Shown here in pieces: positions 1-64,000 of a DNA stretch of 64,000 nt; the first letter of the stretch is position 1, and each line of letters begins with the position of its first letter. The DNA comes from Roseivivax sp. GX 12232 (GTDB lineage Bacteria; Pseudomonadota; Alphaproteobacteria; Rhodobacterales; Rhodobacteraceae): assembly GCF_021272185.1 (NCBI RefSeq), contig NZ_JAJSEC010000001.1, positions 558,001 to 622,000 of the forward strand, in the 5' to 3' direction. The position numbers and the translations under genes are program-made. A model generated the notes under the pieces. It worked only from the letters and a program-made list of their open reading frames with translations. It searched no databases and was not told the DNA's origin.

Positions 1-965
1 AGCTGTCCTACGACGTCTATGCCTCGCGCCGGATGCGCACCGCCGCGCCGAAACGCGCGCTGCGCATCGCGGTGATGAGCCGCGAGAACAATTACTCCAC
101 CCGCCGGCTGGTCGAGGAAGGCGAGAGCCGCGGCCATTCGGTCGAGGTGATCGACACCACGCGCTGCTACATGGCGATCAACGCCATGGCCCCGGAGGTG
201 CATTACGACGGCAAGCGCCTGCCCCGCTACGACGCGGTGATCCCGCGCATCGGCGCCAGCGTGACCGCCTATGGCACCGCCGTGATCCGCCAGTTCGAGA
301 CCATCGGCACCTTCGTGGTCAACGGCTCGGACGGGATCACCGCCTCGCGCGACAAGCTTTATGCCCACCAGCTCATGGCGCGCCACAAGATCGGCATGCC
401 CAACACCGCCTTCGCGGCAAGCCCCAAGGACACCGAGAGCCTGATGCGCCTCGTGGGCACCGCGCCGCTGATCGTGAAGCTCCTGGAATCGACCCAGGGC
501 AAGGGCGTGGTCCTGGCCGAGACCAAGAAGGCCGCGCAATCGGTGATCGACGCCTTCCGGGGCCTGCGCGCCAACTTCCTGGTGCAGGATTTCGTCAAGG
601 AGGCCGCCGGCGAGGACATCCGCTGCCTGGTGGTCGGCGGCAAGGTCATCGCCGCGATGAAGCGCACCGGCGCCGAGGGCGACTTCCGCTCGAACCTGCA
701 CCGCGGCGGCTCGGCCCAGGTGGTGCGGATCTCCAAGGAGGAACGCGACACCGCGATCCGCGCCGCCAAGGCCTTCCGGCTGACGCTGGCGGGGGTGGAC
801 CTCTTGCGCTCCGAGGGCGGGCCGAAGGTGCTCGAGGTCAATTCCTCGCCCGGGCTCGAGGGCATCGAGGCGGCCACCGGCAAGAACATCGCCGGGCGGC
901 TCTACGACCACATCGAGGAACGGGTGCGGCCCGGGCCGGTGCGCAAGCGCAAGCTGCTGGGGTGA
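1..965 (+). CDS. rimK: RimK-family ATP-grasp ligase, 5' end cut by window
   Basis: RimK-type ligases add glutamate to a protein carboxyl end (ribosomal protein S6 in E. coli) using ATP. From Met at 33 the protein aligns from memory along nearly all of E. coli Rim[12 protein letters not shown] at the start, [12 protein letters not shown], the glycine-rich [12 protein letters not shown] loop, FRSNLHRGG and the metal-binding [12 protein letters not shown] near the end. The frame stays open upstream of 33 to the window edge and reads [10 protein letters not shown], which resembles the tail of the retropepsin-like (DUF785) domain fused in front of RimK in many alphaproteobacteria. I therefore treat Met33 as internal and the gene as partial. 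A stand-alone RimK starting at 33 is the alternative, but there is no clear ribosome binding site there. Confidence 0.85.
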
Positions 966-1008
966 GGTTTTCGGGGGTGGTTTCGGCTTGAGGGTCGGGT
1001 CTGGCTGA

Positions 1009-1345
1009 CCGTCCGGCCGGGCCGTTGAGGCCCGCCCGGCCGGAGCGAGGGCTCTGCCCTCGCGCTCCCGGAGTATTTCCGGCCCGGTCATGCGGGGGCG
1101 GGGCGCTTTTCCTTCTTGGGTTCGGGCTGGCCATCCGTCCGGCCGGGCCGTTGAGGCCCGCCCGGACGGAGCGAGGGCTCTGCCCTCGCGCTCCCGGAGT
1201 ATTTTCGGCCCGGTCATGCGGGGGCGGGGCGCTTTTCCTTCTTGGGTTCGGGCTGGCCATCCGTCCGGCCGGGCGGTTGAGGCCCGCCCGGACGGAGCGA
1301 GGGCTCTGCCCTCGCGCTCCCGGAGTATTTCCGGCCCGGTCAAGC
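1009..1345. repeat. Three tandem copies of a 126-bp palindrome-rich unit
   Basis: The motif around GTTGAGGCCCGCCCGG begins at 1021, 1147 and 1273, an exact 126-bp period; the third copy lacks its tail. Each copy holds two potential hairpins: CCGTCCGGCCGGGC pairing with GCCCGCCCGGACGG (one mismatch), and GCGAGGG-CTCTG-CCCTCGC (perfect, 7 bp). It fills most of the 435 bp between rimK and the convergent methyltransferase gene. The units resemble the palindromic intergenic repeats common in Rhodobacterales and may also act as bidirectional terminators. Open frames across it are GC artefacts. Confidence 0.85.
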
Positions 1346-1400
1346 CTGAAGGGGGGCTGCGCGCCGGGGGGCTGGTGGGGCTGCGGGGCCTTCGCGGGGG

Positions 1401-2111
1401 TCAGCGCGGGGTTTCGGCGATGCCCATGTATTGCACGGTTTTCATCGGCAGCGGGCCGAAGGTCAGGTCGCCGCGCCGGGTCAGGCCCCGGGGGCCGAGG
1501 CCGGTCATGGCGCGGTGGGTCAGGCCGGCGCGCGTCAGGGCGGCCTTCAGATCGGCGGGGCGGATGAACATCTCGGGGTCATGGGTGCCCTTGGGCAGGA
1601 TGCGCACCAGGTCCTCGGCCAGGGTGATCGCGGCGAAGCGCGCGAGCGCGTTGCGGTTGATCGTGTCGTAGAGGAAGAGCCCGCCGGGGCGCAGCACCCG
1701 GGCCACCTCCGCAAGGACCTTGTCGAGGTCCTGGACGTGTTCCAGCACGTCGACGCAGACCACGCTGTCGAAGCTTGCATCGCCATAGGGCAGCGCCTCG
1801 CCGACGCCCTGGTCGTAGCGGATCGTCAGGCCGCCTTCCGCGGCATGGGCGCGGGCGGCGGCGAGCGCCTCCTCGGCGGGATCGATGCCGGTGACCCGCG
1901 CGCCGCGCCGGGCAAGCGCCTCGGCCATGAAGCCGCCGGCGCAGCCGAGGTCCAGCACCTCCTGACCCTGCCAGTCGGTGAAGCGGTCGAAATAGGCCAG
2001 CCGCCCCGGCACCAGGTTCTTCAGCGTGCGCACCCAGCGGATCCGGTCGGACCACCAGTCCTCGGCCACCTTGTCGTAGATCGTCAGGTCGTTGCGGGCG
2101 GGCTCAGGCAT
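1401..2111 (-). CDS. Class I SAM-dependent methyltransferase, UbiG-like
   Basis: About 236 residues with a Rossmann methyltransferase fold. Motif I is VLDLGCAGGFMAEALA near residue 53, followed by the acidic strand end TGIDPAEEAL and the post-I motif SVVCVDVLEHV. The family match is to UbiG, which methylates hydroxyl groups of ubiquinone precursors, but the N-terminus differs from classical UbiG, so the substrate is uncertain. I start at the ATG at 2111, six bases after GAGG, rather than the GTG three bases earlier. It overlaps the end of the upstream membrane protein gene by 8 bp, so the two are probably translationally coupled. Confidence 0.8.
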   Translation of the reverse strand: MPEPARNDLTIYDKVAEDWWSDRIRWVRTLKNLVPGRLAYFDRFTDWQGQEVLDLGCAGGFMAEALARRGARVTGIDPAEEALAAARAHAAEGGLTIRYDQGVGEALPYGDASFDSVVCVDVLEHVQDLDKVLAEVARVLRPGGLFLYDTINRNALARFAAITLAEDLVRILPKGTHDPEMFIRPADLKAALTRAGLTHRAMTGLGPRGLTRRGDLTFGPLPMKTVQYMGIAETPR

Positions 2112-2940
2112 CACGTCCCTCTTTTCTCGGCGTCAGGGTCTTCGGCAGCATATAGGGCACGCGGGCGCGGTAGTCGCCGAAACGCGCGCCGAAGCGGGCG
2201 AGGTAGCGGCGTTCCTTCAGGCGGTGCGGGGCCAGGAGGTTGTAGAGCGTCAGGATCCCCGCCACGACCAGTTGGTCCGGGGTCCAGACCGGCACGGTCC
2301 AGAGGACCAGCGTGAAGCCCAGGTAGATCGGCTGGCGGATCACCGTGAAGAGCCCCGTCGTGGGCATCCCCGGCCAGCGCGGCGCGCGGTTCTGCAGAAG
2401 CGACATCCAGCCCAGCGCGCCGGACTGCAGCTCGACGCCCGCGTCGAGGTTGCTTTTCATCAGGAAGAGCCAGGCGCAGAGATGCAGCGCCGCCATGACC
2501 CAGAGCATCGCCCCCTCGGCCTGCCACCAGATCACCCCCGAGGGCGTCCAGAGCGTGAAGAGCGCCAGGAGCTGCAGCGCGGCCACGATCGTGTAGAAGG
2601 TCGTCCAGAGCCGCTTGCCCCAGTCGCGTGGGGCGAGCCGGCCCAGGACGGTGCCCGCGCGGGTGTTCAGAAGCAGCGAATGCAGCACCGGGAACTGCAG
2701 GACCAGCGCCAGGTTCGCCAGCGCCGCCCAGGGCCAGGGCAGGCTTCCCATGCCCGCCTGCATCCCGGTCCAGAGGCTGATCGACATGGCCAGCACCGCC
2801 AGCGCGAAGATCGCGTGGCAGAGCGCGCCGATGGCCAGCGCGAAGAGGATGCGCCTCCGCCCGGGCGGCGGGGCGAGATTGCCGAGAAGAAGGCTCAGAA
2901 GCCGCCTCATCGGGGTCTGGGGATCGGGGGCCTCGCTCAT
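2104..2940 (-). CDS. NnrU/isoprenylcysteine-methyltransferase-like membrane protein
   Basis: A 278-residue integral membrane protein with about six hydrophobic segments (near residues 30-55, 68-92, 110-130, 140-162, 210-235). The C-terminal half carries RQPIYLGF and a basic tail, ERRYLARFG...YRARVPYMLP, typical of the isoprenylcysteine carboxyl methyltransferase/NnrU/MddA superfamily, whose characterised members methylate small thiols or carboxyls with SAM. The specific substrate cannot be read from the sequence. It lies first in a two-gene minus-strand unit with the UbiG-like methyltransferase, which it overlaps. A start at 2910 (MRRLLSL) is possible. Confidence 0.75.
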   Translation of the reverse strand: MSEAPDPQTPMRRLLSLLLGNLAPPPGRRRILFALAIGALCHAIFALAVLAMSISLWTGMQAGMGSLPWPWAALANLALVLQFPVLHSLLLNTRAGTVLGRLAPRDWGKRLWTTFYTIVAALQLLALFTLWTPSGVIWWQAEGAMLWVMAALHLCAWLFLMKSNLDAGVELQSGALGWMSLLQNRAPRWPGMPTTGLFTVIRQPIYLGFTLVLWTVPVWTPDQLVVAGILTLYNLLAPHRLKERRYLARFGARFGDYRARVPYMLPKTLTPRKEGRDA

Positions 2941-3098
2941 CGCGGGCGAGTTATCGCGGGGGCCGCGCGCGTCCAGAGCCCGGGGCCGCGACCCCTTGTC
3001 CCTGCCCGGGCCGCGCGGGGCGAGCCCGAAGGGCGGGCCTTTACCCGACCCGCCGCATTTCTTATATGTTTGATCGGAATTCCAAGGAAGGACGCTGC

Positions 3099-3461
3099 AT
3101 GAACGATCAGAGCCCGAAGATGGAAGGCGCGCCCCTGATCCAGCCCTCGAGCACCGACCATCCGCTCTACGACCGGATCGTCGAGGCCTGCCGGAGCGTC
3201 TACGACCCCGAGATCCCGGTCAATATCTACGACCTGGGCCTTGTCTACACGATCGACATCTCATCCGAGAACGCCGTGGGCATCACCATGACGCTGACCG
3301 CGCCGGGCTGCCCGGTGGCGGGCGAGATGCCCGGCTGGATCGCCGATGCAGTCGAGCCCATCGAGGGCGTGAAGCAGGTCGACGTCGAGATCACCTGGGA
3401 TCCGCCCTGGGGCATGGACATGATGTCCGACGAAGCGCGGCTGGAGCTGGGCTTCATGTAA
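3099..3461 (+). CDS. sufT: SUF system Fe-S assembly protein (DUF59/MIP18 family)
   Basis: A 120-residue protein of the DUF59 family (SufT, PaaD, MIP18), which helps deliver or mature iron-sulfur clusters. Family features seen are SVYDPEIPVNIYDLGLVY, the TAPGCP motif with the conserved cysteine, and VEITWDPPWGMDMMSDEAR. I start at the ATG at 3099 because AAGGAAGG lies just before it; the in-frame ATG at 3066 has no ribosome binding site and adds a non-conserved leader. A TATATG stretch at 3064-3069 may be part of its promoter. Its exact client proteins are unknown. Confidence 0.85.
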   Translation: MNDQSPKMEGAPLIQPSSTDHPLYDRIVEACRSVYDPEIPVNIYDLGLVYTIDISSENAVGITMTLTAPGCPVAGEMPGWIADAVEPIEGVKQVDVEITWDPPWGMDMMSDEARLELGFM

Positions 3462-3470
3462 GACCTGCGG

Positions 3471-3507
3471 CCCGGCGCGGTCGTTGGTGCCGCGCGGGGT
3501 TGGCATT
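3471..3507 (+). terminator. Possible intrinsic terminator after the sufT-like gene
   Basis: CCCGGCGCGG at 3471 pairs with CCGCGCGGGG at 3490 around a 9-base loop with one mismatch, followed by TTGGCATTTT. The T tract is interrupted, so this is only a candidate. Confidence 0.35.
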
Positions 3508-3639
3508 TTGCGCTCCGCGAGCGTGGTGCCTTGCGCCGCGCCGGGAGGCTCAGACCGAAGGCCCGCGCGGGCCAAATGCGGCGCGCGGAGCCCGGCCTCG
3601 GCGTCTCACTGATCACGATTTCGGGAACCCAAGCGCGGC

Positions 3640-5319
3640 ATGGGCGGTTTCGCTGCCATGCCGATCCTGCGCCTCGTCCTTCTGTGCCTCGCGCTTGTCC
3701 TGCCCGTGGCACCAGCCGCGCAGGAAAGCGGCGACACGCCCTGGTACCAGGTCGAGGCGATCAACCCCGGCCTCGGTGCGGCCCCCGACCGCATCGACCG
3801 CACCACCCCGCAGGCCGCCATCGAGAGCTTCCTGACCGCCGGGCGCGGCGACAACTGGGAGGCGGCGGCGCATCTTCTCGATCTCGCCGGCTGGCCCGAG
3901 GACGAACAGGCCGAGGTCGGCCCGCGGCTCGCCCGGCAGCTCTTCACCGTGATCGACCGCAAGATCGTGGTGAACTGGTATCACCTGCTCGACCGGCCCG
4001 ATGCGCTGGACGCCCGGGCCGCCGCCGAAAGCGCCATGGCCGGGCAGCCGCGGCGCTCGCTCATGCTGGCGCTCGTGGAGCTGGACGGCCGGCCGGTGAG
4101 CCTCAGGCTCAACCGCATGCAGGCGCCCGAGAGCGACCCGGTCTGGCTCTTCTCGCGGCAAAGCGTCGACAACGTGCCCGCGCTCTACAAGCTCTACGGC
4201 CCCTCGCGGCTCGAGGCGCTGCTGCCGGCGCCGCTGCGCGAACGCGCCTTCTGGGGGTTGCGCTGGTGGGAGGTCATCGGCCTGCCGCTGGTCCTGGGCC
4301 TCGCGGTGGGGCTCGCGCGGCTGACCTATATGGCGATGTCGCGCGGGCTTGGCCGGACGCGCCGCGACGAGGGCAGCGAAAGCATCCTCGTGGCCCTGCG
4401 CCCGCCGATGATCCTGGCGGTGGTTTCGACCACGCTGGCGCTCTTCACCCAGCATTTCTTCCTGTTCTCGGGGCGGGTCGACACGCTTCTGTCGCCGCTC
4501 ATTGCCATCGGCTTCGTCGGCGCGACGATCTGGGCGGTGATCAACCTCGCCGACACGGTGATGGACCGGCTCCTGAGCTTCGACGGCGACGCGCTGACCG
4601 CCACGGGCGAGGGCCAGGAGAAGAAGCGCGAGCTGGCCACCAAGGTCGCCGCCATCCGCCGCGCCACCATCGTGATCGTGGTGATCGCCGGGGCCGGCAT
4701 CATCCTGCGCGAAGCCAACCTGATGCAGACGCTGGGCTTTTCGCTCCTGGCCTCGGCGGGGGCCTTCACGCTGGTCCTGGCCTTCGCGGCGCGCAACATG
4801 CTGGCCAATATCATGGCCTCGATGCAGATCGCGCTGAACCAATCGGCGCGGATCGGCGACAAGATCGTCTTCCAGGGGCATCTCTGTTCCGTCGAGCGGA
4901 TCCATTTCACCTATGTCCAGCTGCGCGAATGGACCGGCAAGCGCATCGTCGTGCCGGTGGTGGACTTCGCCCAGGAGCCCTTCGAGAACTGGACCATGCG
5001 CGACCCGGCGATGATCGGCGAGGTGCGGCTGCGGCTGGCGCATGACGCCGATGTCCCGGCCCTGCGCGAACGTTATTACGCGCTGCTCGATCACCTCGAC
5101 GACCGGGACGAGATCGCCCAGAAGGACGACCGCGGGGTCTATGTGGCGGGCCATGACGCCTTCGGGCAGGAGGTGCTCTTCATGGTGCCCTGCCCCGATC
5201 CCAATACCGCCTGGGCGCGGATCTGCGAGGTCCGCGAGGGCATGCTGACCGAGGCCGCGCGGCTGGCCGAGGACGGCCGGCCGATCTTCCCGCAGGTCTC
5301 GGCGGCGGAGCCGGCCTGA
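3640..5319 (+). CDS. Mechanosensitive ion channel (MscS family) with periplasmic N-terminal domain
   Basis: A 559-residue membrane protein. It begins with a signal peptide (from Met at 3658, MPILRLVLLCLALVLPVAPAAQ), then about 180 residues of predicted periplasmic domain, then hydrophobic helices near residues 210-235, 250-272, 285-310 and 345-370. The pore helix region ASAGAFTLVLAFAARNML and the following ARIGDKI are typical of MscS, which opens under membrane tension to release solutes. The C-terminal ~150 residues form the cytoplasmic domain. The true start may be 3658, giving a cleaner signal peptide; neither start has a strong ribosome binding site. It appears to be a single-gene unit. 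Confidence 0.85.
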   Translation: MGGFAAMPILRLVLLCLALVLPVAPAAQESGDTPWYQVEAINPGLGAAPDRIDRTTPQAAIESFLTAGRGDNWEAAAHLLDLAGWPEDEQAEVGPRLARQLFTVIDRKIVVNWYHLLDRPDALDARAAAESAMAGQPRRSLMLALVELDGRPVSLRLNRMQAPESDPVWLFSRQSVDNVPALYKLYGPSRLEALLPAPLRERAFWGLRWWEVIGLPLVLGLAVGLARLTYMAMSRGLGRTRRDEGSESILVALRPPMILAVVSTTLALFTQHFFLFSGRVDTLLSPLIAIGFVGATIWAVINLADTVMDRLLSFDGDALTATGEGQEKKRELATKVAAIRRATIVIVVIAGAGIILREANLMQTLGFSLLASAGAFTLVLAFAARNMLANIMASMQIALNQSARIGDKIVFQGHLCSVERIHFTYVQLREWTGKRIVVPVVDFAQEPFENWTMRDPAMIGEVRLRLAHDADVPALRERYYALLDHLDDRDEIAQKDDRGVYVAGHDAFGQEVLFMVPCPDPNTAWARICEVREGMLTEAARLAEDGRPIFPQVSAAEPA

Positions 5320-5622
5320 GGGGAGCAGGCGCTGCCGGCGGGGCGCCCCGGCCTTTGGGCCGCGTGAGATGGCGGGAGATCGCAGCGGCCATGTGGGCCC
5401 TGCCCTCGCGACGCCACCGCCCCGGCCCAGCGCGCCCCGCCCGACAACCCACCACCCCGCGCTTGACCCAAGGCCCCGCCTCCGCCCAGCCTGCCGCAGG
5501 CCCTTCGATCCACCCTCGGCACCGCCCGCGCGGCGACGTCACCGAACCGTCACGCCGGCGTCACGCCAGCGTTGCCTCGGGCGCGCAAGCGGAGGGCCTG
5601 ATCCCAACTGAGAGGTTCTTTC
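5320..5622. other. 303-bp intergenic region containing a Pho-box-like array
   Basis: No gene is seen. The first 50 bases contain short GC hairpins (CGGCC-TTT-GGGCCG) that could end transcription of the channel gene. The last 90 bases hold the direct repeats listed separately. Confidence 0.6.
5536..5568 (+). promoter_or_regulatory. Candidate Pho box: three 11-bp spaced CGTCAC repeats
   Basis: CGTCAC occurs at 5537, 5548 and 5559, exactly 11 bp apart, with a degenerate fourth copy (CGTTGC) at 5570. PhoB binds direct repeats of CTGTCAT/C with an 11-bp period, and the GTCAC core matches. The array ends 55 bp before the start of a secreted glycerophosphodiesterase, a classical type of phosphate-starvation gene. 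Binding by PhoB is inference. Confidence 0.5.
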
Positions 5623-6861
5623 ATGACCCGTGCATTTTTCCTGGGCGCCGCGCTCCTGGCCCTGCCCGCCGCGGCGAGCGCCGAGACGCATCTGCCCGCC
5701 GATCTGTCGGTGAGCTACGGCCCGCGCCCGGCTTTCCTCGCCTCGAAGCTGCCCGAGGGGCCCCTGCGCGACAGGCTCATGGCCTGCGAGGCCGAGCCCG
5801 CCGCCACCAAGTTCTCCATCGGGCACCGGGGCGCGCCGCTCCTCTTCCCCGAACACACCGTGGAATCCAACGTCGCCGCGGCGCAGATGGGCGCGGGCAT
5901 CCTCGAATGCGACGTGACCTTCACAGCCGACAAGGAGCTGGTCTGCCGCCACGCCCAGAACGACCTGCACACCACCACCGACATCGTCACCACCGAGCTC
6001 GGCCAGAAGTGCAGCACGCCCTTCTCCCCCGCCTCGGGCGAGACCGAGGCCAGCGCCGAATGCCGCACCTCGGATCTGACCCTGGCCGAGTTCCGCAGCC
6101 TCACGCCCAAGATGGACGGCGCCAATGCCGCGGCGACCACCGCCGAGGCTTACCTCGAAGGCACCGCCGACTGGCGCACGGATCTTTTCTCCAATGACGC
6201 CACGCTGATGACCCATGCGGAGTCCATCGCGCTTTTCGACAGCCTCGGCGCGGATTTCACCCCCGAGCTCAAGGGCGCCTCGGTCGAGATGCCCTTCGAC
6301 GGCTTCAGCCAGGAAGACTACGCCCAGAAGCTGATCGACGAATACAAGGACGCCGGCATCGACCCCTCGCGGGTCTGGGCCCAGAGCTTCAACCTCTCGG
6401 ACGTGCTCTACTGGATCGAGAACGAGCCGGAGTTCGGCAAGCAGGCGGTCTACCTCGATGACCGCTACTCCGAGGAAGACGCCGACGAAGGGCTGATCGA
6501 CCCGATGGACGCCGCGAGTTTCAAACCGACCATGGCCGAGCTGAAGGAGATGGGCGTCAACTACATCGCGCCGCCGCTCTGGATGCTGGTCACGCTGAAC
6601 GAGGCGGGCGAGATGGTGCCCTCGGTCTACGCCAAGGAGGCCAAGGCCGCGGACCTCGAGATCATCGCCTGGTCGCTCGAACGCTCCGGCCCGCTGGCCT
6701 CGGGCGGCGGCTGGTACTTCCAGTCGGTCAGCGAGACCATCGACAGCGACAGCGATTACCTGCAGATCGTCGACGTGCTGGCGCAGGACGTGGGCGTCGC
6801 GGGCATCTTCTCGGACTGGCCCGCCACGGTGACCTACTACGCCAATTGCATGGGCCTGTGA
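5623..6861 (+). CDS. Secreted glycerophosphodiester phosphodiesterase family protein
   Basis: A 412-residue protein of the GDPD family, which hydrolyses glycerophosphodiesters to glycerol 3-phosphate and an alcohol. A signal peptide is clear ([20 protein letters not shown]). The catalytic set is visible: [16 protein letters not shown] (HRG and the first acid), [17 protein letters not shown] (metal-binding E and D, and the second His). Longer than the ~250-330 residues of cytoplasmic UgpQ, it is closer in plan to periplasmic GlpQ. GAGAGG sits before the ATG. The Pho-box-like repeats upstream suggest phosphate control. It is probably monocistronic or read together with the acetyltransferase 50 bp downstream. 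Confidence 0.88.
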
Positions 6862-6911
6862 TCCTGCTAGCCTCCGCGCCGACCAAGACACCGAATGGCG
6901 CGGAGGCGAGC

Positions 6912-7460
6912 ATGACCAGCGAAAAGGACAAGATGATCGCCGGGGAGATGTATTACCCCGGCGATCCGCAGCTCGCGGCGGATCGCAAGCGCGCGCAGCA
7001 GCTGATGCAGCGCTACAACCAGACGGTCTTCGGCGACGAGTCGCGCCGCCCGATCCTGGAGGAGATGCTGGGCGCCCTGGGCGAGAGCGTGGCGATCCGC
7101 GCGCCCTTCTACATCGACTACGGCTACAACATCACCGTGGGTTCGGGCGTCTTCCTGAACTACAGCTGCTACCTGCTCGACGCCGGGCCGATCGTGATCG
7201 GCGACGGCTGCGACATCGGCCCCTTCGTGCAGATCCTGACCGCCGACCATCCCCGCGACCGCGCCGCGCGCAAGGCCGAGCTGGAAAGCGCCCTGCCGGT
7301 GCGCGTCGGCGCCGACGTCTGGATCGGAGCCAGCGCGATCCTGCTGCCGGGCATCACCGTGGGCGACGGGGCGATCATCGGCGCGGGCGCCGTGGTGACC
7401 CGCGATGTGCCCGAAGGCGCGACCGTGGTCGGCAATCCCGCCCGCCCGGTGCGGCATTGA
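6912..7460 (+). CDS. Maltose/galactoside-type O-acetyltransferase
   Basis: A 182-residue acetyl-CoA dependent sugar O-acetyltransferase of the Maa/LacA type. It opens with the conserved MIAGEMYYPGDPQL, continues with the N-terminal helical domain to about residue 55, then a left-handed beta-helix of hexapeptide repeats (VGSGVFLNYSC, IGDGCDIGPFV, VGADVWIGASAILLPGITVG). The catalytic His is in ILTADHPRD. The ATG at 6912 follows GGAGG; an in-frame ATG at 6846 lies inside the upstream gene and is rejected. Length fits the family (about 183). The true acceptor sugar is unknown. Confidence 0.88.
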   Translation: MTSEKDKMIAGEMYYPGDPQLAADRKRAQQLMQRYNQTVFGDESRRPILEEMLGALGESVAIRAPFYIDYGYNITVGSGVFLNYSCYLLDAGPIVIGDGCDIGPFVQILTADHPRDRAARKAELESALPVRVGADVWIGASAILLPGITVGDGAIIGAGAVVTRDVPEGATVVGNPARPVRH

Positions 7461-7504
7461 TGCAAGGCTTTGGGCTTGCTTTGGCCTGATGCAAACAAAA
7501 ATGC

Positions 7505-7523
7505 TTGCTTAGCGCATAAGCAA
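7505..7523. promoter_or_regulatory. Perfect inverted repeat upstream of satD, candidate operator
   Basis: TTGCTTA-GCGCA-TAAGCAA is a perfect 7-bp inverted repeat in an unusually AT-rich stretch 46 bp before the satD start. TTGCTT at 7505 could also serve as a -35 element, with TTTAGA 17 bp downstream as a weak -10, so a bound protein would block transcription. The regulator is not identified. Confidence 0.45.
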
Positions 7524-7568
7524 ACGCTTTAGATTGCACCAAGGCATAGCAAACGAAAACGGTTGCAG

Positions 7569-8207
7569 ATGGGCGATATCCAGGCGGTCTTCACCGGGGA
7601 TCTGATCGACTCCCGCGCCGCGCCAGAGGGCGTGGAGGCGACGCTGGGCACGCTCGCCCGCGCGGCGGCGGAGTTCGCGGCGCACCACGGGCTCGCGCTC
7701 CGCTTCACCCGGCATCGCGGCGACGGCTGGCAGCTCCTGCTTGCACGGCCCGCGCTGACGCTGGACCTGCTGCTTTATCTCACCGCGCGGCTCCGGGCGG
7801 CGGAAGTGCCGCTCGAGACCCGGATGGGCATCGCGCTGGGTGCGATCCGCAGCCCCGGCACCGCCAGCCTCGCCGATGCGGCGGGCCCGGCCTTCGAGGC
7901 GGCGGGCCAGGCGCTGGAGGAGGTGCCCCGCGGCGCCCGGCTACAGCTCGCCTGGCCCGGCGCGGGCCCCTGGCAGCACGCCACCTTCGCGCTTGTGACC
8001 GAGCTCACCGAGGGCTGGACCGCCGCCCAGGCCGAGGCCGTGGCGCTCATGCTGGTGCCCGGCCATGCCACCCATGCCGCGCTGGCCGCCCGGCTCGGCG
8101 TCTCGCGGCAGGCGGCGCAGTCGCGGCTCGCCAGCGCGCATTTCACCGCCCTTGGCCCCGCGCGCGAGGCCTTCCTGACCCATGACTTTGCGGACACCGC
8201 GCCATGA
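7569..8207 (+). CDS. SatD family protein with C-terminal helix-turn-helix
   Basis: A 212-residue protein resembling the SatD family: the N-terminal AVFTGDLIDSR and FTRHRGDGWQLLL match its (I/F)GDIIDSR and GDxxQ motifs. The last third contains a helix-turn-helix-like segment, AALAARLGVSRQAAQSRL, so a DNA-binding role is possible. Family function is unknown. The ATG at 7569 is chosen; a TTG two codons earlier is possible. It overlaps the following DUF3307 gene by 4 bp (ATGA), a pairing recalled for these families. Confidence 0.7.
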   Translation: MGDIQAVFTGDLIDSRAAPEGVEATLGTLARAAAEFAAHHGLALRFTRHRGDGWQLLLARPALTLDLLLYLTARLRAAEVPLETRMGIALGAIRSPGTASLADAAGPAFEAAGQALEEVPRGARLQLAWPGAGPWQHATFALVTELTEGWTAAQAEAVALMLVPGHATHAALAARLGVSRQAAQSRLASAHFTALGPAREAFLTHDFADTAP

Positions 8208-8908
8208 TCGAGACCTTCGCCGCCCTGTTCCTGGCCCATGTCGTCGCGGATTTTGTATTTCAAACCAACTGGATGGCCGCGAACAAGGCGCGGCCGGGCG
8301 TGCTTGTGCTGCACAGCGCGCTGGTGCTGCTGACCGCCCAGGCCGCGACCGGGCAGATCGCCGCCCCGGCGCTTCTGGCGCTGGCCGCCGCGCATCTGGT
8401 CATCGACGTCGCGAAAAGCCGTGCGGGCCCCGGGCTCGGCCCCTTCCTCTGGGACCAGGCCGCGCATCTCGCGAGCCTCCTGGCCGTCGCCGCCTATGCG
8501 CCCGACCTCTGGCAAACCGGGCTTTGGGCCGGCGAGCCGCGCCTGCCCACGCTTATGCTGTTTGTCGCAGGCGGGATCTACGCCATCCGCGCGGGCGGCT
8601 TCGCGGTGGGGGCGCTGGTCTCGGGCTGGGACACCTCGGACCTGCCCGACAGCCTGCCCGGCGCGGGCGCCATCATCGGCCAGCTTGAACGCGCGATGAT
8701 CTATATCCTCGTGCTGATCGGCGAGCCCGCGGCCATCGGCTTCCTGATCGCGGCCAAGTCGATCCTGCGCTTCGACGCCGCCCGCGACAACCGCACGGCG
8801 GAATATGTCATCACCGGCACGTTGGCCTCCTTCGCCTGGGCGCTCCTGGTCGCCTATGGCACGGCGCATCTCCTCTCCGCCCTGCCCCCATTGGAATTCG
8901 CGCCGTGA
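8204..8908 (+). CDS. DUF3307 family membrane protein
   Basis: A 234-residue membrane protein. Its N-terminus, FLAHVVADFVFQTNWMAANK, is the DUF3307 signature, and the AAHLVIDVAKS segment is also typical. About six hydrophobic stretches are visible up to residue 230. Function is unknown. Translation overlap with the SatD-like gene implies one operon and possibly a joint role. Confidence 0.8.
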   Translation: MIETFAALFLAHVVADFVFQTNWMAANKARPGVLVLHSALVLLTAQAATGQIAAPALLALAAAHLVIDVAKSRAGPGLGPFLWDQAAHLASLLAVAAYAPDLWQTGLWAGEPRLPTLMLFVAGGIYAIRAGGFAVGALVSGWDTSDLPDSLPGAGAIIGQLERAMIYILVLIGEPAAIGFLIAAKSILRFDAARDNRTAEYVITGTLASFAWALLVAYGTAHLLSALPPLEFAP

Positions 8909-8948
8909 CCTCTTAGGTTTGGGGGACAGGACGATTGGAGCCAGACAG

Positions 8949-9332
8949 ATGTTTTCCATTCCCGGAGAAGCGCCGGTGACGATGACCCCGGCGGCCACCT
9001 CGCAGATCAAGAAGCTGATGGAGCGCGACGGGCGCTACGCGCTGAAGATCGGCGTGAAGAAAGGTGGCTGCGCGGGCATGGAATACACCATGGACTACGT
9101 CGACGACGCCGAGACCAACGACGAGGTCGTTGAACAGGACGGCGCGCGGGTGCTGATCGCGCCCATGGCGCAGATGTTCCTGTTCGGGACCGAGATCGAC
9201 TACGAGGTCGCGCTGCTCGAAGCCGGCTTCAAGTTCCGCAACCCCAACGTGGTCGATGCCTGCGGATGCGGCGAATCGATCAAGTTCAAGGATGTGGACG
9301 CCCTTCAGGCGGAACGCGCCGAAGAGGGCTGA
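8949..9332 (+). CDS. HesB/IscA/SufA family iron-sulfur carrier
   Basis: A 127-residue A-type carrier that binds a Fe-S cluster and passes it to target proteins. The three conserved cysteines are present: one in KKGGCAGMEY and two in the C-terminal DACGCGESI. The length is slightly above the usual 107-122 because of an acidic tail. It sits alone between DUF3307 and tpiA, not in a suf or isc operon. Whether it is SufA, IscA or ErpA cannot be settled by eye. Confidence 0.9.
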   Translation: MFSIPGEAPVTMTPAATSQIKKLMERDGRYALKIGVKKGGCAGMEYTMDYVDDAETNDEVVEQDGARVLIAPMAQMFLFGTEIDYEVALLEAGFKFRNPNVVDACGCGESIKFKDVDALQAERAEEG

Positions 9333-9399
9333 GCCGCCCCCTTGACCTCAGGTGCCCCTCGGCGATGATCGCCGCGACATTGGGCAAGGAGGTCATTTC

Positions 9400-10134
9400 A
9401 TGGCGCGCAAGATCGCAGCGGGAAACTGGAAGATGAACGGGCTCGGCGCGGATCTCGCCGAGCTCGAGACGCTGGCCGGGCGCAGCGGTGACGCCGCCGA
9501 GGTGGTGATCTGCCCGCCCGCCACGCTGATCAGCCGCGCGGTCGCCAAGGCCGGCTCGGTGGCGATCGGCGGGCAGGACTGCCATGCCGCCGAGACAGGC
9601 GCGCATACCGGCGACGTCTCGGCCCTGATGCTGAAAGAGGCCGGCGCGGGCTTCGTCATCACCGGCCATTCCGAGCGCCGCGCCGATCACGGCGAAAGCG
9701 ACGCGGATGTCGCCGCCAAGACCGAGGCCGCCTGGGCCCCGGGGCTGACCGCCATCGTCTGCATCGGCGAAAGCCTCGAGGAGCGCGAGGGCGGCCGCAC
9801 GCTCGAGGTGGTCGGCAGCCAGCTCGCCGGCAGCCTGCCCGCGGGTGCTACGCCGCAGAACACCGTCATCGCCTATGAGCCGATCTGGGCCATCGGCACC
9901 GGCAAGGTGCCCTCGCTCGAAGAGATCGCCGAGGTACATGCCTTCATGCGCGAGAAGCTCTCCGCCCGGTTCGAGGGCGGCGCGGAGATGGCGCTCCTTT
10001 ACGGCGGCAGCGTGAAGCCCGGCAATGCGGCCGAGATCTTCGGCGTGCCGCATGTGAACGGCGCGCTGGTGGGCGGCGCGAGCCTCAAGGCCAGCGACTT
10101 CGGCGGCATCATCGACGCGCTGAACGCGGCCTGA
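9400..10134 (+). CDS. tpiA: Triose-phosphate isomerase
   Basis: A 244-residue glycolytic enzyme that interconverts dihydroxyacetone phosphate and glyceraldehyde 3-phosphate in the cytosol. Motifs present are AAGNWKMNG with the catalytic Lys, TGHSERR with the catalytic His, [11 protein letters not shown] with the catalytic Glu and flexible loop 6, and [10 protein letters not shown] plus GALVGGASL for phosphate binding. The ATG at 9400 follows AAGGAGG; the upstream in-frame start at 9352 has no such site. Complete and of normal length. Confidence 0.97.
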
Positions 10135-10224
10135 TCACCCCCGCGAACTAGCAGCACGGGCGGGCGCGGCTGACGCCGCTTCCACCCTTGTCTCCGCCCC
10201 GCGGCGGGGGCAGTCTCGCCGTCG

Positions 10225-11397
10225 ATGCAGCACCTCTCCCAGTCGCCGACCGACCCCGCCTTCGTCCAGGACCCCTACCCCTTCTACGCTCGCGCGAGGG
10301 CCGCGGGGGACATCGCCTATTGGGACGACTACGGCATGGCCGTGGCCTGTTCGCAGGCCGCGGTCGCGGCGCTTCTGAAGGACCGCCGCTTCGGCCGCGA
10401 GGTGCCGCCCGAGAAGGCCCAGCCGCGCCCGCCGCACCTGGCGCCCTTCTACGCCGTCGACGACAATTCCATGCTGGAGCTCGAACCGCCGCGCCACACG
10501 CGGCTGCGCGGGCTGGTCCTCAGGGCCTTCACCTCGCGCCGGATCGCCGCCCTCGGCCCCGAGATCGAGGCCCTGAGCGGCCAGCTGATCGACGCCCTGC
10601 CCGAGGGGCCTTTCGACCTTCTGCCCGAGTTCGCCGAGAAGCTGCCGGTCATCGTGATCGCCCGGCTCCTGGGCGTGCCCGAGGAAGAGGCGCCGGCGCT
10701 TCTGGACTGGTCGCACGCCATGGTCGGCATGTATCAGGCCGGCCGCACCCGCGCCGACGAGGACCGCGCCGCCCGCGCCGCCGCCGAGTTCTCGGACTTC
10801 CTGCGGCGCGTGATCGAGGCCCGCCGCAAGGCACCCCGCGATGACCTGCTGTCGCATCTCGTCGCCGCCGAGGAGGACGGCGAAAAGCTCTCGAACGACG
10901 AGTTGATCGCCACGGTGATCCTGCTGCTGAATGCCGGGCACGAGGCGACGGTGCACACCATCGGCAACGGGGTGAAGGCGCTTCTCGAACACGGGCAGCG
11001 CGTCACCCGCGAGGGCGCCGAGGCCGCGACCGAGGAGATCCTGCGCTACGACCCGCCGCTGCATCTCTTTACCCGCCACGCCTACGAGGACGTGGAGGTC
11101 TGCGGCCACCAGTTCGCGCGCGGCGACGAGGTCGGGCTGCTCCTGGCCTCGGCCGGGCGCGACCCCGCCGCCTGCGCGGATCCCGACCGTTTCGATCCGA
11201 CCCGCGCGCCGGTCAAGCACCTGGCCTTCGGCGGCGGCATCCATTTCTGCGTGGGCGCGCCGCTCGCGCGGCTCGAGCTGAACCTGGCGCTGCCGATCCT
11301 CTTCGAGCGGCTGCCGGAGCTCGCGCTTGCCAAGGCGCCGCGCTACGCGCAGACCTATCATTTCCACGGGCTGGAGCGGCTGATGGTGACGCGCTAG
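10225..11397 (+). CDS. Cytochrome P450
   Basis: A 390-residue soluble bacterial P450. The heme loop is AFGGGIHFCVGAPLARLEL with the cysteine ligand near residue 342; the I-helix oxygen-activation segment is LLNAGHEATVHTI; the ExxR motif is in ATEEILRYDPP, and EPPRHTRLR matches the substrate-contact region of CYP107/CYP109-like enzymes. Substrate and redox partner are unknown; no ferredoxin gene adjoins, though fpr lies 5 kb downstream. It stands alone between tpiA and the convergent Lrp gene. Confidence 0.93.
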   Translation: MQHLSQSPTDPAFVQDPYPFYARARAAGDIAYWDDYGMAVACSQAAVAALLKDRRFGREVPPEKAQPRPPHLAPFYAVDDNSMLELEPPRHTRLRGLVLRAFTSRRIAALGPEIEALSGQLIDALPEGPFDLLPEFAEKLPVIVIARLLGVPEEEAPALLDWSHAMVGMYQAGRTRADEDRAARAAAEFSDFLRRVIEARRKAPRDDLLSHLVAAEEDGEKLSNDELIATVILLLNAGHEATVHTIGNGVKALLEHGQRVTREGAEAATEEILRYDPPLHLFTRHAYEDVEVCGHQFARGDEVGLLLASAGRDPAACADPDRFDPTRAPVKHLAFGGGIHFCVGAPLARLELNLALPILFERLPELALAKAPRYAQTYHFHGLERLMVTR

Positions 11398-11404
11398 GGC
11401 CCCT

Positions 11405-11884
11405 TCAGAGCGGCAGCGCGGCGGTGGACTTGATCTCTTCCATCGACAGAAGCGCCGTGACGTTGTGCACCTTCACCTCGGAAATCAGCGCCTGGTAGAA
11501 GACGTCATAGGCGCGGGCGTTCTTCACCCGGACCTTGAGGATGTAGTCGATGTCGCCCGCGAGCCGGTGCGCCTCCTGCACCTCGGGGCGTTCGCGCAGC
11601 GCCTTGAGAAAGCGCCGCTGCCAGTCGGCCTCGTGCTCCGATGTGCGGATCAGCACGAAGAAACAGGCCTCGAAGCCCAGCGCCTCGGCATCAAGCTCCA
11701 CGGTCTGGCGGCCGATGATCCCGGCCTCGCGCATCTTGCGGATGCGGTTCCAGACCGGGGTCTTGGAGGAGCCCACGTTCCGGGCGATGTCGTCCAGCGA
11801 CTGGCTTGCGTCGCGCTGCAATTCGGAAAGGATTTTCCGGTCGGTGTCGTCGAGGCGAACCTCTGTTCCGTCTTTGCCCGCCAT
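11405..11884 (-). CDS. Lrp/AsnC family transcriptional regulator
   Basis: A 159-residue regulator. Residues 10-60 form the AsnC-type helix-turn-helix (LDDTDRKILSELQRDASQSLDDIA, SSKTPVWNRIRKM), followed by the RAM ligand-binding domain with AGDIDYILKVRV. Lrp-type proteins bind amino acids as octamers. It is divergent from the cys cluster with 128 bp between, so it is a natural candidate regulator of sulfate assimilation, perhaps sensing cysteine; that is inference from position only. Confidence 0.9.
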   Translation of the reverse strand: MAGKDGTEVRLDDTDRKILSELQRDASQSLDDIARNVGSSKTPVWNRIRKMREAGIIGRQTVELDAEALGFEACFFVLIRTSEHEADWQRRFLKALRERPEVQEAHRLAGDIDYILKVRVKNARAYDVFYQALISEVKVHNVTALLSMEEIKSTAALPL

Positions 11885-11912
11885 GCCGGACTCCCTGTTC
11901 GTCTTCGCCCGG

Positions 11913-11977
11913 GATATAGAACATACATCCTTGTTTTCGCAATGATCTAGCCTGAAACCGGGAAGAAATTCTATATC
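11913..11977. promoter_or_regulatory. Inverted repeat in the Lrp-cysG divergent promoter region
   Basis: GATATAGAA at 11913-11921 and TTCTATATC at 11969-11977 are perfect inverted copies separated by 47 bp, within an AT-rich island. Each copy may overlap a -10 element of one of the two divergent promoters. Placement fits a shared operator for the Lrp-type protein. Confidence 0.4.
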
Positions 11978-12012
11978 AGGTCCAAGAGACGCCCGAGGCG
12001 GAGGACCATCCG

Positions 12013-13407
12013 ATGCAACATTTCCCGATCTTCGTGGCCCTGGCGGGACGCCGTGTCGTCCTGTCGGGCGGCGGTGAGGCCGCGCTGGCCAAGCTGCGGC
12101 TTCTGATGAAGACCGAGGCGCATCTGACCGTCTTCGCGCCCGAGCCCGCCGCCGAGATCGAGACCTGGGAGCGCGAGGGCAAGCTGCGCCTGATGCGCCG
12201 CGCCATGGAGCCCGGCGACGCGACCTGCGCGGTCTTGTTCTACGCCGCCGACGAGGACGCGGCCGAGGACGCCCGCACCGTGGCGCTGGCCCGCGCCGAC
12301 GGGGCGCTCGCGAATATCGTCGACAACCTCGCCGACAGCCAGTTCATCACGCCGGCCATCGTCGACCGCGACCCGGTGACCGTGGCGATCGGCACCGAGG
12401 GCGCCGCCCCGGTGCTGGCCCGCGCGATCAAGCGCGACCTCGAAGAGCGCCTGCCCTCGGGGCTCGGCGCGCTGGCGCGCATCGGCAAGGCCTTCCGCCG
12501 CTTCGCCGAGGCGCTGCCGCATGGCCGCCCGCGCCGCGACTTCTGGGCGGACTACTACTTCAAGGAAGGCCCCCGCGCCTTTGACGCCGAGGGCGCCGAG
12601 GGCGCGCAGGCGGCGCTCGACGGGCTCCTGGAGCAGCATCTGAACGCCGCCGAGAAGCCGGGCCATGTGCATTTCGTCGGCGCCGGCCCGGGCGACCCCG
12701 AGCTTCTGACGCTGAAGGCGCGCCGCGCCCTCGACGAGGCCGACGTGGTGATCTTCGACCGGCTTGTCGCGCCCGAGATCCTCGAGCTTTGCCGCCGCGA
12801 GGCGCAGATGGTCGATGTCGGCAAGGAGGCTTTCGGCCCCTCGACCGCGCAGGAGGACATCAATCGCCAGATCGTCGAGCACGGCCGTGCCGGCGCCCAG
12901 GTGGTGCGGCTGAAGTCCGGCGATCCCACGGTCTTCGGCCGGCTCGACGAAGAGCTCGACGCCGTCACCGAGGCGGGGCTGGCCTATACCATCGTGCCCG
13001 GCGTCACCGCCGCCTCGGCCTCGGTCGCGGCGATCGGGCAGAGCCTGACCAAGCGCGGGCGCAACGCCTCGGTCAAGCTGCTGACCGGCCACGACATGAA
13101 GGGCTTCGCCGATCACGACTGGAAGACCATGGCCCGCCCCGGCGAGGTCGCGGCGATCTACATGGGCAAGAAGGCCGCGCGCTTCATCCAGGGCCGCCTG
13201 TTGATGCATGGCGCCGACCCCGAGACCCCGGTGACGGTGATCGAGAACGCCTCGCGCCCCGACCAGCGGGTGCTGGCGGCGCGGCTCTCGACGCTGGCCA
13301 CCGATCTCTCCGAGGCCGAGATGGCCGGCCCCGCCCTCACCCTTTTCGGCCTGGCGCCCCGCGCTGCAGAGGCCGCCGCGCAGGAACTCATCAAGGAGGC
13401 GCTCTGA
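12013..13407 (+). CDS. cysG: Siroheme synthase (fused precorrin-2 dehydrogenase/ferrochelatase and SUMT)
   Basis: A 464-residue fused enzyme making siroheme, the cofactor of CysI, from uroporphyrinogen III. Residues 1-200 are the NAD-dependent dehydrogenase/ferrochelatase half (VVLSGGGEAALAKLRLL nucleotide site). From about residue 218 the SAM-dependent uroporphyrinogen III methyltransferase half begins with VHFVGAGPGDPELLTLKA and continues with VRLKSGDPTVFGR and VPGVTAASA. GGCGGAGGA precedes the ATG. It ends by sharing one base with the next start (TGATG). First gene of the cys cluster. Confidence 0.96.
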   Translation: MQHFPIFVALAGRRVVLSGGGEAALAKLRLLMKTEAHLTVFAPEPAAEIETWEREGKLRLMRRAMEPGDATCAVLFYAADEDAAEDARTVALARADGALANIVDNLADSQFITPAIVDRDPVTVAIGTEGAAPVLARAIKRDLEERLPSGLGALARIGKAFRRFAEALPHGRPRRDFWADYYFKEGPRAFDAEGAEGAQAALDGLLEQHLNAAEKPGHVHFVGAGPGDPELLTLKARRALDEADVVIFDRLVAPEILELCRREAQMVDVGKEAFGPSTAQEDINRQIVEHGRAGAQVVRLKSGDPTVFGRLDEELDAVTEAGLAYTIVPGVTAASASVAAIGQSLTKRGRNASVKLLTGHDMKGFADHDWKTMARPGEVAAIYMGKKAARFIQGRLLMHGADPETPVTVIENASRPDQRVLAARLSTLATDLSEAEMAGPALTLFGLAPRAAEAAAQELIKEAL

Positions 13408-13724
13408 TGCCCCGTCCCTTCACCCCCAAGGTCGTCACCGGCAACGCGCTGCTTGAAGGCGACGTGGTCTACCTGGCCGAGGACGACAGCTGGACGCGCG
13501 AGCTGTCCCGCGCCGAGGTGCTGACCGACGAGGCCCATGCCGCGGTGCGCCTTCTGGATGCGCAGCGCCGCCCCAACGAGGCGGTGGGCGTCTACCTCGC
13601 CGATGTGGCGCCCGAGGCCGAGGGCCCCGAGCCCACGCATTTCCGCGAGGAGTTCCGCCGCACCGGGCCCTCGAACTACTTCCACGGTAAGCAGGCCCAG
13701 CGCCAGAGCCCCGAATTCTCGTGA
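13407..13724 (+). CDS. DUF2849 domain-containing protein
   Basis: A 105-residue soluble protein of the DUF2849 family, recognised by KVVTGNALLEGDVVYL, WTRELSRAEV and the C-terminal FREEFRRTGPSNYFHGKQ. In alphaproteobacteria this family is found between cysG and cysI, so a role in siroheme insertion or sulfite reduction is plausible, but none has been shown to my knowledge. The start shares a base with the cysG stop, so it is translationally coupled. It also has AAGGAGG upstream. Confidence 0.85.
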   Translation: MPRPFTPKVVTGNALLEGDVVYLAEDDSWTRELSRAEVLTDEAHAAVRLLDAQRRPNEAVGVYLADVAPEAEGPEPTHFREEFRRTGPSNYFHGKQAQRQSPEFS

Positions 13725-13786
13725 CATGCGGGCACCCGCAGGGTCCGGCCCAGCCCGGATCCGCGGCCCCAGGAAGGACATCCCGA

Positions 13787-15469
13787 ATGTATCGCTATTC
13801 CGAGTTCGACGCCGCCTATGTGGCCAAGCGCAACACCGAGTTCCGCGCCCAGGTCGAGCGCCGCATCGACGGCGCGCTGACCGAGGACGAGTTCAAGCCG
13901 CTGCGGCTGATGAACGGTCTTTACCTGCAGCTGCACGCCTACATGCTGCGGGTCGCGGTGCCCTATGGCACGCTCGACGCCCGGCAGATGCGCCAGCTCG
14001 CCTATATCGCCCAGCGCTGGGACAAGGGCTACGGGCATTTCACCACCCGCCAGAACATCCAGTTCAACTGGCCGCAGCTGCGCGACGTGCCGGACATGCT
14101 GGACGCCCTGGCGCAGGTCGAGATGCATGCCATCCAGACCTCGGGCAACACCATCCGCAACGTGACCGCCGACCATTTCGCCGGGGCCGCCGCCGATGAG
14201 ATCGCCGATCCGCGCCCGGTGGCCGAGCTGATCCGCCAGTGGTCGACCGATCACCCGGAGTTCCAGTTCCTGCCGCGCAAGTTCAAGATCGCCGTCACCG
14301 GCGCGCCGAATGACCGCGCGGTGACCGCGGCCCACGACATCGGCCTGCGCATCGTGAAGAACGACGCGGGCGAGATCGGCTACCAGGTGCTGGTGGGCGG
14401 CGGCCTCGGCCGGACGCCGATGATCGGCAAGGTCATCGCGGACTATCTGCCCGAGGCGGACCTGCTGCCCTACCTCGAGGCCATCGTCTCGGTCTGGAAC
14501 CTGCTCGGCCGCCGCGACAACAAGTACAAGTCGCGGATCAAGATCACCGTGCACGAGCACGGCATCGACGAGATCCGGTCGCTGGTCGACGCACGCTTCG
14601 CCGAGCTGAAGCCCGCCTTCAAGGGCATCGACCAGGAGATGCTGTCGGAGATCCGCGCGGCCTTCGCGCCGCCGGCCTTCCGCGAGGCCTCGACCGAGGG
14701 CTACGAGGCCGCGCGCGCGGCCGATCCGGCCTTCCGCTCCTGGGCCGACACCAACCTGACCGCGCATCGCGCGCCGGGCTATGCCATCGTGCAGATCTCG
14801 CTCAAGGCCCATGGCGCGACGCCGGGCGACGCCACGAGCGAGCAGATGCGCGTCATGGCCGACCTCGCCGAGCGCTACGGCCACGACGAGCTGCGCGTCA
14901 GCCACGAGCAGAACATCGTGCTGCCGCATGTGCACAAGGGTGACCTGCCCGCGCTCTACGCCGAGCTGAAGCGCCACGGGCTCGCCACCGCGAACATCGG
15001 GCGGATCTCGGACATCATCGCCTGCCCGGGCATGGATTACTGCGCGCTGGCCACCGCGCGCTCGATCCCGATCGCCCAGGAGATCGCCACCCGCTTCCAG
15101 CAGCTCCGCAACGAAGAGGACATCGGCGACCTGAAGATCAAGATCTCGGGCTGCATCAATGCCTGCGGCCACCACCACGTGGGCCATATCGGCATCCTCG
15201 GGCTCGACCGCGCGGGTGTGGAGAACTACCAGATCACGCTGGGCGGCGATCACACCGAAGCCGCAAGCCTCGGCCAGCGCACCGGCCCGGGCTTTGCCGC
15301 CGAAGAGGTCGTGCCCGCCATCGAGCGCATCGTCGGGCGCTACCTGGAGCTGCGCGACAGCGCCGAGGAAAGCTTCATCGAGGCCTACCGGCGCCTCGGC
15401 ATGGCGCCCTTCAAAGAGGCCCTCTACGACGACGCGCCCGAGCGCAAGGATAAGGCCCATGCTGCCTGA
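13787..15469 (+). CDS. cysI: Sulfite/nitrite reductase hemoprotein (assimilatory sulfite reductase)
   Basis: A 560-residue siroheme and [4Fe-4S] enzyme that reduces sulfite to sulfide with six electrons. The cluster cysteines are CPGMDYC (CX5C) and CINAC (CX3C) near residues 415 and 458; GHFTTRQNIQ and GNTIRNVT mark the first half-domain. The ATG at 13787 follows AGGAAGGA. No CysJ flavoprotein is encoded nearby, so electrons probably come from ferredoxin. Nitrite reductase activity cannot be excluded from sequence, but cysH and cysG next to it favour sulfite. Overlaps cysH by 11 bp. Confidence 0.93.
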   Translation: MYRYSEFDAAYVAKRNTEFRAQVERRIDGALTEDEFKPLRLMNGLYLQLHAYMLRVAVPYGTLDARQMRQLAYIAQRWDKGYGHFTTRQNIQFNWPQLRDVPDMLDALAQVEMHAIQTSGNTIRNVTADHFAGAAADEIADPRPVAELIRQWSTDHPEFQFLPRKFKIAVTGAPNDRAVTAAHDIGLRIVKNDAGEIGYQVLVGGGLGRTPMIGKVIADYLPEADLLPYLEAIVSVWNLLGRRDNKYKSRIKITVHEHGIDEIRSLVDARFAELKPAFKGIDQEMLSEIRAAFAPPAFREASTEGYEAARAADPAFRSWADTNLTAHRAPGYAIVQISLKAHGATPGDATSEQMRVMADLAERYGHDELRVSHEQNIVLPHVHKGDLPALYAELKRHGLATANIGRISDIIACPGMDYCALATARSIPIAQEIATRFQQLRNEEDIGDLKIKISGCINACGHHHVGHIGILGLDRAGVENYQITLGGDHTEAASLGQRTGPGFAAEEVVPAIERIVGRYLELRDSAEESFIEAYRRLGMAPFKEALYDDAPERKDKAHAA

Positions 15470-16256
15470 ACGCGCCTTCACCGAGGCCGAGAGCGCGGGC
15501 CGCCCGGCGGCGCCGGGCCCCGCCGAGCTCGAGCGGCTGCGCGCGCGGGTGGCGCGGCTGAACGCGCGCTACCGCCACCACGGCGCGACCGCGGTGCTGC
15601 GCGGCGCGCTGAAGGATCCCGACGCGGGCCGCATCGCCATGGTGTCGAGCTTCGGGGCGGAATCGGTGGCGCTGCTGCACCTCGTGGCCATGGTGGACCG
15701 GGCGACCCCGGTCCTCTTCATCGACACCCGGCTGCTCTTCGCCGAGACGCTGGTCTACCAGCAGGAAGTGGCCGAGCGGCTGGGCCTGAAGGACGTGCGC
15801 ATCCTGAAGACCGACCGCGAGACGCTCGAGGCCCGCGACCCCTATGGCGCGCTGCGCTTCACCGACACCGACGCCTGCTGCGCCCTGCGCAAGACGGTGC
15901 CGCTGGAACAGGCGCTCTCGGGCTTCGACGGCTGGATCACCGGGCGCAAGCGCTACCAGAGCCAGGGCCGCGCGGCGCTCGACTTCTTCGAGCTCGACGA
16001 GCCCACCGGGCGGATCAAGGTCAACCCGCTGGCCCATTGGGCGCCCGAGGACGTGCGCGCCTATATGGACGAGAACCGCCTGCCCCGGCATCCGCTGGTG
16101 AAACAGGGCTACCCCTCGATCGGGTGCCAGCCCTGCACCTCCAAGGTGGCCGAGGGCGAGGACCCGCGCGCCGGGCGCTGGCGCGGCGAGGACAAGGACG
16201 AATGCGGCATCCACATCGTGGACGGCCGCGCGATCAGGCAGGAGACAGACGCATGA
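15459..16256 (+). CDS. cysH: Assimilatory adenylyl-sulfate (APS) reductase, [4Fe-4S] type
   Basis: A 265-residue reductase producing sulfite from activated sulfate with thioredoxin or glutathione. It contains the paired cysteines TDACCALRK and the later GCQPC motif, the CC...CXXC set that binds a [4Fe-4S] cluster in APS-using enzymes and is absent in E. coli PAPS reductase. The C-terminal DECGIHIVDG carries the catalytic cysteine. ATP-pyrophosphatase-type nucleotide site: MVSSFGAES. The ATG at 15459 lies inside the end of cysI. Use of APS rather than PAPS is inferred from the cysteines. Confidence 0.94.
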   Translation: MLPERAFTEAESAGRPAAPGPAELERLRARVARLNARYRHHGATAVLRGALKDPDAGRIAMVSSFGAESVALLHLVAMVDRATPVLFIDTRLLFAETLVYQQEVAERLGLKDVRILKTDRETLEARDPYGALRFTDTDACCALRKTVPLEQALSGFDGWITGRKRYQSQGRAALDFFELDEPTGRIKVNPLAHWAPEDVRAYMDENRLPRHPLVKQGYPSIGCQPCTSKVAEGEDPRAGRWRGEDKDECGIHIVDGRAIRQETDA

Positions 16257-16624
16257 GCGTGATCGTGACCGACGGGGGCTTCGGCTCCGACGACTTCCAG
16301 GGCGCCGCCGTCGAGCTGGCCCCCGACACCGACCCCGCGACCCTGGCCGAAAGCGCCGCGGGCGCCGAGATGGTCGTGGTGGACTTCCCCAGCTTCTCCG
16401 ACGGGCGCGGCTTCACGCTGGCGCGGCTCCTGCGGCTGCGCGGCTACGGCGGCAGGCTGCGGGCCCGCGGCCATGTGATCGCCGACCAATACGCCATGGC
16501 GCGCCGCGCGGGCTTCGACGAGGTGGAGATCTCCGAGGACCTCGCCCGCCGCCAGCCCGAGGACCAGTGGCTCTTCCGCGCCGACTGGCAGGCCGGCGAC
16601 TACCAGGCCCGCCTCCGGGGCTGA
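16253..16624 (+). CDS. DUF934 domain-containing protein
   Basis: A 123-residue protein of the DUF934 family, identified by VVDFPSFSDGRGFTLARLLR, LRARGHVIADQYAMARRAGFDEVE. It overlaps the cysH stop by 4 bp (ATGA). In proteobacteria DUF934 genes are regularly found with cysI and cysH, sometimes called an oxidoreductase probably involved in sulfite reduction; the biochemical role is not established. Confidence 0.9.
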   Translation: MSVIVTDGGFGSDDFQGAAVELAPDTDPATLAESAAGAEMVVVDFPSFSDGRGFTLARLLRLRGYGGRLRARGHVIADQYAMARRAGFDEVEISEDLARRQPEDQWLFRADWQAGDYQARLRG

Positions 16625-16723
16625 GCCGCCACGCCCCGAGGCCCCGAGACCAAACGCCCCCTTTCGGCGGGCTCCCGAACCGACTAAGCGAGAGGGACCG
16701 GCGCCGCCGGTCGATGACAGCAT

Positions 16724-17578
16724 ATGACAGAGCAGAAACCCGTGACCCAAGCTGCCGCCAAGCCCGTGAAGACCATGGCCCTGCCCGATGCCCAGACCGT
16801 GACCGAGGTCACGCATTGGACCGACCGGCTGTTCTCCTTCCGGGTGACGCGCCCGCAGAGCCTGCGCTTCCGTTCGGGCGAGTTCGTGATGATCGGCCTG
16901 ATGGGCGAGCCGGACCCCAAGACCGGCAAGCAGAAGCCGCTCCTGCGCGCCTATTCCATCGCTTCCCCCTCCTGGGACGAGGAGCTGGAGTTCTACTCGA
17001 TCAAGGTGCAGGACGGCCCGCTGACCTCGCGGCTGCAGCACATCCAGCCCGGCGACGAGATCATCCTGCGCCCCAAGCCCGTTGGCACGCTGGTGCATGA
17101 CGCGCTGCTTCCCGGCAAGCGGATCTGGTTCTTCGCCACCGGCACCGGCATCGCGCCCTTCGCCTCGCTCCTGCGCGACCCGCAGACCTATGAGGACTAC
17201 GACGAGGTCATCATCACCCATACCTGCCGCGAGGCGGGCGAGCTGACCTATGGTGCCGAGCTGATCCAGTCGATCAAGGACGACGAGCTGCTGAACGAGC
17301 TGATCGGTGCGGAGAACCTCGCCAAGCTGCGCTACTATCCGACCACCACCCGCGAAGAGAGCGCCAAGATGGGCCGGATCACCGACCTGATGCGCTCGGG
17401 CGAGGTCTTCGAGGATCTCGGCGTCGAGCCGATCCACCCCGAGACCGACCGCGCGATGGTCTGCGGCAACCTCGCCTTCAACCTCGAGATCAAGGAGCTG
17501 CTCGAGGGCTACGGGCTCGAGGAAGGGGCGAACTCCGACCCCAAGCAATATGTGGTCGAGAAGGCCTTCCTCGACTGA
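16724..17578 (+). CDS. fpr: Ferredoxin-NADP+ reductase
   Basis: A 284-residue FAD enzyme moving electrons between NADPH and ferredoxin or flavodoxin. It shows the FAD-binding LLRAYSIASPSWDEELEFY, the phosphate loop GPLTSRLQ, the NADP site FFATGTGIAPFASLLRDP, and the bacterial-type C-terminus. It lies 99 bp after the DUF934 gene and could belong to the same transcript; it is the likeliest electron source for CysI here because no cysJ is present. Oxidative stress roles are known for the family. Confidence 0.93.
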   Translation: MTEQKPVTQAAAKPVKTMALPDAQTVTEVTHWTDRLFSFRVTRPQSLRFRSGEFVMIGLMGEPDPKTGKQKPLLRAYSIASPSWDEELEFYSIKVQDGPLTSRLQHIQPGDEIILRPKPVGTLVHDALLPGKRIWFFATGTGIAPFASLLRDPQTYEDYDEVIITHTCREAGELTYGAELIQSIKDDELLNELIGAENLAKLRYYPTTTREESAKMGRITDLMRSGEVFEDLGVEPIHPETDRAMVCGNLAFNLEIKELLEGYGLEEGANSDPKQYVVEKAFLD

Positions 17579-17633
17579 TCCGCGCTTTGTCGTGAAAACG
17601 ACTTGCACAGCCGGCTATCGTCGGGTTTGACGC

Positions 17634-17662
17634 TTGAAAGCCCGGGGGCGCGAGGTTACTTT
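17634..17662 (+). promoter_or_regulatory. Candidate promoter of infC
   Basis: TTGAAA at 17634 and TACTTT at 17657 are separated by 17 bp, a plausible -35/-10 pair that would give a leader of about 30 bases before the infC start. The -10 matches the consensus at three of six positions. Confidence 0.35.
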
Positions 17663-17699
17663 GCGCTCCTGATCGAAGTCATTTGAAAGGACCCGCACC

Positions 17700-18242
17700 A
17701 TAGCCCGCAGACCTCATAACGCGCCGCCCACCCGTGACACCGGACCCCGCGTCAACGACCGCATCCGGGTGGCTGAAATCCGTCTGATCGGCCCCGAAGG
17801 GGAAAACGTCGGCGTCGTCTCGCCCGACCGCGGCCGCGAACTGGCCGAACAGGCCGGGCTCGACCTCGTGGAGATTTCTCCCAACGCCAATCCGCCGGTC
17901 TGCAAGATCATGGATTTCGGCAAGTACAAGTACGAGCAGCAGAAGCGCGAGGCCGAGGCCCGCAAGAAGCAGAAGACGATCGACGTCAAGGAAGTGAAGT
18001 TCCGTCCCAACACGGACACGCACGACTACGAAGTCAAGATGAAGAACGTCTTCAAGTTTCTCGAAAAGGGCGACAAGGTGAAGGTCACGCTGCGCTTCCG
18101 CGGCCGCGAGATGGCGCACCAGAACCTCGGCCGGGAGCTTCTCGAACGCGTCGCCGACGACGTGAAGGAAGTGGGCAAGGTCGAGAACATGCCCAAGATG
18201 GAAGGCCGGCAGATGATCATGATGATCGGCCCGGTGAAGTAA
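17700..18242 (+). CDS. infC: Translation initiation factor IF-3, AUA start codon
   Basis: A 180-residue IF-3, which binds the 30S subunit, favours proper initiator tRNA-start codon pairing and blocks 50S joining. Conserved features: [17 protein letters not shown], the linker rich in Lys and Arg ([18 protein letters not shown]), and [16 protein letters not shown]. The conserved N-terminal residues [21 protein letters not shown] are encoded upstream of the first ATG/GTG/TTG in frame, and a stop lies at 17670. The only fitting initiator is ATA at 17700, nine bases after GAAAGGA. Rare AUU/AUA starts are a known infC trait used for autoregulation. A GTG at 17769 would remove 23 conserved residues. 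Confidence 0.93.
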
Positions 18243-18268
18243 GGCTTCCCGTCTTTCACGACGCAGGA

Positions 18269-18293
18269 GGGCGCCCCGGTGGCGCCCTTTTTT
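18269..18293 (+). terminator. Intrinsic terminator of infC
   Basis: GGGCGCC-CCGGT-GGCGCCC is a perfect 7-bp stem followed directly by six T residues, 27 bases after the infC stop. Confidence 0.9.
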
Positions 18294-18446
18294 GTTGCGG
18301 GGGGCGGGCGGACGCCTTCGGACACGACCACGCACCAATCGCTCTGACGTAGGGTTCACGCGCTTACCGCGTGCCTCCTCCCCCACAGGTTCATCCGCTA
18401 GGAGTTGCGGGCCGGGCGCCCCACCCTGCTCTTGCGAAGCCCCCCC

Positions 18447-20398
<1,952 letters not shown>

Positions 20399-20551
20399 GG
20401 TCTTGCCTCCCGGGGCCTTCCTAACCCTTTGGGCGGGCTTTGTCCCGTCCTCCGAAAGTGGGGGCGCGCGGGCGGGAAGGGAAGCGGGGGATGGGGGAAT
20501 GGGGTGGGACGTGGCCGCACGCCTCTGGCCCGCGCGCAGCGTAGATCGAGG

Positions 20552-20600
20552 AGCTTAGAGCTTAGAGCTTAGAGCTTAGAGCTTAGAGCTTAGAGCTTAG
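20552..20600. repeat. Seven tandem copies of the heptamer AGCTTAG
   Basis: AGCTTAG is repeated seven times without error from 20552 to 20600, then degenerates. The array sits in the 253-bp gap between the xdhC-like gene start (20398) and the end of the monooxygenase gene (20652), and is AT-richer than its surroundings. Copy number could vary by slipped-strand replication. Confidence 0.95.
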
Positions 20601-20651
20601 AACGTGGAGCGTAGGGCGACGGTCCGGCTCTCAAGGCTCGCGCGCGACGCC

Positions 20652-21824
20652 TCAGCGCGGCGCGGTCGGGTCGTAGCGGTAGAGCCAGTCGAACTGCTTC
20701 AGCATCAGGTCCGGCGCGTAGCGCCCGCCGAGCGACAGCGCGAGATGCGCGGCCTGGCGCAGGCCCGGCAGCGCCAGGTGGAATTTCCAGGCGTTGCCGC
20801 TCGCGGCCTTGATCACCCGCGTCGCCCGATCCCGTCGGCGCGACTGGTAGGCGGCGAGCCCCGCGCCCAGCGTCTCGGCGCGGATGCAGGCGTCGCAGAG
20901 CTCCCAGGCATCCTCGAGCGCGAGGTTCGCGCCCTGGGCCAGGAAGGGCAGCGTCGGATGCGCGGCATCGCCCAAAAGCGCGACCCCTTCCGCGTGCCAG
21001 CGCGCGGCGACCGGATGGCGGAAAAGCCCCCAGAGGCCCGGCGTCTCGACCTCGGCCAGCAGCCGCGCCGAGGCGCCGCCGAAGCCCGCGAAGGCGCGCT
21101 GCAGGTTCTCGGGGTCGTCGTGGTGCGACCAGCTTTCGGCGACCCAGTCGCGGCGCTCCTCGACGGCGACGAGGTTCACCGCCTCGCCGTCGCGCAGCGG
21201 GTAGCTGACCAGATGCCGGCCCGGGCCCATGTGCACCCGCGCCTCGGTCGGATGGCCGGTGACATTGGGCACCACCGCGCGCCAGGCCACCTGCCCGGTG
21301 AAGCGCGGCGCGGCGGGGCCGTTCAGCGCCGGGCGCACCGCGGAATGCAGCCCGTCGGCGCCGATCACCAGGTCGGCGGAGATGCCGTCGCCATTGGCCA
21401 TGCGCAGCCGCGCCGGGCTGCCCGGCGTGATGTCCGAGACCTTCTGCAGGAGCCGCATCTTCACCCCGGCCTCGCGGGCGGCGCGGGCGAGCGCGTCGAT
21501 CAGGTCGGCGCGATGCACCAGCCGGTAGTCCATGCCCGGCCCGAGCCGTCCGAGATCGAGGCGCAGCACCTCACGGCCCTCGCGGTAGTCGCGCAGCGAC
21601 ACCGCCCGCGCCCGGGGCGCGCCGCCGGGGTTCACCGCCACGCCAAGCGCGCGCAGGACCGCCAGACCGTTGGGCGAGAGCTGCAGCCCGGCGCCGACCT
21701 CGCGCAGGGCCTCGGCCTGTTCGAGCACGGTGACCTCGGCCCCGGCCTGGCGGAAGGCCAGGGCCGCGGCGAGCCCGCCGATGCCGCCGCCCACCACCGC
21801 GATCCGTCGCGCTGTCAGATCCAT
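20652..21824 (-). CDS. FAD-dependent monooxygenase (salicylate hydroxylase-like)
   Basis: A 390-residue group A flavoprotein monooxygenase. N-terminal FAD site IAVVGGGIGGLAAALAF with the acidic end VTVLEQA; the NADPH/FAD motif LVIGADGLHSAVR; and the ribityl-binding GDAAHPTLPFLAQGANLALED near residue 285. These enzymes hydroxylate aromatic rings using NAD(P)H and O2. The substrate is unknown, as no aromatic pathway genes adjoin; ubiquinone hydroxylases of this fold are another option. Start chosen at 21824 after GGAGGGG; a longer frame lacks family sequence. Confidence 0.85.
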   Translation of the reverse strand: MDLTARRIAVVGGGIGGLAAALAFRQAGAEVTVLEQAEALREVGAGLQLSPNGLAVLRALGVAVNPGGAPRARAVSLRDYREGREVLRLDLGRLGPGMDYRLVHRADLIDALARAAREAGVKMRLLQKVSDITPGSPARLRMANGDGISADLVIGADGLHSAVRPALNGPAAPRFTGQVAWRAVVPNVTGHPTEARVHMGPGRHLVSYPLRDGEAVNLVAVEERRDWVAESWSHHDDPENLQRAFAGFGGASARLLAEVETPGLWGLFRHPVAARWHAEGVALLGDAAHPTLPFLAQGANLALEDAWELCDACIRAETLGAGLAAYQSRRRDRATRVIKAASGNAWKFHLALPGLRQAAHLALSLGGRYAPDLMLKQFDWLYRYDPTAPR

Positions 21825-21837
21825 GACCCCTCCGAAA

Positions 21838-21871
21838 AGAAAAGGCGCCCGGCCTCCTCGGCCCGGCGCCC
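21838..21871 (-). terminator. Intrinsic terminator of dksA
   Basis: On the minus strand GGCGCCGGGCC pairs with GGCCGGGCGCC around a short loop (one mismatch) and is followed by TTTTCTTTTC, just after the dksA stop. It would end dksA transcription before the monooxygenase gene. Confidence 0.8.
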
Positions 21872-21894
21872 CCAATGCGTCGCGACCCTGCGGG

Positions 21895-22350
21895 TCAGTC
21901 GTCGCGGTGCACCTTCTCGCGGCGCTCGTGTTTTTCCTGCGCCTCGAGCGTCATGGTGGCGATCGGGCGGGCATCGAGCCGCTTCAGCGAGATCGGCTCC
22001 CCGGTGACCTCGCAGAAGCCGTATTCGCCCTCTTCGATGCGGCGCAGCGCGCTTTCGATCTTGGCGACCAGCTTGCGCTGGCGGTCGCGGGTGCGCAGCT
22101 CGATGGCGCGGTCGGTCTCCTCGCTGGCGCGATCGGTGACATCTGGAATGTTGCGGGTGGAGTCCTGCAGCCCCTCGATCGTGTCGCGGCTGTCGGCCAT
22201 AAGATCCTGTTTCCAGGTAATCAGTTTGCGGCGGAAATATTCGAGTTGCCGCGGGCTCATAAACTCCTCGTCCTCGCTCGGACGATAGTCATCGGGCAAG
22301 AAAGTCTCCGGCTTCATCACTGCTCCGTCAAAAACGCCGACATCCGCCAT
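21895..22350 (-). CDS. dksA: RNA polymerase-binding transcription factor DksA
   Basis: A 151-residue DksA: it binds the RNA polymerase secondary channel and, with ppGpp, resets transcription in starvation. The coiled-coil tip region is DVTDRASEETDRAIELRTRDR, with the conserved DxxDxA motif; the C-terminal globule has YGFCEVTGEPISLKRLDARP. Only the first of the four zinc-finger cysteines of E. coli DksA remains (CEVT and TMTLEAQ replace the pairs), so zinc binding is unlikely. ATG at 22350 follows GGGGAAG. Divergent from the MoxR gene. Confidence 0.92.
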   Translation of the reverse strand: MADVGVFDGAVMKPETFLPDDYRPSEDEEFMSPRQLEYFRRKLITWKQDLMADSRDTIEGLQDSTRNIPDVTDRASEETDRAIELRTRDRQRKLVAKIESALRRIEEGEYGFCEVTGEPISLKRLDARPIATMTLEAQEKHERREKVHRDD

Positions 22351-22392
22351 GGCACTTCCCCTGGATATCTGGCACCCCTGTTTATAGGGCTG

Positions 22393-22421
22393 CGCATAGC
22401 CCAAGCCCGCCCGGCTGTCAC
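22393..22421 (-). promoter_or_regulatory. Candidate dksA promoter
   Basis: On the minus strand GTGACA (22421-22416) is followed after exactly 17 bp by TATGCG (22398-22393), about 43 bases before the dksA ATG. The -35 matches five of six consensus bases; the -10 is weaker. Confidence 0.4.
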
Positions 22422-22490
22422 TACTTAACTGATGCGGCCGGATGTAAAATTCGCGGTATGAGACAGCCAAAACCCAGGAGGAATCGGCGC

Positions 22491-23333
22491 GTGAAATTCG
22501 AGGGAACCGACGCCTATGTGGCCACAGACGACCTGACCATGGCGGTCAATGCCGCGGTCACGCTGGAGCGTCCGCTCCTGGTCAAGGGCGAGCCCGGCAC
22601 CGGCAAGACAGAGCTCGCGCGGCAGGTCGCCGAGGCGCTCGGCACGCGGATGATCGAGTGGTCGATCAAGTCCACCACCAAGGCGCAGCAGGGCCTTTAC
22701 GAATACGACGCGGTTTCGCGGCTGCGCGACAGCCAGCTTGGCGACGAGCGCGTCAACGACGTGCGCAACTACATCCGCAAGGGCAAGCTCTGGGAGGCCT
22801 TCGAGGCCGAGAAGCGCGTGGTCCTCTTGATCGACGAGGTCGACAAGGCGGACATCGAGTTCCCCAACGACCTCTTGCAGGAACTCGACCGGATGGAGTT
22901 CTACGTCTACGAGACCGGCGAGACGGTGCAGGCCCGCCAGCGGCCCATCGTGATCATCACCTCGAACAACGAGAAAGAGCTGCCCGACGCCTTCCTGCGC
23001 CGCTGCTTCTTCCACTACATCCGCTTCCCCGACGAGGACGTGCTGCGCCGGATCGTCGAGGTGCATCACCCCGGCATCAAGCCCGCGCTTCTCTCCGAGG
23101 CGCTGAGCCAGTTCTACGAGATCCGCGAACAGCCGGGGCTGAAGAAGAAGCCCTCGACCTCCGAGGTGCTGGACTGGCTGAAGCTGCTCCTGGCCGAGGA
23201 TCTGAGCGCCGAAGACCTCAAGCGCGACGGCGCCGATGCGCTGCCGAAGCTGCACGGGGCGCTTCTGAAGAACGAGCAGGACGTGCATCTCTTCGAGCGG
23301 CTGGCCTTCATGGCCCGGCGGCAGGCGCGCTGA
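22491..23333 (+). CDS. MoxR family AAA+ ATPase
   Basis: A 280-residue AAA+ ATPase with Walker A GEPGTGKTEL, Walker B VVLLIDEVDKAD, sensor-1 VIITSNNEKELPDAFLRRC. MoxR ATPases act as chaperones with VWA-domain partners to mature metal enzymes or complexes; a VWA gene lies 2.1 kb downstream on the same strand. I prefer the GTG at 22491 (AGGAGG about 9 bases upstream, homologues start MKFEGT) over the ATG at 22458. The closest relatives belong to the group sometimes found with CO-dehydrogenase-type clusters. Confidence 0.85.
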   Translation: MKFEGTDAYVATDDLTMAVNAAVTLERPLLVKGEPGTGKTELARQVAEALGTRMIEWSIKSTTKAQQGLYEYDAVSRLRDSQLGDERVNDVRNYIRKGKLWEAFEAEKRVVLLIDEVDKADIEFPNDLLQELDRMEFYVYETGETVQARQRPIVIITSNNEKELPDAFLRRCFFHYIRFPDEDVLRRIVEVHHPGIKPALLSEALSQFYEIREQPGLKKKPSTSEVLDWLKLLLAEDLSAEDLKRDGADALPKLHGALLKNEQDVHLFERLAFMARRQAR

Positions 23334-23466
23334 GGCGCGCCGGGATTTCGGGTGCGGCGCCGGGGCAATAGCCAAGCGCCGCGCTTTGCCCCATACTGCG
23401 GCGAGGAGAGGATCCGACCGCCGCGACAGACCGGCGGCGGCACCCCGAGCAGAAGGTCCCGCGCGC

Positions 23467-23922
23467 ATGGCCCAAAGCCCCGACCTCGAGATCCGTCCGC
23501 TGGCCCCCGGCGACCGCGCCGAATGGGCCGCGCTCTGGACCGGATACCTGCAGTTCTACAAAAGCGCCGTGACCCCCGAGGTCTACGACAGCACCTTCGC
23601 GCGGCTCCTGGGCGATGACCCGCGCGACCACAGCGCCTTCGTGGCGGTGGCCGAGGGGCGGCTCGTGGGGCTCGTGCATTACCTCTTTCACCGCCACGCC
23701 TGGCGCATCGAGGAGGTCTGCTACCTGCAGGACCTCTACGCCCTGCCCGAGATGCGCGGATGCGGCGTCGGCCGGGCGCTGATCGAGGCGGTCTACGCCG
23801 AGGCCGACGCCCAGGGCGCGGGCCAGGTCTACTGGCTGACCCAGGACTTCAACAGGACGGCCCGGAAGCTCTACGACCGGATCGGCCAGCTCACCCCCTT
23901 CGTGAAGTATCAGCGCCCGTGA
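23467..23922 (+). CDS. GNAT family N-acetyltransferase
   Basis: A 151-residue acetyl-CoA dependent acetyltransferase: LEIRPLAPGDRAEWAALW at the start, VCYLQDLYALPEMRGCGVGRALIEAVYAEA as the motif A acetyl-CoA loop, and VYWLTQDFNRTARKLYDRIG at the end. Substrate unknown. The ATG at 23467 is used because the residues before it in the longer frame are not family-like. Its stop shares one base with the next start (TGATG), so it is coupled to the lipoprotein gene. Confidence 0.87.
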   Translation: MAQSPDLEIRPLAPGDRAEWAALWTGYLQFYKSAVTPEVYDSTFARLLGDDPRDHSAFVAVAEGRLVGLVHYLFHRHAWRIEEVCYLQDLYALPEMRGCGVGRALIEAVYAEADAQGAGQVYWLTQDFNRTARKLYDRIGQLTPFVKYQRP

Positions 23923-25295
23923 TGCGCCGCGCGACCCTGGCCCTGGCGCTGGCGCTTGGCGCCTGCATGCCCGCCTCGGAAGGCGAGACGCCGACCCGCG
24001 CGGCGATGATCGCCGAGAGCAGCCTGCCGCCGATGCGCAGTTTCGCGGCGACGCGCCCCGCCCCCACCGCGGCCTCCAACACCGAGATCGCGCGGGATTT
24101 CCTCGACCTTGCCTTCACGCTGGAATCGGGCCGCGAGCTTGAGCGCTTCACCCGCTTCGAAGGCCCGATCCGGGTGCGGGTGACCGGCGCGCCGAAGCCC
24201 ATGCTGCAGCGCGACCTCGACCGGCTCCTGGCGCGGCTGCGCGCCGAAGCCGGGATCGACATCGCCCGCGCCGCCCAGGGCAGCCGCAGCGCCGAGGTCA
24301 CCGTCGAGGCCGTGCCCCGCCGCGAGATCCGCCGCTACCTGCCGCAGGCCGCCTGTTTCGTGGTGCCGAACGTCGGCTCCTTGCGGGAATACGCCCGGTC
24401 GCGGCAAAGCGGGCGGATCAACTGGTCGGCCATGACCACCCGCAAGCGGGTTTCGGTCTTCGTGCCCGGCGACGCCAGCCCGCAGGAGGTGCGGGACTGC
24501 CTGCACGAGGAACTGGCCCAGGCCATCGGCCCGCTGAACGACCTTTACCGCCTGCCGGAGTCGGTCTTCAACGACGACAATGTGCACACCGTGCTGACCG
24601 GCTTCGACATGCTGGTGCTGCGCGCCTTCTACGACCCGGCGCTGCGCTCGGGCATGAGCCGCGACGCGGTGGCGGCCCGGCTGCCCGGGGTGCTCGACCG
24701 GCTCAACCCCGCCGGTGCCTTCGGCGGCCCGGCCCCGAGCGAGGCCACGCCGCGCCGCTGGATCGAGGCGGTGCAGGCGGCGCTCGGCCCCGGCACGCCC
24801 GACCGCGAGGCCGCCGCCCGACGGGCGCTTTCCATCGCCGAGGCGCGCGGCTGGACCGATCACCGCCGCGGCTTTTCGCATTACGCCATGGGCCGCATCC
24901 TGCAGGGCCGCGACCTCGAGGCCGCGCTGGCCCAGTTCCGCGCCGCCGAGGGGTATTTCGCCCGCTCGCCCCGCACCCAGCTGCACCGCGCCTATGTGAT
25001 CTCGCAGCTCGCCGCCCATGCCATCGTGCAGAACCGCCCCGAGGCGGCGCTGATCCGGCTCGAGCCCGGCATCGCCAGCGCCGAACGGCACGAGAACGCC
25101 GCACTTCTGGCGACGCTCCTGATGCTGCGCGCCGAGGCGCTGGAGCTGTCGGGCCGCGACAGCGAGGCACGGGCGGTCCGGCTGGACAGTCTGGGCTGGG
25201 CCAGATACGGCTTCGGCTCCGACGAGGCCGTGCGCGCGAAGCTCGAGGAGATCGCCGCGCTCAATCCGCTCAAACGCAGGACCCCGGGTTCATGA
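23922..25295 (+). CDS. DUF2927 domain lipoprotein
   Basis: A 457-residue predicted lipoprotein: signal sequence MRRATLALALALGAC with lipobox LGAC, Cys15. Residues about 60-260 fit the DUF2927 family (EIARDFLDLAFTLESGRELERF, CLHEELAQAIGPLNDLYRLPESVFNDD, a pattern reminiscent of zinc-dependent proteases but with HEEL rather than HExxH). The C-terminal part (from about 320) is alpha-helical, TPR-like. Function unknown; probably periplasmic, membrane anchored. Confidence 0.75.
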   Translation: MRRATLALALALGACMPASEGETPTRAAMIAESSLPPMRSFAATRPAPTAASNTEIARDFLDLAFTLESGRELERFTRFEGPIRVRVTGAPKPMLQRDLDRLLARLRAEAGIDIARAAQGSRSAEVTVEAVPRREIRRYLPQAACFVVPNVGSLREYARSRQSGRINWSAMTTRKRVSVFVPGDASPQEVRDCLHEELAQAIGPLNDLYRLPESVFNDDNVHTVLTGFDMLVLRAFYDPALRSGMSRDAVAARLPGVLDRLNPAGAFGGPAPSEATPRRWIEAVQAALGPGTPDREAAARRALSIAEARGWTDHRRGFSHYAMGRILQGRDLEAALAQFRAAEGYFARSPRTQLHRAYVISQLAAHAIVQNRPEAALIRLEPGIASAERHENAALLATLLMLRAEALELSGRDSEARAVRLDSLGWARYGFGSDEAVRAKLEEIAALNPLKRRTPGS

Positions 25296-25459
25296 TCGTG
25301 ATCATCGCCGCGCTTCTGGGCGCGCTCATCGGCGGGCTGACCGCCCGGCGCCGCAAGGGCGACCGCTTCGACATTCTGCAGTATTCCGCCATCTACGCCA
25401 TCGCCTTCGCGCTTCTGGGCCTGATCGGCACCATCGCGCTCGAGAACATTCTGGTGTAG
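25292..25459 (+). CDS. Small two-helix membrane protein, 55 residues
   Basis: A 55-residue frame that starts with ATGA overlapping the DUF2927 stop and ends TAG 10 bp before the VWA gene. It reads MIVIIAALLGALIGGLTA, a basic stretch RRRKGDR, a middle segment FDILQYSAIYAIAFALLG and LIGTIALENILV: two transmembrane helices joined by a positive loop. Its overlap and spacing inside a tight gene row make it very probably real. Similar short proteins occur next to VWA genes in Rhodobacterales as far as I recall. Function unknown. Confidence 0.8.
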   Translation: MIVIIAALLGALIGGLTARRRKGDRFDILQYSAIYAIAFALLGLIGTIALENILV

Positions 25460-25469
25460 GAGCGGGGGC

Positions 25470-26654
25470 ATGTTCGTCCCCTTCTTCGAAAAGCTGCGCG
25501 GGGCCGGCGTGCCGGTCTCGCTGCGCGAATATCTGACCTTCCTCGAGGCCATGCGCGCGGGCCTCGCCACCTATGACATCGACGGCTTCTACTACCTCGC
25601 CCGCGCCGCCATGGTGAAAGACGAGCGGCACATCGACCGCTTCGACCGCGCCTTCGCCGCCGCCTTCTCTGGGCTCGAGGCGATCAGCTTCGACCAGGTG
25701 CTCGAGGCGGTGGACCTGCCGCGTGACTGGCTCGAGAAGATGGCCGAAAAGGTCCTCACCGAGGAGGAGAAAGCCGAGATCGAGGCCATGGGCGGTTTCG
25801 ACAAGCTCATGGAGACCCTGCGCGAGCGGCTGAAGGAACAGGAGAGCCGGCACCAGGGCGGCTCGAAATGGGTGGGCACCGCGGGCACCTCGCCCTTCGG
25901 CGCCTATGGCTACAACCCCGAGGGCGTGCGCATCGGCCAGCACGAAAGCCGCCACCGCCGCGCGGTGAAGGTCTGGGACAAGCGCGAGTTCCGCGAATAC
26001 GACGACTCCATCGAGATCGGCACCCGCAACATCAAGGTGGCGCTGAAGCGGCTGCGCAAATGGGCCCGCGACGGGGCGGCGGACGAGCTGGACCTGCCGG
26101 GCACGATCCGGGCCACGGCAGAGCACGGCTACCTCGACGTGAAGACCCGCCCCGAGCGGCGCAACGCGGTGAAGGTGCTGCTTTTTCTCGATGTCGGCGG
26201 CTCGATGGACGACCACATCAAGGTGGTCGAAGAGCTGTTCTCGGCGGCCCGGGCCGAGTTCAAGCACCTCGAGCATTTCTACTTCCACAACTGCCTTTAC
26301 GAAGGCGTCTGGCGCGACAACCGCCGCCGCTGGGACCAGCAGATGCCCACCGCCGAGATCCTGCGGACCTACGGCGGCGACTACAAATGCATCTTCGTGG
26401 GCGATGCCTCGATGAGCCCCTACGAGATCGCCGTGCCCGGCGGGGCCAACGAGCACTGGAACCAGGAGGCCGGCCAGACCTGGCTGATGCGCGCCCGGCA
26501 GCAGTGGCCGGACCACCTCTGGATCAACCCGGTGCCGCAGAAATACTGGGGCTATACCCAGTCGATCGGCATGATCCGCGAGATCTTCGAGGACCGCATG
26601 GTGCCGATGACCCTGGCCGGGATCGAGGAAGGGATGCGCGAGCTGACGCGGTGA
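25470..26654 (+). CDS. VWA domain-containing protein (COG3825-like), MoxR partner
   Basis: A 394-residue soluble protein. The C-terminal half has a von Willebrand A fold starting at VKVLLFLDVGGSMDDHIKVV; the metal-site motif reads DxGGS instead of the usual DxSxS. The N-terminal half is helical and acidic (LREYLTFLEAMRAG, EKVLTEEEKAEIEAMGGFDKL). VWA proteins of this kind work with MoxR ATPases, one of which is encoded upstream. AGGAGCGG precedes the ATG. It resembles CoxE-type proteins but I would not call it CoxE. Confidence 0.85.
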   Translation: MFVPFFEKLRGAGVPVSLREYLTFLEAMRAGLATYDIDGFYYLARAAMVKDERHIDRFDRAFAAAFSGLEAISFDQVLEAVDLPRDWLEKMAEKVLTEEEKAEIEAMGGFDKLMETLRERLKEQESRHQGGSKWVGTAGTSPFGAYGYNPEGVRIGQHESRHRRAVKVWDKREFREYDDSIEIGTRNIKVALKRLRKWARDGAADELDLPGTIRATAEHGYLDVKTRPERRNAVKVLLFLDVGGSMDDHIKVVEELFSAARAEFKHLEHFYFHNCLYEGVWRDNRRRWDQQMPTAEILRTYGGDYKCIFVGDASMSPYEIAVPGGANEHWNQEAGQTWLMRARQQWPDHLWINPVPQKYWGYTQSIGMIREIFEDRMVPMTLAGIEEGMRELTR

Positions 26655-27050
26655 GCGCCTGGGACTTTGCGCGCCTCTTGCGCCCGAACAGCATCGAAGA
26701 TGCCGGGCGCGCGCCGGACCGGCCCGATGGGCCGGCGCTCCTTGGGGTGGTGTGCTTAGCTCTCAGTGAGCAATGACCTTGCCGGGATAAAGCGCGCAGC
26801 TCAGAGCTCGGCAGCGCCGCCCCCCGGTCCGGCGCGCGCCCTCCGGTGCACCCGGATTGACCGCCTGCGTGGCGCCAGTCCGTCGCGCCCTCTGGTGCAC
26901 CCGGCTTGACCGTCTACAGACCGCCGCACATCCCCGGCCCCGCCGAACCCTCACCAAACCGCCCGCCCCCTCCCCCGCACAAATACCTCTGGAACTTTCT
27001 GTCGCGCGCGATAGTTTTCCCCCGACACCCAAGCGAAGGAGGACAATCCC
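26655..27050. other. 396-bp intergenic region with a 34-bp imperfect direct repeat
   Basis: No gene is supported; the open frames on either strand have no ribosome binding site or protein-like composition. CGCGCCCTCCGGTGCACCCGG starts at 26835 and is repeated with four changes over 34 bp at 26884 (CGCGCCCTCTGGTGCACCC). The last 70 bases are AT-richer and should contain the osmC promoter, but I cannot define it. Confidence 0.5.
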
Positions 27051-27488
27051 ATGGCAATCGAGAAATTCGGCACCGCGCATTGGTCCGGCGACCTGCAGTC
27101 CGGCAAGGGCCAGGTCTCGACCGAGTCGGGCGTGCTGAAAGGCACCCCCTACGGCTTCAACCAGCGCTTCGAGGGCGCGGCGGGCTCGAACCCCGAGGAG
27201 CTGGTGGGTGCGGCCCATGCCTCCTGCTACGCCATGGCGCTCTCGATGATCCTCGGTCAGCACGACGCCAAGGCCGACGACATCGACGCCCGCGCCACCG
27301 TCACTCTCGACAAGGACGGCGAGGGCTTCTCGGTCACCCGCGTGCATCTCGACGTGACCGCCAAGGTGCCGGGCCTCTCCGAGGAGAAGTTCCTCGAGGC
27401 GGCCAATGCCGCCAAGGAAGGCTGCCCGATCTCCAAGCTCTACCAGGGCGGCACCGCCGAGATCACCATGACGGCGAAGCTGGCCTGA
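27051..27488 (+). CDS. OsmC family peroxiredoxin
   Basis: A 145-residue OsmC-type thiol peroxidase that detoxifies organic hydroperoxides. Both redox cysteines are present: AAHASCYAMALS near residue 62 and KEGCPISKLYQGG near residue 126. The Arg and Glu that activate the first cysteine are in the expected N-terminal and EELVGAAH positions. AAGGAGG lies nine bases before the ATG. Single-gene unit closed by a strong terminator. Confidence 0.93.
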   Translation: MAIEKFGTAHWSGDLQSGKGQVSTESGVLKGTPYGFNQRFEGAAGSNPEELVGAAHASCYAMALSMILGQHDAKADDIDARATVTLDKDGEGFSVTRVHLDVTAKVPGLSEEKFLEAANAAKEGCPISKLYQGGTAEITMTAKLA

Positions 27489-27521
27489 TCGGCCCCCCGC
27501 CCGTCACTCACGGGACCAAGA

Positions 27522-27554
27522 GGCGCCCGGCGGCTGCGACCGCCGGGCGCTTTT
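27522..27554 (+). terminator. Intrinsic terminator of the OsmC gene
   Basis: GCGCCCGGCGG (27523) pairs perfectly with CCGCCGGGCGC (27540), an 11-bp stem with a 6-base loop, followed by TTTTCGTT. Confidence 0.88.
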
Positions 27555-27585
27555 CGTTCCGCCCCCTAGGCCCCATATTGAGGGC

Positions 27586-28278
27586 ATGCTCAAGATCGCG
27601 CCGATCCTTTTCGCCATCCTCTACGCGCTCGCCATGTACCGCTTCTCGGCCTGGCGGACCGGCAAGGAGCTGGACCAGAAGTCGACCGAACTGGCCGACC
27701 CGGGCCTGCGCGAGATCCTCACCCGGCTCGCCCGCGCGCTCGATGTTCCGCGCATCAAGGTGCATATCTACGAGATCGACCCGGTAAACGGGCTCGCCGC
27801 GCCGGACGGGCGGATCTTCATCACCCGCGGCTTTTACCGGAAATACCGCAACGGCGAGGTGACCGGCGAGGAGCTGGCCTCGGTCATCGCCCATGAGCTT
27901 GGGCACGTGGCGCTTGGCCATTCGCGGCGGCGGATGATCGATTTCTCCGGCCAGAACGCCATCCGCGCGGCGCTGGCCATGGTGCTGGGCCGGATCATCC
28001 CGGGCCTCGGCGTCTGGATCGCCAACGCGGTGACCTCGCTTCTGGCCGCGCGGCTCTCGCGCTCGGACGAGTTCGAGGCCGATGCCTATGCCGCCGCGCT
28101 CCTGACCAAGGCGGGGATCGGCGTGGCCCCGCAGAAGTCGCTGTTCTCCAAGCTCGAGGCGCTGACAGGCGCCCGCGCCGGCGCGGTGCCGGCCTGGCTG
28201 ATGAGCCACCCCAAGACCGAGGAGCGGATCGCCGCGCTCGAGGCGCTGGAGACCCGGTGGGAGACCACGCGGGGGTAA
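27586..28278 (+). CDS. M48 family zinc metalloprotease (HtpX/Oma1-like), membrane anchored
   Basis: A 230-residue metalloprotease. One N-terminal transmembrane segment (residues 3-20), then the zinc site VIAHELGHVALGH near residue 104 and the third ligand in RSDEFEADAYAAALL. The C-terminal WLMSHPKTEERIAALE is typical of M48 enzymes. Likely involved in membrane or periplasmic protein quality control; shorter than HtpX (about 290) because it lacks extra membrane helices. Confidence 0.88.
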   Translation: MLKIAPILFAILYALAMYRFSAWRTGKELDQKSTELADPGLREILTRLARALDVPRIKVHIYEIDPVNGLAAPDGRIFITRGFYRKYRNGEVTGEELASVIAHELGHVALGHSRRRMIDFSGQNAIRAALAMVLGRIIPGLGVWIANAVTSLLAARLSRSDEFEADAYAAALLTKAGIGVAPQKSLFSKLEALTGARAGAVPAWLMSHPKTEERIAALEALETRWETTRG

Positions 28279-28364
28279 GGCTGTGGGCTCGCGTGACCGT
28301 AAGCGCGGCGGATTTTCTTGCCAACGAACATACACCGAGCGCGAGCGATGGAGCGGTGAGGCCG

Positions 28365-28404
28365 TGGTGCTGTGATGCTGTGATGCTGTGATGCTGTGAT
28401 GCTG
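28365..28404. repeat. Five tandem copies of the octamer TGATGCTG
   Basis: TGGTGCTG followed by four exact TGATGCTG units (28373-28404) then TGAGGG. It lies in the ~297-bp gap between the M48 protease and the convergent alkylation-repair gene, where I see no other feature apart from a short AT-rich stretch. Confidence 0.93.
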
Positions 28405-28575
28405 TGAGGGTCTTTGCGCAGACAGAATAGCCCGCAATTACCTGCAAAAGCGTTAATGCGATCAAAGCGCCTTCACGGCACCCGGCGATGCAGGCAATGC
28501 GCCGCGTTCCATCCCCCGCCGCTCCGCCTCTTCACCGTCGCAACCGGCAGAGGCCGGACGTGGCCCAGACCGCCC

Positions 28576-29721
28576 CTAGCCCTCCACCGTAAACCCAGCC
28601 TCCGCCCGGTCCCGCCCATTGATCTGCAGGATCAGCGCATGGGGCCCCGGGTGCCAAGTGAATGTCGTGGCCCCGGCCTTCAGCAGATGCGCCTTCTCCA
28701 GGATCAGCGGCGCGCCCGGCCGCGCCTCGCCCGTGCCGAGCTTGAAGACCTTTTCGCCCGGTCGCCCCGAGGGGCGGTGGAAGCGGATACGATAGTCCAC
28801 GAGCAGTCGCTGCGGCGCGGCGCTCTCGACCCGGACCGAGATCCCCAGCCGCGCGCCGATCCGCACGGGCTCGGGCGTCAGATCGAGTTGCGCCTCGACC
28901 GGTGCATCGGGGTCGAACCCCAGGAGCCGCAGCGCCCCGGGCTCCTGCCGCTTGATCGCGCCGCGGAGCGCGTGGCGCGTCATCCAGTCGAGCTCTGCCC
29001 GCGCCTGCCGCCCCTCAGCCTGCCAGTCGGCGAGCCGCGCCGTGACCAGCTCCGGCGCGGTTTTTGCGATGTCGTTCAGATGGTTGGCGACCGAGCGCGT
29101 GACATAGCGCGTCGGGTCCGCGTGCAGCCGGTCCAGGAGCGGCAGCGTCACCTCGGGCGAAAGCGACAGCGCCGTCGCCCAGGGCAGCCGGGGTCGCGTG
29201 CCCTCGGAGACGAGCCGCCGGACGTGGTAGTTGGGATCCTCCGCCCAGGCCGCCAGCCGTGGCAGCGTCACCTCCGGCCAGCGCGTGATGAAGGGCCGGA
29301 TGTAGAACTCCATCGAGAAGCGCTGCGTCGCGGCATGGATCAGGTCGAGCGCCCGTTCGGGATGCGCGTCGAGCCCGTGGCGCACCGCGAGGACCCCGGG
29401 CACCGCGTGGATGAAGCGCCCGAAGTCATCGTCGCTGCGCCCGGGATCGAGCGGCGGCGGCATCGCCGCCTCGAGCGCCTCGGCCATGGCGGGGAAGTCG
29501 CGCGGCAGCTCTTCGCCCAGGCAGGCGGCGATCCAGTCCAGCCGTTCGAGCAGCCGCCGCTCCGCCAGCCCCTCGGTCGCGCGCGCGGCGAACCGCGCCG
29601 CATCGACCCCCGGCAGATGCGCGTGTTCGGTGGCCAGCACGCCCACCGTCTCGGCGTTGAAGAGCTGGTCGGCGAGCGAGAAACCCGCGCCGCCGCCCTG
29701 CCCGTCCGGGCCCCGTGCCAT
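28576..29721 (-). CDS. DNA alkylation repair protein, AlkC-like
   Basis: A 381-residue protein. Residues 1-265 are HEAT-like helical repeats of the AlkC/AlkD glycosylase family (FIRPFITRWPEVTLPRLAAW, DPNYHVRRLVSEGTRPRLPW, YVTRSVANHLNDIAKTAPE), which excise alkylated bases without base flipping. Residues 285-381 form a predicted beta-sandwich (Ig-like) domain, a feature described for AlkC proteins. Start at 29721 overlaps the stop of the upstream SDR gene (ATGA). Base specificity is not readable. Confidence 0.85.
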   Translation of the reverse strand: MARGPDGQGGGAGFSLADQLFNAETVGVLATEHAHLPGVDAARFAARATEGLAERRLLERLDWIAACLGEELPRDFPAMAEALEAAMPPPLDPGRSDDDFGRFIHAVPGVLAVRHGLDAHPERALDLIHAATQRFSMEFYIRPFITRWPEVTLPRLAAWAEDPNYHVRRLVSEGTRPRLPWATALSLSPEVTLPLLDRLHADPTRYVTRSVANHLNDIAKTAPELVTARLADWQAEGRQARAELDWMTRHALRGAIKRQEPGALRLLGFDPDAPVEAQLDLTPEPVRIGARLGISVRVESAAPQRLLVDYRIRFHRPSGRPGEKVFKLGTGEARPGAPLILEKAHLLKAGATTFTWHPGPHALILQINGRDRAEAGFTVEG

Positions 29722-30500
29722 CAGAGCGTCGCGTTGATCGCGCCGCCGTCGAGCAGCACGTTCTGCCCGACGATGAAGCCCGCGTGCAGCGAGCACAGGA
29801 AAGCGCAGGTGCGGCCGAATTCCTCGGCGGTGCCGTAGCGCCGCGCGGGGATCGTCGCGGCCCGGCGTGCGCGCGCCTCCTCGACCGAGATGCCCTCGGA
29901 TTTGACCACGCCCCCGTCGAGCGCCGCGGCGCGGTCGGTGTCATGGATGCCGGGCAGGAGGTTGTTGATCGTCACCCCGTGCGGCGCGACCTGCCGGGCG
30001 GTGCCCGCGACAAAGCCCGTTAGCCCCGCGCGCGCCGAGTTCGACAGCCCCAGGACCGGGATCGGCGCCTTGACCGACTGCGAGGTGATGTTGACGACCC
30101 GGCCCCAGCCGGCCTCCATCATGCCCGGCAGCATCGCCTGCATGAGCGCCACCGGCGTCAGCATGTTGGCGTCGAGCGCGGCGATGAAATCCTCGCGGCT
30201 CCAGTCCGACCAGGGGCCCGGCGGCGGGCCGCCGGCGTTGGTGACTAGGATGTCGACCTGGCCCGCGGCCTCGAGCACCCGCGCCCGGCCCTCGGGCGTC
30301 ACGATGTCCGCCGCCACCGCGGTGACCGCCACGCCATGGGCGTCGCGGATGGCCTGGGCGGTGGCCTCCAGCGCCTCCGCCCCGCGCGCGTTCAGAACCA
30401 GCTCGACGCCCGCTTCGGCCAGCGCCTCGGCGCAGCCCCGCCCGAGCCCCTTCGACGAGGCTGTCACCAGGGCCCGTTTGCCCGCGATCCCGAGATCCAT
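29721..30500 (-). CDS. Atypical short-chain dehydrogenase/reductase
   Basis: A 259-residue SDR with an intact nucleotide site (ALVTASSKGLGRGCAEAL), structural NAG motif (LVTNAGGPP) and INNLLPG. The catalytic YxxxK is missing: the expected segment reads GLSNSARAGL, so Tyr is Ser and Lys is Arg, while an upstream Ser (NITSQS) remains. It may bind cofactor without normal dehydrogenase chemistry. Start chosen at 30500, seven bases after AAGGA. Coupled to the AlkC-like gene downstream. Confidence 0.85.
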   Translation of the reverse strand: MDLGIAGKRALVTASSKGLGRGCAEALAEAGVELVLNARGAEALEATAQAIRDAHGVAVTAVAADIVTPEGRARVLEAAGQVDILVTNAGGPPPGPWSDWSREDFIAALDANMLTPVALMQAMLPGMMEAGWGRVVNITSQSVKAPIPVLGLSNSARAGLTGFVAGTARQVAPHGVTINNLLPGIHDTDRAAALDGGVVKSEGISVEEARARRAATIPARRYGTAEEFGRTCAFLCSLHAGFIVGQNVLLDGGAINATL

Positions 30501-30633
30501 TTTCATTCCTTTCCCTGTTGCCCTGGGGTCGATAAAAGACCCGCAACCCGGCCCGTTGATGACATAATCCGCGGGCAGGGTCTCCTGCGGTGATACCTGG
30601 CGCAACACGCGCGCGAAAGCGAGGGGCCCCCGA

Positions 30634-31650
30634 ATGCCGGCCAAGGGCACAGCACGATCGGCGCAGACGCTGGCGGTCTTCCGGGCCGAGCATTTCCGCG
30701 TCGTCAACGGCGCCAACCTCGGCGACCCCGTCGGCCATGCCGAGGAGCTGGAGCTGGCCGATATGTATCGTCTCTCGCCGGTCGCGGGCGAAGTGGGCCT
30801 GCGCGTCGTGCCGCACCCGGACCGGCCCTTTACCGTGGCGCCGGGCACCGAGGTCGGCGCCGAGGGGGCCGAGCTGCACCTCGATTGCAGCCTGACCCTG
30901 ATGTCGGGCGACGGCGCCACCACCGAGGCCATCGTCCTGGTCGAGACCGACGCCCAGGGCGACGTGGCCGCGACCTATCTTCTGCCGCTGGCACCGATCA
31001 CGCCCAAGCGCGACTACGCGCTGGTCGGCGTCGACACCGAGGGGCCGCTGGCGAGCTTCGCGCAGATGGCCTGCGTCTCCTTCACCCGCGGCACGCTGAT
31101 CACCCTGGCCACCGGCGCGCAATGCGCGGTGGAGGATCTGCGCGTCGGCGACAAGGTGCTCACCCGCGACGACGGCCCGCAGCCGATCCGCTGGATCGGG
31201 CAGCGCACCACCCGGGCCTCGGGCGGCTTCGCCCCGGTGGAGATCCGCGCCGGGGTGCTGAACAACCTCAACGACCTGGTCGTCAGCCCCGACCACCGGC
31301 TGTTCATCTACCAGCGCCGCGACGAGCTGGGCGCCGGCCGGGCCGAGATCCTGGTGCGCGCGCGCCACCTGGTGAACGGCGACACGGTGCGGCAGCTCTC
31401 GGGCGGCTTCGTCGACTACTTCCAGATGCTCTTCGACCACCACCAGATCATCTACGCCGAGGGCATCGCCGCGGAATCCATGCTGGTGGACGAGCGCACC
31501 GCCGCCATCCTGCCGAGCGAGTTCGAGGGCCGCCTGGCCGAGCTTCTGCCCGGTCACGAGGAAAGCTCGCGCAGCGGCCTCGAGGTCGCCGAAGAGCTGT
31601 TGCGCCGCGGTGACGCCGCCGCGCTGCTGCGCAAGTCTTCGAGCGGCTGA
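30634..31650 (+). CDS. Hint (Hedgehog/intein-type) domain protein
   Basis: A 338-residue protein. Residues 1-140 are a beta-rich N-terminal region. Cys147 begins a Hint_2 domain: ACVSFTRGTLITLATGAQ, then VEDLRVGDKVLTRDDGPQPIRWIG and the histidine motif VVSPDHRLFI near residue 218. It has no C-terminal His-Asn/Cys splice junction, so splicing is unlikely; self-cleavage at Cys147 is possible. Such Hint proteins are abundant in Rhodobacterales, some next to secreted calcium-binding repeats; none here. No signal peptide. Confidence 0.85.
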   Translation: MPAKGTARSAQTLAVFRAEHFRVVNGANLGDPVGHAEELELADMYRLSPVAGEVGLRVVPHPDRPFTVAPGTEVGAEGAELHLDCSLTLMSGDGATTEAIVLVETDAQGDVAATYLLPLAPITPKRDYALVGVDTEGPLASFAQMACVSFTRGTLITLATGAQCAVEDLRVGDKVLTRDDGPQPIRWIGQRTTRASGGFAPVEIRAGVLNNLNDLVVSPDHRLFIYQRRDELGAGRAEILVRARHLVNGDTVRQLSGGFVDYFQMLFDHHQIIYAEGIAAESMLVDERTAAILPSEFEGRLAELLPGHEESSRSGLEVAEELLRRGDAAALLRKSSSG

Positions 31651-31763
31651 CGGCGCCGGGCGCCGGTCGGCTCGGTCGCTGACGAGAGTAGGCCCTTGCC
31701 GGGCTTGGCCCTTCTCGGGCGGCCCCGTTCAAACTCAGCCCTCTTGGCCCAGCCCCTCCAAGC

Positions 31764-32138
31764 TCAGCCCATGGTGTAGAAAAACTCCTCCCGCACGATC
31801 TTGTCGCCGGAGACGTGGTAGACCGCGACCTCCTCCATATCCGAGACTTCGCCTGAAGCCTTGTCCTTGGCCTTCATCTTGAAATGCACCGCGAAACGGT
31901 CGCCGCCATGCATGAAGGGACCGCCCACGTGGCCTTCCAGCACCTCCATGGCGCTGTCCCACCAGTCATGTTTGCCGCGGATGCCGTCGAGACCATGGGT
32001 CTCGGCGCTGTCCATGCCTTTCATCGGTTCCGCTTCGACCGAGACGGCATCCTCGGCATAAAGCTTGTCCAGGTTCTCCCGCGTCCGGCTCTCGCGGCAG
32101 CCGGCGACGAGTTCATCGGCGATCTCTCTGACGGTCAT
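31764..32138 (-). CDS. SnoaL/NTF2-like protein
   Basis: A 124-residue nuclear transport factor 2-like fold: helices at the start (TVREIADELVAGCRESRTREN), then a beta-sheet with FAVHFKMKAKDKASGEVSDMEEVAVYHVSGDKIVREEFFYT. This family includes small isomerases, lyases and stress proteins; no specific function can be given. GGAGGG precedes the ATG at 32138. Codon and base composition are less GC-rich than its neighbours. Convergent with the Hint gene. Confidence 0.82.
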   Translation of the reverse strand: MTVREIADELVAGCRESRTRENLDKLYAEDAVSVEAEPMKGMDSAETHGLDGIRGKHDWWDSAMEVLEGHVGGPFMHGGDRFAVHFKMKAKDKASGEVSDMEEVAVYHVSGDKIVREEFFYTMG

Positions 32139-32156
32139 GCTTATCCCTCCCAGGTA

Positions 32157-32196
32157 AATGTTCACTTAATGTTCTCACGATACACCGAATGTATCG
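32157..32196 (-). promoter_or_regulatory. Direct repeat and palindrome upstream of the NTF2-like gene
   Basis: AATGTTC occurs at 32157 and 32168 (11-bp period), followed by the perfect palindrome CGATACA-CCGAA-TGTATCG at 32178-32196. Both lie in the AT-rich leader 20-58 bp ahead of the gene and look like operator sites (the palindrome is TetR-like in size). No regulator gene adjoins. Confidence 0.5.
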
Positions 32197-32226
32197 ATTC
32201 GGGAACGATTTCCGTGAAAGGGGGGA

Positions 32227-32484
32227 TCAGTGCCTGCGCAACGCCGCGATCAGCGCGTCCTTGTCCATGTCGGAGCGGCCTTCGATGCCGATGTCCTGCG
32301 CGCGTTCGTAAAGCGCGTCCTTGGTCCACTCCTCGTAGGGCGGCTGCTGGCCGCCCTTCTTGGCGGGCGCCATGTCGTCGTTCTCGCGCGCATTGGCGAT
32401 GCGGGCCGCCTTTTCCTTCGACATGCCCTCGTCGCGCAGGTCGTCATACAGGCTCTCGTTCTTGATCGAAGGGCGGTCGGCCAT
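32227..32484 (-). CDS. Small Rho_N/SAP-like domain protein (DUF7218-like)
   Basis: An 85-residue basic/acidic protein. The N-terminal part, SIKNESLYDDLRDEGMSKEKAARIAN, is a charged helix-turn-helix-like module; the C-terminal 40 residues (WTKDALYERAQDIGIEG...DKDALIAALR) match the Rho termination factor N-terminal (SAP-like) fold. GGAAAGGAGAG precedes the ATG at 32484. Possibly nucleic-acid binding; function unknown. Divergent from prfC. Confidence 0.8.
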   Translation of the reverse strand: MADRPSIKNESLYDDLRDEGMSKEKAARIANARENDDMAPAKKGGQQPPYEEWTKDALYERAQDIGIEGRSDMDKDALIAALRRH

Positions 32485-32587
32485 GGCGTCTCTCCTTTCC
32501 GGCAAGAACCCCGTGCCTCGGCGCGCGGTTCCCCCGCGCCCAAGCGGGCAATTGCGGCGGGCCCGGCGCGCCGCTATATGGCGCCCC

Positions 32588-34195
32588 ATGCTGGACCTGC
32601 CCACCAACCGCCCCGACCTGCCCGCCGAGATCGCGCGCCGCCGCACCTTTGCGATCATCTCGCATCCCGACGCGGGCAAGACCACGCTGACCGAGAAGTT
32701 CCTGCTTTTCGGCGGTGCGATCCAGATGGCCGGCCAGGTCCGCGCCAAGGGCGAGGCCCGGCGCACCCGGTCGGACTACATGCAGATGGAAAAGGACCGC
32801 GGGATCTCGGTCTCGGCCTCGGCCATGTCCTTCGACTACGGGCCCTTCCGCTACAACCTGGTCGACACGCCCGGCCACTCGGATTTCTCCGAGGACACCT
32901 ATCGCACGCTGACCGCGGTCGACGCGGCGATCATGGTGATCGACGGGGCCAAGGGCGTGGAAAGCCAGACCCGCAAGCTTTTCGAGGTCTGCCGGCTGCG
33001 CGACCTGCCGATCCTGACCTTCTGCAACAAGATGGACCGCGAAAGCCGCGACACCTTCGAGATCATCGACGAGATCCAGGAAAACCTGGCGATCGACGTG
33101 ACGCCCGCCTCCTGGCCGATCGGGCTCGGCCGCGATTTCCTGGGCGCCTACGACATGCTGAACGACCGGCTCGAGCTGATGGACCGGGCCGACCGCAACC
33201 GCGTCAGCGAGTCGATCAAGCTCGAGGGGCTCGACGACCCCAAGCTCGACGAACATGTGCCCGCGCACCTCCTGGGGCAGCTCCGCGAAGAGGTCGAGAT
33301 GGCGCGCGAGCTTCTGCCCAGGCTCGATCCGCAGGCGGTGGTCGAGGGCCATATGACCCCGATCTGGTTCGGCTCTGCGATCAACTCCTTCGGCGTGAAG
33401 GAGCTGATGGACGGCATCGGGCGGCTCGCCCCCGAGCCGCAGCCCACCAGCGCCGAACCCCGCCAGATCGCGCCCGAGGAAAAGAAGGTCTCGGGCTTCG
33501 TCTTCAAGGTGCAGGCCAACATGGACCCCAAGCACCGCGACCGGGTGGCCTTCGTGCGGCTCTCCTCGGGCCATTTCCAACGCGGGATGAAACTGACCCA
33601 TGTGCGCTCGAAGAAGCCGATGACCGTCTCGGCGCCTGTGCTTTTCCTGGCCTCGGACCGCGAACTGGCCGAGGAAGCCTGGGCCGGCGACATCATCGGC
33701 ATCCCGAACCACGGCCAGCTGCGCATCGGCGACACGCTGACCGAGGGCGAGGGGCTGAAGGTCACCGGCATCCCCTCTTTCGCGCCGGAACTGCTGCAAA
33801 GCTGCCGCGCGGGCGACCCGATGAAGGCCAAGCACCTGGAGAAGGCGCTGATGCAATTCGCCGAGGAAGGCGCGGCCAAGGTCTTCAAACCGAACATCGG
33901 CTCGGGCTTCATCGTCGGCGTCGTGGGCCAGCTGCAGTTCGAGGTGCTGGGCAGCCGGATCGAACAGGAATACGGGCTGCCGGTGCGCTTCGAGCCCTCG
34001 CAGTTCACCTCGGCGCGCTGGGTGCATGGCGACAAGCAGGCGGTCGACCGTTTCGCCAATGCCAACAAGCAGCATATCGCCGCCGACAACGACGGTGACA
34101 TGGTCTATCTGACCCGCCTGCAGTGGGACATCGACCGGGTGGTGCGCGACTACCCCGAGATCACGCTCTCGGCGACCAAGGAAATGATGGTCTGA
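32588..34195 (+). CDS. prfC: Peptide chain release factor 3
   Basis: A 535-residue GTPase that recycles RF1/RF2 after peptide release. G-domain motifs: IISHPDAGKTTLTEKFL (G1), RGISVSASAMSF (switch), VDTPGHSDFSEDTYR (G3), and FCNKMDRESRD (G4). The C-terminal region GVVGQLQFEVLGSRIEQEYG is typical of RF3. The ATG at 32588 matches the family start (DLPAEIARRRTFAIISH). Full length; single gene. Confidence 0.96.
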   Translation: MLDLPTNRPDLPAEIARRRTFAIISHPDAGKTTLTEKFLLFGGAIQMAGQVRAKGEARRTRSDYMQMEKDRGISVSASAMSFDYGPFRYNLVDTPGHSDFSEDTYRTLTAVDAAIMVIDGAKGVESQTRKLFEVCRLRDLPILTFCNKMDRESRDTFEIIDEIQENLAIDVTPASWPIGLGRDFLGAYDMLNDRLELMDRADRNRVSESIKLEGLDDPKLDEHVPAHLLGQLREEVEMARELLPRLDPQAVVEGHMTPIWFGSAINSFGVKELMDGIGRLAPEPQPTSAEPRQIAPEEKKVSGFVFKVQANMDPKHRDRVAFVRLSSGHFQRGMKLTHVRSKKPMTVSAPVLFLASDRELAEEAWAGDIIGIPNHGQLRIGDTLTEGEGLKVTGIPSFAPELLQSCRAGDPMKAKHLEKALMQFAEEGAAKVFKPNIGSGFIVGVVGQLQFEVLGSRIEQEYGLPVRFEPSQFTSARWVHGDKQAVDRFANANKQHIAADNDGDMVYLTRLQWDIDRVVRDYPEITLSATKEMMV

Positions 34196-34268
34196 GGCCA
34201 CGCGCGCCCCGCACTGGCCACGGCCCAGGCTTGTTCCGGCCCCAAAGCTGCGCCAGGCTTCGCACCGC

Positions 34269-36041
34269 ATGACCAGGCGTGACGACAGGGCGGCCACCTA
34301 CCCCGGTGGCATGGCAGCCGTGCTGACCCAGATGGAGGGCCGGCGCGACCCGCTGACCCATGCCCCGGGCGAAGGCCTGCCGCCCCTCGACCTCGACCTG
34401 GCCCCGCTGAAGGCCGCGCGCGTCACCGATCCGGCCGAGGATCCCGCCGAGGCGCCGCCCTTCCGGTCCTCCTACCACCGCAAGCGCTTTGCCCTGCGGC
34501 AGGAATTCACCGGGCAGTCAGAACTGGCCGCGCTGCACGGACTTCTGATCGCGCATCTGCGCAAGCGCGCCTTCCCAGAGGAAGCGCCCGCGCTCTTCCG
34601 CAGGCTCTGGGCCGAGGAGGCGGACTTCCTGCTGCAGGAGCTGGACCTGCGCTGGCAGGTCTCGGCGCTCACCACCTTCGGCGACCATGGCGCAGAGCCC
34701 GCCGAACGCGCCGCGGGGCTGGCGCTCTCGACCCTCTTCGGGGCGATGAAACTCTATGAATCCGAACGGCTTTTTTCCGGAAAACCGCCCGAGAAACCCT
34801 TTGCCCTGACCTCCCGCACCCGCGCCGCGCTGCCGATGCAGATGGACGCCTATGCGCTTTCCTCGGGCGGGCTCGACGTGAACCTCCTGGGCCGTCTCTG
34901 GCAGGAGGCCGAGGCCGCCCCGGTGCTGCGCCCGCTGGCCCGTGCGCTGATCGAGGAACTGATCGCCGATCCCGCCACGGTCTTCCGCCGGCTCGCGATC
35001 ATGCGCCGCCGCAAGGCCCGGCGCGAGGCCGCCGGGACCCCGCTCGCCGACCCGGCCCAGAACCCCGTCGCGGTCCCGGCCCGCGCAAAAAGCCTCACGG
35101 CCGACAGCCTGCGCTGGGGCGTCGTCGCCACCATCCGGCCCGAGCCGCAAGCTGCGCTGCGCTTCGCCGCGCATCACCTCGAGTTGGGCGCAGCCAAGGT
35201 CTTGATTTACCTCGACACTCCCGCGCCCGAGCTGGCCGAGACGCTGACCCGCGATCCGCACGTTCAGGTCACCACCTGCGACGCCGCCTATTGGGAGGCG
35301 GTCGGCAAACCCCGGATGGAGGCGCACCAGCTGCGCCAGGTCTGGAACGCCACCCGCAGCCTGCGCGCCGAGGCCGAGGACCTCGATTGGCTGGCCCATA
35401 TCGACCTCGACGAGCTGCTCCTGCCCGACCGCCCGGTGGCGCAATGCCTGGCCGAGGTCCCGCCCGAGGCCGCCTTTGCCCGGCTGACCCCGGCAGAGGC
35501 GCTGGCCGTCGCGGAAGACCAGAGCCCCCGCGCCTTCAAGCTGACCCATAGCGCCGCGGGCGTGCAAAAGGCCGAGCTGCAAGAGGTCTATCCGACCTTC
35601 GGCCTGCATCTGCCCGGCGGGTTTCTCAGCCATACCAGCGGCAAGGTCTTCGCCCGCACCGGCATCCCCGACACGCGGCTCGGCATCCACGCGCTGAAAC
35701 ATCGCGGCGCCGAGGTCAGCAACCAGGCCGAGCTGCCGGGCCTGCGCCTCGGCCATCTGCACGCGCCAAGCTGGGAGGTCTTCCGCGCCCATCTCGACTT
35801 CCGCCTGGCGCGCGGCTCCTACGCCAAGCAAAGCGAACGCCCCGAGGTCATGGGAATCGCCGACATCCTGCGGCTCCTGCAGGAGGACGAGGGCGAGCCC
35901 GGCCTGCGCGCCTTTTTCGACGAGGTCTGCCGCGACACGGCCGAACTGCGCGCGCGGCTCGCCGCGCGGGGCATGCTGGTGGACTTCCCGCTCGACCTCG
36001 ACGGGGCGGTGGCGCGCGTCTTCCGAGGCCGCGCGGCGTGA
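34269..36041 (+). CDS. Glycosyltransferase family 2-like protein with extra N-terminal domain
   Basis: A 590-residue protein. Residues about 275-590 are a GT-A-type glycosyltransferase domain (Glyco_tranf_2_4): RWGVVATIRPEPQAALRFAAHHLELGA, DLDWLAHIDLDELLLP with the acidic metal-binding motif, and LHLPGGFLSHTSGKVFAR. Residues 1-275 are a helical region with no recognised family (LAALHGLLIAHLRKRAFPEEAP, DADFLLQELDLRWQVSALTTFGD type segments). Start could also be 34311. The next gene is a paralogue of the C-terminal half and overlaps by 4 bp. Confidence 0.8.
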   Translation: MTRRDDRAATYPGGMAAVLTQMEGRRDPLTHAPGEGLPPLDLDLAPLKAARVTDPAEDPAEAPPFRSSYHRKRFALRQEFTGQSELAALHGLLIAHLRKRAFPEEAPALFRRLWAEEADFLLQELDLRWQVSALTTFGDHGAEPAERAAGLALSTLFGAMKLYESERLFSGKPPEKPFALTSRTRAALPMQMDAYALSSGGLDVNLLGRLWQEAEAAPVLRPLARALIEELIADPATVFRRLAIMRRRKARREAAGTPLADPAQNPVAVPARAKSLTADSLRWGVVATIRPEPQAALRFAAHHLELGAAKVLIYLDTPAPELAETLTRDPHVQVTTCDAAYWEAVGKPRMEAHQLRQVWNATRSLRAEAEDLDWLAHIDLDELLLPDRPVAQCLAEVPPEAAFARLTPAEALAVAEDQSPRAFKLTHSAAGVQKAELQEVYPTFGLHLPGGFLSHTSGKVFARTGIPDTRLGIHALKHRGAEVSNQAELPGLRLGHLHAPSWEVFRAHLDFRLARGSYAKQSERPEVMGIADILRLLQEDEGEPGLRAFFDEVCRDTAELRARLAARGMLVDFPLDLDGAVARVFRGRAA

Positions 36042-37021
36042 CGCGCTGGGGGCTGGTGACCACGCTGAAGGCGCCCCTGCCCCGGGCGCTGGAGTTTGCG
36101 GCCTGGCACCTCGAGCTGGGCGCGGCGCGGCTGCATCTCTACCTCGACGACGGCGACCCGGAGGCCGCGCGCGCGCTCTCGGCCCATCCGCGCATCCGCG
36201 TGACCGAGACCGGGCCGGACTACTGGCAGAGCAAGGGCGGCCGGCCCGAGCGGCACCAGAACCGCCAGTGCCGGAACGCGCGGCACGCCAACAATCGCGC
36301 GGGCGACCTGGACTGGCTGGCGCATGTGGATGTCGACGAGTTCCTTCTGCCCGGGGGGCCGGAAGGCTCCGTCGCCGAGACGCTGGCGGCCCTGCCGCAC
36401 AGTGCGCTCTGCGCCCGGATGCGCCCGGTGGAGGCGCTGGCGCCCACAGGCGCCCCCGGAACGACGCGCCTTTTCAAGGACTTCCACCTCGACCAGGCGC
36501 GCCGGCAGGCGGCGGCGGAGCGGGTCTTCGGCCCTTGGGCGCGGCACCTCTCGGGCGGGTTCCTGAGCCATGTGGCGGGCAAGCTTTTCTTCCGCGCGGG
36601 CACCAAGGGCCTGCAGATCCGCATTCACAACGTGATCCTGGAAGGCCAGCAGAACCCCGGCGAGGTCCCCCTGCCAAGCCTCAGGCTGGGCCACTTTCAC
36701 GCCGCGAGCTGGGCAGAGTTCGAGGCCGCCTATGCCTTCCGGCGTGACGCGGGCTCCTACCGGGCCGAGCTCAACCCGCAGGCGCGCGGACGCGACGCGC
36801 TGAACCTGCACGCGCTTTTCGCCCGGATCGAGGGTGAGGGCGGGCGCCCCGCCCTGCGGCGCTTCTACGAGGAGGTCGCGACCGCCAGCCCAGAGTTGAC
36901 CTCCCGGCTTGCCGCCGAAGGGCTGCTTCTCAGCCGCGAGATGGACCTCAAGGCCCTGGTGGCGCGGCACTTCAGCGCAATTTGCACCTCCGAAGCCCCG
37001 TTGCCCCTGCGCTCAGATTGA
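36038..37021 (+). CDS. Glycosyltransferase family 2-like protein
   Basis: A 327-residue GT-A-type enzyme starting at a GTG that overlaps the previous stop (GTGA). It aligns along its whole length with the C-terminal half of the upstream gene: TRWGLVTTLKAPLPRALEFAAWHLELGAARL, DLDWLAHVDVDEFLLP, ARHLSGGFLSHVAGKLFFR, LRLGHFHAASW. Donor and acceptor are unknown; likely surface polysaccharide or glycan work. No other polysaccharide genes are near. Confidence 0.83.
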   Translation: MTRWGLVTTLKAPLPRALEFAAWHLELGAARLHLYLDDGDPEAARALSAHPRIRVTETGPDYWQSKGGRPERHQNRQCRNARHANNRAGDLDWLAHVDVDEFLLPGGPEGSVAETLAALPHSALCARMRPVEALAPTGAPGTTRLFKDFHLDQARRQAAAERVFGPWARHLSGGFLSHVAGKLFFRAGTKGLQIRIHNVILEGQQNPGEVPLPSLRLGHFHAASWAEFEAAYAFRRDAGSYRAELNPQARGRDALNLHALFARIEGEGGRPALRRFYEEVATASPELTSRLAAEGLLLSREMDLKALVARHFSAICTSEAPLPLRSD

Positions 37022-37141
37022 CGGATCGGCGCCTTTTCGCTATGGAACGCCACGCTTGGTGGCATGCCGCCACCCCGGGCCGTTGCGGCCCCTCTGACGC
37101 AGATGCACGGGCCGAGATGTGTCCGTGAAAACCGGATACAC

Positions 37142-38725
37142 ATGACAAAGTTCTCTGATCTCAATCTCAGCCCTAAAGTGCTGAAAGCCATCGAAGAAGC
37201 CGGCTACGAGACGCCGACCCCCATCCAGGCCGGCGCGATTCCCCCCGCGCTCGACGGGCAGGACGTGCTGGGCATCGCCCAGACCGGCACCGGCAAGACC
37301 GCCAGCTTCACGCTGCCGATGATCACCAAGCTGGCGCGCGGCCGCGCCCGGGCGCGGATGCCGCGCAGCCTGGTGCTTTGCCCGACGCGGGAACTGGCCG
37401 CGCAGGTGGCGGAAAACTTCGACACCTATGCCAAGCACGTGAAGCTGACCAAGGCGCTGCTGATTGGCGGCGTCTCCTTCAAGGAGCAGGACGCGCTGAT
37501 CGACAAGGGCGTCGACGTGCTGATCGCCACGCCGGGCCGGCTGCTCGACCATTTCGAGCGCGGCAAGCTCCTGCTGACCGGGATCGAGATCATGGTGGTC
37601 GACGAGGCCGACCGGATGCTCGACATGGGCTTCATCCCGGATATCGAGCGGATCTTCTCGCTCACGCCCTTCACCCGGCAGACGCTGTTCTTCTCGGCCA
37701 CCATGGCGACCGAGATCGAGCGCATCACCAACACCTTCCTGGCCGCTCCGGCGCGGATCGAGGTGGCCCGCCAGGCGACCGCCTCGGAGACCATCGAACA
37801 GGGCGTCTTGATGCTGCAGCCCTCGCGCCGCGACCGCGCCGACAGCGAGAAGCGCCGCGCGCTGCGCGCGCTGATCGACGCCGAGGGCGAGCGGCTGACC
37901 AATGCGATCGTCTTCTGCAACCGCAAGGTCGACGTGGATATCGTCGCGAAATCGCTGAAGAAATACGGCTATGATGCCGGGCCGATCCATGGCGACCTGG
38001 ACCAGTCGGTGCGCACCCGGACGCTGGATGGCTTCCGCGCGGGCGAGTTGAAGATCCTGGTGGCCTCGGACGTGGCGGCGCGCGGACTCGACGTGCCCTC
38101 GGTCAGCCATGTCTTCAACTTCGACGTGCCCGGCCATGCCGAGGACTACGTGCACCGGATCGGCCGCACCGGCCGTGCCGGCCGCGAGGGCAAGGCGGTG
38201 ACGCTTTGCATCCCGCGCGACGAGAAGAACCTCGAGGACGTGGAGCGGCTGATCGACAAGCCGATCCCGCGGCTCGAGAACCCGCTGGGCGAGAGCGCAC
38301 CGGCACCCTCCGGCGCGGCGGAAAGCGCCGAGGGCGAGAGCGGGCAGAAGCCCAAGCGCTCGCGGTCCCGCTCGCGCAGCCGGGGCGGCAGCAGCCGCGC
38401 CAAGGAGCAGCCCGCAGAGGCGCAGGCCGAGGCCAAGACCGACGCGCCGGCCGAGGCGGCGCCCGAGGCGAAGGCAGACGCCAAGCCCGCCGCGAAGGCA
38501 GACGCCAAGCCCGAGCCCAAGGCCGAGGCCCCGCAGGAGGCCGCCGCCTCCAACGAGGGCCAGGACACGTCCTCGGGCCGCGGCAAGCCCGCCGAGAAGC
38601 CCAAGTCCCGCCGCGGCGGCAAGGGCAAGCCGCGCGGCGACGACAAGAAAAACGACGTGGTGGGCATGGGTGATCACATGCCGACCTTCATCGCCAAGAG
38701 CCTCGACGAGCGCAAGGCGAGCTGA
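37142..38725 (+). CDS. rhlE: DEAD-box ATP-dependent RNA helicase (RhlE-like)
   Basis: A 527-residue RNA helicase. Motifs in order: Q motif (PTPIQAGAIPPAL), I AQTGTGKT, Ia PTRELA, II DEAD, III SAT, V ARGLDVPSV and VI HRIGRTGRAG. From residue 385 on it has an Arg/Ser and Lys/Ala-rich unstructured tail (RSRSRSRGGSSR; two AKADAKP repeats encoded by a duplicated 20-odd bp at 38465-38512), a likely RNA-binding region. The ATG at 37142 is preferred over the upstream 37064 frame, which adds unconserved residues. The rhlE name is approximate. Confidence 0.92.
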   Translation: MTKFSDLNLSPKVLKAIEEAGYETPTPIQAGAIPPALDGQDVLGIAQTGTGKTASFTLPMITKLARGRARARMPRSLVLCPTRELAAQVAENFDTYAKHVKLTKALLIGGVSFKEQDALIDKGVDVLIATPGRLLDHFERGKLLLTGIEIMVVDEADRMLDMGFIPDIERIFSLTPFTRQTLFFSATMATEIERITNTFLAAPARIEVARQATASETIEQGVLMLQPSRRDRADSEKRRALRALIDAEGERLTNAIVFCNRKVDVDIVAKSLKKYGYDAGPIHGDLDQSVRTRTLDGFRAGELKILVASDVAARGLDVPSVSHVFNFDVPGHAEDYVHRIGRTGRAGREGKAVTLCIPRDEKNLEDVERLIDKPIPRLENPLGESAPAPSGAAESAEGESGQKPKRSRSRSRSRGGSSRAKEQPAEAQAEAKTDAPAEAAPEAKADAKPAAKADAKPEPKAEAPQEAAASNEGQDTSSGRGKPAEKPKSRRGGKGKPRGDDKKNDVVGMGDHMPTFIAKSLDERKAS

Positions 38726-38732
38726 TTGCGGC

Positions 38733-38758
38733 GCGGGCGGCGGGTTCCGCCGCCCCGC
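38733..38758 (+). terminator. GC hairpin after the helicase gene
   Basis: GCGGGCGGCGG pairs with CCGCCGCCCCGC with a one-base bulge, eight bases after the helicase stop; no T tract follows, so termination would be Rho-dependent or weak. Confidence 0.3.
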
Positions 38759-39018
38759 ACATCCTTTGCAGCGCCCGCAGGGTGGCGCTGCCCGGCCCGA
38801 GTGGCTCTCCTGAAACCGGCGCCGCGCCCTTAGGCAAGTCTCCCAGACACCTCTGCCTCACCTGCCCTCAGCACGGATCTCGTGAGCGCGCGCCAGGCCG
38901 ATGCCGCTACAGCCGCGCCCCCGCCGGCGAAACCCCGCCGATCACCCGAGGGTGACATGCGGGCCCCTCCGCGCGCCCTATCCTGCCCTCTCGAGCAGCA
39001 CAGAACAGGGAGGCGCAA

Positions 39019-39741
39019 TTGCCCCGCATCGCGACTTTGACCCTTGCCGCGCTTTTGGGCGCGGCGGGCCCGGCCCTGGCCGAGGACCTCTGCACCGCCA
39101 CGGTCAACGCCAGCGAGATCACCATCGACCGCGACGAACTATCCGACGCGCTGGAGGCCGAGGAGGCCCCCGGCCTGCGCGAGCGGCTGACCGACTGGCC
39201 CGCCCGGCGCTGGGACCGCGCGCGCGGCCGTCCGCCCGCCTGCGACAGCCAGACGGTGATCGCCTATCTTGCCAGCCGGGTGCCCGCCCAGGACGTCGAG
39301 GGTTACTGCCTGACCGAACCCGACGACAGCGGCTACGTCCTGGTGCCCGGCCCGCGCAACTACCGGGGACATTGCACCACGACCTCTTGCCAGAAGGTGA
39401 ACGCCGCCGCGGATGCCACGGTGGCCACCACCGCGGCGCTGGCCTCCGCCGTGCAGAGCCGCGCCACCGAGGGCCGCGCGCGGCTCGACGGCTTGCAGCA
39501 CGGCTCGGGCGCGCTGATCCTCTCGGGGTCGAAGGAGCTGGTTCTGGGGGCGCTCGGCAAGGCCGGAACGGCGGCCCTCGGCGCGACGGGGGCGCCGCTC
39601 GCCATGGTCGGCGCGGGCGTCACCGTCGTCGCCGTGGGCGGCGCGCTTTATTACTGCTCGGGCGCGGAGAAGGGCTCTGCCCTGCCCCCGCTCGACGGCA
39701 GTTTCCAGGACCCCGAGGACCGGGATCCCAGTCTGCAATGA
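39019..39741 (+). CDS. Secreted protein of unknown function, TTG start
   Basis: A 240-residue exported protein. The TTG at 39019 follows GGGAGG; the first 21 residues are a signal peptide (MPRIATLTLAALLGAAGPALA). The mature part has six cysteines and a long Ala/Gly/Ser-rich, weakly hydrophobic stretch near residues 175-215 ending in YYCSG, which resembles a glycine-rich membrane-inserting or glycine-zipper segment. I do not recognise a family. The 293 bp upstream show no other gene. Convergent with rnj, whose stop starts at the next base. Confidence 0.65.
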   Translation: MPRIATLTLAALLGAAGPALAEDLCTATVNASEITIDRDELSDALEAEEAPGLRERLTDWPARRWDRARGRPPACDSQTVIAYLASRVPAQDVEGYCLTEPDDSGYVLVPGPRNYRGHCTTTSCQKVNAAADATVATTAALASAVQSRATEGRARLDGLQHGSGALILSGSKELVLGALGKAGTAALGATGAPLAMVGAGVTVVAVGGALYYCSGAEKGSALPPLDGSFQDPEDRDPSLQ

Positions 39742-41403
39742 TCAGCTGAGGCGCGAGATCACCACGGTGACCTCGGGCTTCTTGCCCATCTCGTTCTGGG
39801 CGGCGTTGCGCACCGCGCGGCGCAGCCCTTCCTCGAGCGCGTCGTCATCGGCCAGGACCTTGGGCTTGGCGCGGTCTACGAATTGCGCCAGCTCCTCTTC
39901 CAGCGCGGCCTCCAGCGGCTGCTGGCTGCGGCCGGTCTCGGTCAGGCCCATGGTGTCGCACCAGGGCTCGCCCAGGGGCTGGTCTTCCTCGTCGAGGACC
40001 AGCGTGACCGTCACATGGCCGTTGAGCGCCATGCGGATGCGGTCGCGCACCACCCCGTCGAGCGCACCGACCATGACCGACCCGTCGAGGTAGGTCCGCC
40101 CGGTCTCGACGTAGTCGCAGGGCTTGCCGGTGGTCAGATCGATCATCGTGCCGTTCACCGCCAGCGCGCCGCGGCGGCCGTTTTCCTGGGCCAGGCGCGC
40201 ATGCATCCGCAGGTGGCGGTGTTCGCCGTGCATCGGCACCACCAGCTTGGGATCGACCAGCTTGTGCATGGCGATCAGGTCCGGGCGGTTGGCATGGCCC
40301 GAGACGTGGTAGCGGCCCGAGCTGTCATCGATCACGTCCACGCCCTTTTCCGAGAGCTGGTTCATGATGCGGATCACGCCCTTCTCATTGCCCGGGATGG
40401 TCTTGGAGGAGAAGAGGAACAGGTCGCCCTCCTTCAGCTCCATGCCGAAGTGCTTGCCACGGGCAAGCTGCGCCGAGGCGGCCCGGCGTTCGCCCTGGCT
40501 GCCGGTCACGATCAGCATCAGGTTCTCGCGCGGGACATCGGCCGCATCCTCGACCGGGACGGTCGCGGGGAAACGGTCGAGCACGCCGGTCTCGGTCGCG
40601 GCCTCGACCATGCGGCGCATGGCGCGGCCCATCAGCACGATCGAGCGCCCGGCCCGTTCGCCGGCCTCGGCCAGGGTCTTCAGCCGCGCCACGTTGGAGG
40701 CGAAGGTGGTCGCGACCACCATGCCCTTGGCGTCCAGCAGCAGCTTCTCGATCTCGGGGCCCACGGTGGCCTCGGAGCGGCCCTCGTGGTCGGAGAAGAC
40801 ATTGGTGGAATCGCAAACAAGCGCGGTCACGCCCTCGCGGCCGATCTCTTCCCAGGTCGCGGTGTCGAAGGGCTCGCCCACCACCGGGGTCGCGTCGATC
40901 TTGAAGTCGCCGGTATGGACCAGCCGGCCCATCGGCGTGTCGATCACCAGCCCCGAGCTTTCGGGGATGGAATGCGAGATCGGCACGAAGCCGACTTCGA
41001 AGGGGCCGGCCGTCTGGGTCTCGGGCCAGGGCTCCTGGGTCTTGACGATCTCGGGGCCGAGCCCGCGTTCGTCGAACTTCCGCCGCGCGATATTGGCGGT
41101 GAAGGCGCGCGCGTAGACCGGCGCGCCGAGGTCTTCCCAGAAATGCGCCACGGCGCCGACGTGGTCCTCGTGGGCATGGGTCACGAAGATCGCCTCGATC
41201 CGGTCGCGGCGTTCCTTCAGCCAGCTCACGTCGGGGAAGATCAGGTCGACCCCCGGAGAGGTCTCCATGTCCGGGAAGGTCACGCCCAGGTCGACGACGA
41301 TCAGCCGTTCCTCTCCGGGTGCGCCGTAGCCGTAGACATAACAGTTCATGCCAATTTCACCGGCCCCGCCTAGGGGCAGGTAGATCAATCTCTTACCGCT
41401 CAT
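39742..41403 (-). CDS. rnj: Ribonuclease J
   Basis: A 553-residue metallo-beta-lactamase/beta-CASP ribonuclease with 5'-exo- and endonuclease activity in RNA decay. The metal site THAHEDHVGAV lies near residue 76; LGGAGEIGMNCYVYGYG opens the protein as in the family; VSGHANRPDL and PMHGEHRHLRMH are the C-terminal active-site histidine motifs. Overlaps the coaX stop by 4 bp (ATGA). Many alphaproteobacteria use RNase J for rRNA maturation. Confidence 0.95.
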   Translation of the reverse strand: MSGKRLIYLPLGGAGEIGMNCYVYGYGAPGEERLIVVDLGVTFPDMETSPGVDLIFPDVSWLKERRDRIEAIFVTHAHEDHVGAVAHFWEDLGAPVYARAFTANIARRKFDERGLGPEIVKTQEPWPETQTAGPFEVGFVPISHSIPESSGLVIDTPMGRLVHTGDFKIDATPVVGEPFDTATWEEIGREGVTALVCDSTNVFSDHEGRSEATVGPEIEKLLLDAKGMVVATTFASNVARLKTLAEAGERAGRSIVLMGRAMRRMVEAATETGVLDRFPATVPVEDAADVPRENLMLIVTGSQGERRAASAQLARGKHFGMELKEGDLFLFSSKTIPGNEKGVIRIMNQLSEKGVDVIDDSSGRYHVSGHANRPDLIAMHKLVDPKLVVPMHGEHRHLRMHARLAQENGRRGALAVNGTMIDLTTGKPCDYVETGRTYLDGSVMVGALDGVVRDRIRMALNGHVTVTLVLDEEDQPLGEPWCDTMGLTETGRSQQPLEAALEEELAQFVDRAKPKVLADDDALEEGLRRAVRNAAQNEMGKKPEVTVVISRLS

Positions 41404-42182
41404 GGGTTGGATCCCTCGGTCTTGTTGTAATTGTGGATGACCCGCAGGCCATGCATCGTCAGTTCGTCTTTCCAGTCGTCAAATAAGTCTTCCGCCTGCT
41501 GGAACAACGGGGCGAGACCGCCTGTCGCGATGATCTTCATCGGACGTTCGCGCTCGGCCTTGATCCGGGCGCAGACCTCGCGGATCACGCCGACGTAGCC
41601 CCAGAAGATGCCCGACTGCATGCAGGCGACGGTATTGGTGCCCACGACCCGCTGCGGCCGCGAGATGTCGACATGCGGCAGCGCCGCCGCGGCCTCGTGC
41701 AGGGCCTGGAGCGAGAGGTTCACCCCCGGGGCGATCACCCCGCCCACGTAAGCGCCGTCGCTGTCCACCACGTCGAAGGTGGTGGCGGTGCCGAAGTCCA
41801 CGACGATCAGGTCGCCGCCATAGAGGTCGTAGCCCGCCACGGTGTTCACCAGCCGGTCCGGGCCGACCTGGGTGCCGGCATCGACGCGCACCTCGATGGG
41901 CAGCGCGCAGTCGGGGCGGCCGACGACCAGCGGGCGGGTGTTGAAGTAGCGGTCCGCCAGGACCCGCAGGTTGAAGACCACCCGCGGCACCGTCGAGGAG
42001 ACGATCATGTCGGTGATCCGGGCCTCGATGTTCTGCAGCTTCATCAGCGTCGAGAGCCAGACGTAGTATTGATCCGCGGTGCGCTGGTGTTCGGTCGAGG
42101 TGCGCCAGCTCGCGATGAACTCGGCGCCGTCCCAGATCGAGAAGACCGTGTTCGTGTTGCCGCAATCGATGGCGAGAAGCAT
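41400..42182 (-). CDS. coaX: Type III pantothenate kinase
   Basis: A 260-residue CoaX, the first step of coenzyme A synthesis. Phosphate loop LLAIDCGNTNTVFSIW at the start, the pantothenate/adenosine-binding GPDRLVNTVAGYDLYGG, and VDFGTATTFDVVD. It requires a monovalent cation and is not feedback inhibited in known members. It lies 18 bp after birA and overlaps rnj. Confidence 0.95.
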   Translation of the reverse strand: MLLAIDCGNTNTVFSIWDGAEFIASWRTSTEHQRTADQYYVWLSTLMKLQNIEARITDMIVSSTVPRVVFNLRVLADRYFNTRPLVVGRPDCALPIEVRVDAGTQVGPDRLVNTVAGYDLYGGDLIVVDFGTATTFDVVDSDGAYVGGVIAPGVNLSLQALHEAAAALPHVDISRPQRVVGTNTVACMQSGIFWGYVGVIREVCARIKAERERPMKIIATGGLAPLFQQAEDLFDDWKDELTMHGLRVIHNYNKTEGSNP

Positions 42183-42200
42183 CCGCCCGTCCCCTTCCGT

Positions 42201-42947
42201 TTAGAAAAACACATCCGCGGCGGCGATGGAGACGCGGCCTTTGGCGGTCTTTAGGACAAGATTGCCCGTGGCGTCCACCGTCTCGAAGGTGCCGGTGTTC
42301 TCGGTGCTGCCGGTGCGCGCGGTCACGCTTTCGCCAAGCCGCGCGGCGCGCGCCAGCCAATCCTCGCGGATCGGCGCGAAGCCCTGGGCGGTCAGCACCG
42401 CCTCGCGCGCCGCATAGGCCGCGGCCAAGTGGTCGAGGAAGGTCTCGGCCGGGATCGCGGAACCGGTCTCGGCCAGGACCGAGACCGGGCGCAGGGCGCG
42501 CGGCTCGACCGCCTCGGGCGCGGGCGCATTGGCGAGGTTGACCCCGATGCCCACGGCGAGCTGCTCCGAGCGCCGCCCTCGGCCCATGCTTTCCAGAAGG
42601 ATGCCCGCGACCTTGCCGCCGTTCAGCATCACGTCGTTCGGCCATTTCAGCGCGAAGGGCTCGGTCCGGCCGGTCAGCGTCACCAGCGTGTCAAAAAGCG
42701 CCAGCGCCGCCACGAAGGAGCGCAGCGCCACCAGTTCGAGGGACGCCGACGGCCGCAGCACCAGGGTCGCGGCGAAATTGCCCTCGGGGTTGGCCCAGGC
42801 CCTTCCCCGGCGGCCGCGCGCGGCGCTTTGGCGATGCGCGAGGATCCAGGTCGGCGCGGACAGCTCGGGCCCCCGGCGGGCGGCCTCGGCATTGGTGCTG
42901 TCGACCTCGTCGAGGACGATGCGCCCGTATCCCTCGGGCCAGCTCAT
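42201..42947 (-). CDS. birA: Biotin-[acetyl-CoA-carboxylase] ligase
   Basis: A 248-residue biotin protein ligase attaching biotin to carboxylase carriers. It has the EVDSTNAEAARRG start, the biotinyl-AMP loop GRRGRAWANPEGNF and KWPNDVMLNGGKVAGILLE. There is no N-terminal DNA-binding domain, so unlike E. coli BirA it is not a repressor. It follows nuoN by 103 bp, the order also recalled from Rhodobacter. Confidence 0.95.
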   Translation of the reverse strand: MSWPEGYGRIVLDEVDSTNAEAARRGPELSAPTWILAHRQSAARGRRGRAWANPEGNFAATLVLRPSASLELVALRSFVAALALFDTLVTLTGRTEPFALKWPNDVMLNGGKVAGILLESMGRGRRSEQLAVGIGVNLANAPAPEAVEPRALRPVSVLAETGSAIPAETFLDHLAAAYAAREAVLTAQGFAPIREDWLARAARLGESVTARTGSTENTGTFETVDATGNLVLKTAKGRVSIAAADVFF

Positions 42948-43001
42948 GCTGTCCGGCCCCGGCGCGCGAGGCCCGCAAGGCAGCCCCCGGAAAACGCGCA
43001 A

Positions 43002-43020
43002 CGCGGGCCCCGGGCCCGCG
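43002..43020 (-). terminator. Strong hairpin between nuoN and birA
   Basis: CGCGGGCC and GGCCCGCG form a perfect 8-bp stem with a 3-base loop 31 bases after the nuoN stop; on the minus strand it is followed by GTTGCGCGTTTTCC. It may end or attenuate nuo transcription before birA. Confidence 0.4.
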
Positions 43021-43050
43021 TCACGTCGATCTGGATCTGGCGGCCTGCCC

Positions 43051-44493
43051 TCACTGAACGAGGGTCGCCGCGGCGGCGGCCGCCGCGCCTTCGATGCCGA
43101 AGAGGTTGATCACGCCGGCGACCATGGCAAAGGCCGAGAGCGCCAGGAAGCCCCAGAGCACGGGAGAAGAACTGCGGTCGAGTCCGTCGTCCCGCTCTTC
43201 GCCGAAATACATGAAATAGACGATGCGCAGGTAGTAGAAGGCGCCGATGACGCTGGCCACCACGCCGGCCACCGCGAGCCAGGCCAGCCCGCCGTCATAG
43301 GCCGCGCGCAGCACGTAGAGCTTGCCGAAGAAGCCCACGAGCGGCGGCACGCCGGCCAGCGAAAACAGCAGCACCAGCATGGCGAGCGCCCGGCCGGGCT
43401 CTTCCTTGGAGACCATGTTGAGCGAGGCGATGTCGGTCACCGGCTGGCCGTCGCGCTCCATCGACAGGATGAAGGCGAAGGTGCCGACGTTCATGGTGAC
43501 GTAGATCGCCATGTAGATCAGCATGGCCTGCACGCCGAGCGCCGTGCCCGCCGCGAGCCCCATGAGCGCGTAGCCCATATGCGCGATCGAGGAATAGGCC
43601 ATCAGGCGCTTGATGTTGGTCTGGCCGATCGCCGCGATGCCGCCGAGGAACATCGACAGGACCGAGAGGAAGGCCACGATCTGCTGCCAGTCGCCGGTGA
43701 TGCCGCCGAAGGCTTCGAACAGGAGCCGCGCAAAGAGCCCCATGGCCGCGACCTTGGGCGCGGTGGCGAAGAAGGCGGTTACCGGGGTCGGCGCGCCTTC
43801 GTAGACGTCCGGCGTCCACATGTGGAAGGGCACGGCCGAGACCTTGAAGGCCAGGCCCGCGGCCAGGAACACCAGGCCGAAGAGCAGCCCGAGCGGTGCC
43901 TGCCCCTGCCCCGCGGCCTCGATGATGCCGGCAAAGAGCGTGGTGCCCGCGAAACCGTAGGTCAGCGAGGCGCCGTAGAGCAGCAGACCCGAGGAAAGCG
44001 CGCCCAGCACGAAGTACTTCAGGCCCGCCTCGGTCGAGACCGCGCTGTCGCGGCGGAGCGAGGCCACCACGTAAAGCGCCAGCGACTGCAGCTCGAGGCC
44101 CATGTAAAGCGCCATGAGGTCACCGGCCGAGACCATGACCATCATGCCGACCGCGGCCAGCGCGATCAGCAGCGGGTATTCGAAGCGCAGGATGCCGCGG
44201 CGCGCCATGTACTCCTGGCTCATCACCAGGACAGCCGCGGCCGAGATCAGCAGCGTCACCTTGGCGAAGCGGGCGAAGCCGTCGTCGATGAACATCCCGC
44301 CAAAGGCGGTGGCGGTGCCGCCGCCCGAGGTCGCGATCCAGACCGCGACAAGGGCGAAGAGGCCGGCGGTGACCCAGACGAGCGTCGGGGCCAGCGCGTC
44401 CTTGCCGGTGTAGACCGCCCCGATCAGCGCGATCATCGCGTAAAGCGCGATGACGATCTCGGGCAGGATGATGGCGAGGTCGGAGGAAATCAT
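43051..44493 (-). CDS. nuoN: NADH-quinone oxidoreductase subunit N
   Basis: A 480-residue antiporter-like subunit of the membrane arm of complex I. It contains the Mrp-antiporter fold motif [21 protein letters not shown] with the conserved Pro/His region, and the channel lysines in ATAPKVAA and [20 protein letters not shown]. About 14 transmembrane helices. Last gene of the nuo operon, 10 bp after nuoM. Confidence 0.97.
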
Positions 44494-44503
44494 GTCTCGG
44501 TCC

Positions 44504-46050
<1,547 letters not shown>

Positions 46051-46051
<1 letters not shown>

Positions 46052-48123
46052 TACTCCGCTCCTCCGCTGAGCGACATCCAGGTGATGAGGACCGCGATCC
46101 CGATCACCATCCAGAAGGCATAGGTGAAGATGTAGCCGGACTGCGCGCGGCCCGCGAGCCGGGTGAAGAAGGGGATGATGCCCATCGAGACGCCGTTGAT
46201 CGCGCCGTCGATGGTGGCCCCGTCGCCGCTCCTCCAGAAGAACCGCCCGATGGCCTGCGCGGGCCGGGTGAAGACGGCGTCATAGAGCTCGTCGAAATAC
46301 CACTTGTTCAGCAGGAACAGGTAGAGCGGGCGCTGGCTCTCCGCGAGGCGCTTCGGCAGCGCGGGGTTCACGATGTAGAACCAGAAGGCCGTCCCGAAGC
46401 CGATCACCATGGCCAGGAAGGGCGCGAGCTTGACCCAGGTCGGGACGTAATGCGCCTCGTGCAGGACGGTGTTCTCGGGGGCCATGTAGATCGCCGCCTC
46501 GCCCGGCGCGCTCTCCATGACGTAGTGCAGCTCCGAGGCCTTGGGGCTGCGCTCGGCCACGGCGGCTTTCAGCTCCTCGGCCGGTTCGGCGTATTCGCCG
46601 CCGAAGAACTTCACCACCTCGTTGGTCTTCCCGAAGAAGCTGCCGTACCAGATCATCCCCGCGAAGATCGCGCCGAGCGCCAGCACGCCGAGCGGCGCGA
46701 CCATGGTCCAGGGGCTCTCATGGGCATGCTCGTGGGTGTGCTTGTCCCCGCGCGGGTTGCCGTAGAAGGTCATGAACATCAGCCGCCAGGAATAGAACGA
46801 GGTGAAGAGCGCCGCGATCACCAGCATCCAGAAGGCATAGCCGCCCTGGCTGCCGACGAAGGCGCTTTCGATCACCGCGTCCTTGGAGGCGAAGCCGGCA
46901 AAGCCGATCCAGCCGGTCAGCGGGATGCCGACGCCGGTGATCGCCAGCGTGCCGATCATCATCGCCCAGAAGGTATAGGGCAGCTTCTTCCGCAGGCCGC
47001 CGTAGTTCCGCATGTCCTGCTCGTGGTGCATCCCGTGGATCACCGAACCGGCGCCGAGGAAGAGCATGGCCTTGAAGAAGGCGTGCGTGAACAGGTGGAA
47101 CATCGCCACCGAGTAGACGCCCACGCCCGCGGCGACGAACATGTAGCCGAGCTGCGAGCAGGTCGAATAGGCGATCACGCGCTTGATGTCGTTCTGCACG
47201 AGGCCCACCGTCGCCGCGAAGAAGGCGGTGGTCGCGCCGAGGAAGGTCACAAAGGCCATGGCCTCGGGGGCGAACTCCATCAGCGGCGACATACGGCAGA
47301 CCAGGAAGACGCCCGCGGTCACCATGGTCGCCGCGTGGATCAGCGCCGAGACCGGCGTCGGGCCTTCCATCGCGTCCGGCAGCCAGGTGTGCAGGATCAG
47401 CTGGGCCGATTTGCCCATGGCGCCCACGAAGAGCAGGAAGGCCATGAGGTTCGCGGCGTTCCATTCGGTCCAGAGGAAGCTGAGCTGGGTCTCCGCCAGT
47501 TCTGGCGCGGCGGCGAAGACATCGTCGAAGCGCACCGAGTCGACCAGGAAGTACAGCCCGAAGATCCCCAGCGCGAAGCCGAAGTCGCCGACGCGGTTGA
47601 CGATGAAGGCCTTCATCGCCGCGGCATTGGCCGAGGGTTTCTTGTAGTAGAAGCCGATCAGCAGGTAGGAGGCGACGCCCACGCCTTCCCAGCCGAAGAA
47701 CATCTGCACCAGGTTGTCGGCGGTCACCAGCGCCAGCATGGCGAAGGTGAAGAAGGACAGATAGGCGAAGAAGCGGGGCTTGTAGACCTCGCCTTCCTTG
47801 AAGTTGGCGTCATGCGCCATGTAGCCCATCGAATAGAGGTGCACGAGCGCCGAGACCGTGGTCACCACGATCAGCATGATCGCCGTCAGGCGGTCGAGCC
47901 GGATCGACCAGTCCGCCGCCATGGTGCCGCTTTCGATCCAGCGCAGGATGTCGATCTGCTGGGTCGTGCCGTCATGCCCCAGAAAGACGATCCAGGACAG
48001 CAGGCAGGCCAGGAACAACAGGCCCGTGGTGACCCACATGGCGCCCTGCTCGCCGATCAGGCGCCAGCCGAAACCCGCGATCAGCGCGCCCACGAGCGGG
48101 GCGAAGAGGATGATCGTCTCCAT
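46051..48123 (-). CDS. nuoL: NADH-quinone oxidoreductase subunit L
   Basis: A 690-residue distal proton-pumping subunit with the long lateral helix at its C-terminus. Motifs: [19 protein letters not shown] with the helix-5 Glu, [30 protein letters not shown], and [15 protein letters not shown]. Follows nuoK after 5 bp. Slightly longer than E. coli NuoL (613), as in other alphaproteobacteria. Confidence 0.98.
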
Positions 48124-48128
48124 TGCGC

Positions 48129-48434
48129 TCAGCCTTTCATCACGTTGATGTCTTCCACCGCGATGGTGCCGCGGTTGCGGAAGAAGCAGACGAGGATCGC
48201 AAGACCGATCGCGGCCTCGGCGGCGGCGACGGTCAGCACGAAGAGCGTGAAGACCTGCCCGACGAGATCGCCGAGATGCGCCGAGAAGGCGACGAGATTG
48301 ATGTTCACGGCCAGGAGCATCAGCTCGATCGACATCAGCAGGATGATCACGTTCTTCCGGTTCAGGAAGAGCCCGAAGATGCCGATGACGAAGAGCACCG
48401 CCGCCACCGTCAGGTAATGTTCCAGTCCGATCAT
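48129..48434 (-). CDS. nuoK: NADH-quinone oxidoreductase subunit K
   Basis: A 101-residue three-helix membrane subunit. The two conserved membrane glutamates are visible in [17 protein letters not shown] (Glu36-like) and [14 protein letters not shown] (Glu72-like), both needed for proton translocation. Separated from nuoJ by a 144-bp spacer with a hairpin. Confidence 0.97.
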
Positions 48435-48551
48435 CTCGTCCCTCGTTCTGCGTCCCGGCGGCGGGGCGTCACTGCCGCGCGCGCCGGCCCGTCTGTCGGC
48501 CCCCGACCGGATCTTGCCGCCCGGCGCGGGGACATGCGTTGCACCAGTCCC

Positions 48552-48570
48552 GGGCCCGCCAATCGGGCCC
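48552..48570 (-). other. Intercistronic hairpin between nuoJ and nuoK
   Basis: GGGCCCG-CCAAT-CGGGCCC is a perfect 7-bp inverted repeat just after the nuoJ stop, without a T tract. Within an otherwise tight operon this 144-bp spacer is unusual and the hairpin may protect or process the mRNA. Confidence 0.4.
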
Positions 48571-48578
48571 GGCGGCGG

Positions 48579-49181
48579 TCAGAGGCCCTGCCCGGGCTTC
48601 ACGTCCTTCAGTTCCATCGCGGTCTTGGGATCGCGGTACATCTGCGCCAGCACGTCCTGCCGCTTGACGTCGGTCCGGTGCCGCAGGGTCAGGACGATCG
48701 CGCCGATCATGGCGACCAGCAGGATCAGCCCCGCGAGCTGGAACAGCAGGAAATACTCGTCGTAGAGAATGAGGCCCAGGGCCTCGGTGTTGTGCCGGCC
48801 CTCGGGCACCGCCTGGGCGATGTTGGCCGCCGCGGTGGGCGCGGTCTCCCAGGCGCCATAGGCGATCGAGAACTGCATCAGGATCACCACGGCGATCAGG
48901 AGCGCCAGCGGCACGTAGCGGGCCATCTCGGCCTTGAGCTCGGCGAAATCGACGTCGAGCATCATCACCACGAAGAGGAAGAGCACCGCCACGGCGCCGA
49001 CGTAGACGATGACCAGCAGCATCGCCACGAACTCCGCGCCCATCAGCACGAAGAGCCCCGCCGAGGACAGGAACGCCAGGATCAGCCAAAGCACCGAATG
49101 CACCGGGTTGCGGCTGATCACGGTGAACAGGCCCCCCGCGATGGTCGAAATGGCAAAGAGATAGAAGGCAAAGGCGCTCAT
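48579..49181 (-). CDS. nuoJ: NADH-quinone oxidoreductase subunit J
   Basis: A 200-residue membrane subunit with five helices; the third carries the conserved [20 protein letters not shown] segment, whose pi-bulge helps couple quinone chemistry to pumping. The C-terminus is hydrophilic ([18 protein letters not shown]). Its start overlaps the stop of the CMD-family gene by 4 bp (ATGA). Confidence 0.97.
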
Positions 49182-49588
49182 GTCGTTTCGTCCTTTCCGT
49201 CCTCTTCCATGACCTGGCGCGCCAGCTCCATGGCGCGGGTCATGGCGGGAATGCCGGCGAACATCGACATCTGGGCGATGGTCTCGGCGATCTCGTCCTT
49301 GGTGGCCCCGGCCTCGAGCGCGTGGCGCACGTTCATCCGGAACGGTGTTTCTGCCTGTGCGCCTTGCATCGTCAGGCCGGCCAAGGTCAAGAGCAGGCGC
49401 GTCTTGGCGTCCAGGCCGTCCTGCGACATGCCCTTGCCGAAGGACATCTCCATGAAGTCCTTGGGCATCGTCGGCCAGAATTTCTCGAACTCGCGCACGT
49501 TGAAGGTCTCAAGCGCGGGATTCCAGCTTTTGGCCATCTCCTGCGCCTGGCGCATGAACAGTTCGAAGGGGTTCTGGCTATCGCTCAT
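49178..49588 (-). CDS. Carboxymuconolactone decarboxylase (CMD) family protein inside the nuo operon
   Basis: A 136-residue helical protein matching the CMD/PcaC family: [19 protein letters not shown], then [41 protein letters not shown]. The AhpD CxxC pair is absent (no cysteine in that helix), so it is not a peroxidase; the His of NVRHAL is kept. It overlaps nuoI upstream and nuoJ downstream by 4 bp each, so it is translated with complex I. Its role there is unknown. Confidence 0.85.
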
Positions 49589-50079
49589 CTGTAGGGCGCG
49601 TCCAGTTCGAGGTTGCGGGCGATCTCGGCTTCCCAGCGTTCGCCGTTCTCGAGGAGCTTCTCCTTGTCGTAGTAAAGCTCCTCGCGGGTCTCGGTGGTGA
49701 ACTCGAAGTTCGGCCCCTCGACAATGGCATCCACCGGGCAGGCTTCCTGGCAGAAGCCGCAGTAGATGCACTTGGTCATGTCGATGTCGTAGCGGGTGGT
49801 CCGGCGCGAGCCGTCCTCGCGCGGTTCCGCGTCGATGGTGATCGCCTGGGCCGGGCAGACCGCCTCGCAGAGCTTGCAGGCGATGCAGCGTTCCTCGCCG
49901 TTGGGGTAGCGGCGCAGCGCGTGCTCGCCCCGGAAGCGCGGGCTCAGCGGGCCCTTTTCGTGCGGGTAGTTCACCGTGGCCTTGGGCCCGAAGAAATACT
50001 TCAGGCCGAGCTTCAGGCCCTGCCAGACATCGGAGAGCAGGAAGTAACTCGCGGCGCGGCTGTAATCCATCTTCGCCAT
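49585..50079 (-). CDS. nuoI: NADH-quinone oxidoreductase subunit I
   Basis: A 164-residue ferredoxin-like subunit carrying two [4Fe-4S] clusters (N6a and N6b): [12 protein letters not shown] and [12 protein letters not shown]. The N-terminal amphipathic helix attaches it to the membrane arm. Length and motifs fit bacterial NuoI/TYKY. Confidence 0.98.
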
Positions 50080-50231
50080 GACGACTCCTTAGATCGATCC
50101 GCGTGTGACGCTTGTCTCAGCGGGCGGGACCGGGGCAATGCCCCGGTGGAATGAAAGGCGCCCCGCCCCGCCGGCCGGCCTTTCGGCGCGGGCGCGGGGC
50201 CGGGCATATGCGGGGGCGGCGGCCATGCGGC

Positions 50232-51269
50232 TCAGGCCCCGGTGGTCCAGCGGGCGAAGAGGCCCCAGAACCAGCCGAACTTGGCGGCGAAGGCCACGAA
50301 GACGACCCAGACCAGGCTGAAGGGCAGGAAGACCTTCCAGCCAAGGCGCATCAGCTGGTCGTAGCGGTAGCGCGGCGTGATCGCCTTCACCATCGCGAAG
50401 AGGAAGAAGAAGAACGTCATCTTCGCGACCATCCAGAGCGCCCCGTCGGGCAGGCCCGGGATCGGCGAGAGCCAGCCGCCGAAGAACAGCAGCGAGGTCA
50501 GCGCGCACATCAGGAAGATCGCGATGTATTCGCCGGCCATGAACAGCAGGAAGGGCGTCGAGGAATATTCCACCTGGTAGCCTGCCACCAGTTCGGACTC
50601 GGCCTCGGGCAGGTCGAAGGGCGGGCGGTTGGTCTCGGCCAGGCAGGAGATGAAGAACAGGAAGACCATCGGGAAATGCGGCAGCCAGTACCAGTTGAAG
50701 AACCCGTAGGATCCGTCCTGGGCGCGCACGATGTCGCCGAAGTTCATCGACCCGGTCGAGAGGATCACGCCGATGATGATCAGGCCGATCGACACCTCGT
50801 AGGAGATCATCTGCGCCGCCGAGCGCAGCGAGCCCAGGAAGGGATACTTCGAGTTCGAGGCCCAGCCACCCATGATCACGCCGTAGACCTCGAGCGAGGA
50901 GACCGCGAAGACATAGAGGATGGCGACATTGATGTCCGAGAGCACCCAGGTGTCGTTGAAGGGGATCACCGCCCAGGCGATCATTGCCAGCACGAAGGAG
51001 GTCAGCGGCGCCAGCATGAAGACCGTGCGGTCCGAGCCGGCGGGGATCACCACCTCCTTGACCACGTATTTCAGCGCGTCGGCGATGGTCTGCAGCAGGC
51101 CGAAGACGCCCACAACGTTGGGGCCGCGGCGCATCTGCACCGCCGCCCAGATCTTCCGGTCGCCGTAGACCAGGAAAAGCAGCGAGACCATCACGAAGGT
51201 CACCACCGCGAGGCACTGGGCGACAATGATCAGGGCTGTGCCTCCGGTGGACATCATGAAGTCAGACAT
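50232..51269 (-). CDS. nuoH: NADH-quinone oxidoreductase subunit H
   Basis: A 345-residue membrane subunit that forms the quinone site with NuoB and NuoD. Conserved parts: [22 protein letters not shown], the acidic loop [26 protein letters not shown] cut by helices, and [18 protein letters not shown]. Eight helices. A 152-bp gap separates it from nuoI; an in-frame ATG at 51257 is an alternative start. Confidence 0.98.
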
Positions 51270-51276
51270 CGGGTCC

Positions 51277-51687
51277 TCACACCATCGGTATTCCGTTTTC
51301 CGCGCAGGCGGCGGCTGTCACTTCGGCGTCGATCGTGAACCGCCCGCGGGGCAGCGCTGGCGAGATGGTGTAAACCGCATCTGCGCGCCAGAGACCACCC
51401 TCTTCCTCGACATTTGTTCGCAAATGCCGCGCAAAACCGTAGCCCCGGATCAGCGCGTATTGCGATGCGGCACATTCGGCGTAGGCCTCGACGTCCGCGG
51501 AGCCCCGCGCGCCGCGCATCTCCACCAGGAACTGCACCAGGTCCCCGTCGAGGAGCCGCGTTTCGATTCCCTCGTACTCGGGCGCGAAGGGCGCGCCGTC
51601 ACCGCGCTCGCCGGTTGGTGCACAGGCCGCCAGGGCGGCGGCCTGCAAGAGGGCGGCGACGCGGAGGACGGCGGTCAAGCGCGTCAC
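51277..51687 (-). CDS. Small lipoprotein between nuoG and nuoH
   Basis: A 136-residue predicted lipoprotein: GTG start overlapping the nuoG stop (GTGA), signal [22 protein letters not shown] with lipobox LAAC. The mature domain ([35 protein letters not shown]) looks like a small alpha-beta fold with four cysteines. No family recognised. Position inside nuo suggests an assembly or envelope accessory role, untested. Confidence 0.78.
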
Positions 51688-53705
51688 TCCGCCGCGATTT
51701 GCGTCTCTTTGCGCGCCTTCGCGTTGGCGCTGAGTTCGGCCATGAGCTGGCTGGCGCGGGCGATCGGGTTGGTCAGGTAGAAGTCCCGGATCGCGCGGCC
51801 GAAGGCCCCGGAGCCGAGCGATCCGCCCGCCTCGACCTTCTGCCAGTCGTTCGAGGGCACCCGGTCGATCTCGGCCAGATGCGGCACCGCCTTGACCAGG
51901 TCCGAGCGCAGCTCGGCCAGGCTGTCGAAGGGCAGCTGCCGGCCCGCCTCGGCCGAGAGCGCGCGCAGGATGGCCCAGTTCTCCTTGGCCTGGCCCGGCG
52001 CGAAGCCGGCGCGCAGCGCGAGCTGCGGGCGGCCCTCGGTGTTGACGAAGAGGCCCTGCTCTTCGGTGTAGGCCGCGCCCGGCAGGATCACGTCGGCGCG
52101 ATGCGCGCCGCGGTCGCCGTGGCTGCCCTGGTAGATCACGAAGGGCCCCTCGGCGATCTCGATCTCGTCGGCGCCGAGGTTGTAGACCACATCCGCCCCG
52201 TCGAGCGCCGCGGTCACGCCGCCCTCGGTCACGGCCCCCACGTCGAGCGCGCCGACCCGGCCGGCGGCGGTGTGCAGCACCAGGAGCTTGGCGTTCTGCG
52301 CCTCGCAAAGGGCCATGGCCTCGGCCAGGACCGCCGCGCCGTCGTCGCCGGTAAGCGCCGCCTGGCCCAGGATGACCAGCGCCTCGCCGTCTTCGGCGGG
52401 CTTGGCGGCCTTCACGGCCTCCTGCAGCGCCGCGCGGTCGGTGCCGGCGTGGGTGTAGTCGAAGGTCAGGTCCACGGCCTCGCCGATCAGGCGCACATCG
52501 GCGCCCAGCGACCAGGCCTTGCGGATGCGCGCGTTCAGCACCGGTGCCTCGACCGAGGGGTCGGCGCCGATGATGGTCACCGCGCGGGCCTCGTCGATGT
52601 CCTCGATGGCGGCGGTGCCGACATAGCCCGAACGGTTTCCCGCGGGCAGCTTGGCGCCGTCGGTGCGGCATTCGGTGGTGCCGCCGAAGCTCTCGACCAG
52701 GGACTTCAGCGCATAGGCGGCCTCGGTCGGGGCGAGATCGCCCACCAGGCCCGCGACCTTCTTGGCGCCCTTCAGCGCCTCGGCGGCCTTCTCCAGCGCC
52801 TCGGGCCAGGTGGCCGCGCGCAGCTTGCCGTTCTCGCGGACGAAGGGCTTGTCGAGACGCTGGCGCTTCAGCCCGTCCCAGACGAAGCGCGTCTTGTCCG
52901 AGATCCATTCCTCGTTGGTGCCGTCATGGTTGCGCGGCAGGAAGCGCATGACCTCGCGGCCCTTGGTGTCGACCCGGATCGAGGAGCCGAGCGCGTCCAT
53001 GACGTCGATCGACTCGGTCTTGGTCAGCTCCCAGGGGCGGGCGGTGAAGGCATAGGGGCGCGAGACCAGCGCGCCGACCGGGCAGAGGTCGATGATGTTG
53101 CCCTGCAGGTTCGAGTTCAGCGTCTCGCCCAGGTAGGAGGTGATCTCCGCATCCTCGCCGCGGCCGGTCTGGCCCATCTGGGTGATGCCCGCCACCTCGG
53201 TGGTGAAGCGCACGCAGCGGGTGCAGGAGATGCAGCGGGTCATATGGGTCTCGACCAACGGGCCGAGGTCGAGGTCCTCGACGGCGCGCTTGGGCTCGCG
53301 GTAGCGCGAGAAGTCGACGCCGTAGGCCATGGCCTGGTCCTGCAGGTCGCATTCGCCACCCTGGTCGCAGATCGGGCAGTCGAGCGGGTGGTTGATGAGC
53401 AGGAACTCCATCACCCCTTCCCGCGCCTTCTTCACCATGGGCGAATTCGTGCGGACCTGCGGCGGCTGGCCTTCGGGGCCGGGACGCAGGTCACGGACCT
53501 GCATCGCGCAGGAGGCGGCCGGCTTCGGCGGGCCGCCCACGACCTCGACAAGGCACATCCGGCAGTTCCCGGCGATCGACAGGCGCTCGTGGTAGCAGAA
53601 ACGCGGGATCTCGCGTCCGGCTTCCTCGCAGGCCTGCAGGAGCGTCATCGCCCCGTCCACCTCGATTTCCTGACCGTCGATGCTGATCTTGCGGAGGTCT
53701 GACAT
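51684..53705 (-). CDS. nuoG: NADH-quinone oxidoreductase subunit G
   Basis: A 673-residue peripheral-arm subunit. Iron-sulfur ligands: [2Fe-2S] Cys37, Cys48, Cys51 and Cys66; N5 [15 protein letters not shown]4 CISCTRC with later CPVGAL. A molybdopterin-oxidoreductase-like domain without cofactor follows. It lacks the extra N7 cluster cysteines of E. coli NuoG, as usual for alphaproteobacteria and mitochondria. Confidence 0.97.
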
Positions 53706-53714
53706 CGTCTCGTC

Positions 53715-54125
53715 TCACCTTTCCCTGAGAAGGACGCCGATCTGGCTGCCCCTCGCTATTTCCTCGCGGCCCAAGGTGCAATAGGCGCTGTCCCGTTCCG
53801 GGTCCAGTCCGCGCTGCCGCATCAGGGCCTCGCCGCGCCTGCGCATCCGCGCCTTCTCCTCGTCCGAGGTCACGTAGTCCTCGATTTCCTCGTCGCTATA
53901 GCCCAGGCCCTTGGCCTTGCTTTCCAGCGCGTTGATCGTCGTCCAGGCCTTGAACATCCGCGCGTCGATGCTCTCGCAGCGTTTGCGCACCTGGTCGGCG
54001 ATGGCGATCATCAGGAGCGGATCGTCGATCTCGCTGACCTGGCTGAGTGGCGGTTTGCCCTGGGCCCCGGCGGCGCCCGCGCCGAAGACGGCCAGCGTGG
54101 CCACCGTCAGGATCATGCGTCGCAT
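53715..54125 (-). CDS. DUF5333 family secreted protein
   Basis: A 136-residue exported protein: signal peptide MRRMILTVATLAVFGAGAAGAQ, then a helical domain with two cysteines (VRKRCESIDARMFKAWTTIN; RDSAYCTLGREEIARGSQIG). It fits the DUF5333 family, which I recall from Rhodobacterales nuo loci. Nine bp before nuoG. Likely periplasmic; function unknown. Confidence 0.8.
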   Translation of the reverse strand: MRRMILTVATLAVFGAGAAGAQGKPPLSQVSEIDDPLLMIAIADQVRKRCESIDARMFKAWTTINALESKAKGLGYSDEEIEDYVTSDEEKARMRRRGEALMRQRGLDPERDSAYCTLGREEIARGSQIGVLLRER

Positions 54126-54268
54126 TGTCTCTCTCCTTGTGTCCGCCGGCCGCCTGCGGCGGCCGTCTGGGCAAAGAGATGGGGCGTTTCCGTCCCGTTA
54201 TCCAATAGCCGAGGGCGCCTCGGCCGGGCCTTGCCGATCACCCTTTCGACAGGGGCCTTGGCCGGGCC

Positions 54269-54595
54269 TCAGCCCTCCTCGATGCAGGTGCCGCGCAGGA
54301 CCAGGCGGTCGCCGTCGCGCGGCAGCGCCTCGGGCGGGGTGCCCTCGGGGATCGTGTAGTCGATCACCGAGGTGCCGAGGAAATGGATGCAGTGCTGCAT
54401 CGCCTCGTGGCGCGCCGCGGCGGCCGCGCCCGACACGCCCTTGGAGACCGGCCCGGCGGTCGCGGTGAAATTCGCCCGGTCCTTGGCCGGGGCCGAGACA
54501 TTCGCGCGGTAGAACTCGCCGTTGAAGGCCACCCGGTCGGAGCCGCAGGAGGCCAGCAGCATCGCCGCCAGGGGGATCAACACACAGGCTCGCAT
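54269..54595 (-). CDS. Small lipoprotein in the nuo operon
   Basis: A 108-residue predicted lipoprotein (signal MRACVLIPLAAMLLASC, lipobox LASC, Cys17). The mature part FNGEFYRANVSAPAKDRANFTATAGPVSK and ARHEAMQHCIHFLGTSVIDYT suggests a compact alpha-beta domain with two more cysteines. GGAG lies before the ATG. A 143-bp spacer separates it from the DUF5333 gene. No family recognised. Confidence 0.75.
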   Translation of the reverse strand: MRACVLIPLAAMLLASCGSDRVAFNGEFYRANVSAPAKDRANFTATAGPVSKGVSGAAAAARHEAMQHCIHFLGTSVIDYTIPEGTPPEALPRDGDRLVLRGTCIEEG

Positions 54596-54682
54596 CACGT
54601 CACTCCAATCGCCGCTGTCGCGGGCTGTTGTCGCCGCTCGGGCGGAGAATCTCAAGCCTTCCGGGGCCCGGCCGCCCATCGC

Positions 54683-55105
54683 TCAGAAAAGGAGCGTACC
54701 GGCCGCCAGCAGGCCCAGCAGGATCGTCATGGCCGACTGGAAGATATAGGCGAAGGTGCGCGGTCCGAACTCGTTCTTGCCGATGCCGGGCACGTAGCAG
54801 GCCACCACGCCGAGCCGCGCCAGAAGTCCGAGCGAGGCAAGCAGGTTCACCCAGAAGGGAGAGGCCCCCGCCAGCACCGCCGCCACCACCGCCGCGGCGA
54901 AGGGGCCCATGCTGTCGACCGAGTTGTGATAGCTGCGGAAAAGCCGGAAGACCGGGTCGTCGTAATTGACCGGCGGCACGGTGCCCGGCGCATGGCCCGC
55001 CTTGGAAAGCCGCGGCGCGAGCAGCGCGCTCAGCACCTGGCAGAGCACCGCGAAAAGCGCCACCGACATGAGCGCGTGGGAATAGGCGGCCAGCGTCTCG
55101 GTCAT
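54683..55105 (-). CDS. MAPEG family membrane protein
   Basis: A 140-residue four-helix membrane protein of the MAPEG family (eicosanoid/glutathione metabolism relatives). The signature FRSYHNSVDSMGPFAAAVV corresponds to the family's RxxxNxxE-like motif on helix 2, and ARLGVVACYVPGIG to helix 3. Bacterial members are largely uncharacterised. Placed between nuoF and a lipoprotein; probably co-transcribed. Confidence 0.85.
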   Translation of the reverse strand: MTETLAAYSHALMSVALFAVLCQVLSALLAPRLSKAGHAPGTVPPVNYDDPVFRLFRSYHNSVDSMGPFAAAVVAAVLAGASPFWVNLLASLGLLARLGVVACYVPGIGKNEFGPRTFAYIFQSAMTILLGLLAAGTLLF

Positions 55106-55184
55106 CGGGCGTCGTCCTTCTGTGGCAGCCGCCGGGTCGGGCCCGGCGCCGGAAAGCGGGCCCCCTGAGGGACCCGGCGGGGGA

Positions 55185-56483
55185 TCACTCGGCGGCCATC
55201 ACCGTGGCGGTGCGGCCCGAGCGCTTGTGCTTGATGCGGTCCTCGATCTCGTCGCGGAAGTTGCGGATCAGGCCCTGGATCGGCCAGGCCGCCGCATCGC
55301 CGAGCGCGCAGATCGTGTGGCCCTCGACCTGCTTGGTCACGTCGAGCAGCATGTCGATCTCCTCGACCTCGGCCTCGCCGTGGACCAGACGCTCCATCAC
55401 CCGCATCATCCAGCCGGTGCCCTCGCGGCAGGGCGTGCACTGGCCGCAGCTCTCGTGCTTGTAGAACTTCGCCAGCCGCCAGATCGCCTTGATGACGTCG
55501 GTGGACTGATCCATCACGATCACCGCCGCGGTGCCGAGACCCGACCGCTGCTCGCGCAGGTAGTCGAAGTCCATGATCGCGTCCTTCATCTCTTCGCCGC
55601 GGATGCAGGGCACGGAGGAGCCGCCGGGGATCACCGCCTTGAGGTTGTCCCAGCCGCCGCGGATGCCGCCGCAATGGGTCTCGATCAGCTCCTCGAAGGA
55701 GATCGACATGGCCTCTTCGACGACGCAGGGGTTGTTCACATGCCCCGAGATCGCGAAGACCTTGGTGCCGGCGTTGTTCGGACGCCCGAAGGAGGAGAAC
55801 CAGTCCGAGCCGCGGCGCAGGATGGTCGGCACCACTGCGATCGACTCGACGTTGTTCACCGTGGTCGGGCAGCCGTAAAGGCCCGCGCCCGCCGGGAAGG
55901 GCGGCTTCATGCGCGGCATGCCCTTCTTGCCCTCGAGGCTCTCGATCAGGGCGGTTTCCTCGCCGCAGATATAGGCCCCTGCCCCGTGGGTCAGGTAGAT
56001 GTCGAAGTCCCAGCCCGAGCCGGCGGCGTTCTTGCCGACGAGACCCGCGTCATAGGCCTCGTTGATGGCGCGCTGCAGGGCTTCCTTCTCGCGGATGTAT
56101 TCGCCGCGGATGTAGATGTAGCAGGCATGGGCCTGCATCGCGAAAGAGGCGATCAGGCAGCCCTCGATCAGCGTGTGCGGATCATGTCGCATGATCTCGC
56201 GGTCCTTGCAGGTGCCGGGCTCCGATTCGTCGGCGTTGACGACCAGATAGGCCGGGCGCCCGTCGCTTTCCTTGGGCATGAAGGACCACTTCAGCCCGGT
56301 CGGGAAGCCCGCGCCGCCGCGGCCGCGCAGACCCGAGGCCTTCATCTCCTCGACGATCCAGTCGCGCCCCTTCTTGATGATGTCGGCGGTGCCGTCCCAA
56401 TGGCCGCGCGCCTGCGCGCCCTTCAGGGAACGGTCGTGCATCCCGTAGAGGTTGGTGAAGATCCGGTCCTGATCCTGCAGCAT
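55185..56483 (-). CDS. nuoF: NADH-quinone oxidoreductase subunit F
   Basis: A 432-residue NADH- and FMN-binding subunit at the entry of complex I. NADH/FMN site [16 protein letters not shown] and [18 protein letters not shown]3 [4Fe-4S] ligands [16 protein letters not shown] plus the Cys in [12 protein letters not shown]. Length is normal. Separated from the MAPEG gene by 79 bp and from DUF5337 by 3 bp. Confidence 0.98.
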
Positions 56484-56486
56484 CTC

Positions 56487-56702
56487 TCAGTCCTTGTTCT
56501 TCTGGCGGTCCCGCCAGAGGCCATAGATCAAAAATATCGCGTATCCGAAGGCCGCCAAGGCGGCGAGATCGAAGAACGCGCGGGTGCGCAGGCTCCAGCC
56601 CATCTGCACCCCGAGGGCGGTGGCCGCGATCCAGAACAGCCCGGTTCCGGCAATGAGCAGGGCGATCGCCCGCCCGCGCCGTGCCTGGTTTTCGCTCTGC
56701 AT
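56487..56702 (-). CDS. DUF5337 family small membrane protein
   Basis: A 71-residue protein with two transmembrane helices (AIALLIAGTGLFWIAATALG and FFDLAALAAFGYAIFLIYGLW) and a charged tail RDRQKNKD. It fits the DUF5337 family, small proteins of Rhodobacterales nuo operons. Three bp from nuoF, so co-translated. It might act as a supernumerary subunit or assembly aid; no evidence either way. Confidence 0.82.
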   Translation of the reverse strand: MQSENQARRGRAIALLIAGTGLFWIAATALGVQMGWSLRTRAFFDLAALAAFGYAIFLIYGLWRDRQKNKD

Positions 56703-56720
56703 CGCGGCCTCCGGCCCGGG

Positions 56721-57584
56721 TTAGTACACGTCGCCCTTGTCGACGCGCTTGGAGAACTCGGTGTCGCCGCCCGAGGCCAGGATCTTGGCCTGCGCCACCC
56801 AGTCGTCGCGGGTGACCCGGCCCTTGAAGCCGGTGAGGTTCTGGTTGACCCAGTTGACCTCTTCCTCGGTCCAGCCGGCGATCTGGTCGAAGTGGTAGAA
56901 GCCGAACTCGTTCAGGGTCTTCTCCAGCTTCGGCCCGACGCCCTTGATCTCCTTGAGGTTGTCGGGCTTGCCGTCACGCGCGCCCGACAGCGTCTCGGGT
57001 TTGGTTTGCGGGGCCTCGGGATCGAGGCTCTGGGTGGTGCGGGCCTCCTTGTCGGCGCCGGCCTCGGCGCCATGGGCGATGGGCTGGCCCTGCGCGGGGC
57101 CCGTCTCGCCGCCCTCGCCCTTGTAGCTCCAGTTGCCCTTGCGCTCCGAGAGGTCCTTTTGTCCCGGCAGCTCCTTCGAGGGCTTGACCCCGCCGGCCTC
57201 GCTGCCGGTCTTGGTGCCGGCCTGGGCGGCGCCCGCGGCGGCCGGGGCCGCGGCGGCGGCGGCAGGCTGGGCCGCGGGGGCAGAGGGCGCCTCGGTGCTG
57301 CCCGGGGTCACCCCGGCGCTGCCCGGCGTCACGCCCGCGGTGCCCGGCGTCTTCGGCCCGCGCTCGGAGCCCGGCGTCACCTCGCCCGGGCGGGTCAGCG
57401 GGGCGCAGAACATCCAGCTGAACAGAAAGCCGAGGAACACGAAGGACAGCCCGCCCAGGAAGATCGACCCGATCCACCCGGTGCTGCCCACGACGAGCAA
57501 CATCACGAAGGTCACGAAGCCGACCCCCGCCGCAAGAGCCCAGCATCCCGTCTGGCAGCTCACCGTGTTCCGTTCTGCACTCAT
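56721..57584 (-). CDS. Membrane-anchored protein with NuoE-like C-terminal helix-hairpin-helix domain
   Basis: A 287-residue protein. Two N-terminal transmembrane helices (residues 13-60), then a low-complexity linker with heptad repeats of the type AGVTPGS and Ala/Pro runs, and finally (209-287) a domain starting LKEIKGVGPKLEKTLNEFG that has a helix-hairpin-helix GVGPKL motif. The same domain ends NuoE, encoded just upstream, at roughly three-quarters identity. It may bind or stage NuoE at the membrane. Co-transcribed within nuo. Confidence 0.82.
   Translation of the reverse strand: MSAERNTVSCQTGCWALAAGVGFVTFVMLLVVGSTGWIGSIFLGGLSFVFLGFLFSWMFCAPLTRPGEVTPGSERGPKTPGTAGVTPGSAGVTPGSTEAPSAPAAQPAAAAAAPAAAGAAQAGTKTGSEAGGVKPSKELPGQKDLSERKGNWSYKGEGGETGPAQGQPIAHGAEAGADKEARTTQSLDPEAPQTKPETLSGARDGKPDNLKEIKGVGPKLEKTLNEFGFYHFDQIAGWTEEEVNWVNQNLTGFKGRVTRDDWVAQAKILASGGDTEFSKRVDKGDVY
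57298..57360. repeat. Three 21-bp in-frame repeats in the linker of the HhH protein
   Basis: Units begin at 57298, 57319 and 57340 (CTGCCCGGGGTCACC, CTGCCCGGCGTCACG, GTGCCCGGCGTCTTC), encoding Pro/Thr/Gly-rich heptapeptides. Copy number would change linker length without shifting frame. Confidence 0.8.
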
Positions 57585-57655
57585 GTTCTCACTCCCTGTC
57601 CGTGTTATTCGGGCGACACGACCCTTTCGTCGCCCTCTTTAACACGCCCAGAAGA

Positions 57656-58774
57656 CTACGTCTTGTCCCCGGAAGCCAAGGATTTAGCCTGCGCGACCCA
57701 GTCGTCACGGCTGACCCGGCCCTTGAAGCCCTCGAGGTGGTCGTCGACCCAGGCGACCTCTTCCGGCGACCAGCCGGCGATCTGGTCGAAGTGATAGAAG
57801 CCCATCTCGTTCAGGAGCCCGGCGAGCTTCGGCCCGACGCCGCGGATGCGGGTGAGATCGTCGGCCTCGCCGCCACGCGGCTTCTCGAGCTGCTCGGGCT
57901 TGACGCCCTGCTCGGCCTCGGCGGCCTTGGCGGGGGCGGCGGCCTTCGGATGCGCGGTGCCCTCGGCGGGCGCCTCGCGGCGGTCGATGCCGGTGTCGTC
58001 CACCGGGCGGCCGCCGGCCTTCTCGGTGCCGCGGCTGTCGACCTGGGCGGTGCCGTCCTTCTTGCTGAAGTCGTGCCAGGGCGCCTCGAGTTTCACCTCG
58101 CTGCCGTCGATCCGCTTGACCGTGTCGCCGATGCTCACCGCCAGTTCGACCGAGGCGTTCTGCGGGTGCCGGTCGGCCTCGTGGTCCTTCAGCGAGGTCA
58201 GCCCCATCGCGGGCTCGGAGGCGTAGCGGCCGGTCTGCGGACCCGGCGTCGGCACCTCGCCCTTGGTGATGGCGTCGAGAATCTCGCCGAAGCGCTCGGC
58301 GGTCAGGTCCTCGTAGTAATCCTTGCCGATCTGGGCCATGGGCGCATTGGCGCAGGCGCCGAGGCATTCCACCTCTTCCCAGCTCAGCTTGCCGTCTTCG
58401 GAGGTCTCGAAGGGCTTCTTGGCGATCTTGTCCTTGCAGACCGCGATCAGGTCCTCGGCGCCGCAGATCATGCAGGAGGTCGTGCCGCAGACCTGGATAT
58501 GCGCGACCGAGCCCACCGGGGCGAGCTGGAACATGAAGTAGAAGGTCGCCACCTCGAGCGCGCGCATATAGGCCATGTCGAGCATCTGCGCGACATGTTC
58601 GATCGCCGCCCGGCTCAGCCAGCCTTCCTGCTCTTGGGCCCGCCACAGCAGCGGGATGATCGCGGAGGCCTGGCGGTCCTTCGGGAACTTGGTGATCTGC
58701 GTCTCCGCCCAGGCCTGGTTCTCGGGCGTGAAGGCGAAGCTTTCCGGTTGCTCGTGGTGCAGTCGTCTCAGCAT
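57656..58774 (-). CDS. nuoE: NADH-quinone oxidoreductase subunit E with C-terminal extension
   Basis: A 372-residue NuoE, more than twice the size of E. coli NuoE (166). Residues 1-190 are the normal thioredoxin-like [2Fe-2S] (N1a) subunit: [16 protein letters not shown] and [13 protein letters not shown] supply the four cysteines. Residues 190-300 are a charged, Ala-rich linker. Residues 306-372 form a helix-hairpin-helix-like domain ([20 protein letters not shown]) shared with the next gene. Sequence is continuous, so the extension is a genuine fusion. Confidence 0.95.
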
Positions 58775-58835
58775 GGCTATCTTTCCGTCTCTCCGGCGGC
58801 GCGGTGGCGCGCTTGGGCCGGCTGGTGTCCCGGGA

Positions 58836-59162
58836 TCAGGCCTCGGCCGCCGCGTCCGCGTCCGCCTCGGGGGCGGCGGGCTCGGCGGGCGTGCAGGGGC
58901 CGGTCTTAAGCCGGATGCCCCCGTTCGAAAGCCGCGCCGCGGCGCCGGTGTCGACCCGGAAGGCCGCCATTTCCTGCGCCTGCGCCCGGCTCAGCCCGGT
59001 CTGGATCTCGACCGCCTGGTAATCGCCCTCGTCCACGAGATCGCAGCCGATGGTCGCCATGGCGCTGTCGAAGTTCGCCACGTCGGTCTCGTCGGTGCCC
59101 TCGGGCGGGGTTTCGCAGGCCGCCAGGAGCGTCACCGCCCCCAGTGCAAACAGGCGTTTCAT
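58836..59162 (-). CDS. Small lipoprotein between nuoD and nuoE
   Basis: A 108-residue predicted lipoprotein (signal [16 protein letters not shown], lipobox LAAC, Cys16). Mature part: [41 protein letters not shown] with a pair of further cysteines (GCDL, KTGPC), and an acidic Ala/Glu tail. No family recognised. Third lipoprotein gene in this operon. Confidence 0.78.
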
Positions 59163-59262
59163 GTCAGCGTCCCTCGTTCTTCTGTCGCGGCTGTTCCGCC
59201 GCTTCTGGCGTTGCGCCCGCCTCCGGGCATGGGCCCCGCGCTGCCGCCCGGGGCCGCCGCGA

Positions 59263-60483
59263 TCAGCGGTCCACCTCCCCGAACACGATGTCGAGCGAGC
59301 CCAGCACCGCCGAGACATCGGCGAGCTGGTGACCCTTGCAGAGGTGGTCCATGGCCTGCAGATGCGCATAGCCCGGCGCGCGGATCTTGGCGCGGTACGG
59401 CCGGTTGCTGCCATCGGCGACCAGGTAGACGCCGAATTCGCCCTTCGGCGCCTCGACGCAGGCATAGACCTCGCCCTCGGGGACGTGGAAGCCCTCGGTG
59501 TAGAGCTTGAAGTGATGGATCAGCGCTTCCATCGAGGTCTTCATCTCCGACCGCTTCGGCGGGGTGACCTTGCCGCGCGCCAGGATGTCGCCCTGGTTCT
59601 CGGGCAGGCGCAGCTTCTCGATGGCCTGTTCCATGATGTGCACCGACTGGCGCATCTCTTCCATGCGGATCAGGTAGCGGTCGTAGCAGTCGCCGTTCTT
59701 GCCCACCGGGATGCGAAAGTCGAACTCGTCGTAGCATTCGTAGGGCTGGCTGCGGCGCAGGTCCCAGGCCATGCCGGAGCCGCGCACCATGACGCCCGAA
59801 AAGCCCCATTCCTGGGCCTCTTCCTGCGAGACGATGCCGATGTCGACGTTGCGCTGCTTGAAGATCCGGTTCTCGGTCAGGAGCCCGTCGATGTCGTCGA
59901 GGACGGGCATGAACTCCTTGCACCAGGTCTCCATGTCGTCGAGCAGCTCGGGCGGCAGGTCCTGGTGCACGCCGCCGGGCCGGAAGTAGGCCGCGTGCAG
60001 GCGCGCGCCCGAGGCCCGCTCGTAGAAATACATCAGCTTCTCGCGCTCTTCGAAGCCCCAGAGCGGCGGCGTCAGCGCGCCCACGTCCATGGCCTGCGTG
60101 GTGACGTTGAGAAGGTGGTTCAGAACCCGGCCGACCTCGCAGAAGAGCACCCGGATGAGCTGCGCCCGGCGCGGCACCTCGGTGCCGGTCAGCCGCTCGA
60201 TGGCCAGGCACCAGCCGTGCTCCTGGTTCATCGTGCCGACGTAGTCGAGCCGGTCGAAATAGGGCAGGTTCTGCAGGTAGGTGCGGCTTTCCATCAGCTT
60301 CTCGGTGCCGCGGTGCAGCAGCCCGATATGCGGGTCGCAGCGCTCGCAGATCTCGCCGTCGAGCTCGAGCACGAGGCGCAACACGCCGTGCGCCGCGGGG
60401 TGCTGCGGACCGAAGTTGATGTTGAAGTTGCGGATCTTCTGCTCTTGCGTCTGAGCGTCGTCGAACCCTTTGGAGCCGTCCAT
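59263..60483 (-). CDS. nuoD: NADH-quinone oxidoreductase subunit D
   Basis: A 406-residue subunit lining the quinone cavity, related to [NiFe]-hydrogenase large subunits but without metal cysteines. Landmarks: [22 protein letters not shown] with the quinone-site His, [15 protein letters not shown], and the C-terminal DIVFGEVDR. The ATG at 60483 overlaps the nuoC stop; a GTG one codon earlier is also possible. Confidence 0.98.
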
Positions 60484-61094
60484 CACTTCGCCCCCTCTTC
60501 GGCTTTCTCATCGCCCGGTAGCACGTATTCCGCGCCTTCCCAGGGGCTCATGAAATCGAACTGGCGGTATTCCTGCACCAGGCTCACCGGCTCGTAGACG
60601 ACGCGCTTGCGCTCTTCGTCGTAGCGGACCTCGACGTAGCCGGTGGTCGGGAAGTCCTTGCGCAGCGGGTGGCCGCGGAAGCCGTAGTCGGTCAGCAGGC
60701 GGCGCAGGTCGGGGTGGCCCGAGAAGAGGATCCCGAACATGTCGAAGATCTCGCGCTCGAACCAGTTGGCCGAGGGGTGCACCGTGACGATCGAGGGCAC
60801 CAGGTCCTCTTCGCGGATCGCGACCTTCAGCCGGATGCGGTGGTTCTGGTGCATCGACAGGAAGTGGTAGACCACGTCGAAGCGCTTGGCACGCTCGGGG
60901 TAGTCGACCGCGGTGATGTCGATCAGCGTGGAGAACCGGCAGGTGGGTTCCTCCTTCAGCCATTCGACCAGGCCGCGGATGTTGGCGGCGGCGACCTGCA
61001 TGGTCAGCTCGCCCTGCGTCACTTCCCAGGAGACGACGCAATCGGGGCGCTTGGCCTCGATGTAGCCGCCGAGTTCCTGCATTTCGCTGCTCAT
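60483..61094 (-). CDS. nuoC: NADH-quinone oxidoreductase subunit C
   Basis: A 203-residue 30-kDa-type subunit stabilising NuoB and NuoD. Typical motifs: [63 protein letters not shown]. Not fused to NuoD, unlike E. coli. Starts 13 bp after nuoB. Confidence 0.98.
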
Positions 61095-61107
61095 GGGCGG
61101 GTCTCCT

Positions 61108-61641
61108 TCAGCGTGTCAGCGTGCCGGTGCGGCGGATCTTCCGCTGCAGCGCCATGACCCCGTAGAGCAGCGCCTCCGCGGTCGGCGGGCAGCCGGGCAC
61201 ATAGACGTCCACCGGCACCACCCGGTCGCAGCCGCGCACGACGCTGTAGCTGTAGTGGTAATAGCCCCCGCCGTTGGCGCAGGAGCCCATCGAGATCACG
61301 TAGCGCGGCTCGGGCATCTGGTCGTAGACCTTGCGCAGCGCCGGCGCCATCTTGTTGGTCAGCGTGCCCGCGACGATCATCACGTCGGACTGGCGCGGGC
61401 TGGCGCGCGGCGCCACGCCGAAGCGCTCGAGGTCGTAGCGCGGCATCGAGGTCTGCATCATCTCGACCGCGCAGCACGCCAGGCCGAAGGTCATCCAGTG
61501 CAGCGAGCCGGTGCGCGCCCAGTTGATGATGTCCTCGGTCGAGGTCAGCAGGAAGCCCTTGTCGGTGAGCTCCCGGTTGAGGTCCTGAACGGCGACGTCG
61601 CGGTCGGCGGCGGCCTTGTTCGCGCCTGTCATCACTCCCAT
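61108..61641 (-). CDS. nuoB: NADH-quinone oxidoreductase subunit B
   Basis: A 177-residue subunit carrying the terminal [4Fe-4S] cluster N2. Ligands: tandem cysteines in [11 protein letters not shown], then MGSCANGGG and [11 protein letters not shown] start at the ATG at 61641 (MGVMTGANK), matching remembered Rhodobacter NuoB; the longer frame from 61662 adds MEERGAR. It overlaps nuoA by 10 bp. Confidence 0.97.
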
Positions 61642-61997
61642 TCGAGCGCCCCTTTCTTCCATTCATAGGCGAAGCCGATGGTGAGAACCGCGAGGAACAC
61701 CATCATCGACCAGAAACCCGCCATCGAGATGTCCTGGAAGCCGACGGCCCAGGGGAACAGGAAGGCGATCTCGAGATCGAAGATGATGAACAGGATCGAC
61801 ACCAGGTAGAAGCGCACGTCGAACTTCATGCGTGCGTCGTCGAAGGCGTTGAACCCGCATTCATAGGCCGAGAGCTTCTCGGGGTCGGGGTTGCGCACGG
61901 CCAGCACCAGAGCGGCGAGGATGAGCACCAGGCCCAGGCCGATGGCAATGGCGAGGAAAACGAGGATCGGGAGGTATTCCCTCAGCATCTCTTCCAC
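61632..61997 (-). CDS. nuoA: NADH-quinone oxidoreductase subunit A
   Basis: A 121-residue three-helix membrane subunit. The cytoplasmic loop between helices 1 and 2 carries [27 protein letters not shown] split motif including the quinone-gating Cys. The GTG at 61997 (AGGA eight to twelve bases upstream) gives MEEMLREYL; the ATG at 61988 is an alternative. First gene of the operon. Confidence 0.96.
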
Positions 61998-62263
61998 GGG
62001 GGTCTGTCCTTTCCATTCGCTGGCCGGAGAGCCTACGGATTACGGCGCGGATCACCGGTTGCTAGTCGGTCTTGCCACCATCTATCCGCGCCGCCATGGG
62101 GGGTCAACGGGGCGCGGCGAAGTGCCGGGGTCCCCGGTGCCCCCCATCGGGGCGCGGCGCTCCGGGCGCGGCGCGCGGCCTGTGCCTGCCGCCGGGGGCT
62201 CTGCGCCTGGGCGCGGGGCCACGGGCAGGCCGGCGGGCGCGGGCCCGGTGTCGTCGTGGCGGA

Positions 62264-62293
62264 AGCATAACAGACCACCCGGCGGCGGAGCAA
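62264..62293 (-). promoter_or_regulatory. Possible nuo promoter
   Basis: On the minus strand TTGCTC (62293-62288) is followed after 18 bp by TATGCT (62269-62264) with an upstream TG (extended -10 form). It would give a leader of about 260 bases before nuoA. Weak match; other promoters are possible. Confidence 0.25.
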
Positions 62294-62541
62294 AGAGGTG
62301 GGACGGCGGGGCGATTCCGTGACGTGGCGGCGGGGGTCGCGGCCGCGCGGGTGCCGGGTTTTTGATCGTTTAGCGTGGAGTTTGGGGGCTGTGGTGCCTC
62401 CTTAGGCCATCGGATGGCGTTCCATCACCCGTTGCGTCGGAAGAGCAGCGCTCCCCTGCCCCGCCTTACGCGCCGAGCCGGACGTCCGTTCAGTCCCCAC
62501 CCATGCGCGACCAAACATCCCCCCTGCCCCGCCCGCCCAAA

Positions 62542-62571
62542 CAAAAATGCGCCCGCCGAAGCGGACGCATT
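62542..62571 (-). terminator. Strong minus-strand intrinsic terminator
   Basis: AATGCGTCCGC and GCGGGCGCATT form an 11-bp stem (one G-U pair) around a UUCG tetraloop, then TTTTGTTT. It lies 545 bp upstream of nuoA and 767 bp after the crotonase stop, so it ends some transcript that is not an obvious protein gene. Confidence 0.85.
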
Positions 62572-62800
62572 CTTGCACTCAATCGCGCGCGGAGGGTCTT
62601 CACCCGCGGCTCATTCCCCTGACCGCGGATCACCGCGGCGCGATCACTGACCACTTGCACAATTGTCCCGCGAACAAATCGGGAGTCCGCGGATGTCCGA
62701 GACCCGGACGTCACTGGTCCAACCCATCGGGCCGCCCGGAGCGTCCTACCCGCGCTTGCCCGCACATTGGACAAGGCTGGAGGCCCGGCACACCGACCCG
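62542..62800 (-). ncRNA. Candidate small RNA, about 250 nt
   Basis: On the minus strand an extended -10 box TGGTATAGT (TATAGT at 62813-62808) is followed, about 235 bp later, by a textbook intrinsic terminator, with no credible reading frame between. The predicted transcript contains hairpins such as CCGCGG-TGAT-CCGCGG and a GTCCAA/TTGGAC pairing. It does not match tmRNA, RNase P RNA or 4.5S RNA motifs that I can recall. No good -35 is visible, so the start is uncertain. Confidence 0.35.
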
Positions 62801-63337
62801 CACTGACACTATACCACACTCGTTAAGGCCATTGTTTCCCTGGCCGGTCACTCGTCACGCCCCTGCGCTCCATACGCCACGCTCCGGGGCTCACCGTTTC
62901 AGGGTTCGCCGCCGGGACACCCCCGCGTCCCGGCCGGCTCCCCGGCGCGCCGCTCCGTCACACTCGGACCGGCGCGCGCCGCCGGAAGACCTCTCATCTA
63001 TCTCCCGGCAGGGATGACACTAGCAGCTCGCCCGCGGCGCTTCATGGCAACGGGAGCATAGGAAACGCGCATTTCGGATCGCCGACCTATCCCTTCGGAT
63101 AGGAATGTGGGCGGCAAGGGGCCGCGAGGCCCGGCGGAGGCGGATTTCCTTTAAGCTTCAAAGGGTCACGGGCGCCCGAATGCGAGGTGCGCCGCGAATC
63201 TGGCGCGGCGCACGCGGGCCCGCAGGTGACAGCGCCGCAGGCAAAGAGGCACGGCGCGCGGGGCCCCGCAGACGACAACGCCGCACCCCGAGGGGCGCGG
63301 CGCAGCTCTTAGCATGGCTCCCGGCGCTCGAGCGCTC

Positions 63338-64000
63338 TCAGCCCCCGGCCCAGCGCGGCTTGCGCTTGTCGAAGAAGGCGGTCAGCCCCTCCTCGGCCTC
63401 CGCCGTCTCCCAGCGGTCGGCCAGCGCGTCGATCGCCATGTCGACATCCGCCTCCGAGACCCGGCCCGCCAGCGCGGCGAGCAGCGCCTTGGCCTCGGCC
63501 ACGGCCCCCGGTGCGCAGGTGAGATAGGGCGCGACCTCGGCCTCGACCGCGGCATCAAGCGCCTCGGGCGCCACCACGTCCTTCAGGAGGTTCAGCCGCA
63601 CGCCTTCCTCGGCCGGGAAGATCCGCCCGTTCATGAAGATCTCGCGGGCCTTCGCGGCGCCCATCTTGGCCACCACGTAGGGGCCGATGTTGGCGGGCAG
63701 GAGCCCCAGCCGCACCTCGGTCAGCCCGAGCTTGGCGCCCACCACCCCGATCGCCGCGTCGCAGACCGAGATCAGCCCGACGCCGCCGCCGAAGGCATTG
63801 CCGTGGATGCGCCCGATCAGCGGCTGCGGCAGACGCGCCAGCGCGCCCAGCGCCTCGGCGATGCGGCGGCTTTCGCGCTTGCGCGTCGCGGCGTCCATCT
63901 CGCGCTGTTCGCGCATCCAGGCCAGGTCGCCCCCGGCGCAGAAGGTGGGCCCTTCGGCGGCCAGGATCACGACCCGGACCTCGGGGTCGCGGGCCAGCGC
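63338..64000 (-). CDS. Enoyl-CoA hydratase/isomerase family protein (methylglutaconyl-CoA hydratase-like), 5' end outside window
   Basis: The last 220 or so residues of a crotonase. Frame is open to the window edge (ALARDPEVRVVILAAEGP), so the start lies beyond 64000. Seen: FCAGGDLAWMREQ oxyanion-hole loop, RIHGNAFGGGVGLISVCDAA second oxyanion glycine region, and KLGLTEVRLGLLPANIGPYVV with the catalytic Glu region. The whole pattern resembles 3-methylglutaconyl-CoA hydratase of leucine breakdown; general enoyl-CoA hydratase is the alternative. No partner liu genes are visible. Confidence 0.88.
   Translation of the reverse strand, partial: ALARDPEVRVVILAAEGPTFCAGGDLAWMREQREMDAATRKRESRRIAEALGALARLPQPLIGRIHGNAFGGGVGLISVCDAAIGVVGAKLGLTEVRLGLLPANIGPYVVAKMGAAKAREIFMNGRIFPAEEGVRLNLLKDVVAPEALDAAVEAEVAPYLTCAPGAVAEAKALLAALAGRVSEADVDMAIDALADRWETAEAEEGLTAFFDKRKPRWAGG

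Follow-up and report, generated by a model that had tools for sequence, protein, structure and literature searches.

The gene that lies between nuoE and nuoF in Roseivivax sp. GX 12232 encodes a protein that, judging from its sequence, is an orthologue of protein-O, a component identified by cryo-EM in the Dinoroseobacter shibae RC-LH1 photosystem (PMC12079452), and that shares its C-terminal helix-hairpin-helix (HHH) domain with NuoE. The idea that we favour, with somewhat more confidence than doubt, is that O might be a resident membrane-anchored HHH adaptor of the nuo operon which has been recruited by the photosystem, and that its HHH domain would be a cytoplasmic docking module for a presumed partner. 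Our data add to the known protein-O that it is widespread in non-phototrophs and that its membrane rim tracks phototrophy; moreover, NuoE-HHH and membrane-anchored HHH proteins exist in other alphaproteobacterial families.

The window, that is, the whole stretch of 64,000 nucleotides analyzed here, belongs to a genome of 4.12 Mb in 38 contigs. The order on its minus strand is nuoE, O, the gene of a DUF5337 protein, and nuoF, with the following features:

57656..58774, minus strand: nuoE, NADH-quinone oxidoreductase subunit E with a C-terminal extension (372 aa)
57659..57904, minus strand: C-terminal HHH domain of NuoE, residues 291-372 (48/65 identity to the neighbour's domain)
57582..57658, minus strand: RNA hairpin lying between the stop codon of nuoE and the start codon of O (folding energy)
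56721..57584, minus strand: protein-O orthologue by sequence, with transmembrane hairpin, linker and HHH (287 aa; phmmer match to chain O of 8yy9, 1.2e-50)
57387..57584, minus strand: N-terminal transmembrane hairpin of O, residues 1-66, with Cys10, Cys14 and Cys60 (alignment with D. shibae O)
57003..57386, minus strand: Pro/Ala/Gly-rich linker of O, residues 67-194 (sequence)
57123..57170, minus strand: linker motif L-x-G-Q-x-x-L-x-x-R-K-G-x-W-x-Y, O residues 139-154 (pattern)
56724..57002, minus strand: HHH domain of protein-O, residues 195-287 (AlphaFold2; identity to D. shibae O)
56487..56702, minus strand: small DUF5337 protein, encoded between O and nuoF (PF17272, 5.1e-26)
55185..56483, minus strand: nuoF (open reading frame, named by sequence recognition)

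NuoE matches PF01257 (1.8e-51) and NF009040 (PRK12373), the NCBIfam model of NuoE with an extension, at 1.3e-168 and 561.9 bits, above the curated cut-off of 514, and does not differ notably from that family. The gap of 71 nt between nuoE and O holds a stable RNA hairpin (MFE -30.3 kcal/mol, z -4.2, reached by 0/200 shuffles), which could set the relative level of O; no Rfam match at the gathering threshold was found within 55000-60000. By eye, a related stem is present at loci L215 (Roseivivax halotolerans) and L216 (R. lentus). Further genes on the same strand, all between nuoF and nuoG, encode a MAPEG-family protein (54683-55105), a DUF5333 protein (53715-54125) and a short frame (54269-54601) for which Pfam gives no match at E <= 0.01. 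A putative small lipoprotein, recognized by eye, is encoded in the nuoD/nuoE gap (58836-59162, no Pfam match at E <= 0.01).

In a phmmer search of the PDB, the match of the window protein to the D. shibae RC-LH1 chain involves both its N- and its C-terminal stretches. The same is true for 9wqv chain a, which its depositors call a 41 kd complex I subunit; since that entry also contains a reaction centre L chain, it too is a photosystem. A third entry with a reaction centre L chain, 9lts, includes a "Protein LRC" of 76 residues, in which the hairpin letters of D. shibae O recur and which matches the window protein at E 0.27. According to PMC12079452, the D. shibae gene is located at nuoE/nuoF and its product has a C-terminal domain in common with NuoE; residues 8-59 alone were traced, with the HHH domain outside the traced part; Cys10 and Cys59 form a disulfide on the cytoplasmic side, and the cytoplasmic end of the hairpin contacts subunits L and H. 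The first-pass annotation of this locus had described the conserved duplicated domain, the membrane anchor and the L21 relatives, all of which stand, and had missed that the neighbour's family belongs to the D. shibae photosystem, for which its core observation was already in print in that same paper. Among the titles and the starts of abstracts of the open-access literature, no protein-O paper besides that one was found, and the accessible portion of PMC10890935, in which D. shibae transposon mutants were screened for pigment, does not mention nuo or NADH.

The genome G035 encodes an O protein of 239 residues whose first 100 and last 28 residues are the printed letters of 8yy9 chain O. Like D. 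shibae O, the window protein is encoded between nuoE and nuoF, has a hairpin with cysteines near positions 10 and 59/60 followed by a long linker, shares its C-terminal domain with NuoE, and ends in FSKRVDxGDVY; its hydrophobic N-terminal part, proposed earlier to anchor it in the membrane beside NuoE, indeed aligns to the solved hairpin, Cys10 and Cys60 falling on Cys10 and Cys59 of D. shibae. The two proteins differ in length (239 vs. 287 aa), their hairpins are identical at 19/65 positions and their HHH domains at 66/93, and D. shibae O has been seen in RC-LH1, of which the window protein is a putative component. Protein-U/protein-Y of the Rhodobacter sphaeroides RC-LH1 resemble O in their two-helix shape and place, but their sequences are quite distinct, as stated in PMC12079452.

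The long Pro/Ala/Gly stretch between hairpin and HHH agrees with the flexible linker proposed before; in the alignment of O proteins it is weakly conserved, with many gaps. Its motif occurs in 35/141 O and 6/167 NuoE sequences. In the form LxGQxxLAxRKGxWxY, this O-typical motif is found in the NuoE linkers of L020, L028, L082, L121, L126 and L153, and it is present twice in 3/141 O proteins. An EF-hand-like DxDxDGxxEG was discarded as a general linker feature, being found in 22/141 O and 0/167 NuoE sequences and absent from the window.

As for the host, the genome of the window contains two Photo_RC matches (pufL and pufM) plus pufC on contig C36, with no pufX match; by its genes, the organism is phototrophic. 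The nearest named O proteins are those of R. halotolerans (67% identity in the best segment) and R. lentus (62%), whose genomes both have Photo_RC matches. For Roseivivax halodurans, a table in a review gives a core absorption at 873 nm (PMC12654162), and photosynthesis gene clusters have moved at least seven times in the family, according to PMC6052148.

The distribution of O in the family does not coincide with that of photosynthesis. The full O query, including its HHH domain, has a match in 272/295 family genomes, pufLM in 122/295, and a profile of the O hairpin in 191/295, namely in 89/122 genomes with and 102/173 without pufLM (no match in 33 and 71, respectively; Fisher p 0.014, not corrected for the tree); single weak matches of this profile may be false, because it is short and hydrophobic. 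At the loci read for 150 of the 191 hairpin-match genomes, an O protein with HHH was found in the nuo region at 134/150, that is, at 68/74 loci with and 66/76 without pufLM. In all, 141 O proteins were collected from 180 loci of 180 genomes, the 134/150 just mentioned and 7/30 from pufLM-bearing genomes without a hairpin match. The presence of O proteins in many genomes lacking pufLM implies that protein-O is not exclusively a photosynthesis gene, and the notion of a phototroph-only gene was abandoned on these counts.

These figures bear on the possibility that O is a dedicated photosystem subunit, an assembly factor or a quinone gate like protein-U, whose position in nuo and whose HHH domain would be historical accidents. 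The D. shibae structure and the proposals of its authors (PMC12079452) are in agreement with this idea, as is the hairpin signature of phototrophy described below; against it speak the hairpins and O proteins of genomes without pufLM, the retention of both cysteines in 54/66 O proteins of such genomes, and the finding that HHH is among the most conserved parts of O in the alignment. On balance, we consider a dedicated subunit rather unlikely.

The same cysteines were not useful as a marker of phototrophy. Both are present in 29/34 O proteins of pufC-type genomes, in 16/39 of the pufX type, in 0/2 of the remaining ones, and in the 54/66 without pufLM, which, for this reason, do not look decayed. 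The pufX group comprises 68/69 matching genomes, G015 and G207 matching below the family cut-off and G151 (below the cut-off and without pufLM) being excluded; the group "other" includes G015, G058 and G194, with pufC and pufX, and G008, G056, G074 and G281, with neither; at least one Cys-less row, that of G032, is doubtful and does not figure in the cysteine tests.

The two kinds of genome differ at the rim of the hairpin, the C10-C14 loop being at the cytoplasmic end for which PMC12079452 describes the contacts with L and H. Among O proteins with both cysteines, a Lys or Arg occurs in the three residues after Cys10 in 42/54 without but in 4/45 with pufLM (Fisher 2.6e-12), and residue 63 is Leu or Met in 32/40 with vs. 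2/34 without pufLM in the first batch, and in 2/5 vs. 0/20 in the second. Nine columns of the hairpin lie above the highest value obtained in 200 label shuffles, two of these columns (4 and 6) being partly gaps. No HHH column does so (0.25 vs. 0.27, median 0.15), and two exceed the median shuffle maximum. The reduced charge is limited to the C10-C14 loop and does not concern the whole rim, since Lys or Arg in residues 61-63 is commoner with pufLM (27/45 vs. 14/54). With CQTGC and CAPL, and no Lys or Arg in the C10-C14 loop, the window protein is of the phototroph type; the other signature columns are only partly present in it, some common phototroph letters (Asn6, Gly39, Thr64) being missing.

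The contrast in the loop persists when relatedness is taken into account. On a NuoE+NuoF tree containing 97/99 both-cysteine O rows, and using all branches, a mean of 18.9 independent pairs gave 13.3 in the expected direction vs. 0.13 in the opposite one (median p 2.4e-4); for Leu at residue 63 the split was 12.1 vs. 0.1 pairs (p 4.9e-4), and three control traits were null on this tree. If only the supported branches are counted, 7 pairs are left and the outcome for the loop is marginal (4.9 vs. 0.2, median p 0.0625, range 0.031-0.625). The second batch gave 16/20 without vs. 1/5 with pufLM (p 0.023), a hold-out that is not strict because the loop pattern, first spotted among 90 initial loci, was fixed after the second batch had been seen. 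Among new named genomes the loop carries Lys or Arg in 8/13 without vs. 2/12 with pufLM (p 0.041), 32/79 named loci being hand-picked, six sample repeats and L291 (no Cys10) dropped, and 4/12 of the pufLM-bearing genomes belonging to Roseivivax. The contrast can be found within a genus: Lutimaribacter saemankumensis, with pufLM, has CQVGS, and L. pacificus, with no pufLM match, has CRQKT. When pairwise identity is regressed on NuoE/F identity, a phototroph excess appears in the hairpin (0.071) and also in HHH (0.044; 0/300 shuffles each), so that the division between the two parts is not a clean one.

Concerning the HHH domain, the copies of NuoE and of its neighbour, which had been estimated by eye to share 73% of positions, are identical at 48/65 (74%), and BLASTP aligns the two proteins at 56% identity over 114 aa (E 3e-35). 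Also the proposal that NuoE does not need this domain for its N1a cluster is supported by the solved NuoE of 8qby (239 aa), which we take to be that of Paracoccus denitrificans and which matches residues 1-234 only, with no HHH. The suggested relatives on L21 exist in the same genome, where a weaker third copy ends an L21-like frame, presumably that of ribosomal protein L21, as recognized by sequence. The NCBIfam models of L21 with a C-terminal extension (NF008915/NF008916) match the NuoE domain at 2.7e-23 and the O domain at 1.2e-19; they represent a ribosomal protein with a copy more divergent than those of NuoE and O. The same domain is present in the NCBIfam models of ribosomal L21, ribosomal S2 and a phasin.

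AlphaFold2 predicts the O domain (residues 195-287) as six helices, including the tail, with a mean pLDDT of 95.3 and a pTM of 0.86. Foldseek returned nothing at E <= 0.001 for this model; the weak look-alikes among the best 50 of 145 matches comprise NusA C-terminal domains, RadA/Rad51 and DNA polymerase iota. The NusA C-terminal domain is a protein-binding HHH-type domain; its resemblance to ours (1WCN, Foldseek prob 0.80, TM 0.47/0.59, E 0.28) is that of a weak look-alike and does not speak of homology. By sequence, eL32 (1.8e-4) and Topo V (0.0044) rank directly behind the O chains among the solved relatives, and there is weak similarity to the HHH of RadA and Pol IV as well. Pfam HHH_5 (PF14520) scores 17.5 and 14.7 bits, under its gathering cut-off of 27, which places the domain outside that family as HHH-like, and a Cdd1 match of the NuoE domain is also below the cut-off. 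A PADLOC Cas12c match to the HHH part of O (10.7 bits, E 0.017; no match for NuoE) was rejected.

Another possibility, mentioned also in the first-pass annotation, is that the domain interacts with nucleic acid, on the ribosome, on mRNA or in the nucleoid, and so brings its proteins close to translation or DNA. The HHH motif itself, the L21, S2 and phasin models, the weak sequence similarity to eL32, Topo V, RadA and Pol IV, and the weak resemblance in fold to RadA/Rad51 and Pol iota would fit this idea; the HHH_5 scores below the cut-off speak against it, as does the net charge, which is negative on average (mean -1.66 for O and -2.49 for NuoE; -3 and -4 in the window copies). We regard binding of this kind as improbable.

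Across the class, the domain was found at E <= 1e-6 in 18/190 genomes, of which 15 belong to other families; in the loci read from these, the HHH hosts recognized by eye are NuoE (four genomes), L21, and membrane-anchored, often coiled-coil proteins. The hosts in other alphaproteobacterial families indicate that neither the NuoE fusion nor the membrane-anchored HHH is confined to this one. Two loci of another alphaproteobacterial family (L298, L305) have, by eye, membrane proteins with a tandem pair of HHH domains. A different membrane-anchored HHH protein, starting with M-F-x-x-W-G-F-L, is encoded in L255 (2234-2857), L282 (2138-2782) and L283 (2090-2782). A third HHH gene follows O, making three in a row, in L006, L008, L009, L010, L022, L031 and L034; the six tested (without L006) have NCBIfam matches including the NuoE extension and the phasin PhaH, all below the cut-off, and our guess is that this gene is phasin-like.

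Such a scattering as the terminal part of NuoE, O, L21-like and coiled-coil proteins, together with NuoE/O identities that reach up to 94% inside one genome, a value that suggests occasional gene conversion, might indicate a mobile, near-neutral tail spread by fusion and gene conversion with no common function. We consider this very improbable indeed, in view of the presence of the domain in several families, of a consensus well conserved in 141 O and 140 NuoE copies, and of the five invariant and 30 nearly invariant columns in 91 sequences, a conservation inflated by the fact that most of these sequences had been retrieved by means of patterns taken from the domain.

A further question is how the two copies relate to each other. 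HHH identity is 64.0% between O copies, 66.6% between NuoE copies and 64.6% between O and NuoE of different genomes, likeness across the proteins being about the same as within them; within a genome, O-NuoE identity rises to 68.7% (121 genomes, 0/2000 random pairings). Full interchangeability is disfavoured, since the copies group in part according to their protein (nearest neighbour of O another O in 116/141, of NuoE another NuoE in 80/140), four columns differ between the copies beyond the shuffle maximum, and the best match of an O domain is its own NuoE in just 8/121 genomes (median rank 38). With pufLM, a further HHH gene lies downstream of 64/73 NuoE-HHH vs. 9/22 plain NuoE genes (p 2.6e-5); without pufLM, of 64/99 and 3/4, with no association, so that 35/99 NuoE-HHH loci there have no such gene. 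The 198/204 loci usable for this comparison are not an unbiased sample. Of the 71 genomes with neither pufLM nor a hairpin match, 70 have a NuoE match, and the 30 loci read were chosen by score, which biases them towards NuoE with HHH. Pairing on the tree gave 5.4 vs. 2.1 with pufLM (median p 0.45) and 6.2 vs. 3.1 in all genomes (median p 0.51), and a mutual dependence of the two domains was dropped.

On these grounds can be judged the possibility that the HHH of NuoE binds directly that of O, forming a contact between photosystem and complex I in phototrophs and a membrane tether elsewhere. The adjacency of the genes, the near-identity of the domains, the higher identity within genomes and the co-occurrence in genomes with pufLM speak for such binding; the last is not significant once paired on the tree and disappears without pufLM, and the within-genome excess, in which a protein's own partner seldom ranks first, could stem from common ancestry or from gene conversion. 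A direct tether between O and NuoE is conceivable, although co-occurrence gives it no support, and our overall estimate is that direct binding is doubtful; the tethering of complex I at the membrane by the pair, put forward in the first-pass annotation, is not favoured by the phyletic evidence.

We return to the resident adaptor recruited by the photosystem. This reading is favoured by the match to 8yy9_O at both ends and that to 9wqv_a, found with a reaction centre L chain, by the pufL, pufM and pufC of the genome, and by the occurrence of hairpin and O in genomes without pufLM, the Lys/Arg contrast in the loop and the conserved HHH; it is weakened by the phototroph excess in HHH, the marginal test on supported branches, the Lys/Arg excess in residues 61-63 of phototrophs, the differences between the O and NuoE copies of HHH, the phototroph letters missing from the window protein, and the lack of a tree-corrected co-occurrence and of a fold match. 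According to it, the two-helix hairpin of O would most likely occupy the place that it has in D. shibae, between LH1 and the reaction centre, with the HHH domain hanging into the cytoplasm on its long linker. O would be a photosynthesis gene neither by origin nor by use alone, being resident in the nuo operon and kept by many non-phototrophs; in phototrophs, its rim (no Lys or Arg in C10-C14, often C-x-P-L after Cys60) looks as if shaped to the photosystem. The HHH domain may be a cytoplasmic protein-docking module, whose copies in NuoE and O probably recognize the same kind of partner, and photosystem and complex I might be brought to a common factor through them. A bolder version, which we hold to be quite unlikely, describes a two-ended adaptor with a membrane socket re-tuned whenever a photosystem is gained or lost and a cytoplasmic HHH plug in common with NuoE; in phototrophs it would keep complex I and the reaction centre close together, or close to one common partner, and in non-phototrophs the socket would fit another membrane complex.

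The retention of O in many non-phototrophs, with another charge pattern at its rim, points to a probable second partner in addition to the reaction centre. In this family, a photosystem subunit is encoded in the resident operon of complex I despite the mobility of photosynthesis gene clusters. If the two-ended adaptor were real, light-made quinol could feed (reverse) NADH formation. A domain common to complex I and to a photosystem subunit offers a handle on the question whether both are coupled physically.
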